NCBI RefSeq assembly: GCF_007746795.1
Contig: NZ_CP036343.1
Location: 2,407,369-2,471,368 of the forward strand
Length of the DNA: 64,000 nucleotides
Source of the DNA: Gimesia algae
GTDB taxonomy: Bacteria; Planctomycetota; Planctomycetia; Planctomycetales; Planctomycetaceae
Direction of reading: 5' to 3'
The notes under the pieces were generated by a model that saw only the letters and a program-made list of their open reading frames with translations, had not been told where the DNA came from and made no database searches. Position numbers and translations under genes: made by a program. This document shows, one piece after another, positions 1 to 64,000 of this stretch. How positions within the stretch are numbered: position 1 is the first letter of the stretch; the number at the start of each line of letters is the position of its first letter.

Positions 1-496
1 TTTTCGTGAGATTGCCACTCCCCATACCACCACGAGCCTGACGACAGCGAACAAAGAACCAGTGGGCTCTTTCAACAGGGTTTGTTGGCTCTTCAGACTC
101 ACACACATCCTTAAACTCTTCCCTGCTATAGGGAGTTAATTCACAAAGACGCTGAAACACTTCAAAAGTAGAAGAATCCCGAATCACTTGGAAGAAATTT
201 GTGATACGACCGTCGAGGTCGTTAAAATATTCGACTTCACTTGGATGCTTTTTCAGAAGGACGTTAGCCATTCCACTAAAGGGCTCAATATATACCCTGT
301 GATCGGGCATCTGTTCGATGATCCATTTCGCTAGGTAGTATTTCCCACCGATCCACGCAATTGGTGGTTTTGGCCCCTTAGGATCATGCCAAGTTTCCAT
401 AGTCTGATTCATTACTAATTCGCTGTAGTTTTTGGGGATGATAAAAATCATTTCAATGATTTCTGTTTTTCTACGATATGATTTACTTCGATCCAT
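1..496 (-). CDS. D12-class N6-adenine DNA methyltransferase, N-terminal part (cut by window edge)
   Basis: Reading the minus strand down to base 1 gives an uninterrupted frame with the hallmarks of a D12 (Dam-like) adenine-N6 methyltransferase. WIGGK followed by YYLAKWI matches the family N-terminus, EPFSGMANVLLKK matches the SAM-binding EPFxGxG segment, and YFNDLDGRITNFFQVI matches the FNDLN-type segment. The catalytic DPPY motif would lie beyond the left edge. The ATG at 496 lies just after an in-frame stop of the upstream gene and has a purine-rich stretch before it. Inner ATGs at 451 and 412 are possible because conserved sequence starts only about 37 residues in. It is the last visible gene of a minus-strand run with replication-type genes, as is common for orphan methylases of phages and integrative elements. 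Confidence 0.8.
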   Translation of the reverse strand, partial: MDRSKSYRRKTEIIEMIFIIPKNYSELVMNQTMETWHDPKGPKPPIAWIGGKYYLAKWIIEQMPDHRVYIEPFSGMANVLLKKHPSEVEYFNDLDGRITNFFQVIRDSSTFEVFQRLCELTPYSREEFKDVCESEEPTNPVERAHWFFVRCRQARGGMGSGNLTK

Positions 497-541
497 CTTT
501 GGTGTCTCATTCCCAATTAGATCTTGATCAAATTTGTAACC

Positions 542-1012
542 TTAATGAGTTTTGTCATTTTCCAGATTTAGCCATTCATGATGCGGAACGTTTTTTCCGT
601 GGACAAAAAGTAGGCCGGTAAAACAGAAACCACGTGTCAGGTACTTGAAGTGTTTCCGCTGCTTTGAAGACAGAGAACGTTCGCCAGGACCCAAACTCCA
701 ATTACTTGTCTTTCGCATCGGACTCCTTCCAAAAATAGATTTGGCTCTCTTGCACCATTCTGCCTGATATCTTCGAAGACGAGAAAAGAACTGTGGATTG
801 AGTTTCTCACACGTAATCGTGACGATCGGATTCGAATAGAGATATGTTGGTCTCTCAGAATTCAGCATTCCCATTGTCCGATCGCAAACTTCCTGATTTA
901 GATTATCAATATCTGGTTCGTGCTTTCTGATGTGAACAGGACTCATCCTTGATTTTCGAGTTGGAGGAATCCTGTCATCATCAATACTCATGATTCGTGT
1001 TTGATGTGCCAT
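542..1012 (-). CDS. Hypothetical basic protein of the integrative module
   Basis: This 156-residue ORF is not a family I recognise. The protein is hydrophilic and rich in Arg, Lys and Ser, with no signal peptide, membrane segment or Cys cluster. The middle (about residues 50-95) looks foldable, with several aromatics. It sits between the ribbon-helix-helix candidate (4 bases after its stop) and the adenine methylase, all on the minus strand, so it is probably a co-transcribed accessory gene of the same mobile module. No strong Shine-Dalgarno is visible before the ATG at 1012, so it may rely on coupling to the gene upstream. A nucleic-acid-binding role would fit its charge but is only a guess. 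Confidence 0.5.
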   Translation of the reverse strand: MAHQTRIMSIDDDRIPPTRKSRMSPVHIRKHEPDIDNLNQEVCDRTMGMLNSERPTYLYSNPIVTITCEKLNPQFFSRLRRYQAEWCKRAKSIFGRSPMRKTSNWSLGPGERSLSSKQRKHFKYLTRGFCFTGLLFVHGKNVPHHEWLNLENDKTH

Positions 1013-1016
1013 TTTG

Positions 1017-1241
1017 TCAATCTTTCTTCTTCAAGCAGGTAGATTTAGTTATCGGCTTTGAATTCTTCAGGAGAAGTTCCACGAATGTTGACCAAGAGAT
1101 TCCTGATAGATAAGCTTGGGCTTTAGCGTGATTGAAGGTGCTTTCCGGGACAGAAACATGGACTATTCGACAGCCGGAGACTGCATGGCCCTCTTTTGTT
1201 CGATTAGATCCAGTTTGCTTCACCGTTGGTTGGGTTGTCAT
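1017..1241 (-). CDS. Small ribbon-helix-helix-like DNA-binding protein
   Basis: A 74-residue protein. After a charged N-terminus it shows RIVHVSVPESTFNHAKAQA followed by YLSGISWSTFVELLLKN. This is the pattern of an Arc/CopG fold: a short beta strand with alternating residues (HVSVP), helix A, a turn with G-I-S, and helix B. Such proteins are usual as autoregulators or relaxosome/partition accessories in plasmids and integrative elements. GGAG lies 7 bases before the ATG at 1241, supporting the start. It precedes the 156-aa hypothetical gene by 4 bases and follows the primase gene, consistent with one operon. The fold assignment rests on pattern alone; a random helical protein cannot be excluded. 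Confidence 0.5.
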   Translation of the reverse strand: MTTQPTVKQTGSNRTKEGHAVSGCRIVHVSVPESTFNHAKAQAYLSGISWSTFVELLLKNSKPITKSTCLKKKD

Positions 1242-1280
1242 TTTGATTCTCCAATTAGACTGGGATGATTTATTTGATTA

Positions 1281-2219
1281 CTATTTCCTATTCTTACCGA
1301 TTTTCCAGCGAAAGAATGTACCGCCCTGGGCGAGAATCGCTCGCTGGACGGTCGCCTGACCGTAGGTTGTGCCATCGGCAAAGTGTGATTGATCCCATTT
1401 GTCCCGAAATAATTTGCTTTTGCGAAAGAGACGATCTATCTGACAGGGATTGGGACCACACCAAAACGCCAGGATACGACAGAGCCCAAGGTCGGCCTCA
1501 CTATGATTATTCTGGTGGTGTGACAAGCATCCTAACATGAGGTCTCGAAACTTTGTTCCGTTCCTTGCAGAGACTGCCGACTTTATAATTTGTGAATCAG
1601 GAGTGGTTAGAAGATTCGTAGGCTGGTAATTTATCGCAGAAATCTGAGACCCAGCGACAGGAAAATGCTCTGCGTGGACTTTCAGGATCTGTTCTGTGCG
1701 GTCAACGGGCTCAGGTTGGTTTCCTATTTGATCCCCTGTGATAGTAAAAAATCGACCAGAACTATAAATCTCAATTCCAGGAGAGGATTTTCTTCTACCC
1801 AGGACTTTCTTTGAGGATCTCAGGATGCACTTGACTCCTGTACCCGAAGGCGAGACCTCTGTGTAGGAATCAAGCTCGTCAACGAGCAACTGAGCCCACG
1901 GAGTCATGCCACCGGAATTCATGTCGAAACAATTATCCAGATCAATCCCGACGAATGGATCATCGTGCGTAAACACAAATCCAATTCCGTCCAAGTTGGA
2001 ATCGCTTTCTTCGAAACAGGTAATTGCAGAGCCAAGATCTGACCAGGAAGACGGCGAAGTTACCTTGGCAGGTTTCCCAGTATTGGGGGAGATTGGCACC
2101 TTGCACCAACGGTGCTGGTTCCCGCTACTTGGTCTGGCGTATCGCCAGCAGACCCATTGGTCATGTTCCGCTAAGCGATTAGGAATAGCGGAGAGGTTTG
2201 TTTGTATGACAGGTCTCAT
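1281..2219 (-). CDS. NrS-1-like primase-polymerase without helicase part
   Basis: 312 residues. The N-terminus (IPNRLAEHDQWVCWRY, then KVPISPNTGKPAKVTSPSSW) is typical of the archaeo-eukaryotic-type primase-polymerases of phages and integrative elements related to phage NrS-1 polymerase. The catalytic hDhD motif is GIDLDNC with Asp93 and Asp95. SPSGTGVK (about 122-129) and GIEIYSSGRFFTITGD (about 148-163) match the later conserved motifs. The C-terminal part around CRILAFWCGPNPCQIDRLFRKS fits the helix-bundle domain found in these polymerases. The protein would make primers or copy DNA at an element's own origin. It is much shorter than fused primase-helicases; the ATPase appears to be the separate gene at 2763-5084. 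AGGAG lies about 11 bases before the ATG. Confidence 0.75.
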   Translation of the reverse strand: MRPVIQTNLSAIPNRLAEHDQWVCWRYARPSSGNQHRWCKVPISPNTGKPAKVTSPSSWSDLGSAITCFEESDSNLDGIGFVFTHDDPFVGIDLDNCFDMNSGGMTPWAQLLVDELDSYTEVSPSGTGVKCILRSSKKVLGRRKSSPGIEIYSSGRFFTITGDQIGNQPEPVDRTEQILKVHAEHFPVAGSQISAINYQPTNLLTTPDSQIIKSAVSARNGTKFRDLMLGCLSHHQNNHSEADLGLCRILAFWCGPNPCQIDRLFRKSKLFRDKWDQSHFADGTTYGQATVQRAILAQGGTFFRWKIGKNRK

Positions 2220-2372
2220 TGAGTATTTACTCCTAAAAATTGATCTGATGTTTTAGAATGTACCGGCAGGTTGTAGATTTATCTTGTCGAGACAGATTGA
2301 ACATTGCACCAAAGTCATCTTTCTTTCCGTTTCAGTTTTCATGGTTCGCATAAAACTTATGTGGTACAACAC

Positions 2373-2422
2373 CTGTGATTTAATATGTGTTTTATAACTG
2401 TGACTTATTCCTGTGAGTTAAT
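2373..2422 (+). repeat. Three iteron-like 12-bp direct repeats
   Basis: CTGTGATTTAAT, CTGTGACTTATT and CTGTGAGTTAAT start at 2373, 2398 and 2411, with 25- and 13-base spacing. They differ only at the seventh and eleventh positions. They lie about 150-200 bases upstream of the primase start codon. Iterons for a replication initiator, or operators for the small RHH-like protein, are plausible roles. Confidence 0.45.
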
Positions 2423-2638
2423 TATGTTTTCATGGTTCTAGTTCTTCTGGTTCTATCTCTAATTCTTTTATTTAAACTATTTCATTCATAGATTTGGAAA
2501 AGTGAAACTTTTCCGCACAGTGACTAAGCACCGGCACCGCACTCCTGAAAGATGATGCTAAGCATGCGGTTGATTCATTAGCTTTCAATACTACGTCCCA
2601 ATCGAATCATTCACTTGCTTGTGCTAAACGCATAAAAT

Positions 2639-2670
2639 AAGCCCTATGCACAATTCAGCGCACAGGGCTT
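2639..2670 (-). terminator. Hairpin terminator after the DUF927-like gene
   Basis: AAGCCCTRTGC pairs with GCRCAGGGCTT across a 10-base loop (11-bp stem with one mismatch). On the minus strand it is followed by ATTTTAT, so it can end the transcript of the ATPase gene, whose stop lies at 2763. The plus-strand side also has a short T run, so it may work in both directions. Confidence 0.6.
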
Positions 2671-2762
2671 GAGAATTTTTGTCACTTCAACTTAATGACT
2701 TTAGAGCTAGATTATCCTTTCGTTTTCATCATTTGAATAACTGTGTTTATTCAATTCTATAT

Positions 2763-5084
2763 TCATGCCAAAAGCCCATGCTCATCCATATCATCATGTC
2801 CAGGGATGGGCGGCGTTTGAGGAGGATAAGGTTTGCTTTGATTCGAACTCCCATCTTTTCCTGACATATCGCCATCTTCTGGTGGATCAGGAGTTATCAA
2901 GTTTTGGCGATCTTCCTCTGTTAAATGTGGGTTTAGCAATTGATCCGCCTGATAATTTGCAAGACGTTCTCGAAACTTTTGGATTCTTCCATTACGTTGT
3001 TTCTCGCGTTCTTGTTGTCGTTGAACCGCTGACATCTCGTTATAGTACTCAACGTCAAAAGTTCCCCATGCCAGGTGAGGCTCGAACAACCGAAATGCAT
3101 GTATTCGCCAGACACCCATCGTGACAGACCCCACGCGGACTGTGCATGTATTCCGATCCTTATCCTTCGTAGCAATCCAATTCTCTGCAGCAAGATTCTT
3201 CCCGAAGGATTTTTTGTTTGGTAGAATCGATGTACCAGACCTATTTGCTATGCTGTTAGCTGCTGCTAGGGCTGCTTCGGGAATTAAATCAATACATTCA
3301 TTTTTCAAAGTTCCAATTCTAGATCCATGTGGACGATAAACGGTTTTCGTGACCCATTCAGTTTCAACACCTGCCCCATCATCACTCTCAATTTCTTGTT
3401 CAACTTGTGTTTCCTGAATAGTATATCCCAACAGTTGCAGTGGTATGGCCTCGTCCTGGTCTACATAATATTCAATGTCTTCTACTTCAATATGGCAATT
3501 AAGTGATGACATAGATGACTTTAGTAAATGACTGAAGGCTTCCGTTGGACAGTCTTCTAGAGATTCCAGGTATGCTCGATCCAACATCGCATCGACTGCC
3601 TCACGCATTGCAGTTGCATGTTCATTAAACTCTTCGTTTGAGATTACCTCAAGATCATAGGCAAACGTGAGAAACGCTCCCATTCCAGACAGGATGTCAT
3701 TTGCGGCGTCCGGTAAACGACGATGTAACTTATCGTTCATTTTTAGACCATGCCCTGGATCATTGAGATACTCTTGTAACATGTCATTATCTTTTGCCGA
3801 CCAGGCAAGAAACGCGGCCATTGATTTTGTGAAGGTTCCATCCGCTGCTAGCTGCTGAATATCAGAGAATCTATTTGGACGAGACCCTTGGATCGCCTCT
3901 TCAAAACAAGATTGATCAATTTGTACGTTAACAGTTCTCCGCTTTAGTGATTCGAGACCCGATGGGAACTGTTCTCCAGTAACAATAATCAATCCCAACG
4001 GACGATCATTTGGCCTGAGTGACCCATCCTGAGCAGCACGCTCTTTACCATTAGCATTCACAATTGAGCGGATAACATTATCGGCTTTTTGGACCATAGG
4101 CGAGCTTTGGCGTGAGCCAGGTGGCTCTATAAAGTCATCGACCACAACTGGCACATTTCCACTTGCCGAGAAACGGGCACGAAGCGCGTTTTCTGTGGAC
4201 TTGAAACTTGCTAGATCAGATTCTTGTGGATCCTTGACAAAGAATGACAGAAGCAACATCGCAAAGGCTGTTTTAAGAGAACCAGTCTCGCCGTATAGGA
4301 ACAGTGCAAAACGTGGATTTCGAAGAGCTGCAAAAAATACAGCAGCTACCGTAATATAAGTTACATTTGCATCTCCTAGTTTGAGTAGAGAGAGGGTATT
4401 TTTAACAGCCTTCTGAATTTCTTTTTTGGATTTTGGCTCATCAAATTTATACTTGGAGAATTGTTCCGGTAGTTCAACATAAATTTCTTCAATAGAGATG
4501 TCTCTATCGACCAAAATCGGAACATCGGAACATGCCTCATCAATGTCAGTCAGGGCAAAGATTTGCGAAGTTCCGATATTGCTATCACATGTGACTCCAG
4601 AAACATCCATTTCGGAACAAATTATCCCCCCTGCATGAGCAAATATTGGTTTTCCTTTCCAGCGAAACCACCCCAACTGTGTCAACACTGCGACGTGTTT
4701 CGCTTTTTTAATGTCGAGCATTAACATTTCACGGAGTTTATGAAAAGCACGATGAATGGAAGCTAGAGAGAATCCAGGTGGGGCAATATTCAGAAACGAT
4801 TTTTCGTCGTTGAGATCCGTATGACTAACGCGCACCACTACTGGTCCCCTACCAGTACGAAATCTAAGTTCATATAAGACATCCACCCCACGATTATTGA
4901 TTTTGAAGAAAATTTTCGAAATACTAATAGCATGGCTGGCAAGAGGCCTGTATACAGGCTTGCCATTTTTCACGGCGACCTCTTCAAAAGTTCCTTCTTC
5001 AGTACGATGGAATTCACGAAGATCATATACGAATTGTTTTTGATCTGTATTTTCATTCTCACTATTTTTTTTATTATGCGACAT
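2763..5084 (-). CDS. DUF927-like replication ATPase of an integrative element
   Basis: 773 residues from the chosen start. The central ATPase has Walker A GETGSLKT (about residues 264-271), Walker B VPVVVDDF (about 310-317) and an ITGEQFPSG-like segment after it, the layout of DUF927/D5-type helicase-like ATPases in integrative elements and phages. The N-terminal 200 residues contain Cys and His but no clear zinc motif. The C-terminal 250 residues include KNECIDLIPEAAL and a Pro-rich tail. It probably unwinds DNA or loads the replisome together with the primase-polymerase encoded next. GGAGT lies 6 bases before the ATG at 5084, so I chose this over the longer frame beginning at 5132. The assignment to DUF927 is by motif, not by search. 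Confidence 0.65.
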   Translation of the reverse strand: MSHNKKNSENENTDQKQFVYDLREFHRTEEGTFEEVAVKNGKPVYRPLASHAISISKIFFKINNRGVDVLYELRFRTGRGPVVVRVSHTDLNDEKSFLNIAPPGFSLASIHRAFHKLREMLMLDIKKAKHVAVLTQLGWFRWKGKPIFAHAGGIICSEMDVSGVTCDSNIGTSQIFALTDIDEACSDVPILVDRDISIEEIYVELPEQFSKYKFDEPKSKKEIQKAVKNTLSLLKLGDANVTYITVAAVFFAALRNPRFALFLYGETGSLKTAFAMLLLSFFVKDPQESDLASFKSTENALRARFSASGNVPVVVDDFIEPPGSRQSSPMVQKADNVIRSIVNANGKERAAQDGSLRPNDRPLGLIIVTGEQFPSGLESLKRRTVNVQIDQSCFEEAIQGSRPNRFSDIQQLAADGTFTKSMAAFLAWSAKDNDMLQEYLNDPGHGLKMNDKLHRRLPDAANDILSGMGAFLTFAYDLEVISNEEFNEHATAMREAVDAMLDRAYLESLEDCPTEAFSHLLKSSMSSLNCHIEVEDIEYYVDQDEAIPLQLLGYTIQETQVEQEIESDDGAGVETEWVTKTVYRPHGSRIGTLKNECIDLIPEAALAAANSIANRSGTSILPNKKSFGKNLAAENWIATKDKDRNTCTVRVGSVTMGVWRIHAFRLFEPHLAWGTFDVEYYNEMSAVQRQQEREKQRNGRIQKFRERLANYQADQLLNPHLTEEDRQNLITPDPPEDGDMSGKDGSSNQSKPYPPQTPPIPGHDDMDEHGLLA

Positions 5085-5168
5085 GATATAACTCCATTTT
5101 AGTATTGTTTTTAGAAACGCTACTTCTGACATAATTCCAGAAGTAGCATAGATTTCTGATCAATTAAC

Positions 5169-5474
5169 TCAGTGATTTACAGACATGCGATTCAATGAAG
5201 ATTTAAGTTCATCTGATGTATAAGTCACTGTCCGCCCAACAAGAGTGTGGGGTAACTTAAGCCGAAGCCTTGCATCGCGAAGCACGTGTGGCTTGACGCC
5301 GATACAAATCGCTGCCGATTTCTCTTCCAGTGCAACTTGACCAAGTGGCCAACCAGGAAATCCATCGACGGACCTCAAAACATCTTCAATCAAAGGACGA
5401 AGTGTTTCGACAGGAATTGAGAGTAGGTAAGCCGTTTCCGTGGAAACGCTTGGTGAGGTGTCTAAGTTAGTCAT
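5169..5474 (-). CDS. Excisionase-like MerR/HTH_17 DNA-binding protein
   Basis: 101 residues. The second half (LEEKSAAICIGVKPHVLRD, then ARLRLKLPHTLVGRTVTYTSDELKSSL) follows the winged helix-turn-helix pattern of excisionase/AlpA-type proteins: helix-turn-helix, an LPH/VGRxVTY wing, and a final helix that usually contacts DNA. Such proteins direct excision or regulate an element's genes. AAGG lies 7 bases before the ATG at 5474. It is the first gene of the minus-strand module and lies next to the 21-bp tandem repeat at 5650-5691, a possible binding site. The matching integrase is not in this window and could lie beyond the left edge. Confidence 0.6.
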   Translation of the reverse strand: MTNLDTSPSVSTETAYLLSIPVETLRPLIEDVLRSVDGFPGWPLGQVALEEKSAAICIGVKPHVLRDARLRLKLPHTLVGRTVTYTSDELKSSLNRMSVNH

Positions 5475-6221
5475 ACTGTAACCTTTTTCACAAAGGATGA
5501 TCAGCAGACATTACTGGAATGAAGCGATTCAACAGTAGAAAGCGCATACCGCAAGACTGCCGATCAAAACGATCGAAAATCTCGCGGAGTACTGTCGGGG
5601 TCCAGGACAAGCGGCGAGGATGAGCGTCACTATGCTCTCAAATATCAATAACCAATTAAATAATTACTACAACCAATTAAATAATTGCTATTTCCTTTAA
5701 ATAGACTCTGATTTTGCGCACCAATCAGAGAGATATCGAAATCTCGGCAATCATTACCGGCTTACTAGTCTAGTGGATAAAAATTAGTCGGTCAAGGTAA
5801 AGAAATACTATTAATATCAAACTTTTCTAGTAAGAATGAAACAGATAATCTGACTCGATCGAATCAGGTCTTACACTATTGAATCAGTAGAATTGCATCG
5901 GGTCGTACTTCGGATTAAATCGTGTCCTGAATACATATCAAAACTTATAGTTCACTAAATCACGCATTTCTAGAGTTTACTGAAACTTCGACACCTGCTT
6001 GATTACCTTTTCTAGCTTACACTTTCAAATGAATTTATGACTATCGTTTTTTAACAAAGAGCTCACAAAGTTTGATAAATTCACATAGGCAAAGCATTGG
6101 TATAATCATCTAATCTACTATTACTGGTGAAAATAATGCAACGACTGCCGTACTGTGGGAGCATTCAATTGCGCACGACCAAGAGATCAAGTGAATAGCT
6201 GGGAATCTAGTCCCGATCACT
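5475..6221. other. AT-rich non-coding stretch
   Basis: About 750 bases without a credible gene. It holds the tandem 21-bp repeat at 5650-5691 and a short CTTACTAG/CTAGTAAG inverted pair near 5761 and 5830. It probably contains the promoter for the excisionase-like gene and may contain the right end of the element. I did not find a tRNA or a clear attachment core. Confidence 0.4.
5650..5691 (+). repeat. Two tandem 21-bp repeats
   Basis: AACCAATTAAATAATTACTAC (5650-5670) is followed directly by a copy (5671-5691) differing at 2 of 21 positions. Each copy contains CAATTA-AA-TAATT, which is nearly self-complementary. They lie about 180 bases upstream of the excisionase-like gene and are a candidate binding array for that protein or for the recombinase. 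Confidence 0.55.
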
Positions 6222-7286
6222 TTAAGCTGCTTTTTGCTCAAATGATTTTACTAGACCACCGACATGTGATACCACTTGGATTTCATCTCGCGATAATACA
6301 ACCACTTCGTCTGGAAGCTCTCGTATCGGTGGAAGATGGTCTCTTGCTGTATGCGAGCGACAGGTGTTGTAGTACGAAGTGAACCCAGAGACCAGATGAT
6401 CGAGATGCTGCTTGCCAAAAATGATAAACTTCGCCAGGCATTCTAACTTGATCGTCTCAATAAATCTCTCACATCGACCGTTCAGATTAGGTGAAGCTTT
6501 CGGAAGTGGATTTGTTTGTATGCCGGATTGCTGCAAAGTCTTGGTGAATTCCTTTGTGTATTTCCCATCTCGATCGTGAATGATCATTGTTGGTTTTGCA
6601 TCTCGTCCCCTGCTCTGTTCAATGAATTTCTGAGTCTGTTCACAAACCCAGGTTGAGTTAGGATGTTCAGTTGATTCGGTGACGATCGCTTCCCGTGTTT
6701 GTAGGCAGAGAAACACCATGACATAAAGATCACGGATGCCTTTTGTTGTCACTGATTTCACGGAAAAGAAGTCACAACCCCAAAGTGTTTCACCGTGTCT
6801 TTTCAGGAAATCAGACCATGAATCAGAGGTGCGATCAGGACCAGGTTTAATGCCCTCTTCTTTCAAAATGTTTCGCACTGTCTGTCGGCTGATTTTCTTG
6901 ATTCCGAGTTTTCTTAACTCGCCTATGATTCGGGTATAACCAAAACCAGTTTTCAGTGCGATCTCAATTACTAACTCTCGGAGTTCTCTTGGTTTTCGAC
7001 GACCACCTTTAGAGTTTTTCGTTTTAGTCCTTCCGGATTTCTCTTCTCTGATCCAACGCTTAAATGTAGCCGGACTGACGATTGAAACGAGTTCTTCGAT
7101 CGCTCGGCCGATAACTTTGCCATATCGCAACAAAGTTCGTCGTTCATCTGCAGTGGTGTGGACTTGTTTGGGAAGACGTGAACGTAGAATCCGATTCTCA
7201 TGCTTCAAGAATTCAACATATTTGGCGAGTTCACGATCAGTTGATGAGGCGATTAAAGCAAGCAGTGGGTGGAAAATCTTGGACAT
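6222..7286 (-). mobile_element. DDE (rve) integrase-core transposase, orphan
   Basis: 354 residues. An N-terminal helical region (SPATFKRWIREEKSGR, then a basic stretch) is followed by an IS3/IS481-type HTH segment (YTRIIGELRKLGIKKISRQTVRNIL) and the retroviral-integrase fold. The catalytic acids are Asp172 in WGCDFF, Asp238 in IHDRD and Glu273 in NGRCERF, with D-34-E spacing. The C-terminus (YYNTCRSHTARDHLPP) matches the usual end of such transposases. The frame is intact, so the enzyme may be active. I could not find terminal inverted repeats or a target duplication, and there is no clear Shine-Dalgarno. Transposases of this form are common as single genes in planctomycetes. Confidence 0.8.
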
Positions 7287-7642
7287 CTTGGTATAACGTA
7301 TTTTCTGCTATTTTTAGGGAGGTAACACATTAAATGTACCCCGCTGAAACGTAGAATTTAACAGATAAAAACCACTAATACCTCATTACTCAAATACCTG
7401 AGTACATGATTGAGGATAATACTCCGGTCCTCCAAACCGGTGGTCTATCTCTATGGGTACACATCCTAAAACTGTACCCAGTTTTGCCGATTTTTGCTCT
7501 TTTGTCGACTCAGGTCGCTCTTTCAAGTCCCATGATTTCTAGAATCAGCAGGCTATCCGAAAGCCATCCGAAATGCGTATTAGCTCTTCGGAACCGGGGG
7601 CTACGGAGCGGTACCTTCAATCTGAGGCAGCCTCAATTAAAC
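7287..7642. other. Non-coding gap right of the transposase
   Basis: About 355 bases with no supported gene. It contains an anticodon-arm-like stem-loop near 7425-7441 that fails as a tRNA, and two GTACCC/GGGTAC motifs near 7336, 7454 and 7474. This is the transition from AT-rich accessory DNA to the host-like region. Confidence 0.35.
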
Positions 7643-9007
7643 TCAGATCAATTCGGCGATTGGTGTCCCATGCGGTAGAATGGGAATCGGTCGTCCCTGG
7701 TGGTCAACCAGAGACTGGGTAAAATCAATGCCCAGGTGCTGGTAGATAGTAGCCAGCATATCCTGTGGCGTGTAGGGTGAGTGTGTGGGGTACTCTGCTT
7801 TAGAGTTGGTGGCACCGACGACCTGTCCCATTTTTAGATTACCACCAGAGAAGAGTGCAGTGTAAGCCTGGGGCCAATGGTTTCGACCGGTTCCCGAGTT
7901 ATTGGATGAGAGTCGGGGCGTGCGACCAAATTCGCCGACTGCCACCACCATGATTTTTTTCTCCAGACTTCGTTCATGAATGTCTTCGATAAGTGTCGCC
8001 AGTGCCTGATCCATATAGGGCAGACGGACTTTCATATACTTCGCGAAATGTCCGGGGCGCCCGGCGTTTAAAACATGATCATCCCAGTTCGTAAATTCCT
8101 GACCGGTCTTGGGAGTATTGAAGAACAGGGAGACAACGCCACAACCGGCTTCCGCGAGTCGGCGGGCCAGCAGGCAGCCCTGTCCCCACATGTTACGACC
8201 ATAGCGGTCACGCAGACTGTCCGGTTCTCGATCAATTTCAAATGAGCTGGCTGCATCAGGGCTGGTCAGCATTTGAAAAGCCAGATCACGGAATTTATCG
8301 TTGCCTGCCAGGTCACCGTTGAGATCCAGGTCGTTCCGCAGACGGTCGAACTGTCTTAATAACTGGCGACGTTCGACCAGATGCTGGCCATCCAGACCGG
8401 CCTGTAGTTTCAGGGAAGGCGGGCGATAACTTGCAGACGAGGGTTCGGTGGCTTCAAAGGGACCGTGCTGCATGCCGAGGTAAGTTGGTTGTACCATATA
8501 AAACTTTGAAGGGATCGAGACATAGGGGGGCGTCCCCTTGTCCGACAAACCTCGCACAGCGCTGGTGACGGATCCAAAATCAGGATGTTCGCTTTTTGAT
8601 CCAGACGAAGGATCCAGTTTGGAGGGACGCTTGCCTGTCAGTACAATGATGCCACCGTCGCTGTGGATTCCCACATCATGGTGTAAGGATCGAACCAGAG
8701 AGAATTTATCGGCGATTTTAGCCTGCCGGGAAAAGAGCTCGCAGATATCCATACCCGGCACATTGGTCGAAATCGGATTAAAGAGAGAACGATAGTCCGA
8801 GGGAGCTTCCGGTTTCAGGTCGTAAGTCTCCAGCTGCGAAGGTCCACCATGTAAAAACAAGAGGATCACGGATGTGTCCTGCCGCAGCTGACCTGCTTCA
8901 GTACGTAATGCCAGCAGTTGTGAGAGCGATAACCCGCCCAGGCATAAGGAACCAATTCGCATGAATTCCCGACGATTCACCGGTCCGCTACATGGTTTGA
9001 CCGCCAT
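7643..9007 (-). CDS. DUF1501 family protein, Tat-exported
   Basis: 454 residues. The N-terminus carries a twin-arginine signal (NRREFMRIGSLCLGGLSLSQLLAL). FLHGGPSQLETYDLKPEAPS and VVAVGEFGRTPRLS are signature segments of DUF1501, a planctomycete-enriched family with an alkaline-phosphatase/sulfatase-like fold and largely unproven function. GRNHWPQAYTALFSGGNLKMG, near the C-terminus, matches a conserved metal-site-like segment. Most DUF1501 genes sit beside a DUF1549/DUF1553 heme protein; none is adjacent here, so this copy is solitary. It is transcribed toward the transposase, with no neighbour in the same operon. Confidence 0.85.
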   Translation of the reverse strand: MAVKPCSGPVNRREFMRIGSLCLGGLSLSQLLALRTEAGQLRQDTSVILLFLHGGPSQLETYDLKPEAPSDYRSLFNPISTNVPGMDICELFSRQAKIADKFSLVRSLHHDVGIHSDGGIIVLTGKRPSKLDPSSGSKSEHPDFGSVTSAVRGLSDKGTPPYVSIPSKFYMVQPTYLGMQHGPFEATEPSSASYRPPSLKLQAGLDGQHLVERRQLLRQFDRLRNDLDLNGDLAGNDKFRDLAFQMLTSPDAASSFEIDREPDSLRDRYGRNMWGQGCLLARRLAEAGCGVVSLFFNTPKTGQEFTNWDDHVLNAGRPGHFAKYMKVRLPYMDQALATLIEDIHERSLEKKIMVVAVGEFGRTPRLSSNNSGTGRNHWPQAYTALFSGGNLKMGQVVGATNSKAEYPTHSPYTPQDMLATIYQHLGIDFTQSLVDHQGRPIPILPHGTPIAELI

Positions 9008-9461
9008 ATCTTTTTATCCCGTTCCGGAAACTTTCGAGGCGTCTCAGCTTGAGCTGATAGAGTCAATCGATGATTCTAGTTGAACACAGACATTTCCCAG
9101 GTAGCTGGAGCCTGGAACCAAGCCAGTTTTTTAATATCCTGTATTCTAGCAATGCCACTCTCGACAAAGCAATTGCAGCATGAATTTCGCTCGTTTTATA
9201 ATCATGATCCCCCTTTTCCGTCTGATGCGAGAGAACCCGGGTTCCGGCCATGCCATGTGTAGATTCATTACATGGGCATCGCGCAGTTTGTCCCTGTCTC
9301 TGGGTAGACCAGAAGAGATCATGGAAACGTGAAGGGCTTGAGAGTACCATAGACGAATGTCGCCGCTGGTGTGCCCGGATCTGTTTCTACCTGGGGAATG
9401 CAGGATATCTTCCCGCCCCACCTGACATGGCATCATTCGATAAATTAGAAAGACTGCAATC
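9008..9461. other. Divergent intergenic region
   Basis: About 450 bases between the divergent DUF1501 and sialidase-like genes. Open frames occur on both strands but none has a start signal, domain or typical composition. It probably carries promoters for both sides. I see no repeat or RNA gene. Confidence 0.4.
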
Positions 9462-11090
9462 ATGAGACATTTTCTGATTCTCACCGCCATCCTGCTGTTA
9501 ATGGTGCACGCTCCCCTGCACGCGGGTTCGAAGGATACCCCTGTCGCCACCGGAGAACTGTTAAAAGACTTTGTTCATCCGCAAGTCAATTTCAGCCCGG
9601 GGACAGAATCAAACTCGGAGGCGCGAAAATATCAGGGCATCCCGTCAATTGAACGCGCACCGGACGGTCGCCTGTGGGCAGGCTGGTATGCCGGACCGAT
9701 TAATGAAGACCGCTTCAACTACGTGATGGCCGCCACCAGCGGCGACGATGGCAAGACGTGGAGCGATCTGAAATTCGTAATCAACCCCGATGGCGATGGA
9801 CCACGCCGCGCTTCGGATCCCTGCTTCTGGCTTGATCCTTCCGGCAAACTGTGGTTGTTCTGGTGGATGAACGGCGGAGGCCTGAACGTGACGATGTCGA
9901 TCACCACTGAGAATCCTGATGCGGAAAAACCCACCTGGACCGAACCACGGGCGTTGTTCCCCGGCGTAATGATCAATAAACCGATCGTCACCAGGGACGG
10001 TGAATGGCTCATGCCAGCCGCGATCTGGAAGCAGGACAAAAGTTGTCGTGTCATGGTTTCCCCCGATCAAGGTCGTACCTGGGCTCTGCGCGGTGCTGCC
10101 AACGTTCCGCCCGACCGTCGCAATTGCGATGAACCGATGCTCGTCGAACGACAGGACGGCTCTCTCTGGCTGCTGGTCCGCACCACCGGCTACGGAATCG
10201 GCGATTCCGTCTCCACCGACGGCGGGCGTACGTGGACCGAAGTGAAAGATCATCTCCAGCAAACCACTTCCCGCTTCTATCTCCGGCGACTGGCGTCCGG
10301 AAATCTGTTGTTGATCAAGCATAACGGAATCGACGAACGCGGACGTGGACGTAATCATCTGACCGCCTACCTGTCCGCTGATGACGGTAAATCGTGGAAA
10401 GGAGGGCTGCTGCTGGATGCACGTGATACGGTTTCCTACCCGGACGCCACCCAGGCTCCCGATGGAACCATTTACGTGATTTACGACTGGAACCGTGCGG
10501 ACGAGAAACACATTCTGATGACGACGTTCACTGAAGCTGATGTTCTGTCTGGCAAATATGGAAGTTCCGTAGCGCGTCAGCGTGTACTCATCAACCATGC
10601 AACCGGCATCAACCCGAAGCCCTGGCGGAAGAAGCAGCGTGTCACTTCACTGAATCAGCATGAAAAAGCGGCAGCGCAGCTAAAGGGCCCCGGTACAGAA
10701 CTGAAACCCGTAAACGGAGAAATACGCGACGTGAAACTCGGTGAGGCGATCTTCAGCAACCGCAGTTATACCTTCCACGATCAGTTGCCACAGTTCCTGC
10801 ACGGCGGGCACTTTGTATTCAGTACGATGGAGAATACCGAAGTCGTCTGTAACACACCGGGTGTGGTCTATACCGTGACGCCGCTGCCGGAACGCAACAA
10901 AGACAGCGTCACGAAAGAATTACAGGAACAGGGATTCGAACTGGCTGCCGTTCCCGAATTCGTACTGTTTCTGATGCCAGGCGGACGCGAGATCCCCGGC
11001 AATGTCTGTTCGGTCTATCAACGTCGCGTCGCAGCAGGCGACCGAATCAAGGTCGGCAAATGGGGCGTTCTGTTCACAACACCACGATAA
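9462..11090 (+). CDS. Secreted sialidase-like (BNR-repeat) protein
   Basis: 542 residues with a signal peptide (MRHFLILTAILLLMVHAPLHA). A six-bladed sialidase-type propeller is indicated by Asp-box motifs SGDDGKTW, SPDQGRTW, STDGGRTW and SADDGKSW, and by IPSIERAPDGRLWAGW, which corresponds to the RIP-type active-site strand. The last 130 residues form a separate module with EVVCNTPGVVYTVTP. The same kind of module follows the first propeller in the 938-residue protein at 46872-49688. The protein probably acts on or binds acidic glycans outside the cytoplasm. It starts a plus-strand series with a glycosidase-like gene, a DUF1592 protein and a DUF1552 protein. The exact glycosidic specificity cannot be read from sequence. 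Confidence 0.75.
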   Translation: MRHFLILTAILLLMVHAPLHAGSKDTPVATGELLKDFVHPQVNFSPGTESNSEARKYQGIPSIERAPDGRLWAGWYAGPINEDRFNYVMAATSGDDGKTWSDLKFVINPDGDGPRRASDPCFWLDPSGKLWLFWWMNGGGLNVTMSITTENPDAEKPTWTEPRALFPGVMINKPIVTRDGEWLMPAAIWKQDKSCRVMVSPDQGRTWALRGAANVPPDRRNCDEPMLVERQDGSLWLLVRTTGYGIGDSVSTDGGRTWTEVKDHLQQTTSRFYLRRLASGNLLLIKHNGIDERGRGRNHLTAYLSADDGKSWKGGLLLDARDTVSYPDATQAPDGTIYVIYDWNRADEKHILMTTFTEADVLSGKYGSSVARQRVLINHATGINPKPWRKKQRVTSLNQHEKAAAQLKGPGTELKPVNGEIRDVKLGEAIFSNRSYTFHDQLPQFLHGGHFVFSTMENTEVVCNTPGVVYTVTPLPERNKDSVTKELQEQGFELAAVPEFVLFLMPGGREIPGNVCSVYQRRVAAGDRIKVGKWGVLFTTPR

Positions 11091-11178
11091 TCTCGCACAA
11101 TGCGTTCCAAGTGAACGCAAACGTATTCCTATTTGTGATGCTTTTTCAACCCAGCAACATACCAACAGGAAACTCGTT

Positions 11179-13044
11179 ATGAATGACAACATTGCCACGT
11201 TCATCAGGTTCGCGCTGGTAGTCGGTCTCATCACAACTTCAGAGACATGGCTCATTGCTGCGGAACCGACAACCATTGTTGCCTTCGGTGACTCCACTTC
11301 ACCTGCTCAAAAACAGATTCCACTGACGCACTCAGAGCAGTGGCAGAATTTCAAACAATCAGAACGAATCACGGACCTGACGCGCTGCGTCCCGGAAGAC
11401 GCGTTTTCGGAGGGTCGTCATCATGATAAGTGGAAAGTGTTTGAATATGAAACGGCAGAGTTCTCGGGAAAATGCGTCTCCGTCGGACGTGAGTCATCCG
11501 CGCCGGACCTGACCTTAAAGCTCGGCAAGCAGGGCTGGCACGCCGTCTATATCGGTCTGAGTTCGATTACCGATCTCGTACGCCCCGCGAAGAATAATGT
11601 GGAAGTGAAGTTCACGAGCGACTCTGCTTACACCCGACTGAGCAACCGGCTCAATCTGGGTCCACAACGTCGTGATATGCTGGAAGAAGTATTTCTGGGC
11701 GCCGCTGACCTGACCGACAACGACTTACAGTTCTCCACCGTATACCAGATGCCTGCGCGGATTCATTATGTCAAAACCGTTCCACTGACGGATGAGGAAG
11801 TCGCCAGGTTACTTGCCGATCGTGCTCAAAAGACGACAAAATCAGCAGTGGCAACCTTCGACGGTTATACATGGATTCATCCGTTCCGTCCTCAAAATCG
11901 CGCCGATCTGGCAGCAACGTTTTCCGCGTATCGCGACAGTGATTTCAAGACCTGGTGGTTTCAGGTCGGCGGCGCTGATCTGGTCCATCACCCGAGCCAG
12001 GTGGGTAACCTGATGGGGGGGCACCTTGATACATTCCCGAGGGAAGTCGATCGCGAGTATGTCGAATCGGTTCGCCATCTGCATCAGCAGGGGATCGACC
12101 CTCTGAAAGTGGCCGTTGAGGAAGCACACCGTCAAGAGGCGGAAATCCTGGTCTGCCTGCGTGCCGCCGGTTGGAAAGCAGCGCCGCCGTGGGAGGAATT
12201 CTTCATGAGTGATTTTTACGAAGCACACCCCGAATGGCGCTGCATCGATTATGACGGAACGCCGACGATGCATCTCAGCTACGCCGCCGAGGAGGTCCAG
12301 GATCATCTGATCGAAGTCTACCGCGAAGCACTGCAGCGGGGCGCAGACGGCGCAGGCTTTCTCTTTCATCGAGGCATGCCCATGATTCTGTGGGAAGAAC
12401 CGTTCTGTCAGCGGTTCATCAAAGAACACGGTGATAATCCTCGCGATCTGGCCGAAGACGATCCACGCGTGCTCCAGTTGCGAGCGAAGATCGTCACGCA
12501 GTTCGTTCGCAAAATACGGACAATGCTGGATGAAACTTCGTCTCAGCGCGGAAACGCCAAACGCCGTCTCAAACTTGCCGTTTCCACATTTTCTTCCCGC
12601 GCCGATAATCAGAAGTTCGGGCTGGATGTGGAACGCTGGATTGAAGAGAAACTGATTGATCAGATCGGCATTGCCTGGTTCGCTTACTATACCAGTGGTC
12701 TGAAATCGAAGTCGGGAGACACAGCTTACTACGCACGCATCACGGAGGGGACAAATGTGAAAATCTTTCCCTTCTATGTTGGCTGGAAAATGGAAAGTGC
12801 GGACAGTCTGCTTAAGTCTGTCGCGAGGGACTATGACCATGGAGCCGATGGGATCGCAGTCTGGGATCCGAATCAGTTTGTCACCTGGCAAAAAGGCCAC
12901 AATCCTTATTGGCCCCTTGTTTCAAAGCTCGGTCATCGCCAGCAAATCCGCGCTGGTTCGTTAATCTTCAAACCCACTGCCATCCCACTCACGAGACTCG
13001 GCGAAAATCACTATAGCCGCTGGTATCCGAATACCGGATTTTAA
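11179..13044 (+). CDS. Secreted TIM-barrel glycoside-hydrolase-like protein
   Basis: 621 residues from the ATG at 11179, which has AGGAAA 6-7 bases upstream; the open frame reaches back to 11002 but overlaps the previous gene. A signal peptide (ATFIRFALVVGLITTSETWLIAAEP) is followed by TIVAFGDSTS, which resembles the start of an SGNH hydrolase, but no SGNH blocks follow. Residues about 230-600 (TWWFQVGGADLVHHPS, EAEILVCLRAAGWKA, LQRGADGAGFLFHRG, DHGADGIAVWDPNQF) fit a GHL10-type TIM barrel. It lies 88 bases after the sialidase-like gene and probably works with it on an extracellular glycan. Substrate unknown. The hybrid-looking N-terminus is odd. Confidence 0.6.
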   Translation: MNDNIATFIRFALVVGLITTSETWLIAAEPTTIVAFGDSTSPAQKQIPLTHSEQWQNFKQSERITDLTRCVPEDAFSEGRHHDKWKVFEYETAEFSGKCVSVGRESSAPDLTLKLGKQGWHAVYIGLSSITDLVRPAKNNVEVKFTSDSAYTRLSNRLNLGPQRRDMLEEVFLGAADLTDNDLQFSTVYQMPARIHYVKTVPLTDEEVARLLADRAQKTTKSAVATFDGYTWIHPFRPQNRADLAATFSAYRDSDFKTWWFQVGGADLVHHPSQVGNLMGGHLDTFPREVDREYVESVRHLHQQGIDPLKVAVEEAHRQEAEILVCLRAAGWKAAPPWEEFFMSDFYEAHPEWRCIDYDGTPTMHLSYAAEEVQDHLIEVYREALQRGADGAGFLFHRGMPMILWEEPFCQRFIKEHGDNPRDLAEDDPRVLQLRAKIVTQFVRKIRTMLDETSSQRGNAKRRLKLAVSTFSSRADNQKFGLDVERWIEEKLIDQIGIAWFAYYTSGLKSKSGDTAYYARITEGTNVKIFPFYVGWKMESADSLLKSVARDYDHGADGIAVWDPNQFVTWQKGHNPYWPLVSKLGHRQQIRAGSLIFKPTAIPLTRLGENHYSRWYPNTGF

Positions 13045-13285
13045 AAACCTGCCCTGCCTCGGCGAATGACATCAGTCACGCGACTGAGTGTTCTGTTGTT
13101 TTTTTGGCTGCACTGCACTCCTATCCTAGCGGGACGAAAGCAGACGATCAGAACAGCTTCGCTTAAGTTTTAAAACCAATTTGCCCCTCTCCAGCAGATG
13201 CTATGTTTTATGGCTGTTGTTTACAGTCGAATATGCAGAAACTAGAATAAGTGGGTACGAAGATAAGTATCGGAGGAGTTTTGGA

Positions 13286-15211
13286 ATGACATTTACAGAG
13301 GCACGTTTTATCCGCGGCGCGATTGCCATCATGGTGTGGGGCGTCTTGTGGGTTAGCCCGAACACTGGCATGGCTGAGTCAAAAGAGGATGAGTCTCTGG
13401 CGGCACGGAAAGCAGATGCCAAGGAGTTCTTCAGTAAACGTGTCACTCCCTTCATCAAAAAGTATTGCCTGGAGTGTCATCAGAACAGACGACCGACGGA
13501 AGCCGGCCTGACTTTTGACCCGGCTCTGCGTAGTCCCGGTCATGCGGCCTTCAGCGAGAAGTGGAAGAAGTCGGCGGCCCGAGTGAAAGCGCACGACATG
13601 CCGCCGGACGGGTTGGACCAGCCGACCGATCAAGAACGCAAGATGTTTGCTGAATGGCTGGAGAAGGTCAAATATCTCAGCCCGAAAGATCCAGGGCCGT
13701 TTGTCATTCGTCGGTTGACCAAAACGGAATATGGCAACACGCTTCATGATCTGTTGGGTGTCGATCCCAACATCGTCGATAGTCTCCCCGACGAAGTCAG
13801 TGGCGAAGGATATCTCAATTCGCTCTCCCCGCTTCAGCTCGAACAGTATCTGACGATCTCTCAGAAGGTCTTGGATCAGGTTCTGGCACCGGAAGGTGAG
13901 CCACCCACCGAAATACAAAAACAACTCTTTGGGGAATCACCAACGTCTGAGACGGATATCCAAGCGACTGCCCGCAAGGTGGCGCAGTCACTGGCGCGAA
14001 AAGCCTATCGCCGACCGCCTTCCGATGCGGAAATTGATGTTCTACTGAAGGTGTTTGACCTGGGAAGAAAGAACAATCTCAGCTATCAGGCGTCCAGTCG
14101 CCTGATGCTCAAGGCGATTCTGGTCTCTCCCCAGTTTCTCTTTATTACTCCGGCCAAAGAGATCCAGGCTGATAAAGGGATTGTGCCCCTTGATGATTTT
14201 CAGCTCGCGTCTCGACTGTCTTATCTGCTATGGACCACTATGCCCGACGATGAGTTGATGGCGTTGGCTGACCAGGGAAAACTCCACGAGTTGCCGGTCC
14301 TGGAGGCTCAGGTCACGCGGATGCTGATGGACCCGCGATCACGGGCCCTGTTTGATGGCTTTGGTGCGCAGTGGCTGAAGCTGGGAAATCTGCACGATCG
14401 AACCTTTGATCCTGAAAAATTCCCGCAGATGACCGCCGACATGCGCACGGCGATGTACGATGAAGCCCGGCTCTTTTTCGAAAGCATCGTGCGTGAGAAC
14501 CGCAGCGTTGCCGGTTTTATAGACAGCGATTACACCTTCCTCAATGAAAACCTGGCCACGCTGTATGGTTTGGAAAAAACAGTCACCGGCCCCGAGATGC
14601 GCAAAGTCAAACTGACCAACGGCAATCGAGGCGGAATTCTGGGAATGCCCGGCGTGCTGGCGGCGACTTCCTTTCCCAATCGTACCAGCCCGGTGAATCG
14701 AGGCGTTTGGGTCCTGGAACAGGTACTCGGGGACCATGTGCCAGCTGCCCCGCCCGATGTTCCGGCATTGGAGAAACAGGATCAAAAACAGGTCGCCAAG
14801 CTGTCGCTCCGCGAGCGCACTGAACTGCACCGCGCCGATCCTGTCTGCGCCAATTGCCATCGATTACTCGACCCGATCGGGTTCGGGCTGGAAAACTTCG
14901 ATGCCATTGGACGCTGGCGAGACCAGGACGACAACGGTCAGACCATCGATGCCTCAGGAGAACTTCCGGGGGGCAAGCATTTTTCCAACCCCAGAGAATT
15001 AAAAGCCATGATCGCTGAACACAAGGCAAAGTTTTCTCGCAATCTGGTCGAACGCCTGTTAGCCTATGCTTTATGCCGAAAGCTTGAAGGTTATGACGAG
15101 ATTGTGATCGATGAGTTGATGCAGAAGATCGCGAAAGACAACTACCGTATGCAGACGCTGATCACCGAGGTCGTCACCAGCTATCCCTTCACGCATCGAC
15201 GCATCGAGTGA
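13286..15211 (+). CDS. DUF1587/1595/1592/1588/1585 heme protein
   Basis: 641 residues from the ATG at 13286, with CGGAGGAG 7 bases upstream; a longer frame from 13181 lacks such a site. A signal/anchor segment ([19 protein letters not shown]) is followed by an N-terminal planctomycete cytochrome-type motif YCLECHQN. Then come the DUF1587 block ([19 protein letters not shown]), DUF1595 ([19 protein letters not shown]), DUF1592 ([18 protein letters not shown]), DUF1588 with a second heme motif [19 protein letters not shown], and DUF1585 at the end. Two CxxCH motifs imply covalent heme and export. These proteins are almost always paired with DUF1552, as here. Proposed roles (periplasmic redox or glycan degradation) remain unproven. 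Confidence 0.85.
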
Positions 15212-15308
15212 CCCGCGAACCGTATATTAGATGATTATTGGACGACGGAGTTGCAAACTGTCGTGCAAAGAATCCCTTTTCCTCCGCAACCCACCTGAAG
15301 GCCTTCCC

Positions 15309-16697
<1,389 letters not shown>

Positions 16698-17034
16698 ACT
16701 CGTTAGCTGACGCAAGTAAGGTAGCCGAACTCATCAAGAGCCTCTGTGCATCGCACAAAGTGGTCTATTCGAATGCATGACGCCTGGTGGGCATATTCGC
16801 CTCATGCTCAATTGGATCAGAATCCTGATCAGTAGATCAAGTTCCGGATCGGGTTGGAGATCTCTATCTCGACTCGGTTCCCCATGCTGAAACAGTGCCT
16901 GGCAACATTTTCGCAACACTTTTGAACGAACGGCGATACCACTGACAGCCGAGATTATTATCACGCTCATTGATGCGTTGAATCAGAGGAAACGTTGAGT
17001 CGGCAATGATAGTTACCCTTGACTGAAGCGATTC
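16698..17034. other. Non-coding gap
   Basis: About 340 bases between convergent units. I see no supported gene, repeat or RNA. It contains short GATCA-rich segments only. Confidence 0.35.
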
Positions 17035-17280
17035 TTATTCATCGAATATCCCTTGGCTTGATGCACCATAAAAAACACGAGTTAAATCCGTCATTACACC
17101 TACAATCCCAGATTGCTGAAGAGCACCGTTTCTCGGAACATAGAGTGCCATACCGAAATACGTAAACGGTGGTTTTTCTACAAATCTTACAGCTAACGAG
17201 AGTGTGGGATCTTCCTGGTCGTGTCGTAAGGCGGCTATCGGATCAATCCGTGCGGTCCTGCGCGCGGGTAGCGAGATCAC
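17035..17280 (-). pseudogene. Remnant of an FtsX/MacB-type ABC permease C-terminus
   Basis: The 81-residue frame begins with SLPARRTARIDPIAALRHD, which is the characteristic final segment of MacB/FtsX-type ABC permeases (PARRAARxDPIxALR). The rest of the permease (four membrane segments, periplasmic domain) is missing; upstream in this frame lies the 3' end of the sulfatase gene. The GTG at 17280 overlaps the sulfatase stop, so it might still be translated by coupling. The tail after RHD has no recognisable domain. I read it as a truncated relic left after a rearrangement that placed the sulfatase gene next to it. The short match makes this moderately uncertain. Confidence 0.4.
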
Positions 17281-18674
17281 ATCGGGGCAATCCGTTTGGA
17301 GCCGACATCGGTTGTCAAGACGACATGGCTATTAAAGCTCTTTAATATCAACTGCTGTTTGGCAGCCTGATGCTCCGGGTCGTCCCATAAGTTGTTGTGT
17401 TCCCAGGGATCCGTTTGCAAATCGTAAAGCTCTCCTAAATCCTTGTTGTGATACAGAGATAATTTATACCGATCGTCGCGATACATGGTCGCAAAACTGC
17501 CATCCCCGCCCGTGAAAAACGGATCGAGTGCGTCAAAGTATTCACAGCGAACACTATCGCGAATTTGTGCGCCCGTTTGTTCTCCTGTGAGTACCGGGAG
17601 CAAGCTCTGCCCCTGATGATAGTCAGGGATGGGAGTCCCCGTTAAATCGAGTAATGTGGCAGAAAGATCGAGTAATTCCACAAGCCCGGTTGCACGCTGG
17701 TTGGCCATAAAGTGTCCCGGCCAGGAAAAAATCAACGGTACCCGTACCAATCCTTCATAAAACCGACATCCCTTTTGTACCAGCCCATGATCTCCCAACG
17801 TCTCACCATGGTCTGAAGTGAATATGATGACCGTATTATCTCTCTGTCCTGTTAATTCTAATGCGTTGAGTATGCGCGCAAACTGATCGTCAATTTGAGC
17901 AATCATTGCATAATAAAGTGCCTGAATTTTTTGCAGCTCACTTGTTTCCGTTGAGATCGTGACAGGCTGAAAATCAACCTGGGAAAGCAATTCTTGAGTC
18001 GCCTTATCAGACTCCTCAAAATGTGGACCGGGCATAGCGGCAGGGTCGAACATATTCGCATATTTTTCAGGAGGAATAAACGGGGGGTGCGGGTCATAGA
18101 TATTGATATTCAGCAACCAGGGTTGTTGATGATCTTGTTCGATAAATTCGATCGCCCGATCAGATGCCCACTTTGTCTGATGATATTCGGGGTCAACACC
18201 CTCTTTGCTGTTTCGCATGTCATCCAGACTTTTCCCTTGAGCGCGCACCCAGTCGGCATAATCGTGTGTTCCTGCAGGCCAATCATCACGCGGGGCATGG
18301 CTGTGCAGCCACAGTGTGAACCCATCATCAAGCCGAGGTTCCGCGCGATGGCCGGCACTCACTAAATGGAATTTCCCAATCAACCCGCACAGGTAACCGC
18401 TCTCTGCGATCAACCTGCTAATTAGAGGTGGCCAATCAGGAAAGGTGTCGTTGCCATTTCTGGTATTGTGTAAGCGCGAAGGATACAACCCGCTCATAAA
18501 ACTCGCCCTGCTGGGGGTACAGATTGGACTTTGACAATACGCATGGGTAAAGGCCACCCCCTCTTCAACGAGCGAATCAACCACAGGTGTTTTCACATAC
18601 GCGTTCCCCAGCGCACCAATGGTGTCAAACCGTTGCTGGTCGGTGCAATACCATAATATATTAGGGCGGGTCAT
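17277..18674 (-). CDS. Cytoplasmic sulfatase of the arylsulfatase/choline-sulfatase type
   Basis: 465 residues without signal peptide or membrane segment. The N-terminus (PNILWYCTDQQRFDTIGAL) supplies the first metal Asp. CTPSR at 52-56 is the C-x-P-S-R motif whose Cys is converted to formylglycine by a maturing enzyme. FTSDHGETLGDHGL gives the second metal/active-site block. It hydrolyses an organic sulfate ester to alcohol plus sulfate. Most planctomycete sulfatases are exported; this one appears cytosolic, like choline sulfatase BetC. AAGG lies 7 bases before the ATG. It follows the fused tricarboxylate-type transporter by 89 bases on the same strand, suggesting that the transporter brings in its substrate. 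Confidence 0.85.
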   Translation of the reverse strand: MTRPNILWYCTDQQRFDTIGALGNAYVKTPVVDSLVEEGVAFTHAYCQSPICTPSRASFMSGLYPSRLHNTRNGNDTFPDWPPLISRLIAESGYLCGLIGKFHLVSAGHRAEPRLDDGFTLWLHSHAPRDDWPAGTHDYADWVRAQGKSLDDMRNSKEGVDPEYHQTKWASDRAIEFIEQDHQQPWLLNINIYDPHPPFIPPEKYANMFDPAAMPGPHFEESDKATQELLSQVDFQPVTISTETSELQKIQALYYAMIAQIDDQFARILNALELTGQRDNTVIIFTSDHGETLGDHGLVQKGCRFYEGLVRVPLIFSWPGHFMANQRATGLVELLDLSATLLDLTGTPIPDYHQGQSLLPVLTGEQTGAQIRDSVRCEYFDALDPFFTGGDGSFATMYRDDRYKLSLYHNKDLGELYDLQTDPWEHNNLWDDPEHQAAKQQLILKSFNSHVVLTTDVGSKRIAPM

Positions 18675-18763
18675 GAAATAGCCTTCGTAATTAGAGACTT
18701 AGTGGTTGAAAACACTCTGCAACCTCTGCGTGAGGTCTGTTTTTCTGAACTGGAATGAACCAG

Positions 18764-21682
18764 TTAAGGCAGCACAACAGAGAATACCGATGTGAACACA
18801 ATTTCTGTACCCAAACCAGTCAACAAAGCGAGTTCGATGAGAATTAACAAATAGTTCGGTCGCCATTTTGCCATAGATCCTCCAGTTACGGTAACCATTA
18901 ATGCTGTTGCCAGCCAGTAATTGAACCAGCCCTGATCTAACACCAGCACATAACAGCAAAGCAGTACAAAACAACAAATGGTCAGCCAGATGCGCGGCTT
19001 GCAGTTTGAGAATCTATTTGTTGACGGTGTTTGACTGAGAAATTTATCCTGTACGAGGACAATGCTTAACAATAAGAGAGTTGCAAGGATAATATAGAAA
19101 GGAAAATCCGGAAGCTGAACTGTTGAGCCGGGAACCAGTTCGCTGAAGATATTCTCACTTTGGCTGATATTCTCATTTAATTTCTCGTCCCGATAATACA
19201 CAGGTGCAATAGACAACGCCCGCAAACTATTCCTTACAGAATCAGATTGCATCGCCTGTTCCAGTGCATCTGCCAGCAGATCAATCCGCTCTTGCGGAGT
19301 CCCTTTGGGTGCAAACCAGTATAACGAGTTACCAACCACAGCATCGATACCCTGTTCATGAGCCGTCGAAATGTTCGGCAGGACGGAATTCCTTTCTTTA
19401 GACAATACTGCCAAAGCGCGAATCTGCCCATCTCCTCGATAGGCCAGAAATTCTGCCAGCGAAAAAATGGTGGCATCAATATGACCACCAATGAGCAGCG
19501 TGTATCGATTTTGCCCACCTCCCGATTGCACATAATTAAAATATTCACCACCATAAGCCTGTTCTATTTTTTGGGCAGCGAAATGGGCGAGTGCCCCCAA
19601 ATTGGTTCCAAATTGAACTTCACCAGGATGTTTCTCGGCATAATGCAACAGCTCAGCCAAATTTTTGTGCTGAGCGTTTTGATGCATGACAACTACCAGG
19701 TTGATGTCTCCCGTTTGGGCAATCGGTTCAAACGCCTCCGGACCGTAGTTCACTTTGCCTGAGTATTTCGATGTAATAATACCCTCATGGGTACAGAGTA
19801 TTTTGTAACCATCAGCCCGTGCCTGTTTGACATTTCGGCTTCCAATCGTACCACTGCCCCCTGCCTGATTAATGATGACGACAGGTTGTTTCAACAGCCT
19901 GTTCTCGGTGATTGACTTTTGAATAATTCGGGCAAACAGGTCCGTTCCGCCTCCCGCAGAAAACGGCACAACAGCCTGAACCGGGCGTTGTGGAAATTGC
20001 GTCAGCTCAGATTTATTCGAGAAGAATCCAGTAAACTGAAAGACCGTCATGCCAATAATGGCCATCACCGCAACAGCATGCCATAACGGTAAACCGTATC
20101 GACTCCAAAATGAGTGAGACTCATCTTCAGCGTTTTCACTCAATATTTCTGAGGAATTAAGGGCAGCCGACTCTTCGGCATCATCATGCATGGTCTCTTG
20201 TTTGCTGTCCGATTGTCTGTGGAACCGACGCGCAAGCGGCACAATCAGCAATAAGGCAGAGACGACGACAAAGAGTAAAGAAATGGGCCGGGTGATGATC
20301 GGTAACCAGCTACCATGCGATGACATCAGCCCGGCAGACAAATTTTCTTCAGCAATCGGACCTAACACAAAACCAATTACAAAGGGCGCCAATGGGATTC
20401 GGTTTCGCTCTACTACCAGTCCCAGCAGCCCGAAACCGAGCATCACCCAGACATCGAACATTCGGTTCGACAACGCAAATGCTCCAGCAATGCAAAAGGT
20501 GAGAATAATGGGCAACAAAAAAGGACGTGGAATACGTACCAGTTTTGCCAGAAAACCGACTGATGCCATCATCACCGCAAACATGACCAGGTTTGCCAGA
20601 AAATAGGTTCCCATAATGGTATGCACGAGTTCGGGATGATCACTGAACAACCGCGGACCCGGTTGCAAACCATGCAGAACTAATGCGCCGAGCAAAATGG
20701 CATCGATCACACTACCGGGTATGCCCATCGCCACAAGTGGAATTAAAGCGCCTCCTACAGTCGCATTATTGGCTGCTTCTGAAGCAATAATTCCTTCAGC
20801 AGAACCGGAACCGAATTGCTGCGGCGTTTTGGAACTGTTTTTGGCGGCTGAATAAGCGGCGATCGAGCCGATGTTTGCACCAATGCCGGGAAGAATTCCA
20901 ATCGCTGTTCCAATCAGAGAAGACCGTAACATATTCACCCATTGATTTTTCCAATCTGTGAAAGTCAGCCACACACCCTTGTGCGTTGCCGAGACACGCG
21001 GAACTTTTTGATCAATATTCGCAATATCGCGCAGCACCTGATTAATCGCAAATAATCCAATTAAAACGGGCAACAACTTGAAACCACCATTCAGAGGAGT
21101 GAACCCAAGTGTGAGTCGCACTTCGCCTGTGGCTGCGGAAATTCCCGGCATGGCTGCCAAAATCCCCAATATGCCAGAAAAGAGTGAGCGCGACAGCGAT
21201 GCACCATCAATTGTCGCGATTAACACCAGGGCCATTAAAACCAGCGAGAAATATTCAAAAGGTCCCAATTGTGTTGACCAGCGGGCAATCGGGGCAGACA
21301 AGGTGACTAAAAATACACAGGAAATTAAACCACCCACCAGGGAAGCATAAATTCCCAGCCCCAGCGCACGACCGGGCTGACCTTTTTGCGACATGGGGTA
21401 ACCATCAAGCGTTGTCATAATTGACGCGGGTGTGCCGGGCATTCGCAGGAGCGTCCCGGTAATCAAGCCACCGCTGATTGATCCCACATACATACTCACT
21501 AACAATGTCATCGCCAGTTGAGGATCGAGCGTAAACGTCAACGGCAACGTGAGTGCGATCAGCATGGCACCGGTTAACCCGGGAATAGCACCCACGAAAA
21601 TACCAAGCGATGTTCCCACAAAAATCAGCGTCAGGCTGAGAGGCGTCGATAATTGAACAACTGTGGTTTGAATCGCATCCAT
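18764..21682 (-). CDS. Fused tripartite tricarboxylate transporter (TctA-TctC-TctB)
   Basis: About 972 residues. Residues 1-500 are TctA, the large permease, with about 12 membrane segments and family blocks GIFVGAIPGLTGAMLIALTL and LLPVLIGLFAINQVL. A charged linker and one membrane segment (LPLWHAVAVMAIIGMTVFQF) lead to a TctC/Bug-type periplasmic binding domain, about 570-870 (QAVVPFSAGGGTDLFARI, QPVVIINQAGGSGTIGS). The last 100 residues form a TctB-like unit with four membrane helices. These three are normally separate genes, so a single polypeptide with tethered binding protein is unusual. It imports an organic acid by cation symport. Start chosen at the ATG (21682); a GTG three codons earlier is possible. 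Co-oriented with the sulfatase downstream. Confidence 0.85.
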   Translation of the reverse strand: MDAIQTTVVQLSTPLSLTLIFVGTSLGIFVGAIPGLTGAMLIALTLPLTFTLDPQLAMTLLVSMYVGSISGGLITGTLLRMPGTPASIMTTLDGYPMSQKGQPGRALGLGIYASLVGGLISCVFLVTLSAPIARWSTQLGPFEYFSLVLMALVLIATIDGASLSRSLFSGILGILAAMPGISAATGEVRLTLGFTPLNGGFKLLPVLIGLFAINQVLRDIANIDQKVPRVSATHKGVWLTFTDWKNQWVNMLRSSLIGTAIGILPGIGANIGSIAAYSAAKNSSKTPQQFGSGSAEGIIASEAANNATVGGALIPLVAMGIPGSVIDAILLGALVLHGLQPGPRLFSDHPELVHTIMGTYFLANLVMFAVMMASVGFLAKLVRIPRPFLLPIILTFCIAGAFALSNRMFDVWVMLGFGLLGLVVERNRIPLAPFVIGFVLGPIAEENLSAGLMSSHGSWLPIITRPISLLFVVVSALLLIVPLARRFHRQSDSKQETMHDDAEESAALNSSEILSENAEDESHSFWSRYGLPLWHAVAVMAIIGMTVFQFTGFFSNKSELTQFPQRPVQAVVPFSAGGGTDLFARIIQKSITENRLLKQPVVIINQAGGSGTIGSRNVKQARADGYKILCTHEGIITSKYSGKVNYGPEAFEPIAQTGDINLVVVMHQNAQHKNLAELLHYAEKHPGEVQFGTNLGALAHFAAQKIEQAYGGEYFNYVQSGGGQNRYTLLIGGHIDATIFSLAEFLAYRGDGQIRALAVLSKERNSVLPNISTAHEQGIDAVVGNSLYWFAPKGTPQERIDLLADALEQAMQSDSVRNSLRALSIAPVYYRDEKLNENISQSENIFSELVPGSTVQLPDFPFYIILATLLLLSIVLVQDKFLSQTPSTNRFSNCKPRIWLTICCFVLLCCYVLVLDQGWFNYWLATALMVTVTGGSMAKWRPNYLLILIELALLTGLGTEIVFTSVFSVVLP

Positions 21683-22570
21683 ATTTTGCACTGGTGCAGT
21701 TGACTGCTTGCCGCCTTACTCAACGGAGACCGTTCGATTGTGAATATGTTTGAAGTGAATTGAGTTGTCTCATCCTATCCAGAATATTCAAGGTGATAAA
21801 GCCTGATACTTGAAATTCATTCGCCAGAGTTCAGCTCTGACCCGCCCCATGACTTAAAGCAGTTGCAAGACTTAACCCTTTGCTGTATCAACTGACGTTC
21901 TGTTTCTCAGCTGGAGCGAAAATTGAGTCCGAAAAACGTTGATTTAATCGTTCGTTCCAAAGCCCGTCCCGATGAGAACGATTTGGTCGAGTCTGAATTC
22001 GCAATAACGCACGAGTTCTCAGAACATGTTGGCAGCCAGCGAAATCGGTGATTTTCTCGGAATCCAGAAATACGGATGAGTTGATGCTACAGCGGCGGCC
22101 AGTAGGCGGAGTCTACCTGGGAGCTGGTTCGCCTTCATATGGGACAAAAAAGGTGACTACCTGTAAGACGAATTTCGTATCGGTACTACATGGGCCGCTA
22201 TCGTCAATCCAGATCCGTAGCGGCTGGAACCGTAAATGTAATCAGACAGCGACGTTTCACCTGTCAGCCTCCCCGCGATAAGCGCCCAATGCAACTATTC
22301 TTCTATTTAGAGAATTTTTCTCTCTTTTTTTCTTTTTTCTTTATGTTCACCGGTAAGAATCTGCAAGGTGCTGACAAATACAGTTACATCAGACTGCTTC
22401 CTGGCCAGCGGGCCAAATGGCCCTGTACTCAGAAGGGCCATCAACTGCTTTAGACACTCGGTCCCTGACTACAGGGGGCCTAAAATATGATTCTCAAGGC
22501 CCCTTTTCTATTCGCATCTGAACCATTTGAATGAAATTCTCATAGTCATTTTATACGAGGCCCAGTCAGC
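21683..22570. other. Long intergenic region with leader structures
   Basis: About 890 bases. The left 600 bases contain no supported gene; one frame (about 21924-22050) reads for 40 codons but matches nothing I know. A pyrimidine-rich tract spans 22290-22345. From 22401 to 22507 lie nested GC-rich hairpins in front of the response regulator gene. Confidence 0.45.
22410..22507 (+). promoter_or_regulatory. Attenuator-like leader of the LuxR-type regulator
   Basis: Alternative stems are visible. GGGCC-AAAT-GGCCC (22410-22423) competes with ATGGCCCT/AGGGCCAT (22417-22424 with 22434-22441). GGTCCCTG/CAGGGGGCC (22460-22480) competes with GGGGCCT/AGGCCCC (22475-22481 with 22497-22503), the latter followed by TTTT like an intrinsic terminator. 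AGGCCC at 22558-22563, overlapping the Shine-Dalgarno, could pair with the same GGGCCT strand. The ATG is at 22571. Confidence 0.5.
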
Positions 22571-23236
22571 ATGCTAACTTCAACAGATTTGATTCGAGTT
22601 GTCTTTGTCGATGATCACATGATTCTGGTAGACTCAATCGTCTCCAGGTTTCAGCGAGATCCTGATATAGAAGTTGTAGGTTCAGCCACAAATGCTTCCG
22701 ATGGGCTGGAATTAATTCTGGAGACAGAACCTGACGTTGTGATTTTGGATGTAGAATTACCTGGACGTGGGTCATTTGATATTGCCGAAGAGATTAGCTC
22801 TCGACTGAAAAACACAAAAATGATTTTTCTGACAGGCTATCTTTCGGACATCTTCATTGAGCTGGCATTGAGAGTAAATGCGAAAGGTTACTTACTCAAA
22901 GGAGAGCCAATTGAATCATTGATCCATGCCATTAAAAAGGCCTCTCGCGGAGAATACTGTTTTTCGCAATCGGTTCAGGAACGTCTGGTCTTTGACCACA
23001 AGAAAGATCGGTATTCGATTCAGTCAAAAAGTATGCTGACCTCTCTGACTTCTCGACAGATCGAAGTGCTCAGGCACCTGGCCAGAGGGATGAGCGTGAA
23101 AGAAGTCGCCCGCTCCATGCACCTCTCGGAGAAATCGATCGACAGCCACAAATATCGGATTATGCACAAACTGGGTATCCATGATCGTGTCGAACTGGCT
23201 CGTTTTTCGATCCGTGAAGGTTTGACGCTGCCTTAA
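22571..23236 (+). CDS. LuxR/NarL-family response regulator
   Basis: 221 residues. The receiver domain (about 8-125) has acidic pair Asp14-Asp15 in VFVDDH, phosphoacceptor Asp60 in VVILDVELPG, and Lys in YLLKGE. The C-terminal LuxR/GerE HTH (about 155-215) reads LTSRQIEVLRHLARGMSVKE, then VARSMHLSEKSIDSHKYRIM. It binds DNA when phosphorylated by a partner kinase. No histidine kinase is adjacent, so the partner is encoded elsewhere. GAGG lies about 10 bases before the ATG and falls inside the possible leader structure, so translation may be controlled by the upstream hairpins. Confidence 0.9.
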   Translation: MLTSTDLIRVVFVDDHMILVDSIVSRFQRDPDIEVVGSATNASDGLELILETEPDVVILDVELPGRGSFDIAEEISSRLKNTKMIFLTGYLSDIFIELALRVNAKGYLLKGEPIESLIHAIKKASRGEYCFSQSVQERLVFDHKKDRYSIQSKSMLTSLTSRQIEVLRHLARGMSVKEVARSMHLSEKSIDSHKYRIMHKLGIHDRVELARFSIREGLTLP

Positions 23237-23323
23237 GTGGCAGTGCTAAAAACACATCTCTAGAGAGAAGCGTACCTCGCTGTTCAAGAGCACGATCAAT
23301 GGAATCTAGCTGGGAGTCTGACA

Positions 23324-23569
23324 GTGGAGATATTCAACGAAGGTCGACTTGACGAACTGATGCGTCAGGCTGGTCTGGCTCCTGTTTTCTTCGGGGAAAC
23401 GCTGCTGGGGAATTGACCTCCCAGTCTGACCTTTCTGCTGTCTGCGGAAAATGAAGTGGAACACGAAAAACATTGGCGGACTTTCCGGTCTGATCCCCGC
23501 TGGGAGCGCGTACGGCAGATGAAGAAATTCCAGTCGACTATCTCAAAGATCAGATCACGTTTGCTATAG
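23324..23569 (+). pseudogene. NIPSNAP-family remnant with an in-frame stop
   Basis: One continuous frame of 81 codons reads like the C-terminal two thirds of a NIPSNAP protein: RLDELMRQAGLAPVFFGETL, a TGA at 23414-23416, then PPSLTFLLSAENEVEHEKHW and RTFRSDPRWERVRQMKK, ending at TAG 23567. The blocks SLTFLLS and W-x-x-F-x-x-D-P-x-W are typical for the family. The N-terminal start of the family is missing and a nonsense codon splits the rest, so this is a decayed gene. Functions of intact bacterial NIPSNAP proteins are poorly known. It sits between the response regulator and the 93-bp repeat, a region where debris has accumulated. Confidence 0.65.
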
Positions 23570-23680
23570 CCGATGTCTTATTCAGATATTCGCTAGAACA
23601 TGGGGGCAAACAGGAGAACATCTTCTGTCACAAACTCTCAGGTACCAAAGCAGATCGACCAGGACTTATGCTTTGCCTGG

Positions 23681-23773
23681 AGCGCATCACATTTAACCAT
23701 AGCGTCTCTCAATCTATGATACTCGGTCCAAATGGCCCTGGAGACGCTACACTAAAACGGGGCACAGTCTAAA
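23681..23773 (-). repeat. 93-bp repeat, copy A (3' end of FAD oxidoreductase gene)
   Basis: Its reverse complement matches 32184-32276 at 90 of 93 positions. It contains TAGCGTCTC and GAGACGCTA, able to form a 9-bp stem with about a 35-base loop. The copy includes the TAG stop codon of the FAD oxidoreductase gene (23769-23771) and extends downstream of it. Relative to transcription of the neighbouring gene it has the same orientation as copy B. Confidence 0.9.
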
Positions 23774-25274
23774 CCACAGCCCCCTGCTCTTGCAGTGTTT
23801 TTCGCAATCGTTCAATATCAACTTCGCGAGGCGCGACAGACTGCTTCAGGGAAAGACTGGCTGCGGTTCCTGCGGCCTGGCCGGTGGCATAGCAGGGTGG
23901 AATTACGCGTGCTGAAGCGGCTCCTTCATGATCTGCGGAGATCGGTCGCCCAGCTACGAGGAGATTGCTGACTTGTCGGGGGACGAGACAGCGATAGGGA
24001 ATTTCATAATGGTCGGCGTGAATACCTTCCAGGCGGCCGCGGGGGCCCTGGGGATCATGAATATCAATCGGATAGGAACACTGGGCGATCCCATCTTCAA
24101 ACTTGCGTCCTTCGAGTACATCCTGACCGTTGAGTACGTAGTCCCCAAGAATATGCCGCGTTTCTCTCACGCCGACCTGACTGCCTGTGGCAAGCAGCTG
24201 TACGTTTTCCAGACCGGGACAATGCGATCGAAAAAAACGAATCAGGTCCCAGACTTGACGCCGACTTTCGACTTCGGCGCGAGAGAGGTCATCGGGATTT
24301 GTCCCATCCACATTCTGAACGCGGGTCGTATTCACACGCCACTGACCGGGTGTCGGCTCGCGATAGATATTCAGAAACTCGCGTTCCAGAGTCCAGGCGC
24401 CGGTTTCGCGTGCTTCTTTCACGATACATTCAAACAAGCGTTCTCCCGGATGCAGTTTTTCATGCTCGCGCATCCAGGCAACCACGCGGTCATCATCCAC
24501 ATTGCCGATCGTCAGGAACAAGGTAACAGGCATCATCCTGCCATCTTCGCGCCGGCCCATCTCGAAGGGAGCCCCTGCTTTAGCCGCGATATCACCATCT
24601 CCTGAAGTATCAATCACCACTTTCGGTCGCAGCAGCCCCAGGCCGGCTTTATCCAGAATCACAATATCAGAAATGCGTTCGCCGTCCATGATGACATCCA
24701 CAAACGAAGTATGAAAGCGAATTTGCGCACCGGAATCGCAGACCATTTCCAAAGTCGCCATCTTGAGCGCTTCCACATGGAAGGGCGTCACGTTGGCATG
24801 CCCCAGTTCGATAAAGGAGCCCCAGGCAGAACCGGCTTCTGTTGTGGAAGGGTCAACGGCGCCTCCCATCGCGACCATCCGGTCAATGACTTCCTGAAAC
24901 AGACCAGCGACGAGTTGTCGTTTGCCGTCGGGTGTGTAGGACGTCATGAAGGGTCCCACCATCCCGGCGGTCGAGGTTCCTCCTAGAAAACCATAGCGTT
25001 CGACGAGAATCGTCGATGCCCCGTTGCGGGCGGCGGCAGAAGCGGCGGCGACTCCTGCAGAACCACCGCCGATGACGGCGACATCCACGCTGGCACGCAG
25101 TGGGATATCCCAGCTTTTAGTAATGAATTCGGTCTCAATAGCCATGGTTGTCGATCCGGTGAGAGTGATTGTTGTTAAAGATATAACAATCAAAATAGCA
25201 ATCACTGATTCGGGTCGCAACACAGTCACTGAACGTTCTGAATCCTGATCAGCGAGGATTCTTTCTGGACTCAC
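23769..25274 (-). CDS. FAD-dependent oxidoreductase (FAD_oxidored family)
   Basis: 501 residues from a GTG at 25274. Residues about 57-110 give the dinucleotide-binding fold: DVAVIGGGSAGVAAASAAAR, then STILVERYGFLGGTSTAGMV, typical of the PF12831-type planctomycete oxidoreductases. GDGDIAAKAGAPFEMG and the C-terminal PYRCLVPRQVSNLLVAGRPI segment are also family blocks. The enzyme oxidises or reduces an unknown substrate using FAD. The N-terminal extension has a hydrophobic segment (SVIAILIVISLTTITLTG) that could be a membrane anchor; alternatively translation starts at the ATG 25145, giving a soluble 458-residue enzyme. It follows the DUF1501 gene by about 70 bases and ends inside the 93-bp repeat. 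Confidence 0.8.
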   Translation of the reverse strand: MSPERILADQDSERSVTVLRPESVIAILIVISLTTITLTGSTTMAIETEFITKSWDIPLRASVDVAVIGGGSAGVAAASAAARNGASTILVERYGFLGGTSTAGMVGPFMTSYTPDGKRQLVAGLFQEVIDRMVAMGGAVDPSTTEAGSAWGSFIELGHANVTPFHVEALKMATLEMVCDSGAQIRFHTSFVDVIMDGERISDIVILDKAGLGLLRPKVVIDTSGDGDIAAKAGAPFEMGRREDGRMMPVTLFLTIGNVDDDRVVAWMREHEKLHPGERLFECIVKEARETGAWTLEREFLNIYREPTPGQWRVNTTRVQNVDGTNPDDLSRAEVESRRQVWDLIRFFRSHCPGLENVQLLATGSQVGVRETRHILGDYVLNGQDVLEGRKFEDGIAQCSYPIDIHDPQGPRGRLEGIHADHYEIPYRCLVPRQVSNLLVAGRPISADHEGAASARVIPPCYATGQAAGTAASLSLKQSVAPREVDIERLRKTLQEQGAVV

Positions 25275-25345
25275 TTTGTTCTGCCAGTTGCGCGTGCGCC
25301 AATCTCAGTTCTCTGTCAGCGGTTCAAAGAAAGCCATTCAGAATC

Positions 25346-26773
25346 TCAGGCAGAAGTCGGGGCGAGTTCAGGAATGGGGCTTCCAAACGGAAGAATCGCC
25401 ACCGGGCGTCCCTGGAGATCGTGGAGTACATGCTCATGGTCGATGCCCAGATGTCGATACACGGTCGCCCATAGATCGTTGGGAGTCATGCGACGTTCGA
25501 CCGGATATTCCCCCTTGGGATTGGTCGCACCAATGACCTGGCCCGTTCGCATCCCGCCACCTGATACCAGGACAGACATGGCTTTCGGCCAGTGATCGCG
25601 GCCGGGCTGCATCACACCAGTCTGTGTACCACGCCGCACTGTGATTTTAGGGGTCCGACCAAATTCTCCCGTGACCACCAGCAAAACCCGTCTATCCAGT
25701 CCACGCTGATACAGGTCTTCGATCAGAGCAGAAACGGCCTGATCATACGGAGGCAGACGCCAGTCACAGTCTTTAAACAGATGCGCGTTGACCGCATGGG
25801 AATCCCAGTTATAGGCGGCTGTCTTCGGAGTGGGCTTTCCTGGATAAGGGTGTTCCCAGACCATCGTCACGAACCGGACACCAGATTCTACCAGTCGTCG
25901 TCCCAGAATGGCGCGTTGACCGTAAGCATTCCAGCCGTAACGGTCCCGCAGCTCTTTGGGCTCTTGCGAGAGATCGAATGCGCTGCGAACCTTCTCGCTG
26001 GTCAACATATCAATGGCCTGGCGATTGAAACTGTCCATGGCCTTCATTGAGCCGCTCTTGTCGACATCGCGGCGGAATTTATCGATGCCCTTTAACATGG
26101 CTATCCGGTCATCCAGTCGCGTTTCCATGGATGACTTGACGCCGATGTTCTGAACTTTAAATTCTGGATTGCTGGGATCACCGGCAACCATAAACGGAGT
26201 TGAGGAGGGTCCCAGATAAGCGGGTCCCATGGCAAAGGTATCGATCGAGGCACGAGACGCATCGACTTCGGACACGCAGACCGGCATTTCATTCCCGTTT
26301 TTCTCGAGCATCTTTTTCACGATGGTGCTCACAGCGGGTGCATCATTGATGGTTCCCACAGGAGTTGCGGGAACCCGACCGGTCATCAATCGTTTGTGCC
26401 CGCCGCCATGGTCTGCAAATTCATGATGAATGGAACGAATCAAATTGAACTTGTCTGCGATCTTGGCATGCTGCGGAAGCATTTCACAGACATCAAGACC
26501 GGGAACATTTGTATGAATCGGTCGAAATTCCCCACGATACTCTGCCGGTGCACCGGGCTTCATATCATAGGTTTCCATATGGGGAGGACCGCCAGGAAGC
26601 CAGACGAAAATCACAGAAGTATCTTCAAGTGAATCACCCATCGCTTTCGCCAGTGCCTGTTGACGCAGCAGATCGTTCATTCCCAGTCCCAGCAGGCTGG
26701 CCCCGCCGAACTCAAGAAATGTACGACGCTTCATCGGACCTGCACAGCGAGCTGTTCCAGATTTCACACCCAT
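25346..26773 (-). CDS. DUF1501 family protein, Tat-exported
   Basis: 475 residues from the ATG at 26773, with GGAAAG upstream; the open frame from 26878 adds residues without a signal. A twin-arginine-type signal KRRTFLEFGGASLLGLG is followed by DUF1501 blocks VIFVWLPGGPPHMETYDMKP, TRVFVV-like and LLVVTGEFGRTPKITVRRG, and GRDHWPKAMSVLVSGGGM. It precedes the FAD oxidoreductase on the minus strand and is divergent from a DUF1549/DUF1553 protein at 27065, whose partner it probably is. The two halves of the pair would then share one 290-base promoter region. The family function is unproven. Confidence 0.85.
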   Translation of the reverse strand: MGVKSGTARCAGPMKRRTFLEFGGASLLGLGMNDLLRQQALAKAMGDSLEDTSVIFVWLPGGPPHMETYDMKPGAPAEYRGEFRPIHTNVPGLDVCEMLPQHAKIADKFNLIRSIHHEFADHGGGHKRLMTGRVPATPVGTINDAPAVSTIVKKMLEKNGNEMPVCVSEVDASRASIDTFAMGPAYLGPSSTPFMVAGDPSNPEFKVQNIGVKSSMETRLDDRIAMLKGIDKFRRDVDKSGSMKAMDSFNRQAIDMLTSEKVRSAFDLSQEPKELRDRYGWNAYGQRAILGRRLVESGVRFVTMVWEHPYPGKPTPKTAAYNWDSHAVNAHLFKDCDWRLPPYDQAVSALIEDLYQRGLDRRVLLVVTGEFGRTPKITVRRGTQTGVMQPGRDHWPKAMSVLVSGGGMRTGQVIGATNPKGEYPVERRMTPNDLWATVYRHLGIDHEHVLHDLQGRPVAILPFGSPIPELAPTSA

Positions 26774-27064
26774 TGCAATCTTTCCAATCGGTAAAAAACT
26801 CGATACGCTTTGAAAACTAGTACGCATCAACGTATTGTAATGTATATTGCATCGTTTAGAATGGAAATACAAGTTCAATTTAATTCAGAAACTTCTGAAA
26901 TTTGGACTGAATGAAGAAAAACGATCGATAAATCCGATGCAGCAGCCAGTTTAGCCCTTTTCAGTCACTGATCTGGTCAAATCTGTTTAAGTCGGATTCC
27001 TCGAGAGAGTGAATTCAACAGTCAATATAGTGAACCTTCTGAGCCAGTTATTTCGGGAAGCTCT
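26774..27064. promoter_or_regulatory. Divergent promoter region
   Basis: A 290-base, rather AT-rich region between the divergent DUF1501 and DUF1549/DUF1553 genes. It must carry both promoters. I could not assign -35/-10 boxes with confidence. GGGAAG before 27065 is the likely ribosome site for the plus-strand gene. Confidence 0.4.
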
Positions 27065-29578
27065 ATGAAATCGATCTCTCTTTTACTGCTGCAGATTTTC
27101 TGTCTGACAGCTGTCTGCACATCGTATCCCGGTTCTGCTGAAGCCGCGGAACTGGTCGGGTACCTTCCCCGACAGGCGAAGACGATTCAACTCACCGACC
27201 CCGATGCCTGTCAGCAGCTGCTGGTAACATTGGAAGATGATCAGAAAGGGACCCAGCGCGATGTGACACGGAAAGTGAAATATGTCCCCTTTCCTGTAGG
27301 AATTGTCAAAGTGACTTCCACAGGTTTTGTGACGCCGCTATCCAATGGCACTGCCACCGTCACAGCCCGGTTAGATGAAAATCTGACGGTAAAATTTCCG
27401 GTGGTAGTTACTTCTTTTGAAAAACAGCGACCTGTTAATTTTTATAATGACGTGATTCCACAACTGACACGGGGTGGATGTAACAGTGGAGCCTGTCATG
27501 GCACGCCTTCCGGAAAGAATAATTTTCATCTTTCCCTGCTTGGTTTTGAACCAGCCAATGATTTCGAATACCTCACGAAAGAATCACTGGGACGCCGCGT
27601 TTCTGCCGCGGCACCGGAAACAAGCTTGCTGCTTCGTAAAGCAACGGGTGAGCTTGCTCACGGTGGTGGAAGTCGCTTTAAAAAGGGAGGCGCAGAATAC
27701 AAACTCATTAAGCGCTGGATACAGGAAGGAATGCATTATGATCCTGAGACCGGCCCGACTGTCAAACACATTGAAATCTATCCTCAGAATCGTGTGCTCC
27801 CGTTACATGCGAAGCAGCAGTTGACGGTTACCGCTTACTTTTCAGATGGAACAACACAGGACATTACCCGTGTCGCAGAGTACAAGCCGAACCAGCCCAA
27901 GATGTCTGAAGTAGATCATCATGGACTGGTAACACTCAAAGACATGACGGGCACCACATCGGTCATGGTTCGCTTTCAGGAACATGTTGCCGTCTTCATG
28001 GCAACCATTCCTTTAGGAAAGCCGACACCCAACCTGCCTGAACCGACGAACTTTATCGACAAGCATATTTTCGCCAAATTAAAAGTTCTGGGACTGCCCC
28101 CCTCAGAAAATTGTGATGACTCCACGTTTCTGCGACGCGTCACCCTCGATATGACAGGGAGAATTCCGACACTCGCACAGACCCGCGAATTTCTATCAGA
28201 CAATCGTCCCGATAAACGGGCGCGAAAAATTGACGAACTGCTGGACAGTCCCGGATACGCTGATGTGTTCGCCGCCAAGTGGGCAGGAATTCTACGCAAT
28301 AAAGCGGGGAGAAATCTGGAACAGATCGCGCGGGAAACATTCGCTTTTCATTCCTGGATCCGCAGCAGTATTTCTTCCAACAAGCCTTATAATCAGTTTG
28401 TCACCGAACTGGTGACGGCACGAGGTAAATCGGGAACCAATCCCGCTGTCTCCTGGTACCGGGCTGTAAAAGACCCTAAAGACCAGATGTCTGATATAGC
28501 CCAGGTTTTTCTGGGTGTGCGAATTCAGTGTGCCCAGTGTCATCATCATCCCTATGAAAAATGGAGCCAGGATGACTTCTACGGATTCCAGGCTTTCTTC
28601 ACGACAATTGGTCGAAAAGAAGTCTATAAACTACCGGAAGATGACACGATCTTTCACAAACGCATGGTTGCCGTCGCGAAAAACCCCAATACTGACCGCG
28701 AGTTGAAACCGACTCCACTGGACGGAGATGCTTTGGACATCCCAGCCCATCGCGATCCACGAATCGATCTGGCAGACTGGATTTCCTCAGCCGAGAATCC
28801 TTTCTTTGCCCGAATGCTCGTGAACCGTTACTGGAAACATTTCTTCGGCCGCGGGCTCGTCGAACCGGAAGATGATATTCGGATTACCAACCCAGCCACT
28901 CATCCGGAACTGCTGGACGAACTTGCTGAATCATTTGTCAAATCGAATTATGATTTGAAGGAATTATGCCGCGTAATTTGTAACAGTCGCACCTATCAGT
29001 TCAGCTCTTTTCCCAATAAATACAATCAGGATGACGACCAGAACTATGCCCGCTACTACCCGCGCCGCTTATCCGCAGAAGTCATGCTGGATGCGATGAA
29101 CGATGCCGCCGGCGCAAAGAACAATTTCAATCATCAACCTGTGGGCGTTCGTGCGGTGGCGTTACCTGATGACTCTGCGAATGTGGAATCATTTTTCCTG
29201 CGAGTCTTTGGTCGTCCGCAGATGGATACCGCCTGCGAATGTGAACGCACAGCCAACGCGGACCTGGCGCAAAGCCTGCATTTGATCAATTCTGACACCA
29301 TGCAGAGTATTCTGTCTGCTTCTGATGGCAGAGCCATACAACTGGCACGCGACAAATCAAAAGATGACCAAACCCACATTACAGAACTCTATTTGCTCGC
29401 CATGTCGAGGCAACCGACCCAGGATGAGCTGGATACGGCTTTGGCTCATCTGGCTAAGAAACGTCAACAGGCTGCAGCAGATCCCAAAAAAACATCTGAA
29501 GAACAGGCTGTGAAAGAAGCTTACGAAGATATTATCTGGGTGGTCATCAATACTAAAGAATTTTTATTCAACCATTAA
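27065..29578 (+). CDS. DUF1549/DUF1553 heme protein with N-terminal Ig-like domains
   Basis: 837 residues with a signal peptide (SLLLLQIFCLTAVCTSYPGSAEA). Residues about 30-125 and 235-310 are Big_2-like immunoglobulin folds (LSNGTATVTARLDE; LTVTAYFSDGTTQDITRVAE). Between them lies a GGCNSGACHG heme-like motif. DUF1549 follows (FLRRVTLDMTGRIPTLAQT, about 355-560) with CAQCHHHPYEKWSQDDFYGF as a second CxxCH site, then DUF1553 (NPFFARMLVNRYWKHFFGRG, about 590-830). The protein is exported, probably binds heme, and is the usual partner of DUF1501. Its function is not established. The next gene starts 5 bases after the stop, so both are co-transcribed. Confidence 0.85.
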   Translation: MKSISLLLLQIFCLTAVCTSYPGSAEAAELVGYLPRQAKTIQLTDPDACQQLLVTLEDDQKGTQRDVTRKVKYVPFPVGIVKVTSTGFVTPLSNGTATVTARLDENLTVKFPVVVTSFEKQRPVNFYNDVIPQLTRGGCNSGACHGTPSGKNNFHLSLLGFEPANDFEYLTKESLGRRVSAAAPETSLLLRKATGELAHGGGSRFKKGGAEYKLIKRWIQEGMHYDPETGPTVKHIEIYPQNRVLPLHAKQQLTVTAYFSDGTTQDITRVAEYKPNQPKMSEVDHHGLVTLKDMTGTTSVMVRFQEHVAVFMATIPLGKPTPNLPEPTNFIDKHIFAKLKVLGLPPSENCDDSTFLRRVTLDMTGRIPTLAQTREFLSDNRPDKRARKIDELLDSPGYADVFAAKWAGILRNKAGRNLEQIARETFAFHSWIRSSISSNKPYNQFVTELVTARGKSGTNPAVSWYRAVKDPKDQMSDIAQVFLGVRIQCAQCHHHPYEKWSQDDFYGFQAFFTTIGRKEVYKLPEDDTIFHKRMVAVAKNPNTDRELKPTPLDGDALDIPAHRDPRIDLADWISSAENPFFARMLVNRYWKHFFGRGLVEPEDDIRITNPATHPELLDELAESFVKSNYDLKELCRVICNSRTYQFSSFPNKYNQDDDQNYARYYPRRLSAEVMLDAMNDAAGAKNNFNHQPVGVRAVALPDDSANVESFFLRVFGRPQMDTACECERTANADLAQSLHLINSDTMQSILSASDGRAIQLARDKSKDDQTHITELYLLAMSRQPTQDELDTALAHLAKKRQQAAADPKKTSEEQAVKEAYEDIIWVVINTKEFLFNH

Positions 29579-29583
29579 ACAAA

Positions 29584-32103
29584 ATGAATCATATAAAAAT
29601 GAAGCCGATCAATCGTTTGAGTTTATGTGGCTGTTTCTTCTCAGTGCTGTTGTTTCTGTTACATCAGCAGATAATTTCCGCGCAACTGCCGACCGCTGAT
29701 CTCAGACAGATCAGGCCATTCGCTGCCGCTGCAGGAAAAACGGTCAAGGTGTCAGTCATCGGATCGAATCTGGATGATGCCAGTGAACTTCGTTTTTCAC
29801 ATCCGGGGATCACGGCCAAACCGGTGATGCTGCCTGCAGATGACATTTACCCGAAACCGCGCATTCAAGGCTCCCAATTTGAAGTCGTCGTTTCAGATGA
29901 TGTTCCTCCCGGTATCTATGAAGTCCGTGCCGTCTCCTATTTTGGACTGTCCACAGCCCGCCCGTTTGTTGTGGCACCTGCTGACAGTCAGGAAGTCGAT
30001 GAAACAGGGAACCATGCCAGCCGAGAAACAGCGCAGCCTGTTGAGGTAAATTCGACTGTTACCGGCAGTGTTCCTTCACGAGGCATCGACTGGTACCGGT
30101 TTCAGGCCAAAGGGAGACAACGGATACTCGTTGAGCTGATAGCTGAAAGAGTTGATTCCCGCCTGGATGGCCAGATCGTTGTTTATGATTCCGAAGGACG
30201 GGAAATCACCCGTAATCGTGACTGGTATGGACGTGACCCTTTTCTCGAACTCCAGTCAGAACAGGATCAGGAATATTTCCTGGCAATTTCTGACATACTT
30301 TACAGAGGCGGTTCAGAGCATTTTTATCGTCTGCATATTTCTGATCGCCCTCACATCGATTTTGTCTTTCCGCCTGCAGGAGAACCCGGATCTCGGAACG
30401 TCTATACCGTTTATGGACGCAACTTGCCAGGTGGAAGCCTGGGGAATGCTGTCGTATTGAATGGACAGAGACTGGAGTCCCTCGAAGTGGAAATCCAGCT
30501 TCCTGAAGTCGCTACTCCGCCTGACAGTTTTCAGCCTTGGAAGCCTCGACAGGGAATTCTGAATGGGCATGGATTCCAACTGGAGAATTCAAATTCAGTC
30601 AACATTGGCTTTGCCACGGCTCCTGTTGCTCTGGAAACCGCCGGAAAGGAAATACAAACCGTCTCTGTTCCTGTCGAAATTGCCGGGCAGTTCAATGAGC
30701 CCAATGAAGAAGACGTCTACCAGTTTCACGCCACCAAAGGTAAAACCTACTGTATTGAAGTCATTGCGGACCGGATGAAATCGAAGGTGGATCCTTACCT
30801 TGAAATTTTTCAGATCACGAAATCAAAGGACGGTGAAGTCACACGGAAAAAAATAGCCGAGAACGATGATTTGCCTTCATTTTTCAGTACCGACAATAAG
30901 GACGCGATCAATTTCGATACCGTGGATGCGGCAGCTTCATTTACTGCTGAAGCAGATGGATTATATGAAGTGGTCGCTTTGAATCAGTTCGGCGGTGGCA
31001 GCCCGGCCCATATCTATCGGCTGGCGATCAGAGAACCCACGCCTGATTTTCAGCTATTCGCTTCAACGGAACGAACGCTGCCGACCAATCGGACCGGTTA
31101 CTCTGTCACCCCCCTGCTCAGGCGAGGTGCAAACTGGGGAGTCCGGATCGTCGCACCGCGACAGGACGGTTTTACAGGTGATATTGTTGTGACCGCAGAA
31201 GGTTTGCCGCAAGGCGTCAGCGCAAAGCCGCTGGTTCTGAGTGGTAAAACGGACCGCGGCGTGCTGGTGCTTTCAGCTGATCCCACAGCAAAGCGCTGGG
31301 CTGGGGAAATTAAGCTTGTGGGTAAAGCCCAGGTCAATCACAAACAGGCAGTTCGCGAAGCAAAGTTTGCCTCGCTGATCTGGGGACATATTTTCTCAGA
31401 TTCGATTCGAGTACGCTCCCGACTGACAACGCAAATTCCGCTGGCTGTCAATGAAGATGAAGAGGCTCCAGTGGTGATCACACCCTCTGAAGAGAAGACC
31501 TGGACGGTGGAACTGAACCAGAAACTGGAAATTCCGATTCAATTAACCGGCAAAGGAATACGCAAAGGAAACCTGACGATTGAACCGAACGAATTGTTCG
31601 GCATGCTACGCCGCCCTCCCACGGTAAATATTGCCGAGAAAGAAACAGAGGGAACCCTGGTCATCGATTTCAAACCCAATGGGAACTTTAAAATTGAACC
31701 GGGTCAGTATCAGTTAGCTTTAATGGGGGTGGGCGTCACCCAATATCGCCATAACCTTCCCGCAAGTGAGGCAGCGACTGCCGAAGTGAAGCGTCTCGAA
31801 GAACTTATTAAAATGATCAAATCAGATGTCGAACTTACAAAAACGAACACTGAAAATTCCGAGTCTGCTCTGGAACAGGTGAAACAGAATGCGGAGCAAC
31901 TGAAGCAGACGCAGGAAGATTACGCTACTTCTTTAAAAGCAAACCAGACTGCAGCAGATCGATTGAAACGAGCGGAAACCGCGCTGGCACAAGCAATTGC
32001 CAAGGCGAGTTCAACAGAAAAAAAAGCCGTGGCTGCGGATAACAAATTTGCCGCCTGGTCCAAACTCATCACAGTCAATGTGACAAAACCCGCTGAGAAA
32101 TAA
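29584..32103 (+). CDS. Secreted PPC-domain protein with C-terminal coiled coil
   Basis: 839 residues with a signal peptide (LSLCGCFFSVLLFLLHQQIISAQ). The N-terminus (LRQIRPFAAAAGKTVKVSVI) is an IPT/Ig-like domain. Two PPC (bacterial pre-peptidase C-terminal) beta-sandwiches follow: about 155-260 (VTGSVPSRGIDWYRFQAKGR) and about 355-480 (FNEPNEEDVYQFHATKGKTY). The final 110 residues are a Glu/Gln/Lys-rich coiled coil. No catalytic domain is visible; PPC units usually aid secretion or bind substrate. It directly follows the DUF1549/DUF1553 gene (5-base gap), a pairing seen often in planctomycetes, so it probably acts in the same extracytoplasmic complex. The 93-bp repeat lies 80 bases after its stop codon. 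Confidence 0.75.
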   Translation: MNHIKMKPINRLSLCGCFFSVLLFLLHQQIISAQLPTADLRQIRPFAAAAGKTVKVSVIGSNLDDASELRFSHPGITAKPVMLPADDIYPKPRIQGSQFEVVVSDDVPPGIYEVRAVSYFGLSTARPFVVAPADSQEVDETGNHASRETAQPVEVNSTVTGSVPSRGIDWYRFQAKGRQRILVELIAERVDSRLDGQIVVYDSEGREITRNRDWYGRDPFLELQSEQDQEYFLAISDILYRGGSEHFYRLHISDRPHIDFVFPPAGEPGSRNVYTVYGRNLPGGSLGNAVVLNGQRLESLEVEIQLPEVATPPDSFQPWKPRQGILNGHGFQLENSNSVNIGFATAPVALETAGKEIQTVSVPVEIAGQFNEPNEEDVYQFHATKGKTYCIEVIADRMKSKVDPYLEIFQITKSKDGEVTRKKIAENDDLPSFFSTDNKDAINFDTVDAAASFTAEADGLYEVVALNQFGGGSPAHIYRLAIREPTPDFQLFASTERTLPTNRTGYSVTPLLRRGANWGVRIVAPRQDGFTGDIVVTAEGLPQGVSAKPLVLSGKTDRGVLVLSADPTAKRWAGEIKLVGKAQVNHKQAVREAKFASLIWGHIFSDSIRVRSRLTTQIPLAVNEDEEAPVVITPSEEKTWTVELNQKLEIPIQLTGKGIRKGNLTIEPNELFGMLRRPPTVNIAEKETEGTLVIDFKPNGNFKIEPGQYQLALMGVGVTQYRHNLPASEAATAEVKRLEELIKMIKSDVELTKTNTENSESALEQVKQNAEQLKQTQEDYATSLKANQTAADRLKRAETALAQAIAKASSTEKKAVAADNKFAAWSKLITVNVTKPAEK

Positions 32104-32821
32104 GCTCCCTTCAATTCTTCGAATTTCTCGCTTTTCAAGCGGCGTAACTGTAATTCCGAAATAGATCATGTTCATTTTTAAATTTTAGACTGTGTCCAGT
32201 TTTACTGTAGCGTCTCCAGGGCCATTTGGACCGAGTATCATAGATTGAGAGACGCTATGGTTAAATGTGATGCGCTCTAGAATTCCTGTTTAGATTCATT
32301 GCTGTTTTCAGAACCTGTGCTGCGCACATCTTTTCGACAGAATTTTACGACACTGCGACAAATTGTCTTCAGCGAACACTCCCCTGAGGACACATATGAT
32401 GTTTTCATTCCATTCACAGAAACCAGCAGGCATGTGAGATTCTTTTCTGATTGCATTTCCCCTTATTTTCCGGGAGTTCTCCGTCTAAATGCTTAGCAGG
32501 CAGGACTTAAAGAGCATATCCATCAACGTTTTCAATCCCTCTGAATCCACAAGGACAAAGCAACGCATGTTCCTGATCTTACTCTTAACCTCGAAGGTAT
32601 AGCGTCTTTTCAATGGAAGCGCGTAGACAGAAAGTAATGGCTTGCTGATAATATCTTTGAGGTTGTTGATTTTAACCTGACAGGTTGCCTCACCCGAATG
32701 CGCAGACTGAAAGAGGAGTTCGCCAGATAGAAAAGTCTTTCTAACTGGTCACAGAGTCGATCAAGACTCTCATCACTGATTAAAAATCTGGATTAATTAT
32801 TTTCGTGAATGTGAGAAGACA
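32104..32821. other. Intergenic region containing repeat copy B
   Basis: About 720 bases. Apart from the 93-bp repeat at 32184-32276 I see no gene with support; a 65-codon frame at 32299-32496 has no family resemblance. The right part should hold the promoter of the KaiC-like gene. Confidence 0.4.
32184..32276 (+). repeat. 93-bp repeat, copy B (downstream of the PPC gene)
   Basis: Ninety of 93 positions match the reverse complement of 23681-23773. It starts with TTTAGACTGTG, contains TAGCGTCTC and GAGACGCTA as stem arms, and ends with GATGCGCT. It lies 80 bases downstream of the PPC-protein stop codon and has the same sense relative to that gene as copy A has to its own. Confidence 0.9.
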
Positions 32822-34333
32822 ATGACGACAGAATCAAATCGTGTCCAGATGGTGGAGACAGGAAATCCAGCATTAGACACCATTCTTGAAGGTGGTTTGA
32901 CATCCGGTCGGGTCTATTTAGTGGAAGGTGACCCGGGTACGGGCAAAACCACCCTCGCCCTCCAGTTTCTGCTGGAAGGAGCTAAAAATGGACAGACGGG
33001 TCTATACGTCACGCTGTCTGAAACCAAAGAAGAACTCGAGGCGGTTGCCGCTTCGCACGGTTGGAGCATGCAAGAAATTGAGGTCTACGAACTGGTTGAT
33101 TCGAGTGAACTGGTTGACTCCAATGCCTCACAGTATTCCATGTTCGAACCTTCCGAAGTGGAATTAAGTAAAACAATCCGCGGGGTACTGGAGCACGTGG
33201 AACAGAGTAAACCCACGCGAGTCGCCTTCGATTCACTTTCGGAAATGCGGCTGCTGGCACAGAGTCCTCTTCGCTATCGACGCCAGATACTGGCCCTCAA
33301 ACATTTTTTCACCGGTCGCAACTGCACGGTGCTGATGCTCGATGATAATACCGCACAGGATGCGGATCAGCAATTGCAAAGTATTGCACATGGCGTCATA
33401 CGCCTGGAACACATGATGGGAGATTACGGTGGTGAACGTCGCCGCTTGAGAGTGATAAAGCATCGAGGCCAGAAATTTCAGGGAGGCTATCATGACTTTC
33501 AGTTGCTGACGGGGGGGCTGAATCTGTTTCCCCGCAAGGGGCAGCCACAACCGATTGAAAATGCGAATTTCCCCCTTATCTTGAGTGGAAACGAATCGTT
33601 AGACCACCTGGTAGGCGGCGGTCTCTCCCCCGGAACCAGTACCCTGCTGCTGGGACCGGCAGGGGTCGGTAAATCGTCCACTGCCATGCTGTATGCAATT
33701 TCCGCTGCCAGTCGGGGCGAAAAAGCGGTCTTTTTTATTTTCGATGAAACGCGTGAAGTCCTCCTGGAGCGTGCAGCCAGTTTAAACATGCCACTTCAGA
33801 AATACCTGGAGTCAGGGAATATTCTTATTCATCAGCTGGATCCCGGTGAATTACTGCCCGGAGAGTTTGCCTGTCAGATTCGAGAAGCGATCCAGCCCAG
33901 CGAAGATGGCCGGCGGGTTTCTGTCGTGGTCATCGACAGCCTGAATGGTTATATGAACGCAATGCCTCACGAGCATTTTCTGATCGTGCAGATGCATGAA
34001 ATCCTCAAGACTTTGGCCAAGCAGAAAATACTGACATTTCTTGTTGTTGCCCAACATGGGATGCTGGGGCATATGGCTACTCCCGTCGACGCCAGTTACC
34101 TGGCAGATGCAGTCATTCTGTTTCGTTATTTTGAAGCGACAGGAGAACTGCGGCAGGCGATTTCAGTAGTAAAAAAACGGACGGGCTCTCATGAGCGCAC
34201 TATACGTGAATTTCAAATGCGGGATGGTGTCATTCGAGTTGGTTCACCGTTAGACGAATTTCAGGGAATCCTCAGTGGTACCCCCACTTTCACCGGAAAA
34301 ACCTCAAAGTTACTGGGAAAAGAGCATGAGTAA
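32822..34333 (+). CDS. KaiC-like double-RecA ATPase
   Basis: 503 residues with two tandem KaiC/RadA-type domains. The first has Walker A GDPGTGKTT (36-44) and a following TLSETKEEL. The second has GPAGVGKSS (about 278-286), then FIFDETREVLLERA, and Walker B VVVIDSLNGY. This is the KaiC clock-ATPase family, but no KaiA or KaiB is nearby and the family has many non-clock members in bacteria. The hybrid kinase begins inside this gene's last codons (8-base overlap), so the two proteins are made together and the ATPase may feed a time- or energy-dependent signal into the kinase. Whether it autophosphorylates cannot be told from sequence. Confidence 0.85.
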   Translation: MTTESNRVQMVETGNPALDTILEGGLTSGRVYLVEGDPGTGKTTLALQFLLEGAKNGQTGLYVTLSETKEELEAVAASHGWSMQEIEVYELVDSSELVDSNASQYSMFEPSEVELSKTIRGVLEHVEQSKPTRVAFDSLSEMRLLAQSPLRYRRQILALKHFFTGRNCTVLMLDDNTAQDADQQLQSIAHGVIRLEHMMGDYGGERRRLRVIKHRGQKFQGGYHDFQLLTGGLNLFPRKGQPQPIENANFPLILSGNESLDHLVGGGLSPGTSTLLLGPAGVGKSSTAMLYAISAASRGEKAVFFIFDETREVLLERAASLNMPLQKYLESGNILIHQLDPGELLPGEFACQIREAIQPSEDGRRVSVVVIDSLNGYMNAMPHEHFLIVQMHEILKTLAKQKILTFLVVAQHGMLGHMATPVDASYLADAVILFRYFEATGELRQAISVVKKRTGSHERTIREFQMRDGVIRVGSPLDEFQGILSGTPTFTGKTSKLLGKEHE

Positions 34334-36857
34334 AGAATCAGTGACAGAGGATTCCGACAGTCTCTGTGTGCTGATTCTGGCTCCGACCCCCAAGGACAAT
34401 GAATTTTGCGTCCAGGTGCTGGAAGATGCTCGAATTAAAACACGCGTGTGTACCAGTCTGAAAGGTCTCTGCGAGCAGGTTAACCAGGGGAATGCTGCTG
34501 TCGCACTGATCGCAGAAGAATACCTGAAAGCTGATCAGAATGGTCTGATACCGGACTTACTGTCAAACCAGCCGGCATGGTCCGATCTTCCCATCGTTGT
34601 TTTACTGATCGCCGGTGAGCATGCCTCGCCTTCACTTAATCGGTTACAGGAACTGGGGAACATTACGCTGATTCGGCGACCGGTTCGGATTGCGGTATTT
34701 ATCAATACGATTCGGGCCAATCTTCGTGACCGGCAACGCCAATACAGTGTGCGAAACCTGCTGAAAGAACGGAACGATGTTAATCAGAATCTGGAGATTC
34801 AGCAAAGACGCTTTTCGCTGGCCTTGAAAGCAGGAGGCATGGCCGCTTGGGAACTGCAGAATGAGAAACTGTACTGGTCGGATGCGATTTATGATTTACT
34901 GGGCTTGCCTCGCGGTGAACCTGTCACACTTGAGCGTTTTTATTCCGTGATTCACCCTGAGGATTTACCGAAGCTCCAGGATGTCTGGGAAGCGTCCGTC
35001 AGGAAAAGACAGTCTTTTGAAGAGGAATTTCGTATCCTTTACGCTGGTAAAGAACAGAGATGGATGGAATTAATGGGCGAATCTGTAGAATGGGAACTGG
35101 GAAACCCCGGTCATTTCGCCGGCCTGTTCTGGGATATTACAGCGGAAAAAGTTCAGGAGAAACGGGAACAGCGTGCAGCTGAAATTGAACGGTTTCTGAG
35201 TGAAGCAACGATGACACTTGCCGCTTCGCTTGATTTTGAAACCACACTGGAAAGTGTTACCTCATTGTGTGTGCCCACCTTAGGAGACTGGGCCATCCTG
35301 GAGCTGATCAGCGATGATCATACGATTCGACGCATGAAAATCGCTCATGCGGATCCGGCAGCGTCTCCTCTGGCAGATCAACTGATGCAAACCATTTCGA
35401 ATCCTCAGATGCAGCAGCATTCCAGTCCACATTTGTTCGGAAACGAAACCATTTTTGTTGAGAACATGACAGAGGAATTGCTCCGGGAAGTCGTTCCAAC
35501 CTCAGAACAACTGCCTGCACTGCGGGAATTAGGTGCTCAGTCATTAATTGTGGTCGCTTTGGGAATCCGTGATCAGCAGTTTGGAGTTTTAACGCTGATT
35601 CAAACCAATGCGGCGTCTCGCCATAAAACCAGTGACTTCAAGACGGCCGAAGAGCTGGCGCGGCGGGCATCCATCGCGATTGACAATGCCCGGTTATATA
35701 AAATTGGACAACAGGCGAGCGCTGCCAAAAGTGAATTCGTTGCCAACATGAGCCATGAAATACGCACTCCCATGACAGCAGTCCTGGGCTATGCCGATTT
35801 ACTTGCCGGTTCAGAAAATGATCCAGTAAAGCTGAAACACCTGCGCATGATTCAGAAAAACGGAAGTTTCCTGCTGGATATCATCAATGATATTCTGGAC
35901 CTTTCTAAAATCGAAGCAGGTAAGATGGAATGCGTAACGGAGAGATTTGCCGCGAATGAGCTCATCGCAGACGTGTATTCGATGATGCAGGTACGCGCCG
36001 TAGAAAAGAAACTCGATTTCAGTGTCGAATACGCAACGACCATTCCCAGTCAGATAGAAAGCGACCCGAAACGCTTGAAACAGATCCTGGTGAACCTCGT
36101 TGGTAATGCGGTCAAATTCACCACCGAAGGTTCAATACGACTTGTCATTTCATATGTAACCTCAGGTGAGTCGCCTGTGATCCAGTTTGATGTCATCGAT
36201 ACCGGGATTGGGATTACGGAAGCACAGCTTTCTCAGCTGTTTCAGGATTTCTCCCAAGGTGACACTTCTGTCACTCGTGCTTTTGGTGGAACGGGACTGG
36301 GGCTTGCCATCAGTGCGCGGCTGGCCCGCATGCTGGGAGGAAGTATTGAGGTTACCAGTCAACCCGGTTCAGGTACTACGTTTACCTGTAAAATCAGTGC
36401 CGGGTTAGTCGATTCTGCTCCGTTAATTCATCCGGTGAAAAAACATAACACTACTACTGAAACGCCGGAGTCACAGGAAACGCAACCCGCTTTGTCCTGC
36501 AATGTACTGGTCGTTGATGACCGACGAGATATCCGTTATCTCGTCAAACAGTTTCTGATAAAATCAGGTGCCGAAGTGGAATCGGTCAATGATGGGCTCG
36601 AAGCAATCGAACGGGTAGAACGCGGACAGAATTCATTTGACATGATTCTGCTGGATATGCAGATGCCAAGACTGGACGGATATCAGACAGCAGAACGACT
36701 TCGCAGTCTCGGTTTTAAACGACCGATCATTGCACTCACGGCTGACGCCATGCACGGCGATATGAACCGGTGTCTCGCGAGTGGTTGTGATGCCTTTCTC
36801 AGCAAGCCAATCAACACGAAAGAACTGATTGAAATTGTGGCACGGTACACACAGTAA
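34326..36857 (+). CDS. Hybrid histidine kinase (REC-like, PAS, GAF, HisKA, HATPase, REC)
   Basis: 843 residues, no membrane segment. Domains in order: a receiver-like region (about 10-125, LCVLILAPTPKDNEFCVQVL) that lacks the canonical phospho-Asp block; PAS (about 155-265); GAF (about 280-455); HisKA with the phosphoacceptor in NMSHEIRTPM (His near 477); HATPase with N-box LVNLVGNAVKF, DTGIGI and GGTGLGLAIS; and a C-terminal receiver (NVLVVDDRRD, phospho-Asp near 776 in MILLDMQMP). The start at 34326 overlaps the KaiC-like gene by 8 bases; a longer frame from 34275 would overlap more. It probably senses a cytoplasmic signal, perhaps from the KaiC-like ATPase, and passes phosphate to an Hpt or receiver elsewhere. 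Confidence 0.9.
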   Translation: MSKESVTEDSDSLCVLILAPTPKDNEFCVQVLEDARIKTRVCTSLKGLCEQVNQGNAAVALIAEEYLKADQNGLIPDLLSNQPAWSDLPIVVLLIAGEHASPSLNRLQELGNITLIRRPVRIAVFINTIRANLRDRQRQYSVRNLLKERNDVNQNLEIQQRRFSLALKAGGMAAWELQNEKLYWSDAIYDLLGLPRGEPVTLERFYSVIHPEDLPKLQDVWEASVRKRQSFEEEFRILYAGKEQRWMELMGESVEWELGNPGHFAGLFWDITAEKVQEKREQRAAEIERFLSEATMTLAASLDFETTLESVTSLCVPTLGDWAILELISDDHTIRRMKIAHADPAASPLADQLMQTISNPQMQQHSSPHLFGNETIFVENMTEELLREVVPTSEQLPALRELGAQSLIVVALGIRDQQFGVLTLIQTNAASRHKTSDFKTAEELARRASIAIDNARLYKIGQQASAAKSEFVANMSHEIRTPMTAVLGYADLLAGSENDPVKLKHLRMIQKNGSFLLDIINDILDLSKIEAGKMECVTERFAANELIADVYSMMQVRAVEKKLDFSVEYATTIPSQIESDPKRLKQILVNLVGNAVKFTTEGSIRLVISYVTSGESPVIQFDVIDTGIGITEAQLSQLFQDFSQGDTSVTRAFGGTGLGLAISARLARMLGGSIEVTSQPGSGTTFTCKISAGLVDSAPLIHPVKKHNTTTETPESQETQPALSCNVLVVDDRRDIRYLVKQFLIKSGAEVESVNDGLEAIERVERGQNSFDMILLDMQMPRLDGYQTAERLRSLGFKRPIIALTADAMHGDMNRCLASGCDAFLSKPINTKELIEIVARYTQ

Positions 36858-36894
36858 ACGATGTGCACCGACTATTATCATGCGAATTTCAGGA

Positions 36895-38553
36895 TCAGGG
36901 ATATAATCCGCGTGCCAGTTTTGCCTGGGAGACGCGTTCGACCCCCTCAATCATGGCAGCGGTCCGCATATCAAACTGATTCTTTTGTGCGCGATTCAAA
37001 GTCCTATGAAACGCGTCTTTGAGAATCGACTTCAAGCGCTGGTTCACTTCTTCGAGCGTCCACATATAGTTTTGCGTATCCTGCACCCATTCAAAGTAGG
37101 ACACGGTCACGCCACCGGCGTTCGCCAGGATGTCTGGCAGGATAAATACGCCTTTTTCATTAAGCACTTCATCTGCTTCCAGAGTCGTCGGACCGTTCGC
37201 CCCTTCTGCCAGCAGTTTGCATTGAATGCGGTCGGCATTCTCTGCAGTAATCTGATTCTGCAGCGCTGCCGGCACCAGAATATCACACTTGAGTTCCAGC
37301 AGTTCCTCATTGCTGATTTGATCTCCTTCAGGATAACCTTCCAGAAACCGGTTTTTGGCTACATATTCCAGCAGTGAGGGCATCGATAACCCGTGTCGAT
37401 TATAAATGCCCGTCGTGGCATCACTCACACCAATGAGCTTCACTCCCAGTTCGCTCAGGAACAGGGCGGCATGACTGCCGACGTTTCCGAAGCCCTGTAC
37501 CACGGCCGTGCATTCACTCAGATTCATCTTCAGGTGTTTCGCGGCTTCCTGGATCAGATAAACCACACCGCGTCCGGTGGCTTCATTTCTGCCGCGGGCT
37601 CCCCCCAGTACCAAAGGTTTTCCGGTAACAACTGCAGGAACAGTGTAACCTTTTTCCTGGCTGTAGGTATCCATGATCCAGGCCATGACACGTTCGTTCG
37701 TTCCCATATCGGGGGCTGGAATATCTTTCTCGGGACCGATAATCGGGCTGATTTCTGTCGCGAATCGCCTGGTCAACCGCTGCAGTTCATGGCTCGTCAA
37801 CCCGGTCGGATCAATGCGAACCCCGCCCTTCGCTCCCCCGAACGGGAGGTGCACCAGCGCACATTTCCAGCTCATCCACATGGCCAGCGCAGAGACTTCT
37901 CCCAGGCTGACATCCTGGTGATAACGGATCCCCCCTTTCGTGGGCCCCATCGTCAGAATATGCTGGACTCGATAACCGAAGACGGTTTCCACCTCCGTGT
38001 AATGATCCCGTCTGAAAGGTAATGTGACCACCAGTGTTCGCTGCGGGAATAACAGCCGCTGCCTGATATTATCATCCAGCCCCATGAATTGAGCTGCTTT
38101 CAGAAACTGTCGCTGGGCCAGACGAAACATGGGAGAATCCCATTCTGCGTCGCGTACCCTTGTCCGTTCAATCGCATATCGTATCGACCGGATCAGTGAA
38201 GTTCTGCTGAGCTGCGTCTTCACCAGGTAGTCCTGGGCACCGGCTTCGACCGCCTTGGCAGCCAGTTTGATATCATCCAGACTGGTCACAATCACAATCG
38301 GTATCGCGGGGGCAAACGAACGAACCCTGATGAAAGTATCCAGATCCTCACTGTCGGGAAGAGTCAGATCGAGGAGCACCATATCTACCGAAGCCGCATC
38401 CAGCTGATTCAATCCGGCCTGCAACGTTCCGGCAAATTGAAGTTGAAAGACCGGGGATTTTGATTCAGCCAGCAAGGTTTTTACCAAACCGACATGAATG
38501 GGATTGTCTTCAATCAGCAGTACTTTCACTGTATTCCCAGATGCAGTATTCAT
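36895..38553 (-). CDS. Receiver domain fused to glutamate dehydrogenase
   Basis: 552 residues. Residues 8-125 form a complete receiver: Glu15-Asp16, phosphoacceptor Asp62 in MVLLDLTLP, Thr90 in IVTSL and Lys112 in YLVKT. Residues about 140-552 are a full-length Glu/Leu/Phe/Val dehydrogenase. TMGPTKGGIRYH and WKCALVHLPFGGAKGG carry substrate-binding and catalytic lysines, PAPDMGTNERVMAW follows, and VQGFGNVGSHAA is the NAD(P) fold. The enzyme interconverts glutamate with 2-oxoglutarate and ammonium. A phosphorylatable receiver on this enzyme suggests direct control of nitrogen/carbon flux. The gene starts 3 bases after the stop of a large Hpt-containing hybrid kinase, its likely phosphodonor. 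It converges with the KaiC/hybrid-kinase pair (37-base gap). Confidence 0.9.
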   Translation of the reverse strand: MNTASGNTVKVLLIEDNPIHVGLVKTLLAESKSPVFQLQFAGTLQAGLNQLDAASVDMVLLDLTLPDSEDLDTFIRVRSFAPAIPIVIVTSLDDIKLAAKAVEAGAQDYLVKTQLSRTSLIRSIRYAIERTRVRDAEWDSPMFRLAQRQFLKAAQFMGLDDNIRQRLLFPQRTLVVTLPFRRDHYTEVETVFGYRVQHILTMGPTKGGIRYHQDVSLGEVSALAMWMSWKCALVHLPFGGAKGGVRIDPTGLTSHELQRLTRRFATEISPIIGPEKDIPAPDMGTNERVMAWIMDTYSQEKGYTVPAVVTGKPLVLGGARGRNEATGRGVVYLIQEAAKHLKMNLSECTAVVQGFGNVGSHAALFLSELGVKLIGVSDATTGIYNRHGLSMPSLLEYVAKNRFLEGYPEGDQISNEELLELKCDILVPAALQNQITAENADRIQCKLLAEGANGPTTLEADEVLNEKGVFILPDILANAGGVTVSYFEWVQDTQNYMWTLEEVNQRLKSILKDAFHRTLNRAQKNQFDMRTAAMIEGVERVSQAKLARGLYP

Positions 38554-38556
38554 GAC

Positions 38557-41500
38557 TCATTCCTTTTCAGAGGTAGTTGACTCAATGTGGTTGGCGACTG
38601 CCGGAAGCAAACGGTCGAATTCCCGGTCCAGGTTCTCTAATGCCTCTCTGGCTTCGCTCAGTTTTTTCTCTTTCCCAAGGATTTCCAGCTTCAGCGCCGC
38701 TGCGGCAGCAGGATGCGCTTCAAACAGGGCAGCCGAACTTTTCAATGTGTGGGCCGCGCGTCTGAGCGACTGCGCGTCATTCTCTTTCAGTGCTTCTTTG
38801 ATTTCTGATAATAAGCGAGGTGCTTCGGTCAGAAAGATCTGTCCAAGTTCATTAAGTGCTTCAGCAGGAATTTCAGACTTTTCCATCGCCTGCTGCCAGT
38901 TAATGATTCTCTCCGTATCGATGTCGTTCGATTGTTCTTGTTCTCCGGCTGTTGAATTGCTGTTTGAACCACTCACTGTCTCGCCCTCGTTTTTTATTTC
39001 CGGAATTATGATTTCTTCAGTGAGAGCATCTGCTGAAGTAAGATGCAGACATTCTTCCATGGTCGAATACAGTTCTCTGACACGAACCGGTTTGGATACG
39101 TAACCGTCCATACCTGCTTCCAGGCAACGTTCGCGATCCCCCTTCATGGCATGTGCGGTCATCGCGATAATGGGCACATGCTCTCCTGTTTCCTGTTCGT
39201 ATTCTCGAATCTGTCGCGTCGCTTCCAGACCATCCATTTCGGGCATCTGCACATCCATCAGAATCAGATCAAAGTCGCGAGACTTCCTCTCCGCAACGGC
39301 ATCACTGCCATTCAGAACGACAGCGATATCATGGCCATGTGGTTCCAGCAGAGCGAGCGCCAGTTTCTGGTTTACCAGACTGTCTTCCGCCAGTAATATC
39401 TTGAGGGGTGGGATCCGCCGTGCCAGATCTGTTGTCGCGGTCCGGACATGATGCTGGGGTGTTCCATTCATTCCCAGTGTTTCGGCAATCGAATTGAACA
39501 GTTCGGATTGTTTCAAAGGTTTAATCAGATGGGCGGCTATCCCCAAATCTTTGCAGCGGGAGATTTCCCCCTGACGGTCACTGGAAGTAATCATCATGAT
39601 GACAGCGCTGCCGAGTGTGGAATCCTGCTTAATGGCTTTCGCGACAGAAAATCCGTCCATGACAGGCATATTCGCATCAACCAGCACCAGGTCAAAGGGT
39701 TGCTTCGCCTGCTGACTGGCATGCATGACATCCAGAGTATCACTGCCACGATTGATGGATTGCGTCTGCATATTCCAGCTGCCCAGCATTTCTTCAAGAA
39801 TCTGACAATTCGTGTGATTGTCATCAACAATCAGAACCCGCAAACCATCAAGCTCCGCTTTCAGCAGTGGTTCGTTCGCGGGAACTTCTTCCTCTGTTAA
39901 TTCGAAGCGTGCGGTAAAATGAAATTCACTCCCCTTGCCGACTTCACTGTTCACCCAGATCTTTCCGCCCATCATTTCAATCAGACGCGAGGCAATTGCC
40001 AGCCCCAGCCCCGTACCGCTGAAACGGCGGGTCATCGATTCATCGACCTGTTCAAATGCCTGGAAGATCTGTTGCTGTTTCTCTTCGGGGATCCCGATGC
40101 CTGTATCGCGGACAACAAAATGCAGTTGCAGTTCATTCTTTGACTGGAAATCGTAATTCACATCCAGAACAATTTCGCCTTCCTCTGTAAATTTAATGGC
40201 ATTCCCGACCAGGTTGACAATGATCTGCCGCAGTCGGAAACGGTCACCAACGATCGTATCAGGGACATCTGCGTCGAGGTGGAATGCCAGTTCCAGATGC
40301 TTATGATGGGCGCGGACTGCGAGAGACCTCATGGTATCCCCCAGATTTTCCCTTAGATGGAACGGCGCTTTCTCAAGATCAAATCGTCCCGCTTCAATTT
40401 TGGAGAAATCAAGAATATCATTGATCACCGAAAGCAACGATTCCCCCGATTCCTGCACCATCGTCAGATACTCGCGCTGCGTGGAATTCAGTTTCGTTTC
40501 GAGCAGCAGTTCTGTCATCCCAATGACCGCATTCATCGGAGTGCGAATTTCGTGACTCATGGTTGCCAGAAATGCGCTTTTCGCACGACTGGCAGCTTCG
40601 GCGGCTTCCTTCGCCTGCCTTAATTCTACATCTGCCTGTTTTTCCTCAGTAATATCATGAATAAAGGCAGCGAACAGAAACCCGTTTCCCTGAGGCACTG
40701 GTGTAATAGTCAGCTCGACAGGAAATTCGTGGCCATCCCGATGCATGGCAGAAAGTTCCAGCCTCTTGTTCAGCAAAGGACCCTCGCCTGACCGGAGATA
40801 ATGTTCTAATCCATGAACATGCTTGTGCCAGTACCTTTCGGGCATAATCGTCTCTTCCAGAGAGCGACCAATGGCTTCTGCAGGAGACCAGCCAAATGTC
40901 ATCTCCGCCTGTTCATTCCATTCACAGATAATGCTCTTCTCACTGATCCCCACAAAGGCTTCATGGGTGGTTGCCAGAATTGCACGGTTCTTTTTATCTC
41001 TTGATTCCAGTTCTTCCTGGTTAGCACGGGACTCGGTAATGTCCCGCATCACAATCACACCACCCCGTAATTCACCACGATCATTCCTGAGAGGTCGGGC
41101 TGTCACATTGATCCAGGTCCCCTCCGGTATATCCGGATTCTCAAGATACAACACGACTTCATCCAATGATTCTCCCCGCATCGCACGGGCCAGGGGTAAA
41201 TCCCTGGAGGGGCACATGGTTTTTCCATCTGCCAGATAACATCCATAAATCTGCGACCACTTGTCCGGATCCACATTCTGCGGACCGATTCCTACAATCT
41301 GCTCGGCAGCCGGATTCCAGAATACCGAATTACCATCCTGATCCGCAACGATCACGCCATCGCCCATACTGTCCAGAATGGATTGCAGAATCCGAGACTG
41401 TCGCCTGAGCTGTTTCTGTGAAGTTTTTAACTCAGCGGTCCGCTGTTCAATTCTGTCTTCCAGCTCTTCACGTGAAGCCGACAGCTCCTCTGCCATATGA

Positions 41501-42645
41501 TTAAACGCAGCTCCGAGCATCCCGACTTCATCTGATGAAGTAATGGGAACCCGGACATCCAGATCACCTCCCGCAATTTTTGCGGCGGAAGATGCCAGAC
41601 CCAGTACCGGTCGGGTAAAGCGTCGTGCAACGAGAAATGAAACTGCCATCCCGAAAATAACCAGCCCTGCCTGCAGCAGCAGCAGCAGTTTGCGCAAATA
41701 AGTCACCGGCGCGTAAGCTTCGGCCAGACTTATTTTGGCAACCATTCCCCAAGGCGCTTCCAGATCCGGTTGATAATCAACGGGACGATACGAGACTAGA
41801 ACCCGATCGCCTCTGTAGTCCATCACCTCTGATCCACTTTCGTCCTGTAGCGCTTTCGCCATGGCTGGTACATCAGAGAGTGGAACAGACCAGTCATCAC
41901 TGTCGCGTGGCTGAAACAGATAGCGAACATGATCTCCCTGCTTGGTCGCAACCAGCAAATCACCAGTCTTCTGCAAGCCAACCCGATTCGTTAATATTTC
42001 TTTGAGTGGAGTCACATCCAGCCAGACCATGAGGACACCCAGCAGGGTTCCTGCTTCATCTTTCATCGGTGCGACCAGATAAGTGAGGTAGCGGCCATTG
42101 ACCTCCTGTGGCAGATCCAGGCGTGGATGCTCTTTGCCTTCCAGAAAACCTGGGTCCCCGGCGTAGGTCTTACTCAAATAATCCTCATTGGTCGCAGTAA
42201 TCACGGTTCCCTGTGGGTTCACAATCCACAGATCACGGAAACCGGATGTACTTCCAAATTTTGTATCCTCCAGAATTCGCTGCGATTGCTCACGAAACGA
42301 ATTCAGATTAATCTCTCCCTCATTGAACTCCTCAATCAGTTCATGCAGACTGGTACGATTCGTCACCAGAGCCGCGCGTTCCAGCTGCTGCTTCACATAT
42401 TCTTCAAACAGAGCGGCCCGATCTGTGACAACCAACTGCAGACGGAGATGAATATTATCATGAATAATATCGCGCGCGACAACATAGGCCAGATGCCCGA
42501 GGATCCCTCCGCTTAATACCACGACGGCTGCGACGAACAGAGTATTTTTCAACAACAGTGAGCGCCAGAATGAAGGCGCCTCATTTGTGAAAGTATGTTG
42601 TTTTGTTGCAGTAGCAACCTGTTCTCGATCTATGGAAGCGCACAT
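38557..42645 (-). CDS. Large membrane hybrid kinase with two receivers and Hpt
   Basis: 1362 residues from the ATG at 42645, with AGGAAGG upstream; the frame reaches back to 42732 without such a site. TM1 (TLFVAAVVVLSGGILGHLAYV) and TM2 (LLLLLQAGLVIFGMAVSFLV) flank a dCache-like sensor of about 250 residues. Then follow HAMP (RRFTRPVLGLASSAAKIAGG), two PAS domains, HisKA (TMSHEIRTPMNAVIGMTELL), HATPase (FSGTGLGLAI), two receivers (VDDNHTN...VDANMPVMDG; LAEDSLVN...LMDVQMPEMDG) and a C-terminal Hpt (RRAAHTLKSSAALFEA). This is a self-contained phosphorelay. The Hpt could phosphorylate the receiver of the GDH fusion, which begins 3 bases later. Confidence 0.9.
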   Translation of the reverse strand: MCASIDREQVATATKQHTFTNEAPSFWRSLLLKNTLFVAAVVVLSGGILGHLAYVVARDIIHDNIHLRLQLVVTDRAALFEEYVKQQLERAALVTNRTSLHELIEEFNEGEINLNSFREQSQRILEDTKFGSTSGFRDLWIVNPQGTVITATNEDYLSKTYAGDPGFLEGKEHPRLDLPQEVNGRYLTYLVAPMKDEAGTLLGVLMVWLDVTPLKEILTNRVGLQKTGDLLVATKQGDHVRYLFQPRDSDDWSVPLSDVPAMAKALQDESGSEVMDYRGDRVLVSYRPVDYQPDLEAPWGMVAKISLAEAYAPVTYLRKLLLLLQAGLVIFGMAVSFLVARRFTRPVLGLASSAAKIAGGDLDVRVPITSSDEVGMLGAAFNHMAEELSASREELEDRIEQRTAELKTSQKQLRRQSRILQSILDSMGDGVIVADQDGNSVFWNPAAEQIVGIGPQNVDPDKWSQIYGCYLADGKTMCPSRDLPLARAMRGESLDEVVLYLENPDIPEGTWINVTARPLRNDRGELRGGVIVMRDITESRANQEELESRDKKNRAILATTHEAFVGISEKSIICEWNEQAEMTFGWSPAEAIGRSLEETIMPERYWHKHVHGLEHYLRSGEGPLLNKRLELSAMHRDGHEFPVELTITPVPQGNGFLFAAFIHDITEEKQADVELRQAKEAAEAASRAKSAFLATMSHEIRTPMNAVIGMTELLLETKLNSTQREYLTMVQESGESLLSVINDILDFSKIEAGRFDLEKAPFHLRENLGDTMRSLAVRAHHKHLELAFHLDADVPDTIVGDRFRLRQIIVNLVGNAIKFTEEGEIVLDVNYDFQSKNELQLHFVVRDTGIGIPEEKQQQIFQAFEQVDESMTRRFSGTGLGLAIASRLIEMMGGKIWVNSEVGKGSEFHFTARFELTEEEVPANEPLLKAELDGLRVLIVDDNHTNCQILEEMLGSWNMQTQSINRGSDTLDVMHASQQAKQPFDLVLVDANMPVMDGFSVAKAIKQDSTLGSAVIMMITSSDRQGEISRCKDLGIAAHLIKPLKQSELFNSIAETLGMNGTPQHHVRTATTDLARRIPPLKILLAEDSLVNQKLALALLEPHGHDIAVVLNGSDAVAERKSRDFDLILMDVQMPEMDGLEATRQIREYEQETGEHVPIIAMTAHAMKGDRERCLEAGMDGYVSKPVRVRELYSTMEECLHLTSADALTEEIIIPEIKNEGETVSGSNSNSTAGEQEQSNDIDTERIINWQQAMEKSEIPAEALNELGQIFLTEAPRLLSEIKEALKENDAQSLRRAAHTLKSSAALFEAHPAAAAALKLEILGKEKKLSEAREALENLDREFDRLLPAVANHIESTTSEKE

Positions 42646-42933
42646 GGAGCTGATCCTTCCTGACACATCACGATACCGGCGTCTGGACAGAATGGCTGTC
42701 ATCCAGCCCCTCTCCAGGCGAGGCAATTTCATTGCAATCGTCGGACGACTGCAATCTGCAATTTATTGCATCGTATGCGTTTAGGTATATTCTATGCAGA
42801 AACCACTGTTTTGGAAATGGGTTGTTTAAAAGTTCGAAAGGATCTATCGGACTTTCGGATAGATTTCATCAATTCTGAGGAAAACCCGACGTTTCACAGA
42901 TTGGAAGCAGTTAATTTGAGATTCAAACTGGCA
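42646..42933. promoter_or_regulatory. Leader of the hybrid kinase-GDH operon
   Basis: A 290-base gap. It holds GCAAT-TTC-ATTGC (42723-42735) and TGCAAT-TT-ATTGCA (42757-42770), a palindrome repeated exactly upstream of the NtrB/NtrC-like operon at 59366-59379. No gene is visible here. Confidence 0.45.
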
Positions 42934-44970
42934 TCAGTATTTAAGCCAAAACACTATAATCCCACTTCCGTAAAACCCGGCAAAAGTAAGCAGCTTTAAG
43001 ATTACAGATAGACAGATTCCCTTGAACTTTTCTTTGGAAAGCTGTGCTTCCAGCAGCCCCAGCGGAAGTGCCCCGATCGGACCAGCCAGAAAGGCCCATT
43101 CAAAAACCAGACTCAAACGTCGGCATAACAGAAAATACAGAATTGAAATGCCAGCAAACACCAGCAAAGGCAGGTAGTCGCGCCAGATCGTGCTCTGTTT
43201 CAATCTCCGGAACTGAACGACGGCCAAAACAGGATCGAAGGCAATATACAGACAGAGAGGCCAGGTAAAAACGAACTCTTCCATCCAGGCACTGATCCAG
43301 GTGGTCCCCAGGGCACCGCATACAAAAGCGAGCGTTCGATAACAAACGGTCCACGTCAACAGACGTCTCTCAGCTCGAACCAGACTCGCTGGCACCATCG
43401 CGATCAGCAGACTGGCCAGCAGCAATCCTATAGACCAGAAAAACCAGTTCCAGAGCCAGGCATGGGAAGGCAGGTCAAAGGCATACTCCGGTTCCACGGA
43501 AAGAATTTGACCCGCCCAGTCCACATATTGTTCCTGGGGGATCTCATCAACACGCAATGTCTTTTGCTGAGTCGGCAGTAATTCCGATTCCCCTACATAG
43601 ATACAGGCCGCCCGCGACTGATTACGTATATAAACACAACCGCGATGCAGAATCGGCGGCGTCCAGGTCAATTCACCAGTCAGAACAGAACAGCGGGCCA
43701 GGATTTCACATTGCTCCGGATTGATTCTCAACAAAATCAGTTCGCCACGTTCGTTGAGCAAAATCAATTTGTCATCTGCGACGATGATTCCAGCCTGACC
43801 GATCTCGTCTGCAATATCATTGTTGGAACGTTCCGGCCTGCCGGACCCCTGCTCCCATAATTCATTTCCCGTCAGAAAGTCAATACAACGAAACTTTCCC
43901 CGTGAAGGACGCTGCGTTTTTGACTGCTGATCGAAAATATCAAAACCATAGATTTGATCGCCCACCAGAACACTCGAAAGCACATCATTAGACAGAGTCC
44001 GTGACCGCCAGATATTTTTAAGTGTTGTCTCTTTATCGAATTTGGCAGGAATTTCAAATAATTGAGAGCCTGCTCTAAAGGGAGCGGCAATCCATAAGTA
44101 TGGCTCCCGGTAAATTGGCCAGGACGAATGTTCGTCGTATCCGTCTGACAGTTCCTGTTCCAGTAGTAATTCACCGGTTTTCAGATCGTGGAGTACCAGT
44201 GCATTTTCCAGATAACCCACAATCAGTTTTCGCCCCTTGCGGGTAATGGGCATGGCCGGGGTATAGCTGGCTGGTTGACTTCCCGACTGCCAGGCTGTTT
44301 TTCCATCTTTCAGATGCAAGGCAACCATGCTGGCCCCTGGACCTCCGACAGGCATCATCACCAGTTGATCGACGACCGCAGGCGAACAGGCGTAACCAAA
44401 TCCGGTCCCCCCATCCCCCTTGAATTCGGTAACGAGATTGCGCGACCAGATTAATTTTCCGGTCGCAGCATCCAGGCATTCGAGTAGGCCACTGGGGCCA
44501 GCAAACAACAGACGCCCCTCTGCCAGTGTGGGTGTGGCACGCGGTCCCGGGTAAACTCCCGCCAGTTCGTAAGGCCAGTCATACCAATACTTCCAGATTT
44601 CTGTTCCCGAACGGGCATCCAGACAATAGACATACTGCCCCTGCAGATTCTGCCCCTGGGTATAGACTCGATTTCCTTTCGCAACAAAAGCAGAGTAGCC
44701 CTGCCCCAGCTCTTTCACCCACAGCACCGGAGGCCCTGCCGCAGGCCAGGTATCTGCCAGATGTATTTCAGGGGAATGTGCATCAAAATGAAGCCCCCTG
44801 ACGGAAGGCCAACCGGCCTCTTTGGCATCTGCTGGTATAAATGGATTGGGAAGGTCTGTCTGTGCGAATACAGTTCCGGGAGAGGTCACCAGTGAGAGAA
44901 ACAGTAGCCAGACTGTCTGACGCAGTTGAACAGTAATCCCCCGCGCAGGGGGTGAGAACTCATTCGCCAC
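42934..44970 (-). CDS. PQQ-type beta-propeller protein with C-terminal membrane helices
   Basis: 678 residues, GTG start at 44970. A signal-like segment (LRQTVWLLFLSLVTSPGTVFA) is followed by a propeller of PQQ-like repeats from about 60 to 500 (YCLDARSGTEIWKYW, LECLDAATGKLIWSRN, VALHLKDGKTAWQSG, ARCSVLTGELTWTP). About five hydrophobic helices follow, 515-675 (LLLASLLIAMVPASLV, YLPLLVFAGISILYFLL). The propeller would face the periplasm, anchored by the C-terminal bundle. It shows none of the usual active-site signature of PQQ dehydrogenases, so a structural or sensing role is as likely as an enzymatic one. The HEAT-repeat gene lies 51 bases upstream on the same strand and may be co-transcribed. 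Confidence 0.65.
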   Translation of the reverse strand: MANEFSPPARGITVQLRQTVWLLFLSLVTSPGTVFAQTDLPNPFIPADAKEAGWPSVRGLHFDAHSPEIHLADTWPAAGPPVLWVKELGQGYSAFVAKGNRVYTQGQNLQGQYVYCLDARSGTEIWKYWYDWPYELAGVYPGPRATPTLAEGRLLFAGPSGLLECLDAATGKLIWSRNLVTEFKGDGGTGFGYACSPAVVDQLVMMPVGGPGASMVALHLKDGKTAWQSGSQPASYTPAMPITRKGRKLIVGYLENALVLHDLKTGELLLEQELSDGYDEHSSWPIYREPYLWIAAPFRAGSQLFEIPAKFDKETTLKNIWRSRTLSNDVLSSVLVGDQIYGFDIFDQQSKTQRPSRGKFRCIDFLTGNELWEQGSGRPERSNNDIADEIGQAGIIVADDKLILLNERGELILLRINPEQCEILARCSVLTGELTWTPPILHRGCVYIRNQSRAACIYVGESELLPTQQKTLRVDEIPQEQYVDWAGQILSVEPEYAFDLPSHAWLWNWFFWSIGLLLASLLIAMVPASLVRAERRLLTWTVCYRTLAFVCGALGTTWISAWMEEFVFTWPLCLYIAFDPVLAVVQFRRLKQSTIWRDYLPLLVFAGISILYFLLCRRLSLVFEWAFLAGPIGALPLGLLEAQLSKEKFKGICLSVILKLLTFAGFYGSGIIVFWLKY

Positions 44971-45021
44971 TGGCTGCTCATTAAAAAAATGAAAACGAAT
45001 CTGAATTGAAAATCAGATATG

Positions 45022-45546
45022 TCAGGAATCAACTGCCGAAAGTTTGGAGAGCGCGTCAAGCGCTTGAATGGGAACGGTCATGGACGAATCCAGTGATTTC
45101 AAGGCATGCACAACAGGAGTCAGTATGTCTTGCAAATCCTCGTTATCAGAAGCCAGATGATGCAATACAAAACAGGCACCATCTCTGAACTCCGCGGGAT
45201 CTTTGATTAATGCATGCAGAATCTCTGGCACCCCCTTTTCGTTTAATGCGATCAACGCATCGCCGGCTACCCATTTCACACTGGTATCATCTGTCAAAGC
45301 TTCTACTAATGCAGGCACTGCAGCCGGGTCGCAGATGGCTTCAAGCGATTTGGCTGCTTCCCAGCGCCGCATTTCGGAAGCACTTCCCAATGCTTCCGCC
45401 AATGCAGGGACCGCTGGCTTGCCAAGTTTTGTCAAACTCTTTCGTGCGGCCTGGCGCAATTCACTGTCTGAACTGTCAAGCTGACTGATCCATTCAGCAA
45501 CCTGAGGATCTGCGAATTCTGTCTGATATGGTTTATCGGTCATCAC
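45022..45546 (-). CDS. HEAT-repeat (PBS-lyase-like) protein
   Basis: 174 residues made of about four HEAT/PBS-lyase repeats with the pattern A-x-x-x-L-x-x-x-G-x-x-A-V-P-x-L (LTKLGKPAVPALAEALGSAS, LEAICDPAAVPALVEALTDD, LIALNEKGVPEILHALIKDP). There is no signal peptide, so it is cytoplasmic. Such repeats form helical protein-binding scaffolds and occur in phycobilin lyases as well as many unrelated scaffolds; no pigment pathway is present here. It precedes the PQQ-type propeller gene on the same strand with a 51-base gap. Function: probably protein interaction. Confidence 0.8.
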   Translation of the reverse strand: MMTDKPYQTEFADPQVAEWISQLDSSDSELRQAARKSLTKLGKPAVPALAEALGSASEMRRWEAAKSLEAICDPAAVPALVEALTDDTSVKWVAGDALIALNEKGVPEILHALIKDPAEFRDGACFVLHHLASDNEDLQDILTPVVHALKSLDSSMTVPIQALDALSKLSAVDS

Positions 45547-45786
45547 CGTTTCTCCTGCTGATTAGACAGTTAAAATACTGAAAACTACAACAAGCGGTAT
45601 TATAACATTTTTCGAATCAAAAATACACGATTCTTTCCTGTTTGGAATGCGAATACAGATCTCCCAGAATCCATCACCGTATCACAGTTTGCAATGATTG
45701 CTGTATCCCCGTTGAGTCATTACAATCAGGCAGATGGTTACTTAATAAGAATAATCGTACGCTGACAATGTAATCCGGTAAACGGC

Positions 45787-46128
45787 ATGCCACATCGATT
45801 GAACAGACTTCTGGTTTTTCCGCTCCTGCTTCTTACGCTCAGTCTTCCGCTGCGTTGGGGGCACAGCCATGAAAGACTTCTGGGACAACAATTGGCTCAA
45901 CGCATACAGTTGTTCCACCCGCCTTTTCAAAATCGATCACTCCCCTCTGGCTGGCATTCACACCCTCTCTTCCCCAGTGTTGTCCTGGAAGACCACGACC
46001 ATACATTCGTCTTCACCAATTCTTCTGCCAGCGGATTTCAGTCACCTGTTGAGCACATGCATCCTGACCTTGAACCTGTTGATCCCGGCATCCCTGATTT
46101 TTTAGACCTTAAACCTGCTTCAGCGTAA
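45787..46128 (+). CDS. Small His-rich exported protein, unknown family
   Basis: 113 residues with a signal peptide (LLVFPLLLLTLSLPLRWGHS). The mature part is rich in His and Pro (HSHERLL, HPPFQ, WHSHPLF, EDHDH, EHMHPD), about eleven His in 90 residues. That suggests metal binding, but I recognise no family. The next gene is a class II cytochrome c on the same strand about 150 bases downstream. A link such as heme or copper handling is possible but unproven. The composition and signal peptide argue that it is a real gene despite its size. Confidence 0.5.
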   Translation: MPHRLNRLLVFPLLLLTLSLPLRWGHSHERLLGQQLAQRIQLFHPPFQNRSLPSGWHSHPLFPSVVLEDHDHTFVFTNSSASGFQSPVEHMHPDLEPVDPGIPDFLDLKPASA

Positions 46129-46281
46129 TCGTCTCGAAAGTCAGGCTTACAAAGCATGCAGCACGCAGACTTATCTGTATCTTCAGATTCTGCTCATTTA
46201 AAGCTGCGTAAATCACGAGCAGATATTACAAACCAACAATTGAATTTTTCTGTAATCCACCCACTTCAAGGAACGCCCATA

Positions 46282-46761
46282 ATGAATTTGAATATAAGAC
46301 TGATCATTTCCGCCTGTTTCACCCTGTTGGTCGGCATAATACTGGCATTTAATTCGTCTTCTTCCGTGCAGGCTGAACCAGCAAACGAGAAGAAAGATAC
46401 AGGCGAACCGGTTGAGCCGGATATGCACGAGTTTATGGAATACGTTTTCCAACCCACTTACAAACGACTCAAACGGGCGATGGCTGCAGAACCTGCCGAC
46501 AGAAATGCCTGGAAAACGATCAAAACCGACTCTCTGATTCTCGCAGAAGGGGGCAATCTGTTACTCCTGCATGATCCCGGAAAAAACCGTACAGAGTGGG
46601 ACGCTCATAGTGTTCAGGTACGTAAAGCAGGTGGTCAGCTTTATAAATCAGCGAAAGCAAAAGATTTTAAAGCAGCTCAAATGCACTATCAATCCATGCT
46701 GAAAAACTGTAATGCCTGCCATCAGCAGTTTGCAGACGGCAAGCATCAGTTGAAACCCTGA
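46282..46761 (+). CDS. Class II (c'-type) cytochrome c
   Basis: 159 residues from the ATG at 46282, with AAGGA about 10 bases upstream; the frame extends to 46156 without a signal. A signal peptide (LIISACFTLLVGIILAFNSSSSVQA) is followed by a helical domain and a single heme motif NCNACHQQF close to the C-terminus, as in the four-helix-bundle cytochromes c'. The protein is periplasmic. It could carry electrons or bind small gases; the axial ligand pattern cannot be judged without alignment. It follows the His-rich protein gene and ends at a bidirectional terminator. Confidence 0.75.
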   Translation: MNLNIRLIISACFTLLVGIILAFNSSSSVQAEPANEKKDTGEPVEPDMHEFMEYVFQPTYKRLKRAMAAEPADRNAWKTIKTDSLILAEGGNLLLLHDPGKNRTEWDAHSVQVRKAGGQLYKSAKAKDFKAAQMHYQSMLKNCNACHQQFADGKHQLKP

Positions 46762-46788
46762 TCTCAAAACCGGTCCCAGATAATTCAT

Positions 46789-46824
46789 TACCGCCTGTCT
46801 GCCTTCACCGGGCAGCAGGCGGTA
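46789..46824. terminator. Bidirectional terminator between convergent genes
   Basis: TACCGCCT pairs with AGGCGGTA, and CTGCC with GGCAG inside it, giving a strong two-part stem with a small bulge and a loop of about 7 bases. It lies between the stops of the cytochrome gene (46761) and the sialidase-like gene (46872), which converge. The T run after it is short. Confidence 0.6.
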
Positions 46825-46871
46825 TTTGCACGATCTGTTTCATGCAGACTAAACCTGCCAGATCATGCAGA

Positions 46872-49688
46872 TTACTCAGGCGTCCGCTTTGTCTCTTTTT
46901 CCGCGTGAGTTGCTTTACTGATGAGCTGCTTCAACCTGGACTGCGGGCACACCAGTTTTTTCGCGAGGATATCCTGCTCGGTAAATTTCGCCAGTAAGAT
47001 TTCGCCATCCGTGGACCGATTACGATCATACGAAATGTAAATCGATCCATCCGGCGCCTGAAAACCATCGGGGTATGAAATTCCTTTTCGCTCATCTATC
47101 ACCAGCCCGCCCTGCCAGGTCAAACCATCGTCGTCTGACAACCAGGCGCTTAACTGCACGCGTCCCTGATGGGAGTCAATCTTTTCTCCATGCTTGATGA
47201 GCAACAATCGGCCTGATGCCAGTCGACGGATATGGAATCGCGCATTAGGCTGACGGATTTGTGGAGGCAATGAAGGAGTCGCCCAGGTTCGACCGCCGTC
47301 TGTGGAAGTGGTCTGCATAATCCCTTTTCGGGTCCGCGCCAGCATCCAGAGAGAACCATCCTTGCGTTCGACGATCATATGTTCGTGCCAGTCCGGGTCA
47401 GGAAATACTGCCGCACCACGGTGTTGCCAGGTGGCTCCCTGATCGGTCGAAACGAAGACATTCGCACCACGCTGAGCGTCCAGTTCTTTAAAGCAGCCTT
47501 TAAACGGACCGAAACCGCTGCGCTGATCCAGCGAGATCGGCAGCATCCACTCTCCATGGGACAGCACTATTGGCTTGTTTAAAGTGACTCCATGCCAGAT
47601 CCTGTGTGGTTTGGACCATTCAGGGTTTTCTGCATCCGGATTCTCGCAAACCGTCGCCCAGACCCCGGCCCGGCCATCAAACATATGCAGTGATTGATCA
47701 AAAATCAGCCATAGCCGCCCGAGGGGATCGGTCCAGAGATTGCCAACCAGAATACTGCGATCAATGGGATGATCCGGCGAATGGGAATCAAGGACCACAC
47801 GCGGCCGCGACCAGCTTGCCCCGTCATCATCACTGGAGGCAAGTACAAAAAAAGCCTTGGGACTGTCGCCACCCGCCACCCAGCAGGCCCAGAGCCGCCC
47901 GCCAGGCGTTCTTTCGATGCCAATCGTCATCCCGTAATCAAGTTTGTCAGAATCATATTCAGGCAGCGGTGAAGTATTCACAACGGGCGGAACCAATGCC
48001 AGATCGGCCAGCCGTTCCATATTTTTAATCTCAGCCTGTTTCTCTTCTTTCGACCTGGGAGTCGCTTCAGTTACTTCGACGCTTGTGCCAGCCCCCATTA
48101 CGAGTAACACCAGTTTCTGAAACCGCAGATGCTCCCCTTGTTTTACCTGTTTTCGCCAGGTAGTCACCCGATTGATTTCACCCGGAAAGAGCGGGAATTC
48201 CGGGAGATTCACTTTTTCAAATCCCTGTCGAATCAGATCGAGTTCTCGACTCGCCGCTCCTGGCCGTCGGGCAGGAGTCAGGGCGTACAGAGTTCCCGCA
48301 TCACTACAAACCGCTTCATACCCTTCAATCGTTGTCTTGAGGAACTTCAGTCCTTTTAATAATTCAGGAACTTCCTGGAGTCTGTATTGACGATCGGTAA
48401 ACAGCTCTACGCCCGGCTGCATGACGGCAGGCTGGACAACCGGTTTAGGTTTTTCCTTTCGTTGCATGCCCGCTTGAGAAGCAAAAACGCCCGTCTCTTC
48501 GAGTTTGCCAAACATGATCCGTTCTTTGCGGCTGGGCGAAGAATCTCCCTGTGTGACGCAGAGCCAGATGGCCCCCTCATACTCAGCGAATGTGGGATAT
48601 TGAAAAGACTGAGGTGTTTCGAACCGATACTTACGTTGCCACGTCTTTCCATCCCGGGATACGTCGATGTTAAAGACACTGCGATTCACACCATCAATGC
48701 GGGTCGCTTCCTGCCAGCCCAGATAATACACGTCACCAAATTTGTCGAAAGTTGGTTTCGAATTCGTGCCATTGGGTACGGCAGTGACTGGTGTTCCCTC
48801 TATCCAGTTATGACCATCCTGACTGGTAGTGAAATAGTAATTGCGATCGCCGCCATCATTGCGACAGATGGCCATCCAGGTACCATCCGGCAGGCGATTA
48901 ATGGCCGACTCGCTCAGTTGTGCGGACTGAGGTTCGTTGTAATGCCCGAGTACTTCAATCGTATCATGCTGATCATTGATGCGAGCGAGTGCATTCTGTT
49001 TTCCCGCAAAATTATTAATTGCGATATAAGTCTGGTCTCCCCAGTTCTTGAAGGAATCAAACAGATAGAGTCCGAAATCTTTTGCTGGTTTCCTGAATCC
49101 GCTTGCAACGGCATCTGAATGAAAATACTGTGGCTGCATGTCAAAGGTACCGGAGGCTATCTTCAGTTTGAGCTTCTGTATTTTGTTTTCAAATGCACGC
49201 GTAGAAAGATTGAAGTCGACAAACCAGGTTTGCGCCTGACGTTTGCCGGGTTGTTCACTGGCGAAAAAACAACGCAGGGTATTTTCATCGTGTTGGAGAA
49301 TCCGGGGAACAAAACAGGCACCGACGGGCAATGTTTCATTTTCGTACTTCTGACTGCTGCGTGCGAAGGGAATGACGGCTTCGACTTTTAACGACTTGAG
49401 ATTTACGATCGACATCGCACAATAGATTTCAGGCCAGCCGGCACTTTCACCGGCTCGGGTATCATTGACCTCAGCAACAATAAAGGCGTGATCGTCCCAC
49501 AAGACCATTTCCGCATCGTGAGCCCCCTTTACCTGTTTGCCTGTGACTGGGATCAGCCGCTCCAGAACCTGATCTCCGGCAAGCGCAGCATCCCAGCCCG
49601 CAGGAACCAGGGGTTCCGCAGCAGTGCACAGTGAGACAATCAGAAAGAAGTGGACAGTGAATCCGAGCGCGTATTTCATGGGAGTCAT
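46872..49688 (-). CDS. Double sialidase-like secreted protein
   Basis: 938 residues with a signal peptide (LGFTVHFFLIVSLCTAAEP). Two propellers are present. Residues about 30-420 have weak Asp boxes (STSQDGHNW, VSRDGKTW); about 575-920 have strong ones (SSDDDGASW, VSTDQGATW, TSTDGGRTW, LSDDDGLTW) and the active-site-like segment GIERTPGGRLWACW. Between them (about 430-555) lies the same kind of module (YEAVCSDAGTLYALTP) that forms the C-terminus of the protein at 9462-11090. It thus looks like propeller-module-propeller, possibly from fusion of two genes. It likely binds or cleaves acidic sugars outside the cell. It is divergent from the Nramp-like gene. Confidence 0.75.
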   Translation of the reverse strand: MTPMKYALGFTVHFFLIVSLCTAAEPLVPAGWDAALAGDQVLERLIPVTGKQVKGAHDAEMVLWDDHAFIVAEVNDTRAGESAGWPEIYCAMSIVNLKSLKVEAVIPFARSSQKYENETLPVGACFVPRILQHDENTLRCFFASEQPGKRQAQTWFVDFNLSTRAFENKIQKLKLKIASGTFDMQPQYFHSDAVASGFRKPAKDFGLYLFDSFKNWGDQTYIAINNFAGKQNALARINDQHDTIEVLGHYNEPQSAQLSESAINRLPDGTWMAICRNDGGDRNYYFTTSQDGHNWIEGTPVTAVPNGTNSKPTFDKFGDVYYLGWQEATRIDGVNRSVFNIDVSRDGKTWQRKYRFETPQSFQYPTFAEYEGAIWLCVTQGDSSPSRKERIMFGKLEETGVFASQAGMQRKEKPKPVVQPAVMQPGVELFTDRQYRLQEVPELLKGLKFLKTTIEGYEAVCSDAGTLYALTPARRPGAASRELDLIRQGFEKVNLPEFPLFPGEINRVTTWRKQVKQGEHLRFQKLVLLVMGAGTSVEVTEATPRSKEEKQAEIKNMERLADLALVPPVVNTSPLPEYDSDKLDYGMTIGIERTPGGRLWACWVAGGDSPKAFFVLASSDDDGASWSRPRVVLDSHSPDHPIDRSILVGNLWTDPLGRLWLIFDQSLHMFDGRAGVWATVCENPDAENPEWSKPHRIWHGVTLNKPIVLSHGEWMLPISLDQRSGFGPFKGCFKELDAQRGANVFVSTDQGATWQHRGAAVFPDPDWHEHMIVERKDGSLWMLARTRKGIMQTTSTDGGRTWATPSLPPQIRQPNARFHIRRLASGRLLLIKHGEKIDSHQGRVQLSAWLSDDDGLTWQGGLVIDERKGISYPDGFQAPDGSIYISYDRNRSTDGEILLAKFTEQDILAKKLVCPQSRLKQLISKATHAEKETKRTPE

Positions 49689-49827
49689 TCTTTTCTATAG
49701 TTTTCAATGAATTAAATGCAGGTCTCTGTTATAACGTAATTAATTATGCGCAGTCGAGCAGTTTTCGAACAGTCAGACGTGTCGAGATAAAGCGTTTTGA
49801 GTGGTCTGCAGAGAAAAGTAAGAGGTG

Positions 49828-51303
49828 ATGAGCACGAATTCAAATCAGGAATCACAGGCAACTTCGAGCGGCAGTCTGCCATCGTGGACGACCGGCGATC
49901 TGCCCGCGCCGCCTCCCTTTACACTTCGCAATTTATTTCGCACGATTGGTCCGGGAGCAATTTTACTGGCGGGTTCCATTGGGGGAGGTGAATGGCTCGT
50001 CGGACCGACCATTACGGTCAAGTACGGATTGGATATTCTGTGGATCGCCACAGTTGCGATTGTGCTGCAGTTGCTGTTTAACCTGGAAGCGATCCGGTAC
50101 ACACTTTATACGGGCGAGCCGATTCTGGTGGGAATCATGCGATTACGCCCCGGTTCCCGCTTCTGGGCCAGCGGTTATATCTTCGCCACCATTGCCCAAC
50201 TGGGGGTTCCCGCGCTGGCAGCGGGTTGTGCTTCCGTACTGTTTGCCGCGTTTGCCGGTCATATCGCCGGCGAAGGTGATGCCACGTACCTCAGCTATTT
50301 AACTTATGTTGTGATCCTGGTGACGGTGGGCATTCTGCTTAGCGGCAAGACGATCGAACGCATGCTGGAATATTTTTCCTGGGCGATGATCGCATTCATT
50401 TTTTCGTTCCTGATCATTGTGAATGTCCTCTTCGTTCCACTCGAACACTGGCTGAAAACGTTGAGCGGATTCTTTCAGATTGGTCAAATCCCCGCGGATA
50501 TCGATATCTTATTACTGGCAGCCTTTGCTGCGACCGCAGGCTCCGGAGGCATCGGCAATCTGGTGATCACCAACTGGTATCGCGATAAAGGCTTTGGCAT
50601 GGGCAGCAGGGTTGGGTCGATTTCGAGTGCCTTCAGCCACAGTGAAGTACAGTTGTCCGCAACCGGTCAGGTATTTCCCATCACGGACGAGAATCTGAAA
50701 CACTGGCGTTCCTGGTGGAAGTATGTGTCGGCAGACCAGATCTGGCTCTGGGGCATGGGTTGTCTGGTCGGTATGTTTTTGAACGTCAATCTGGCGACAG
50801 CCGTCATTCCGGAGCATACGGAGATGGATCACATGGCGGCAGGTGCATTCCAGGCCCGCTACATGGCGGAACATCTCTGGTCAGGTTTCTGGTGGATGGC
50901 GCTGTTGAACGGGTTCTGGGTGCTGATGTCGACTCACTTGAGCAATACCGATGTTTTGATTCGTACAGTGACCGATATCGTCTGGGTGGCCAGTCCGCAG
51001 GTACGTGAACGTCGCAGAATGAGTATCAGCCGGCTGTATTACTTTTTCCTGTTGCTTGCCACGATCTGGGGCCTGCTGGCTGTGAACTGGGGACATGCGC
51101 TGTCCCTGTTCAAGATTCTGGGAGCCGTCGCCGGGCCGGTACTGGCAATCGCTGCGGTACAGATTTTGATTGTAAACTCAACGCTGCTTCCCAAAGAACT
51201 GCAGCCTCACCTCTGGCGGCGCGGTGCTTTGATTTTGTGTGCGATCTGTTACGGATGTCTGTCACTGGCTCTGCTTTGGGACTTGTATTTATCGCTGAGA
51301 TGA
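49828..51303 (+). CDS. Nramp-family relative lacking canonical metal-site motifs
   Basis: 491 residues with about 11 membrane helices. FRTIGPGAILLAGSIGGGEW aligns with the TM1 segment of MntH/Nramp (GPG...DPGNW), but Asp and Asn of DPGN are replaced (GGGE). In TM6 the MPH-type segment appears as AGSGGIGNLVITNWY. The overall fold therefore looks Nramp-like (LeuT type), but the manganese/iron site is not conserved, so the cargo may differ, as in NRAMP-related magnesium transporters. AGAGG precedes the ATG at 49828. The following DUF1549/DUF1553 frame overlaps its stop codon at ATGA (51300-51303), so they may be translationally coupled. Confidence 0.7.
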   Translation: MSTNSNQESQATSSGSLPSWTTGDLPAPPPFTLRNLFRTIGPGAILLAGSIGGGEWLVGPTITVKYGLDILWIATVAIVLQLLFNLEAIRYTLYTGEPILVGIMRLRPGSRFWASGYIFATIAQLGVPALAAGCASVLFAAFAGHIAGEGDATYLSYLTYVVILVTVGILLSGKTIERMLEYFSWAMIAFIFSFLIIVNVLFVPLEHWLKTLSGFFQIGQIPADIDILLLAAFAATAGSGGIGNLVITNWYRDKGFGMGSRVGSISSAFSHSEVQLSATGQVFPITDENLKHWRSWWKYVSADQIWLWGMGCLVGMFLNVNLATAVIPEHTEMDHMAAGAFQARYMAEHLWSGFWWMALLNGFWVLMSTHLSNTDVLIRTVTDIVWVASPQVRERRRMSISRLYYFFLLLATIWGLLAVNWGHALSLFKILGAVAGPVLAIAAVQILIVNSTLLPKELQPHLWRRGALILCAICYGCLSLALLWDLYLSLR

Positions 51304-51341
51304 GCCAGACTGTACTGTACAAAGAGCGTGCTCATTGGATC

Positions 51342-54176
51342 ATGGAGATTCCAACTGTGAAGCCACTTGCATCGACCAGAGAACATTGCACACCTTTTTT
51401 CCAGCGAACGGTTTTGTTAGCGATCCTGTTCTGCGCTACTCTTCCCTCTCTCTCTGCCGCTGTTGAGAAACCCAGCCCGCAAACACCTGTGTTTTATGAA
51501 AGCAGGATTCAAAAGATCTTCGAGGAGAAATGCCTCGGTTGTCATAATGTCAAAACCAGAAAAGCGGGACTGGATCTGAGTTCGCCCGAGAGCCTCCTGA
51601 AAGGGAGTGAGTCAGGGCGGGTTATCCAGGCGGGAGACGCAGACGCCAGTCTGCTGTTTCAGATGATCGACGCGGGAGAAATGCCCCCCGATGAGAAAAA
51701 GCATCTCAGTAATAAGGAACGACAGCAACTGCGTCACTGGCTGAACGCGGGTGCCCACTTTCGTAAAAAAGTCAAAACAGCGCCTACTGTCACACAGCAC
51801 GACATTATACCTCTGCTTCATTTGCGGTGTGTTGCCTGTCATGGGGGTCGTCGCAAAGAAGCTGGTCTGGATTTGCGCACGAAAGCCTCCATTGTGAAAG
51901 GAGGAAAATCCGGCCCGGCTGTCGTTCCGGGCAACCCGTCAGACAGCCTGTTGATCAAACGGATTCACGCAGGCGAAATGCCCCCGCCGCGCAAGCTGGT
52001 CTCTGCCAGCGTCAAACCGATGCAGGCCAACGAACGGGAACTGCTTTCGCAGTGGATTGCGCTGAAATTACCGGAAATAGAAGCGCCGCGAAGTGAGGCA
52101 GAAGCACTGGTAACGGAGGCTGATCGGAAATTCTGGTCATTTCAGCCCCCCGTACAGCCGAAGCCACCAGAAGTTGAGGGGCAGGACCGTGTCCGTAATC
52201 CGATCGATGCTTTTATTTTACACCGTCTGGAAAAAAATGGGCTGAGCCTGTCTCCTGCCGCCAGCAGACGAACTTTAATTCGCCGACTCTGTTTTGATCT
52301 GACCGGGCTGCCTCCGCAGCCTGAGGACATCGAGCAGTTTCTCAATGATACGGATCCGCGTGCCTATGAAAAACTGGTGGATCGTCTGCTCGCTTCCCGT
52401 CGCTATGGCGAACGCTGGGCACGGCACTGGCTGGATGCCGCTGGCTATGCCGATTCAGAAGGTGCACAGAATGAAGACAAACTGCGGCCCCACATGTACC
52501 GCTATCGTGATTATGTAATTCGGGCCTTGAATGAAGACAAGCCTTATTCCCGTTTTTTGATCGAGCAGATCGCCGGTGATGAGCTGGTCGATTACCAGTC
52601 GGGTAAAATCACACCGGAAGTTTACGACTGTCTCGTCGCGACAGGATTTCTGCGGACCGCTCCCGACCGCACGTTTGCGGACATCACAAACTTTGTCCCG
52701 GATCGCCTGGAAGTGATTGCAGACGAGATGGATATCCTGGGTTCGGCTGTGCTGGGATTAACAATCAAGTGTGCCCGCTGTCATTCTCATAAATTTGATC
52801 CCATTCCTCAACGCGATTACTATCGGCTGACTGCGGTTTTCAAAGAAGCCTATGATGAACACAACTGGCTCAAATCGCAGGGACCACGGACACTCTCTTA
52901 CATCCCGAAGGAAGAGCGCGACAAATATCATCAACGGGAGCAGGAACTGGCTGCGAAAGTGCAGCAGATCGAGCAGGAAATTGCCAAGCTGACAAAGCAG
53001 ACACAGAAGCTGCAGATCGAGAAACAGGCCAAGTCTTTAGAGGAAGCTGATCCGCAATATAAACAGAAATGTGATCAGTTACAGCAACAGATCAAAGCGG
53101 TGGTAGCCAGAAGACAGCCTCAACCGCGGATTCGCGCACTCTGGTCGCGGGGCACCCCTTCCCCCAGTTATATTCTTAAACGTGGAAACTATCTCACGCC
53201 TGGACGACCTGTCGACCCCGGGGTGCCCGCCGTACTCTCTGCCAGACAAAATCCGCTGGATGTGATTTCAAAGTCCGGTCAGCAGGAAAACAAGGGAGGC
53301 AGACGGCTGGCGTTTGCACGCTGGCTGACTCAGCCGGATCATCCATTGACCGCGCGGGTCATGGTCAATCGTATCTGGATGCATCATTTTGGTAGAGGAA
53401 TTGTCAAGACACCCGAGAACTTTGGACGGGCCGGAGAACGCCCTACTCACCCGGAACTACTTGACTGGCTGGCAACTGAATTTGTCCAGCAGGGCTGGAG
53501 CCTCAAAGCCTTGCATCGACTGATGGTGACCTCCGAGACTTATCGGCAGACCTCAGCGGTGTCGGATGAGGCTTTGCGCAGAGACCCCGATGGCAGCCTG
53601 CTCTCGCGGATGCCTTTGAAGAGGATGGAAGGTGAGGTACTGCGGGATACACTGCTCTACCTGTCAGGCCAACTGGACGAAACTCCTTATGGTCCTGCAG
53701 ATCCGGTCGATGTGCGCCGTGATGGTCTGGTAACATCTAAAGCTTCCGATCAGGGCTGGAGAAGAAGTATTTATGTATTACAACGCCGCACACAGATACC
53801 AACGTTGCTGGAAAATTTTGATTATCCACAGATGGGCCCGAACTGTATTCGACGCGGCGAATCACTGGTGGCGCCCCAGGCGTTACACTTATTGAACGAT
53901 CAGATGATTCATCGACTGGCGACTGACTTCGCTGCAAAAATCCGCAGTCGGGCTGGCAAGAGTCCGGCTGATCAGGTGCAACAGATCTACCTGCAGGCAT
54001 TCGGTCGGGAGGCATCCCAGGAAGAAATTTCCCTTGCTATCGAGACGATGAATGCATTGAATCAGGAATGGTTGAAAGCAAACCCAGCAACCAGAGCGGA
54101 CGAAGCAGCTCTAAAATCGCTGGCCAATTATTGCCACGCGATCTTCAATCTGGCCGAATTTCAATATATCGATTGA
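51342..54176 (+). CDS. DUF1549/DUF1553 protein with two N-terminal heme-binding cytochrome domains
   Basis: 944 residues from the ATG at 51342; a start at 51300 (ATGA overlap with the transporter stop) is also possible. A signal peptide ([19 protein letters not shown]) is followed by two PSCyt1-type domains with [16 protein letters not shown] and [19 protein letters not shown]1549 follows ([20 protein letters not shown]), with [18 protein letters not shown] at about 505, then a coiled coil (about 540-610, [17 protein letters not shown]) and DUF1553 ([20 protein letters not shown]). Three CxxCH sites suggest three covalent hemes. It is exported and pairs with the DUF1501 gene 44 bases downstream. 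This is the classic planctomycete pair; function unproven. Confidence 0.85.
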
Positions 54177-54220
54177 TTGAGTCTGTTGATCCATAATACT
54201 GCAGTAGAAAGTTTTGTCTT

Positions 54221-55675
54221 ATGAATTCTGAAGCCTCTGTTCAAAGAGCAATTCCTCGACGCAGTTTTTTTCAGCAGGTCTCCACCGGTTTACAGGGAGC
54301 CGCCCTGACCTGGTTACTGCAACAGGATCTGTACGCAGAGAAAAAACCGAAACCAGTTCGTCAGACTCCCGTGTTCGGTCCCCAACATCGGCCCCGCGCC
54401 AAGTCAGTGATTCATTTATTTATGAACGGCGGTCCCAGCCAGATGGACCTGTTTGATCCCAAGCCTTATCTGGACAAACACCATGGCCAGGATTATTTTG
54501 AAAAAATCGCCGGTGAAGTTGAGTTCCCTGCGCAGGCAGGCGCGATCATGCGCAGCCCGTTCAAGTTCGAACAACATGGTGAATCGGGTATGTGGGTCTC
54601 GGATATCATGCCTCACCTGGCGAAGCAGGTCGATGAAATCACCATGATCCGATCTATGTATACAACCAATTTAACCCATGAACCAGCGCTTTACAAAATT
54701 CAATCAGGGAGTGAATTTACGGGGCATCCAGCCTTGGGGGCCTGGGTGTCTTATGGACTGGGAAATGAGAATCAGAATCTGCCCACCTATGTCGTTCTGG
54801 ATGATCCACGTGGTCTTCCTGTAAACGGGATTGAAAACTGGCAGGCCGGATTTCTGCCGGCACAACATCAGGGCACACGCTTTCGCGCCACCGGTTCTCC
54901 CGTACTAAACCTCAAACCCGATTACGAACAACCTTCTGCAGTCACGCAACTCGAACGCGATCTGATTACCCGCCTGGATCGAATCCATCAGCGAAAACGG
55001 ACACACCATCATCAACTGGAAGCGCGGCTTTCGTCATATGCTCTGGCTGCCCGCATGCAGATCGCGGCTTCCGATGCCCTTGATCTGTCACAGGAAACCC
55101 AGGAGACCCAGCAACAGTATGGTATTGACCAACCGGTGACAGAGTCTTATGGCCGTCGCTGCCTGATTGCCCGACGTCTGGTAGAACGAGGCGTGAGGTT
55201 CGTACAACTCTTCATCAACAGTCAGATCTGGGATACGCACAGCTCCATCGCAGCCAACCTGAAGAAAGCCTGCCAAAGAACTGATCAACCGGTGGCAGCA
55301 TTACTTCAGGACCTGAAACAACGTGGTTTACTGGATGACACACTGGTAATGTGGGGTGGCGAAATGGGGCGTTTACCCATTGCCCAACTGGCTGCGAATA
55401 AAGATGCCAGTAAATCTGGTCGCGATCACAACAAAAATGCACTGTGTACCTGGATGGCCGGTGGCGGTATGAAAAAAGGCCTGGTCTGGGGCGCCACCGA
55501 TGAACTGGGCTTCGCTGCGGTTGAGAACCGCGTCAGTGTTCCTGACTGGCACGCCACCATGCTGCATTTGCTGGGGTTAAACCACGAAGAACTGTTTATT
55601 TCACGCAATGGCCTGAAAGAACGTCTGACCGGAGTGGGGAATGACCCCCAGGTCATTCGAGGTATCCTGGCTTAA
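54221..55675 (+). CDS. DUF1501 family protein, Tat-exported
   Basis: 484 residues. The N-terminus PRRSFFQQVSTGLQGAALTW is a twin-arginine signal. VIHLFMNGGPSQMDLFDPKP and LVMWGGEMGRLPIAQL are DUF1501 blocks. GRDHNKNALCTWMAGGGMKK is the C-terminal conserved segment. It differs from the other two DUF1501 proteins of the window in motif wording (GEMGR instead of GEFGRTP), so it belongs to a separate subgroup. It follows its DUF1549/DUF1553 partner by 44 bases on the same strand and would be exported folded, whereas the heme partner goes by Sec. Enzymatic role unknown. Confidence 0.85.
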   Translation: MNSEASVQRAIPRRSFFQQVSTGLQGAALTWLLQQDLYAEKKPKPVRQTPVFGPQHRPRAKSVIHLFMNGGPSQMDLFDPKPYLDKHHGQDYFEKIAGEVEFPAQAGAIMRSPFKFEQHGESGMWVSDIMPHLAKQVDEITMIRSMYTTNLTHEPALYKIQSGSEFTGHPALGAWVSYGLGNENQNLPTYVVLDDPRGLPVNGIENWQAGFLPAQHQGTRFRATGSPVLNLKPDYEQPSAVTQLERDLITRLDRIHQRKRTHHHQLEARLSSYALAARMQIAASDALDLSQETQETQQQYGIDQPVTESYGRRCLIARRLVERGVRFVQLFINSQIWDTHSSIAANLKKACQRTDQPVAALLQDLKQRGLLDDTLVMWGGEMGRLPIAQLAANKDASKSGRDHNKNALCTWMAGGGMKKGLVWGATDELGFAAVENRVSVPDWHATMLHLLGLNHEELFISRNGLKERLTGVGNDPQVIRGILA

Positions 55676-56002
55676 CCAAACCCACTCAGACACAGCAGGC
55701 CCGTCCGAAGCCAGACGGAATCTCGATTTACTCAAGTGGTACCCAGACGATTTGCCTCTATCACATCTGGCAAAATGTTGTCTTAAAACAATTCTTAAAA
55801 TATTCTCACAATTAATTAGCATTCCTAATCCAAAACGTTAGGATCATAGAAAACCCTCTCTAACCTGATTCTTTCAGAGTCAGGACAGTTGTCGATTATC
55901 ATATTTAAAGTCCCAATTCGGGACAAACACAACCAATTTAACGTAGCAGCGAAAAAGCAGGCAGTTTCACACACAATTGATTCGGAACCGACAGGAGGCA
56001 CC
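55676..56002. other. Intergenic region
   Basis: About 330 bases, AT-rich in the middle. A weak CCGTC/GACGG stem lies at about 55701-55718, after the DUF1501 gene. AGGAGG at its right end serves the next gene. Nothing else is visible. Confidence 0.35.
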
Positions 56003-56413
56003 ATGCTTAAACGTGTTACTTCGTGGTTGAATTCTTTACTGCTCAGCCCCCCTGCTTTGTGCGTTATGCTTGTTATTTTTTTTACCGGATCCCTGTTGCT
56101 CTGCAACAATTTGATCCAAGTCGATGCGGAGGGAAGACCGCTGACGCGAAAACGCACCGTGTTTGAAAACCACCCGGTTACCCAGGAATTAATTGAAGCC
56201 ACCAGTGAATTAAACTGGCAAACAGATCCCGAGCAGGTAATCCGGGTAGACGAATTGTGTGAGGAACTTGCTCAAATGAAATTGGATCGAGAGCAGAATA
56301 TCACTTCCGCTGCAGGCGTTTCTAAATCAACTGCCCATCAAGACTGGTTTGTTAATATCTCTGTTCCAGCCAGACAGACATCAATCGAGTCAATTCGACA
56401 GACGGAAATGTGA
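56003..56413 (+). CDS. Small single-pass membrane protein, unknown
   Basis: 136 residues from the ATG at 56003, which has a perfect AGGAGG a few bases upstream; a longer frame from 55889 lacks any. One membrane helix (LCVMLVIFFTGSLLLC, about 18-36) is followed by a hydrophilic tail with acidic helices (QELIEATSELNWQTDPEQV, VDELCEELAQMKLDRE). I recognise no family. The N-terminus is inside or the protein is an anchored periplasmic one; this cannot be told from sequence. It converges with the NtrC-like gene (47-base gap). Confidence 0.55.
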   Translation: MLKRVTSWLNSLLLSPPALCVMLVIFFTGSLLLCNNLIQVDAEGRPLTRKRTVFENHPVTQELIEATSELNWQTDPEQVIRVDELCEELAQMKLDREQNITSAAGVSKSTAHQDWFVNISVPARQTSIESIRQTEM

Positions 56414-56460
56414 CGTACCTTGCTGAACTGAGAGCATCAACACAGAACAGCAGCAGACGT

Positions 56461-57822
56461 TCAATGTAAACCGTAGCGGCTCATTTTATAGTGTAGCGTC
56501 CGCACACTGACGCCTAACAGTTTAGCTGTCTTTTCACGATGATAATCACAGGAAGCCAGAGCCGCAGTAATGGCTGCCTTCTCTGCTTCTTCGGTTACTT
56601 CCACAAGTGTTTTTACGGGAACCGATGCAGAAGACAAATCGGGATTCAATTCGACGGGTAAATCTGTCGCGTGAATGATTTCCCCCGGCAGAGTTACAAC
56701 CAGTCGTTCAATGACGTTGCGAAGCTGTCGTACATTCCCAGGCCAGCGCGCCGTGATAAACTTCTGCATGGACTCGGGGGAAACCTGCTTCAAGGGACGG
56801 TTATGTCTCTGACAGAAGTGCGTCAGGAAATGCTCGATTAGCAGGGGGATATCATCTCTGCGTTCGCGTAAGGCCGGTATATGAATCGGGATCACATTCA
56901 ATCGATAAAACAGATCCTCGCGAAACGAGCCGTCTTCAATCAGTGGTTCAACCGATTTGTTGGTCGCAGAAATAATACGAGCATCACTGATAAATATTTC
57001 TTCGCCACCCACCCGCATGAACTGCTGCGTTTCCAGAACCCGGAGTAAATCCACCTGACTTTTGGCTGGCATCTCTGTCACTTCGTCCAGAAACAGAGAA
57101 CCTCCCTGAGCCTGCTCGAAGCAGCCTGGCTTCTGACGGGTAGCACCGCTGAAGGACCCTTTTTCGTGACCGAATAATTCGCTTTCAAGTAGAGTTTCGG
57201 GCATGGCACCGAGATTGACGGCAATAAAAGGACCACTGCAGCGATCGCTTAAATCATGTACGGCCCGGGCAATCAGCTCTTTCCCCGTGCCACTTTCCCC
57301 TTGAATCAGAATCGTCGCGTCGGTTCCTGCCACCTGACGAATCTGCTGAAACACATCATTCATCGCAGCGCAGTTCCCAATGATATTGGAAACTTCACCG
57401 GCATTAACAAGTCGATTCCTTAATTCCAGATTCTCAATCTGTAAACGATGATGCTCTCGCGCCTTGCGAACCTGATGCCGAATGAGGTCCAGATCCAGAG
57501 GCTTGGTGATAAAGTCAAATGCTCCCAGACGCATGGATTTCACCGCTGTTTCCACGGTTCCGTGTGCCGTAATGACAATCGCTGTTGTTTGGGGACGGAT
57601 CCGTAGAATCTGATCAATCAGTTCCAACCCGTCCATTTCCCCCGGTAAGCGAACATCTGCAATGACCAGTTGAAAAAAACCTTCGCGGAATTTAGCAAGC
57701 CCTTCTTCCGCATTTTGTGCAGTCTCCAGTACATCGGCTTCGCGAGCTAAACCTTTTGCCAGCCCCGAACGAATATTGGGTTCATCATCAATGATAAGTA
57801 TTCCAAATCCATCAGAGTTCAT
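56461..57822 (-). CDS. NtrC-family sigma-54-dependent response regulator
   Basis: 453 residues. Receiver (5-120): Asp12-Asp13, phosphoacceptor Asp56 in LVIADVRLPG, Lys in DFITKPLD. AAA+ domain (about 145-375): Walker A GESGTGKE, the sigma-54 contact loop region ELFGHEKGSFSGATRQKPG, Walker B GGSLFLDEV. C-terminal Fis-type HTH (ALASCDYHREKTAKLLGVSV, then RTLHYKMSRYGLH). The contact loop reads GSFSGA where the family has GAFTGA; Ser for Thr keeps the hydroxyl. It should activate sigma-54 promoters after phosphorylation by the kinase whose stop codon overlaps its ATG (4 bases). Its target genes are not evident in the window. Confidence 0.9.
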   Translation of the reverse strand: MNSDGFGILIIDDEPNIRSGLAKGLAREADVLETAQNAEEGLAKFREGFFQLVIADVRLPGEMDGLELIDQILRIRPQTTAIVITAHGTVETAVKSMRLGAFDFITKPLDLDLIRHQVRKAREHHRLQIENLELRNRLVNAGEVSNIIGNCAAMNDVFQQIRQVAGTDATILIQGESGTGKELIARAVHDLSDRCSGPFIAVNLGAMPETLLESELFGHEKGSFSGATRQKPGCFEQAQGGSLFLDEVTEMPAKSQVDLLRVLETQQFMRVGGEEIFISDARIISATNKSVEPLIEDGSFREDLFYRLNVIPIHIPALRERRDDIPLLIEHFLTHFCQRHNRPLKQVSPESMQKFITARWPGNVRQLRNVIERLVVTLPGEIIHATDLPVELNPDLSSASVPVKTLVEVTEEAEKAAITAALASCDYHREKTAKLLGVSVRTLHYKMSRYGLH

Positions 57823-59177
57823 AGTTTCTCGTTTATTGGCAAGATCACAGAAAAAGTAGTTCCACCGGCACCCGTCTTCAAATCAATGGTACCATCATGC
57901 TGTCTTACAATCTTTTCACATAGAGCAAGTCCCATGCCGGTTCCCTCATTACGGGTTGTAAAGTAGGGGTCAAAGATGCGATCACGAAACTCGGCGGGAA
58001 TCCCGTTACCAGTATCGGTCACCTTGATGCGAAGCCATTCCCCTTCTTGCTGCAAACCGATTGAAAGCGTCCCTCCGTCAGGCATAGCCTGAATCGCATT
58101 CAGTGCCAGATTCAGGAGCACCTGATCCATGTGAACAGAGTCAGCTTTGATCGCAGGGAGGGATTCCTCTGTAAGATTCACTTCCACTTTTACGTGTTGC
58201 TGTTCCGCCTGTGGACTCATGAACCTCGCTAATTTTTTGATCAAGACAGCTAAATCAACGTCTGAACGTCCCGGCTCAGACATGGAGGCATAGTCGCGAA
58301 ATCCTTCCAGGACAGCAGTCAACCGTATAATTTCGGTATGGATCACTCCGAGCGTTTCATTGACTTCCGGGCTGGTTGTCTGGCCCATCAGAGCTTCATC
58401 CAACAGTTGAACATGCAGAGAGAGTGCGCTCAGTGGATTTTTAATTTCGTGTTGCAGTCCTGTAGCAAGTGAACCCAGGCCTGCATAACGTTCCATACGT
58501 CGCAGTCTCTGTTCCATCAAAGCACGCTCTGTGACATCACGAACGTGGATGACGGCCCCCAGTTCTTCCTGTTGTTCGTTCCTCAGTAAACTGCAACCCG
58601 CCCGGAGAGTCTGCTCATGCCCCTGAGTGGTAATCGTATAATCACAATCTCTGACGGGAGAATGATGCGCATTGACATGACTGCAGATCACCGAAAGTAG
58701 CGTATGCTCAATCCCAACCACAGATAATGGCTGATCAATAACATTACCATGTAGCCCGAGCAACTCAATTCCGCGCGGATTGATACTGGTGATGACTTCT
58801 TCTGGATCTGTCGTCAGGACTCCCTGATCCATGCTGGCCAGCACGTCGCTCGCCAAAACCTTGACCTCACGTAAAGAACGTTCACTATTCAGATAGGCGC
58901 GGACCAGCAAAGCCAGAGCAACAGCCGTAACACAGATATTCAGCACCAGCAGGATTGATAACTGTGACTGAAATCTTAATTCCCCCGCCAGTTCACGCGC
59001 TACAGCCAGATCACTGTCAGGCAGATCTCGAATGATATGCGCTACAATTTCCTGTTCATGTTGGAAATCCGCGAGAATCCAAAGTGTCACAATCAGTCCT
59101 GTCAGACTCAGGATGGTCAGACCACCAATCGCCAGTTGAAAACCGCGACTGACACGCGTCTCGTAGACATGAAACAT
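57819..59177 (-). CDS. Membrane histidine kinase, NtrB/AtoS-like
   Basis: 452 residues. Two membrane helices (GGLTILSLTGLIVTLWILAD, about 17-36, and ILLVLNICVTAVALALLVRA, about 74-94) flank a short periplasmic loop of about 37 residues, too small for a ligand domain. A PAS domain follows (about 108-220, VLASMDQGVLTTDPEEVITS). HisKA has its phosphoacceptor in GLQHEIKNPLSALSLHVQLL, with EIKNPL wording typical of NtrB-like kinases. HATPase has LNLALNAIQAMPDGG, DTGNGIPAEF and GTGMGLALCEKIV. It phosphorylates the NtrC-like regulator encoded next, with which it overlaps by 4 bases. Its leader contains several dyad symmetries. Confidence 0.9.
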   Translation of the reverse strand: MFHVYETRVSRGFQLAIGGLTILSLTGLIVTLWILADFQHEQEIVAHIIRDLPDSDLAVARELAGELRFQSQLSILLVLNICVTAVALALLVRAYLNSERSLREVKVLASDVLASMDQGVLTTDPEEVITSINPRGIELLGLHGNVIDQPLSVVGIEHTLLSVICSHVNAHHSPVRDCDYTITTQGHEQTLRAGCSLLRNEQQEELGAVIHVRDVTERALMEQRLRRMERYAGLGSLATGLQHEIKNPLSALSLHVQLLDEALMGQTTSPEVNETLGVIHTEIIRLTAVLEGFRDYASMSEPGRSDVDLAVLIKKLARFMSPQAEQQHVKVEVNLTEESLPAIKADSVHMDQVLLNLALNAIQAMPDGGTLSIGLQQEGEWLRIKVTDTGNGIPAEFRDRIFDPYFTTRNEGTGMGLALCEKIVRQHDGTIDLKTGAGGTTFSVILPINEKL

Positions 59178-59827
59178 CTATAGGATCTCTGGCCTCCCCA
59201 CTTTAATCATTCAAGCGTTGATATATGCGTATACTTCTAAACCCACTGAGAACCACTGTGCGTCTGAAACAAATCAGACGCAACCCTTTTGTATACAAAA
59301 TATTATACTCACCGTTTTTAATTTCTCAATCATTTAAAAACGGTGTCCTACTTGACTCACCACTCTGCAATTTATTGCAGGTGACATGCAGTTGTTTGCA
59401 TGGACCGTTAATAAAAAAATAATCCATTTCAGGATTTCACATGAAATAACAACGAGAGTTAAAGGTTATACCGACAATCAAAACCAACTCTGTTATTCAA
59501 GTAACAGTCATAGCCCCTGAAAAGACTTGTGTTCAATCTGGACCGCTTTGCGATCTCCAAAGGAGACTTGATCGCCTGAAAAAACAAAGAATGATCGACT
59601 TGGGAATTTTTAAATCCATCAAAAACATACTTTTGGAAAGCAACGATCTGTTAAGAATCCAAAGTATCAAAAAGTGCGCCAATCGTTGAGAACTTTTCAT
59701 AATCGTTCGTTCTTGGTTATGACAATTCTCTGGTGATTCGCCTTTCAACTGCCCGGTGCGGGAACACAGCTTCCCGAGAGTGATGAAGCCTTGACATTGA
59801 TACGCTTCATGTAATACATTATGTTAC
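59178..59827. other. Long leader/intergenic region rich in dyad symmetry
   Basis: About 650 bases between the divergent kinase and Rrf2 genes. The left 200 bases hold four symmetric elements (59259-59379). The stretch 59400-59780 shows no supported gene. The right end holds the Rrf2 promoter and operator. Confidence 0.5.
59259..59379. promoter_or_regulatory. Cluster of four palindromic elements upstream of the NtrB/NtrC-like operon
   Basis: TGCGTCTGA-aacaaa-TCAGACGCA (59259-59282), the perfect palindrome TTTTGTATACAAAA (59287-59300), CACCGTTTTTAA with TTAAAAACGGTG (59310-59321 and 59334-59345), and TGCAAT-TT-ATTGCA (59366-59379). They lie 82-202 bases upstream of the kinase start and may be operators or leader hairpins. 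Confidence 0.5.
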
Positions 59828-59832
59828 ATGAA
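59791..59832 (+). promoter_or_regulatory. Rrf2 promoter and overlapping operator-like inverted repeat
   Basis: TTGACA (59791-59796) is a consensus -35 box; TACATT (59815-59820, 18-base spacing) or ATACAT could be the -10. The perfect inverted repeat TTCATGTAA...TTACATGAA (59806-59832, 9-bp arms, 9-base spacer) covers the -10 region and the ATG at 59828. With this promoter the transcript would begin at or very near the start codon. Confidence 0.6.
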
Positions 59833-60286
59833 ACGCGGCAGCAAATTATCCGGTGTGCTTCACATCCTGCTCCACATGGCTGAGCAGACGAGTCCTATCA
59901 CGTCCGAAGACCTTTCCAGGATCATGGCCACTAATCCGGTGGTCATCCGACGAACCATGGCAGGTCTCCGGGAGCGGGGGTATGTACAATCAGAAAAAGG
60001 GCATGGCGGTGGCTGGACTCTGTCGTGTGACCCATCAAAATTAACACTGCGGGATATCTATGACGCGCTGGGCAGCCCTTCGCTGCTTGCCATTGGCAAT
60101 CGTACTGAATCGCCGGGCTGCCTGGTGGAACAAGCAGTAAATGCCGCTCTCCAACAGACATTTAAACATGCTGAGGAGCTGCTGCTCTCCCGCTTTGCTG
60201 AAATAACGCTGTCCAATTTGAGTGCCGACTATCACGCGCGATTCATTACACGTGGAAGTTCATCCCGATGTCACGGAGCACGTTGA
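59828..60286 (+). CDS. Rrf2-family transcriptional regulator
   Basis: 152 residues. The N-terminal winged helix (LSGVLHILLHMAEQTSPITS, EDLSRIMATNPVVIRRTMAG, YVQSEKGHGGGWTLSCDPSK) is an Rrf2 domain of the YwnA type. The three-Cys cluster for an Fe-S centre found in IscR/NsrR is absent; only one Cys (about residue 99, SPGCLVEQAV) lies in the sensing region. A redox or small-molecule signal is therefore possible but not an obvious Fe-S cluster. The operator-like repeat covering its own start suggests autorepression. There is no Shine-Dalgarno, consistent with a leaderless message. The methyltransferase gene overlaps its stop codon (TGATG), so both are controlled together. Confidence 0.85.
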   Translation: MKRGSKLSGVLHILLHMAEQTSPITSEDLSRIMATNPVVIRRTMAGLRERGYVQSEKGHGGGWTLSCDPSKLTLRDIYDALGSPSLLAIGNRTESPGCLVEQAVNAALQQTFKHAEELLLSRFAEITLSNLSADYHARFITRGSSSRCHGAR

Positions 60287-60981
60287 TGTCGCCTGACCCA
60301 ACTGAATCCCCCTTCTCTGATGCGCGCGTTGTCGCTAACTATGCGGAAGGTCCCCCGCGGATTGTCCCAGGGTTTGCTGATATGCAGCGCATGGCGAGTC
60401 TCCTCCTGGCTGAGTGTGTACCGGAAAGAGGTCGTGTGCTCGTCCTGGGAGCAGGCGGAGGATTGGAGTTACGAACATTTGCGCAAGCTTATCCGAGTTG
60501 GATCTTCGACGGAGTTGACCCGTCAGCTGAAATGATCCGACTTGCCGAGCAAACTTTGGGACCGCTTGCATCGCGTGTCCGATTGCATCAGGGGGAGATT
60601 GACGTCGCTCCGGAAGGTCCATTTGATGCGGCGACCTGCCTCTTAACCATGCACTTCATAGAACGGAAAGAGCGGCGACGTGTAGCAGTCGAAATTCGCC
60701 GCCGATTGCGCCCTGGATCGCCTTTCGTGGTAGTTCACTTGAGTATTCCACATTATAAAGATGAAGCAGAGCGGGCCAGATGGCTGTCGCGATACGCTGC
60801 CTTCGCTGTCAGCTCCGGAGTCGAAGCCCAGAATGTGAATACTGCCCGTACCACAATTGAATCACATCTGAAAATACTCATGCCGGAGCAAGACGAAGCA
60901 ATCTTGCGAGAAGCAGGATTCTCGAACGTCAGCCTGTTCTACGCCGGATTTACATTTCGAGGCTGGGTGGCATATGCCTGA
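60286..60981 (+). CDS. Class I SAM-dependent methyltransferase
   Basis: 231 residues from the ATG at 60286, whose first base is the last base of the Rrf2 stop codon; GGAG lies about 9 bases upstream. An alternative ATG at 60268 overlaps more. VLVLGAGGGLELRTFAQAYP is SAM motif I, FDGVDPSAEMIRLAEQ contains the acidic end of strand 2, and FDAATCLLTMHFI is motif IV. RLRPGSPFVVVHLSIPH matches the usual post-motif region. The substrate is unknown. Regulation by the adjacent Rrf2 repressor suggests a role in response to a toxic or reactive small molecule. Confidence 0.85.
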   Translation: MSPDPTESPFSDARVVANYAEGPPRIVPGFADMQRMASLLLAECVPERGRVLVLGAGGGLELRTFAQAYPSWIFDGVDPSAEMIRLAEQTLGPLASRVRLHQGEIDVAPEGPFDAATCLLTMHFIERKERRRVAVEIRRRLRPGSPFVVVHLSIPHYKDEAERARWLSRYAAFAVSSGVEAQNVNTARTTIESHLKILMPEQDEAILREAGFSNVSLFYAGFTFRGWVAYA

Positions 60982-61390
60982 GGTGATTTAGTCAGGTCCC
61001 TGTTACAGCGAGACCATCGGCCTTTATCTGAGACCGAAAGCGTATCACCTGCCAAAGTACTGACAGGCAGAAATGAGCAAGCCGATCGCTGTTGAGAAAA
61101 GAGAAACGTGCCCGCCGTGAAGCTCAGATCAATTGACAGAAATCACGCAGTTGCCAGTCACCCATCATGCTAGCTACCCGCCAAAGTAAGCACATGAAGG
61201 TGACTGGCAAACTACGTTAACTCCTGTTGAAGACTAAACGGAACATCCCACTTGCATAGGCATTGGTCATGCGCAACTGATTAAACTCAGAAAACCAGCA
61301 CGACGGAACACAGCTCCTCATTACTATGATCAAACACGCTTTCAGACAACCATTTACTGGAACCGATTTGATCACAAGATGATTCCTGAT
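60982..61390. other. Intergenic region with a 12-bp inverted repeat
   Basis: About 410 bases without a supported gene. TTGCCAGTCACC (61151-61162) and GGTGACTGGCAA (61199-61210) form a perfect 12-bp inverted repeat with a 36-base spacer. It lies between the convergent methyltransferase and PII-like genes. Confidence 0.45.
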
Positions 61391-61702
61391 TCAGGCAATA
61401 AACTTTCCGGGATCACGAACGCGAACGGACTCAAGATAAGCAGTGATCGCGTGTGTTTCGAAACGTGGCTGACGACAATAATCAATAATGGATTCCGCAA
61501 TTTCAGCTGTTGTAATGATTTCGATCCTGGTTTGTGAGTGGCCAATAAATGGTTCATCATATACCTGGTGATGCCCCTGCCCCCAGCAGTTCATACATGT
61601 AAATCCTTTGATACCCAGTTCACGAAATTTATTTAACATCTCCTGTTCGAAATGAGTCTCAGTGATGATAATCACTTTTGCCAATTCTACTGTCGTAGCC
61701 AT
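61391..61702 (-). CDS. PII-like (SbtB-type) signalling protein
   Basis: 103 residues. KVIIITETHFEQEMLNKFRE, then LGIKGFTCMNCWGQGHHQVY and TRIEIITTAEIAESIIDYCR follow the ferredoxin-like PII fold in the version found in SbtB: the strand-helix-KGFT-strand opening, then a T-loop-like region of about 15 residues. The C-terminal CGPxGC redox motif of many cyanobacterial SbtB proteins is absent. SbtB binds adenyl nucleotides, including cAMP, and regulates the bicarbonate transporter SbtA. Here the gene is third in the order transporter, carbonic anhydrase, PII-like, which supports this reading. A separate hairpin lies between it and the anhydrase gene. Confidence 0.7.
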   Translation of the reverse strand: MATTVELAKVIIITETHFEQEMLNKFRELGIKGFTCMNCWGQGHHQVYDEPFIGHSQTRIEIITTAEIAESIIDYCRQPRFETHAITAYLESVRVRDPGKFIA

Positions 61703-61750
61703 GTCACTATTTCCTGTGAGCGTAAGTTCAACCTGGATGTATCAATAAAA

Positions 61751-61813
61751 TGAATGAGTGGATTGTCAAACTGAATGCAATGGAGCAGCACCACTTTCCA
61801 AGCCACTCATTCA
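61751..61813. repeat. 11-bp inverted repeat between the anhydrase and PII-like genes
   Basis: TGAATGAGTGG (61751-61761) and CCACTCATTCA (61803-61813) are perfect inverted arms with a 41-base spacer. The right arm includes the stop codon of the carbonic anhydrase gene. In RNA it would form a long-loop hairpin in the intercistronic region, which could influence processing or relative expression. Confidence 0.55.
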
Positions 61814-62794
61814 CTGGTGAAGTCTGCTGGTATTTTCCCTGTTCAATTTATTTTTCTGAACGGCTGCAGAAGAATCATTTCTTCCGGAAAGTCTCTCCCA
61901 CACCTCCTCTGTATTCCGGTTAAGTCCATTGCTTGCAAACCGGGCTGCATCAAATGTATTCATCTTTTTCAAATAGAGTGACAGACACTTTGCCACATCA
62001 TTTAAATCAATCACTCCCGGTGCGTTCCCCAGACCAAACAATAAAGAACCATCCCGGTGTTCGAGATCAACATGTAAGATACGGCAGGACGCCAGGTCGT
62101 ATATGCCATACCAGACTGGAACTTTACGCGACAAACGCTTTACATATTCCTGGATTTTCCAGGCCATTACCGCCGCATTCACAAAGATGGAAGTATCAAT
62201 CAATCGAGTTCGATCCAGTGATTCACGCAGTAAACGCCCCTGTAATAAGTCCGGATTGGAAGATAAAGCTGATGCCGCAATTTCAACCGATGGTGTAATT
62301 GAACTAATCAGTGAGCGAATCGTATTGTCTGCCGGTGTCGTATCCGGCCTGGGATTCAAATACTGATCGACGGCAGCTGAAACTGCACCACAGCCGGTAT
62401 GCCCCAGGACAACAACCCCCTCGACAGTGGGAAAATGCTCTACAGCATAGGTAATACTTCCCAAACACTCCGTAGAAGCGACATTCCCTTCTAACTGAAC
62501 TTCAAATATCTGGTTTGGCTGCTGCTGGAACAACTCCAGTACAGGAACACGAGCATCAGAGCAAGCCAGCACCGCAGCCTTGGGAAGTTGAGGTGGTATT
62601 TCTCCTGGTAATCCCAGTGGTTCAAGATAATTTTTTGCGATCCGTGTTTCTGTTTGACTCTCGGAATCAGTATCTGTTTTTGAAATCTGCATTTGCTGAT
62701 GTTCACTTCTCAGTAATTCAACAAATTCCATATTGCCATGATTCAAGGCTTCTTTCATACATTGACATGTATGTTTCAAAGTGAAAGGAACCAT
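61811..62794 (-). CDS. Beta-class carbonic anhydrase
   Basis: 327 residues from the ATG at 62794, preceded by GGAG at 6 bases; longer frames to 62860 lack such a site. The beta-CA zinc and active-site residues are present: Cys78, Asp80, Arg82 in VLACSDARVP, and His132 and Cys135 in LGHTGCGAV. A C-terminal region of about 90 residues follows the core, with a Ser/Asn/Arg-rich tail. No signal peptide is seen, so it is cytoplasmic. It interconverts CO2 and bicarbonate. It lies about 110 bases after the SbtA-type transporter gene and before the PII-like gene, so it probably uses imported bicarbonate for anaplerotic carboxylation or pH control rather than Calvin-cycle fixation, for which there is no gene here. 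Confidence 0.9.
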   Translation of the reverse strand: MVPFTLKHTCQCMKEALNHGNMEFVELLRSEHQQMQISKTDTDSESQTETRIAKNYLEPLGLPGEIPPQLPKAAVLACSDARVPVLELFQQQPNQIFEVQLEGNVASTECLGSITYAVEHFPTVEGVVVLGHTGCGAVSAAVDQYLNPRPDTTPADNTIRSLISSITPSVEIAASALSSNPDLLQGRLLRESLDRTRLIDTSIFVNAAVMAWKIQEYVKRLSRKVPVWYGIYDLASCRILHVDLEHRDGSLLFGLGNAPGVIDLNDVAKCLSLYLKKMNTFDAARFASNGLNRNTEEVWERLSGRNDSSAAVQKNKLNRENTSRLHQ

Positions 62795-62903
62795 CTGCAT
62801 CTCCTTGCCACAGGTTTTGTTTAGATCCATTTCAGAAGTAATCACAAGTTTTAAAAACATGCTCTGGCTGGATCTCAGGACGTTCCAGCCAGAGCGATCA
62901 TGG

Positions 62904-64000
62904 TCATGCCACTGGAAAAGTTTTCATGACCACCTGTGCAACCAACATGTAGACGGGAATACCGATGGTGACATTGTAAGTAAACGTGAGCCCCAGTGAT
63001 GCTGCCAGAGGCAGCGTGGGGCTGGCTTCGGGGATGGCGAGTCTCTGCACAGCTGGCACAGCGATATAGGATGCTGCCCCACACAAAACGGCAAAAAGTG
63101 CATAAGTCCCCAGGCCAAATGGTTGCCCCAGAACGAGACTGTAGGCATGGGCAACCAGAATTCCTGTTATTGCAAAGACATTAGGAGCGAGGACACCAAA
63201 CATGATGAATCGCCAGCCTGCGGTCTTCAGGTCTTGTAAACGACGGCAGGCTGTGATCCCCATTTCCAACAGGAACAGACATAACATGCCATGAAAAATA
63301 TTAACAAACAGAGTATCGTCTGCCCGCGTGACAGCCTCCCCCTGCAGTCTCCCCAGAAATCCGATGATAATCCCGCCAAACAGCAGGTAAAGCCCGGGAT
63401 TCAGAAAGACTTCATGCAGAAGTTCTTTACTGAAAACCGGTTGTTTTTCCGTCTCCCTATCCAGTTCAGCGGCCAGTTCACGCTTTGTGGCAGTGACCGT
63501 TTGCGTTTTCTCAGCAACAGCGGCGGAAGTATGACTATAAGTGGAATTTCCCCCATCTCGAGTTAGCGGCTTGCCTTCTTCGTCGACAGTAAATTCCCCA
63601 CTACTGCCTGCTCCCTCCCAAGCCAATGCAGGCTGGATGGCAGGCTGATAGCCAGCTTCATGGGGCATATTCCCCTGAGGGTCCATGCCTTTCTGTCGTA
63701 AACGCGATACAAGATACAGGGCAACCAGGCAGCCCGGAATTTCCATCACGGCTAACATGACAGGCATATAAGCAGCATAGGCGATGTTGGCAGCAGCAAT
63801 CACTCCCAGACAGGTCACAAAAGTACCTGCAGAGTCAGACCCATAAAATCCGGCCACCGTAGCCGCATCAACCTGACGCAACTTTGTAGTACGTCGTAAA
63901 ATGAAATAAGCGATAAGACCAATACAAAGGTTCGTTACGAAGCCAATCGCCATAAAACCCAGAGCCTGACCAAACTCAGACAGAGAAAGCGAAGCCAACT
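62904..64000 (-). CDS. sbtA: SbtA-type sodium-dependent bicarbonate transporter (cut by right edge)
   Basis: The visible 365 residues have about nine membrane helices and the DUF897 (SbtA) blocks: AATVAGFYGSDSAGTFVTCL near the visible start and PVMLAVMEIPGCLVALYLVS. A hydrophilic cytoplasmic loop of about 120 residues (110-215) carries charged and Ser/Thr-rich stretches, then FLNPGLYLLFGGIIIGFLGR and PLAASLGLTFTYNVTIGIPV. The N-terminus lies beyond the window; a TTG at 63998 is probably an internal Leu. The protein imports bicarbonate with sodium. The downstream carbonic anhydrase and PII-like protein complete an SbtA/CA/SbtB set. In cyanobacteria the SbtB partner binds near the central loop. 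Confidence 0.85.
   Translation of the reverse strand, partial: LASLSLSEFGQALGFMAIGFVTNLCIGLIAYFILRRTTKLRQVDAATVAGFYGSDSAGTFVTCLGVIAAANIAYAAYMPVMLAVMEIPGCLVALYLVSRLRQKGMDPQGNMPHEAGYQPAIQPALAWEGAGSSGEFTVDEEGKPLTRDGGNSTYSHTSAAVAEKTQTVTATKRELAAELDRETEKQPVFSKELLHEVFLNPGLYLLFGGIIIGFLGRLQGEAVTRADDTLFVNIFHGMLCLFLLEMGITACRRLQDLKTAGWRFIMFGVLAPNVFAITGILVAHAYSLVLGQPFGLGTYALFAVLCGAASYIAVPAVQRLAIPEASPTLPLAASLGLTFTYNVTIGIPVYMLVAQVVMKTFPVA

Follow-up and report, generated by a model that had tools for sequence, protein, structure and literature searches.

The window, which is the whole stretch of 64,000 nucleotides of Gimesia algae DNA that we analysed, contains a single open reading frame that we consider likely to encode a complete tripartite tricarboxylate transporter (TTT) as one polypeptide. 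In this polypeptide, the permease TctA would be followed by an acidic cytoplasmic linker, an uncleaved membrane anchor, the binding protein TctC and helices 2-5 of the small membrane subunit TctB. The product is most likely a self-contained TTT symporter with a fixed A:C:B stoichiometry, and its gene is paired with a sulfatase gene. The features are as follows.

18764..21682, minus strand: fused TctA-TctC-TctB gene, 972 aa, ATG start, with the frame open to a GTG at 21691
20228..21682, minus strand: TctA permease part, residues about 1-485 (PF01970; AlphaFold2 helices)
20102..20227, minus strand: linker, residues 486-527 (charge pattern, length comparison)
20003..20101, minus strand: membrane anchor, residues 528-560, hydrophobic at 536-554
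19118..20002, minus strand: TctC binding domain, residues 561-855, Bug/TctC fold (PF03401, fold match, PDB sequence matches)
18767..19117, minus strand: TctB remnant, residues 856-972 (PF07331 model 31-137; AlphaFold2 helices)
17277..18674, minus strand: sulfatase gene (PF00884, PF16347), downstream, after a gap of 89 nt

The frame runs uninterrupted on the minus strand from 21691 to 18764, which gives 975 aa from the GTG. Translation very probably begins at the ATG at 21682 instead, giving 972 aa, because in the relative G001 a stop codon separates the position of the GTG from that ATG; with this start, the boundaries 18764-21682 in the earlier note are exact. Scanning the 975-aa frame against Pfam with hmmscan identified TctA over the full length of PF01970 (residues 20-439, E 1.4e-140) and TctC (PF03401, residues 587-844, E 2.8e-34), and no TctB was reported for the whole fused protein at E up to 1. 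When the window's own genome was searched with PF07331 (TctB), the C-terminal part matched at 33.6 bits (E 2.0e-7, cut-off 29.1 bits) over model positions 31-137, leaving the first 30 positions, that is, helix 1, unmatched. The domain search that the earlier note had proposed was thus answered by Pfam for TctA and TctC and by the PF07331 genome search for TctB, and the open frame together with these matches bears out the A-C-B order in one frame that it had claimed. The protein therefore carries the features of the TTT family, namely a TctA permease, a Bug-fold TctC and a TctB small membrane subunit. The usual form consists of three separate subunits with a soluble periplasmic TctC, and the rare TctAB fusions also count as members, whereas here all lie in one frame and TctC sits between membrane helices. 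By this arrangement, the protein would be a variant form of the TTT and not a standard member, with ion-driven uptake of an organic acid as its predicted activity.

The complete fused frame, encoding the same protein of 972-973 aa, was present in 12 of the 17 genomes of the genus, and in 9 of these 12 the genome is a single contig; a 13th fused copy, in G006, ends at the contig end. The intact frame in 12 of 17 genomes rules out a sequencing or assembly error behind the fusion, and the check for read errors suggested in the earlier note revealed none. The fused gene is absent from G007, G011, G012 and G015, and G012 is a 100% complete genome. Across 66 pairs, the median dN/dS was 0.08 for TctA, 0.49 for the linker, 0.25 for the anchor, 0.17 for TctC and 0.29 for TctB; by these ratios the fused gene is under purifying selection in the 12 genomes. 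The window's genome also encodes, outside the window, a second TTT (L058:2924-5899) that consists of a lipoprotein-like TctC-TctB followed by its own TctA, which is 36% identical to the fused TctA. All but one of the 17 genomes of the genus have a TctA match of this kind, among them the four without the fused gene.

In the TctA part, a glycine-rich motif can be seen by eye twice, at about residues 23-38 and at 258-268, the first copy being approximate, when compared with the motif quoted in the accessible text of PMC5812351. The linker that follows is balanced in charge at 486-500 (3 positive and 3 negative residues) and acidic at 501-527 (0 positive and 8 negative); its length varies by at most one residue among the 12 relatives, and its sequence is loose. 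AlphaFold2 modelled the anchor as a helix at 534-549 with low confidence (pLDDT under 50), and the charge balance around the anchor, with 1 positive residue before and 1 positive and 1 negative after, is weak on its own. None of the 12 fused copies has a lipobox or AxA cleavage motif in the anchor, and 4 of the 12 have a weaker signal-peptidase-like triplet in its exit half. The TctC model (residues 565-852) superposed on Bug27 (2qpq_A) with Z 34.4 and an rmsd of 2.1 Å over 285 aligned residues, and the VPF-AGGG stretch appears by eye to be retained. A PDB sequence search with the fused protein returned TctC-type entries alone among the matches listed. In the PDB fold searches, no TctA or TctB was among the rows listed; TctC filled the list, which is hence uninformative on the TctA fold. 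The model of the fused protein had a mean pLDDT of 77 and a pTM of 0.52, with TctC at high confidence. Its alignment comprised 63 unpaired rows (2 full-length, 8 TctA and 53 TctC or TctCB), so the model is uninformative on packing. A mixed alignment, A3, was dropped because its TctCB rows were placed on TctA, and other mixes were then compared for proper alignment.

The AlphaFold2 model contains four helices in the TctB remnant (860-884, 898-917, 922-937 and 942-966), which are probably helices 2-5 of canonical TctB. Five hydrophobic stretches are common, by eye, to 9 canonical TctB proteins of relatives, and the one canonical TctB that was modelled has five helices (mean pLDDT 73.9). The PF07331 match starts at model position 3 in two canonical TctB proteins, at 32-33 in two other TctCB proteins and at 17-32 in other frames of the size of TctC plus TctB (465-535 aa). 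The four-helix small subunit described in the earlier note is thus correct in its count, but it is an incomplete TctB. The attachment of TctC was probably accompanied by the loss of helix 1, which would allow the periplasmic end of TctC to run into helix 2, and the fused protein shares with the TctC-TctB fusion lineage the feature that TctC leads directly into a TctB lacking helix 1. The loops after TctB helices 2 and 4 are positive (residues 885-902, 3 positive and 0 negative; 937-943, 2 positive and 0 negative), and together with the linker charges they fit a topology with TctC outside and both loops inside. The binding domain does follow a membrane helix, as the earlier note had it, since the anchor at 536-554 precedes TctC. 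The tether is not a single helix, however, because the TctB helices from residue 860 form a second one: TctC is tied down on either side, through the preceding helix, which is apparently not cleaved, and through the TctB that follows.

Overall, we provide a putative mechanism for this one-chain transporter, in which topology, intramolecular hand-over and ion coupling are all predictions from sequence and model. TctA would act as an ion-coupled permease whose C-terminus lies in the cytoplasm, from where the short acidic linker would lead into an uncleaved signal-anchor helix. This helix would carry TctC into the periplasm, and TctC would continue straight into TctB helices 2-5. TctC would catch the substrate and pass it to the TctA of the same molecule, with TctB acting as a scaffold or docking part. 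The fixed local concentration of the binder, and a binder that is not shared between permeases, as the earlier note proposed, would follow from this anatomy, and both predictions would hold for the two-protein relatives too.

Outside the genus, no unbroken full-length match was among the matches listed for 170 genomes of the order (including the 17 of the genus; at most five candidates per genome scored). None was listed either for 392 genomes of the phylum (including 10 of the genus), for 337 genomes from the phylum of a Verrucomicrobiota locus or for 349 genomes from the phylum of a Rhizobiaceae locus, with at most two candidates per genome scored in these three sets; the order and phylum sets overlap. 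Five matches running from TctA to TctC were listed (G374, G552, G1088 twice and G1185), each with at least one internal stop. G374 and G1185 were fetched as candidate fusions, and TctC was in a separate open frame in both; TctC was likewise in a separate frame where long open frames surround TctA in G307, G332, G767, G904, G934 and G1223. Upstream extensions of TctA in L158, L160 and L175 matched neither the TctB model nor any Pfam family other than TctA itself. Another lineage is one stop short of an A-C fusion: at L176:1511-4252 of G1185, a single TAG separates a distant TctA from the TctC behind it, both in the same reading frame, which gives an A-then-C order. Plasmid records matched in 1006 cases, and in 125 of them a single place accounts for at least 80% of the query; on each of the 12 records surveyed out of the 1006, the genes are annotated separately.

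A contig scan with a TctA-based alignment yielded 313 loci, and we surveyed the best 80, a selection that may omit records near the window. These comprised 1 fused locus, 22 with tctA then tctCB (A-CB), 44 in which TctA comes after TctC or TctCB, and 13 A-only loci, in which no TctC was found on the same strand. The 44 loci divide into 32 with CB-A order and 12 with a short TctC frame. Ten of these 12 are proteobacterial C-B-A loci by layout, with a separate TctB readable in nine; of the remaining two, L106 is truncated by the end of its contig, and L146 has no room for tctB because its TctC and tctA frames overlap. In either gene order, the TctC frame is long enough to include TctB in 54 of the 80 nearest loci, and the part after TctC scored 18-67 bits with the TctB model in all but L108, which ends at a contig end. 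Because TctC and TctB already share one protein at these 54 loci, the tethering of TctC would be older than the three-way fusion. The survey of relatives proposed in the earlier note thus located the three-way fusion, among the matches listed, in one genus, but the tethering is not new, as the two-protein relatives have TctCB as well. G443 and G445, from the same family as the fused genus, have an A-then-CB pair.

In the TctA tree (91 rows, quick method, midpoint root; L144, with a split TctA, left out), the 13 fused rows, which represent 12 genomes with one entered twice, formed a group with one cut-off row (SH-aLRT 100). Next to this group stood every one of the 22 A-then-CB rows plus a single A-only row, with a joint support of 96. 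In the CB tree (77 rows; L108, with its cut-off TctC, and L078 left out), the fused rows were supported at 100/100. The best CB tree placed one CB-A row and one C-B-A row inside the fused/A-then-CB group, and a tree holding the fused rows with the A-then-CB rows was not rejected (p-AU 0.37). Near-identical rows (over 93% in a simple comparison) had been removed. At 20 of the 22 A-then-CB loci, a start codon (17 ATG, 3 GTG) overlaps the tctA stop by 4 bases. As the TctA tree has a midpoint root, we infer the direction of the history that these data suggest. Separate C-B-A genes would have come first, after which TctC would have joined TctB with the loss of TctB helix 1; the gene order would then have turned round to A-CB with the 4-base overlap; finally, A and CB would have joined into one frame in one genus. 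TctA is predicted to begin inside in the available text of PMC5812351. Joining CB to A in that order would require an additional helix, because TctB here would end outside and TctA begin inside, whereas the A-CB joint would need none. A lipoprotein-like signal stands at the TctCB N-terminus at 8 of the 32 CB-A loci, and a lipobox-like match at 1 of the 22 A-then-CB loci looks by eye like chance. Such a signal must be N-terminal and would likewise prevent a fusion.

The same data can be read in other ways. The overlapping A-CB pair may have drifted neutrally into one frame, so that the fused protein would work as the two-protein relatives do; this is a real possibility that we would put somewhat short of even, and it is compatible with a complete TTT on one chain. 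The neighbouring group already has a tethered TctC and mostly overlapping genes, so that the fusion adds a covalent link alone. Retention in all 12 genomes with a complete gene and a steady linker length count against drift, and they speak weakly either way. We consider it improbable that one frame gives two working products, through a protease that cuts the flexible linker or through an internal start that yields TctCB as well. The loose linker with its dN/dS of 0.49, and the signal-peptidase-like triplet in 4 of 12 copies, would allow a cut, but the linker length is constant within one residue and all 12 copies lack a lipobox or AxA motif. At codon 498, 8 of the 12 copies have ATG or TTG and the other 4 have TTA, and between residues 485 and 544 no position has a start codon in all 12, which speaks against an internal start for TctCB. 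Promoter-like matches in the region numbered 8 against 8.6 expected by chance, and of the two on the minus strand, neither lies inside the fused gene.

A different origin of the anchor would place TctC as an insertion in the periplasmic loop that connects TctB helix 1 to helix 2, with the anchor itself being helix 1. TctB does begin near helix 2 after TctC, and the topology would fit exactly. The anchor also lowered the TctB score less than decoy TctA helices did (window, -0.7 versus -2.5 bits; A-CB, -1.6 versus -2.1; CB-A, -1.0 versus -1.9). However, the average score is still lower with the anchor than without it, decoys matched it in 6 of 40 cases for the window (medians of 17 of 40 for the 22 A-CB rows and 7 of 40 for the 32 CB-A rows), and 8 of the 32 CB-A relatives have a lipoprotein-like signal in its place. 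The sequence test therefore hints at best faintly at the anchor as helix 1, and we regard the insertion as unlikely. It is conceivable, but in our view doubtful, that a one-chain transporter whose binder is clamped at both ends combines an anchor that replaces the lost TctB helix 1 with hand-over within one molecule and an order reversal that had to come first because the A-to-CB joint alone would keep both ends in the cytoplasm. The reading that we prefer is the complete TTT on one polypeptide, with an uncleaved anchor ahead of TctC and TctB helices 2-5 behind it.

TctCBA of Salmonella (TTT, TC 2.A.80) contains the same three families (PF01970, PF03401 and PF07331), but it is encoded by three genes in the order C-B-A with a free TctC, whereas the fused gene gives one polypeptide in the order A-C-B with TctC held at the membrane and TctB lacking helix 1. 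The planctomycete and verrucomicrobial TctC-TctB proteins have the same C-then-B order, and TctB starts near helix 2 in those that were checked. Unlike the fused protein, they have a separate TctA, which is about 57-70% identical to the fused TctA, and their N-terminus is a signal-anchor-like helix or the lipoprotein-like signal mentioned above. Among TRAP transporters, the accessible parts of PMC5812351 and PMC8276074 describe fusions with the same logic, in which the membrane subunits (SiaQM) or, rarely, the binder and the small subunit (P-Q) are joined, and they describe no P-Q-M triple fusion. TRAP and TTT proteins share no sequence similarity according to the review, as far as its available text goes, and the QM fusion needs an extra helix, unlike the A-CB joint. 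The TAXI-GltS fusions of Lachnospiraceae also join a binding protein to a secondary transporter, but they belong to other families, have the binder at the N-terminus and, in the accessible text of PMC12344293, come with no mention of a small subunit. In the excerpts seen, the ABC importers GlnPQ and OpuA are likewise described with a covalently held binding domain. These importers are ATP-driven, and their permease is unrelated to TctA.

The TTT is presented as three proteins in the available part of PMC5812351, with a TctAB fusion mentioned as a rare possibility. We found no report of a TctC-TctB or three-way fusion in the titles and abstract openings of the open-access literature covered, whose coverage is incomplete. 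One genus would make as a single protein an importer that others build from three and its relatives from two, and these relatives preserve a readable path of gene fusion. In some bacteria, TctC binders far outnumber TTT permeases, which raises the question of sharing (PMC5994714, as excerpted), and a lineage in which each permease carries its own binder would offer a clean contrast. The one-chain form would also fix the stoichiometry and may help structural work; one group failed to purify TctB (PMC13390454, as excerpted).

The sulfatase encoded downstream begins MTRPNILWY, with no signal peptide visible by eye. It is likely co-transcribed with the fused gene, judging from the sequence, and no minus-strand terminator match lies between the two. 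The fused genes in L078 and L071-L074 have a sulfatase neighbour too; the gaps at L071-L074 were worked out by hand. Among the relatives, a related sulfatase lies directly downstream on the same strand at 10 of the 32 CB-A loci (67-72% identical; that of L148 is 78% identical over only 140 residues) and in the same position and orientation at 6 of the 13 A-only loci (67-72%), and at none of the 12 C-B-A loci. At 8 of the 22 A-CB loci (L087, L088, L092, L093, L095, L098, L110 and L118), the place is held by a different sulfatase with 30-33% identity, as if the enzyme had been swapped and the place kept. The link is incomplete, as judged across these loci, and 13 CB-A, 6 A-CB, 4 A-only and 3 C-B-A loci have no relative of the sulfatase despite over 700 nt of room. 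Downstream of a canonical TTT in Rhizobiaceae (L142, 7662-11747) lie an enolase-like protein, part of a galactarate/altronate dehydratase and, about 2.8 kb away, a sulfatase 64-65% identical to that of the window. At L137:7638-11722, the frames match those of L142 in size, and the same sulfatase is present. The substrate is probably an organic acid. Because sugar-acid enzymes and a sulfatase lie near this canonical relative, we tentatively suggest that it may be a sugar acid, either sulfated or plain.

Near the transporter lies a DUF1552 (HXXSHH) gene (window 15231-16697), and genes with a start similar by eye stand immediately beside the TctCB or TctC gene of two relatives, at L059:3806-5110 and L070:8654-9970. 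The wider surroundings are of planctomycete type, with BNR-repeat, GHL10, PSD/PSCyt and HXXSHH proteins at 9462-16697 and a DUF1549/DUF1553 protein at 27065-29578.
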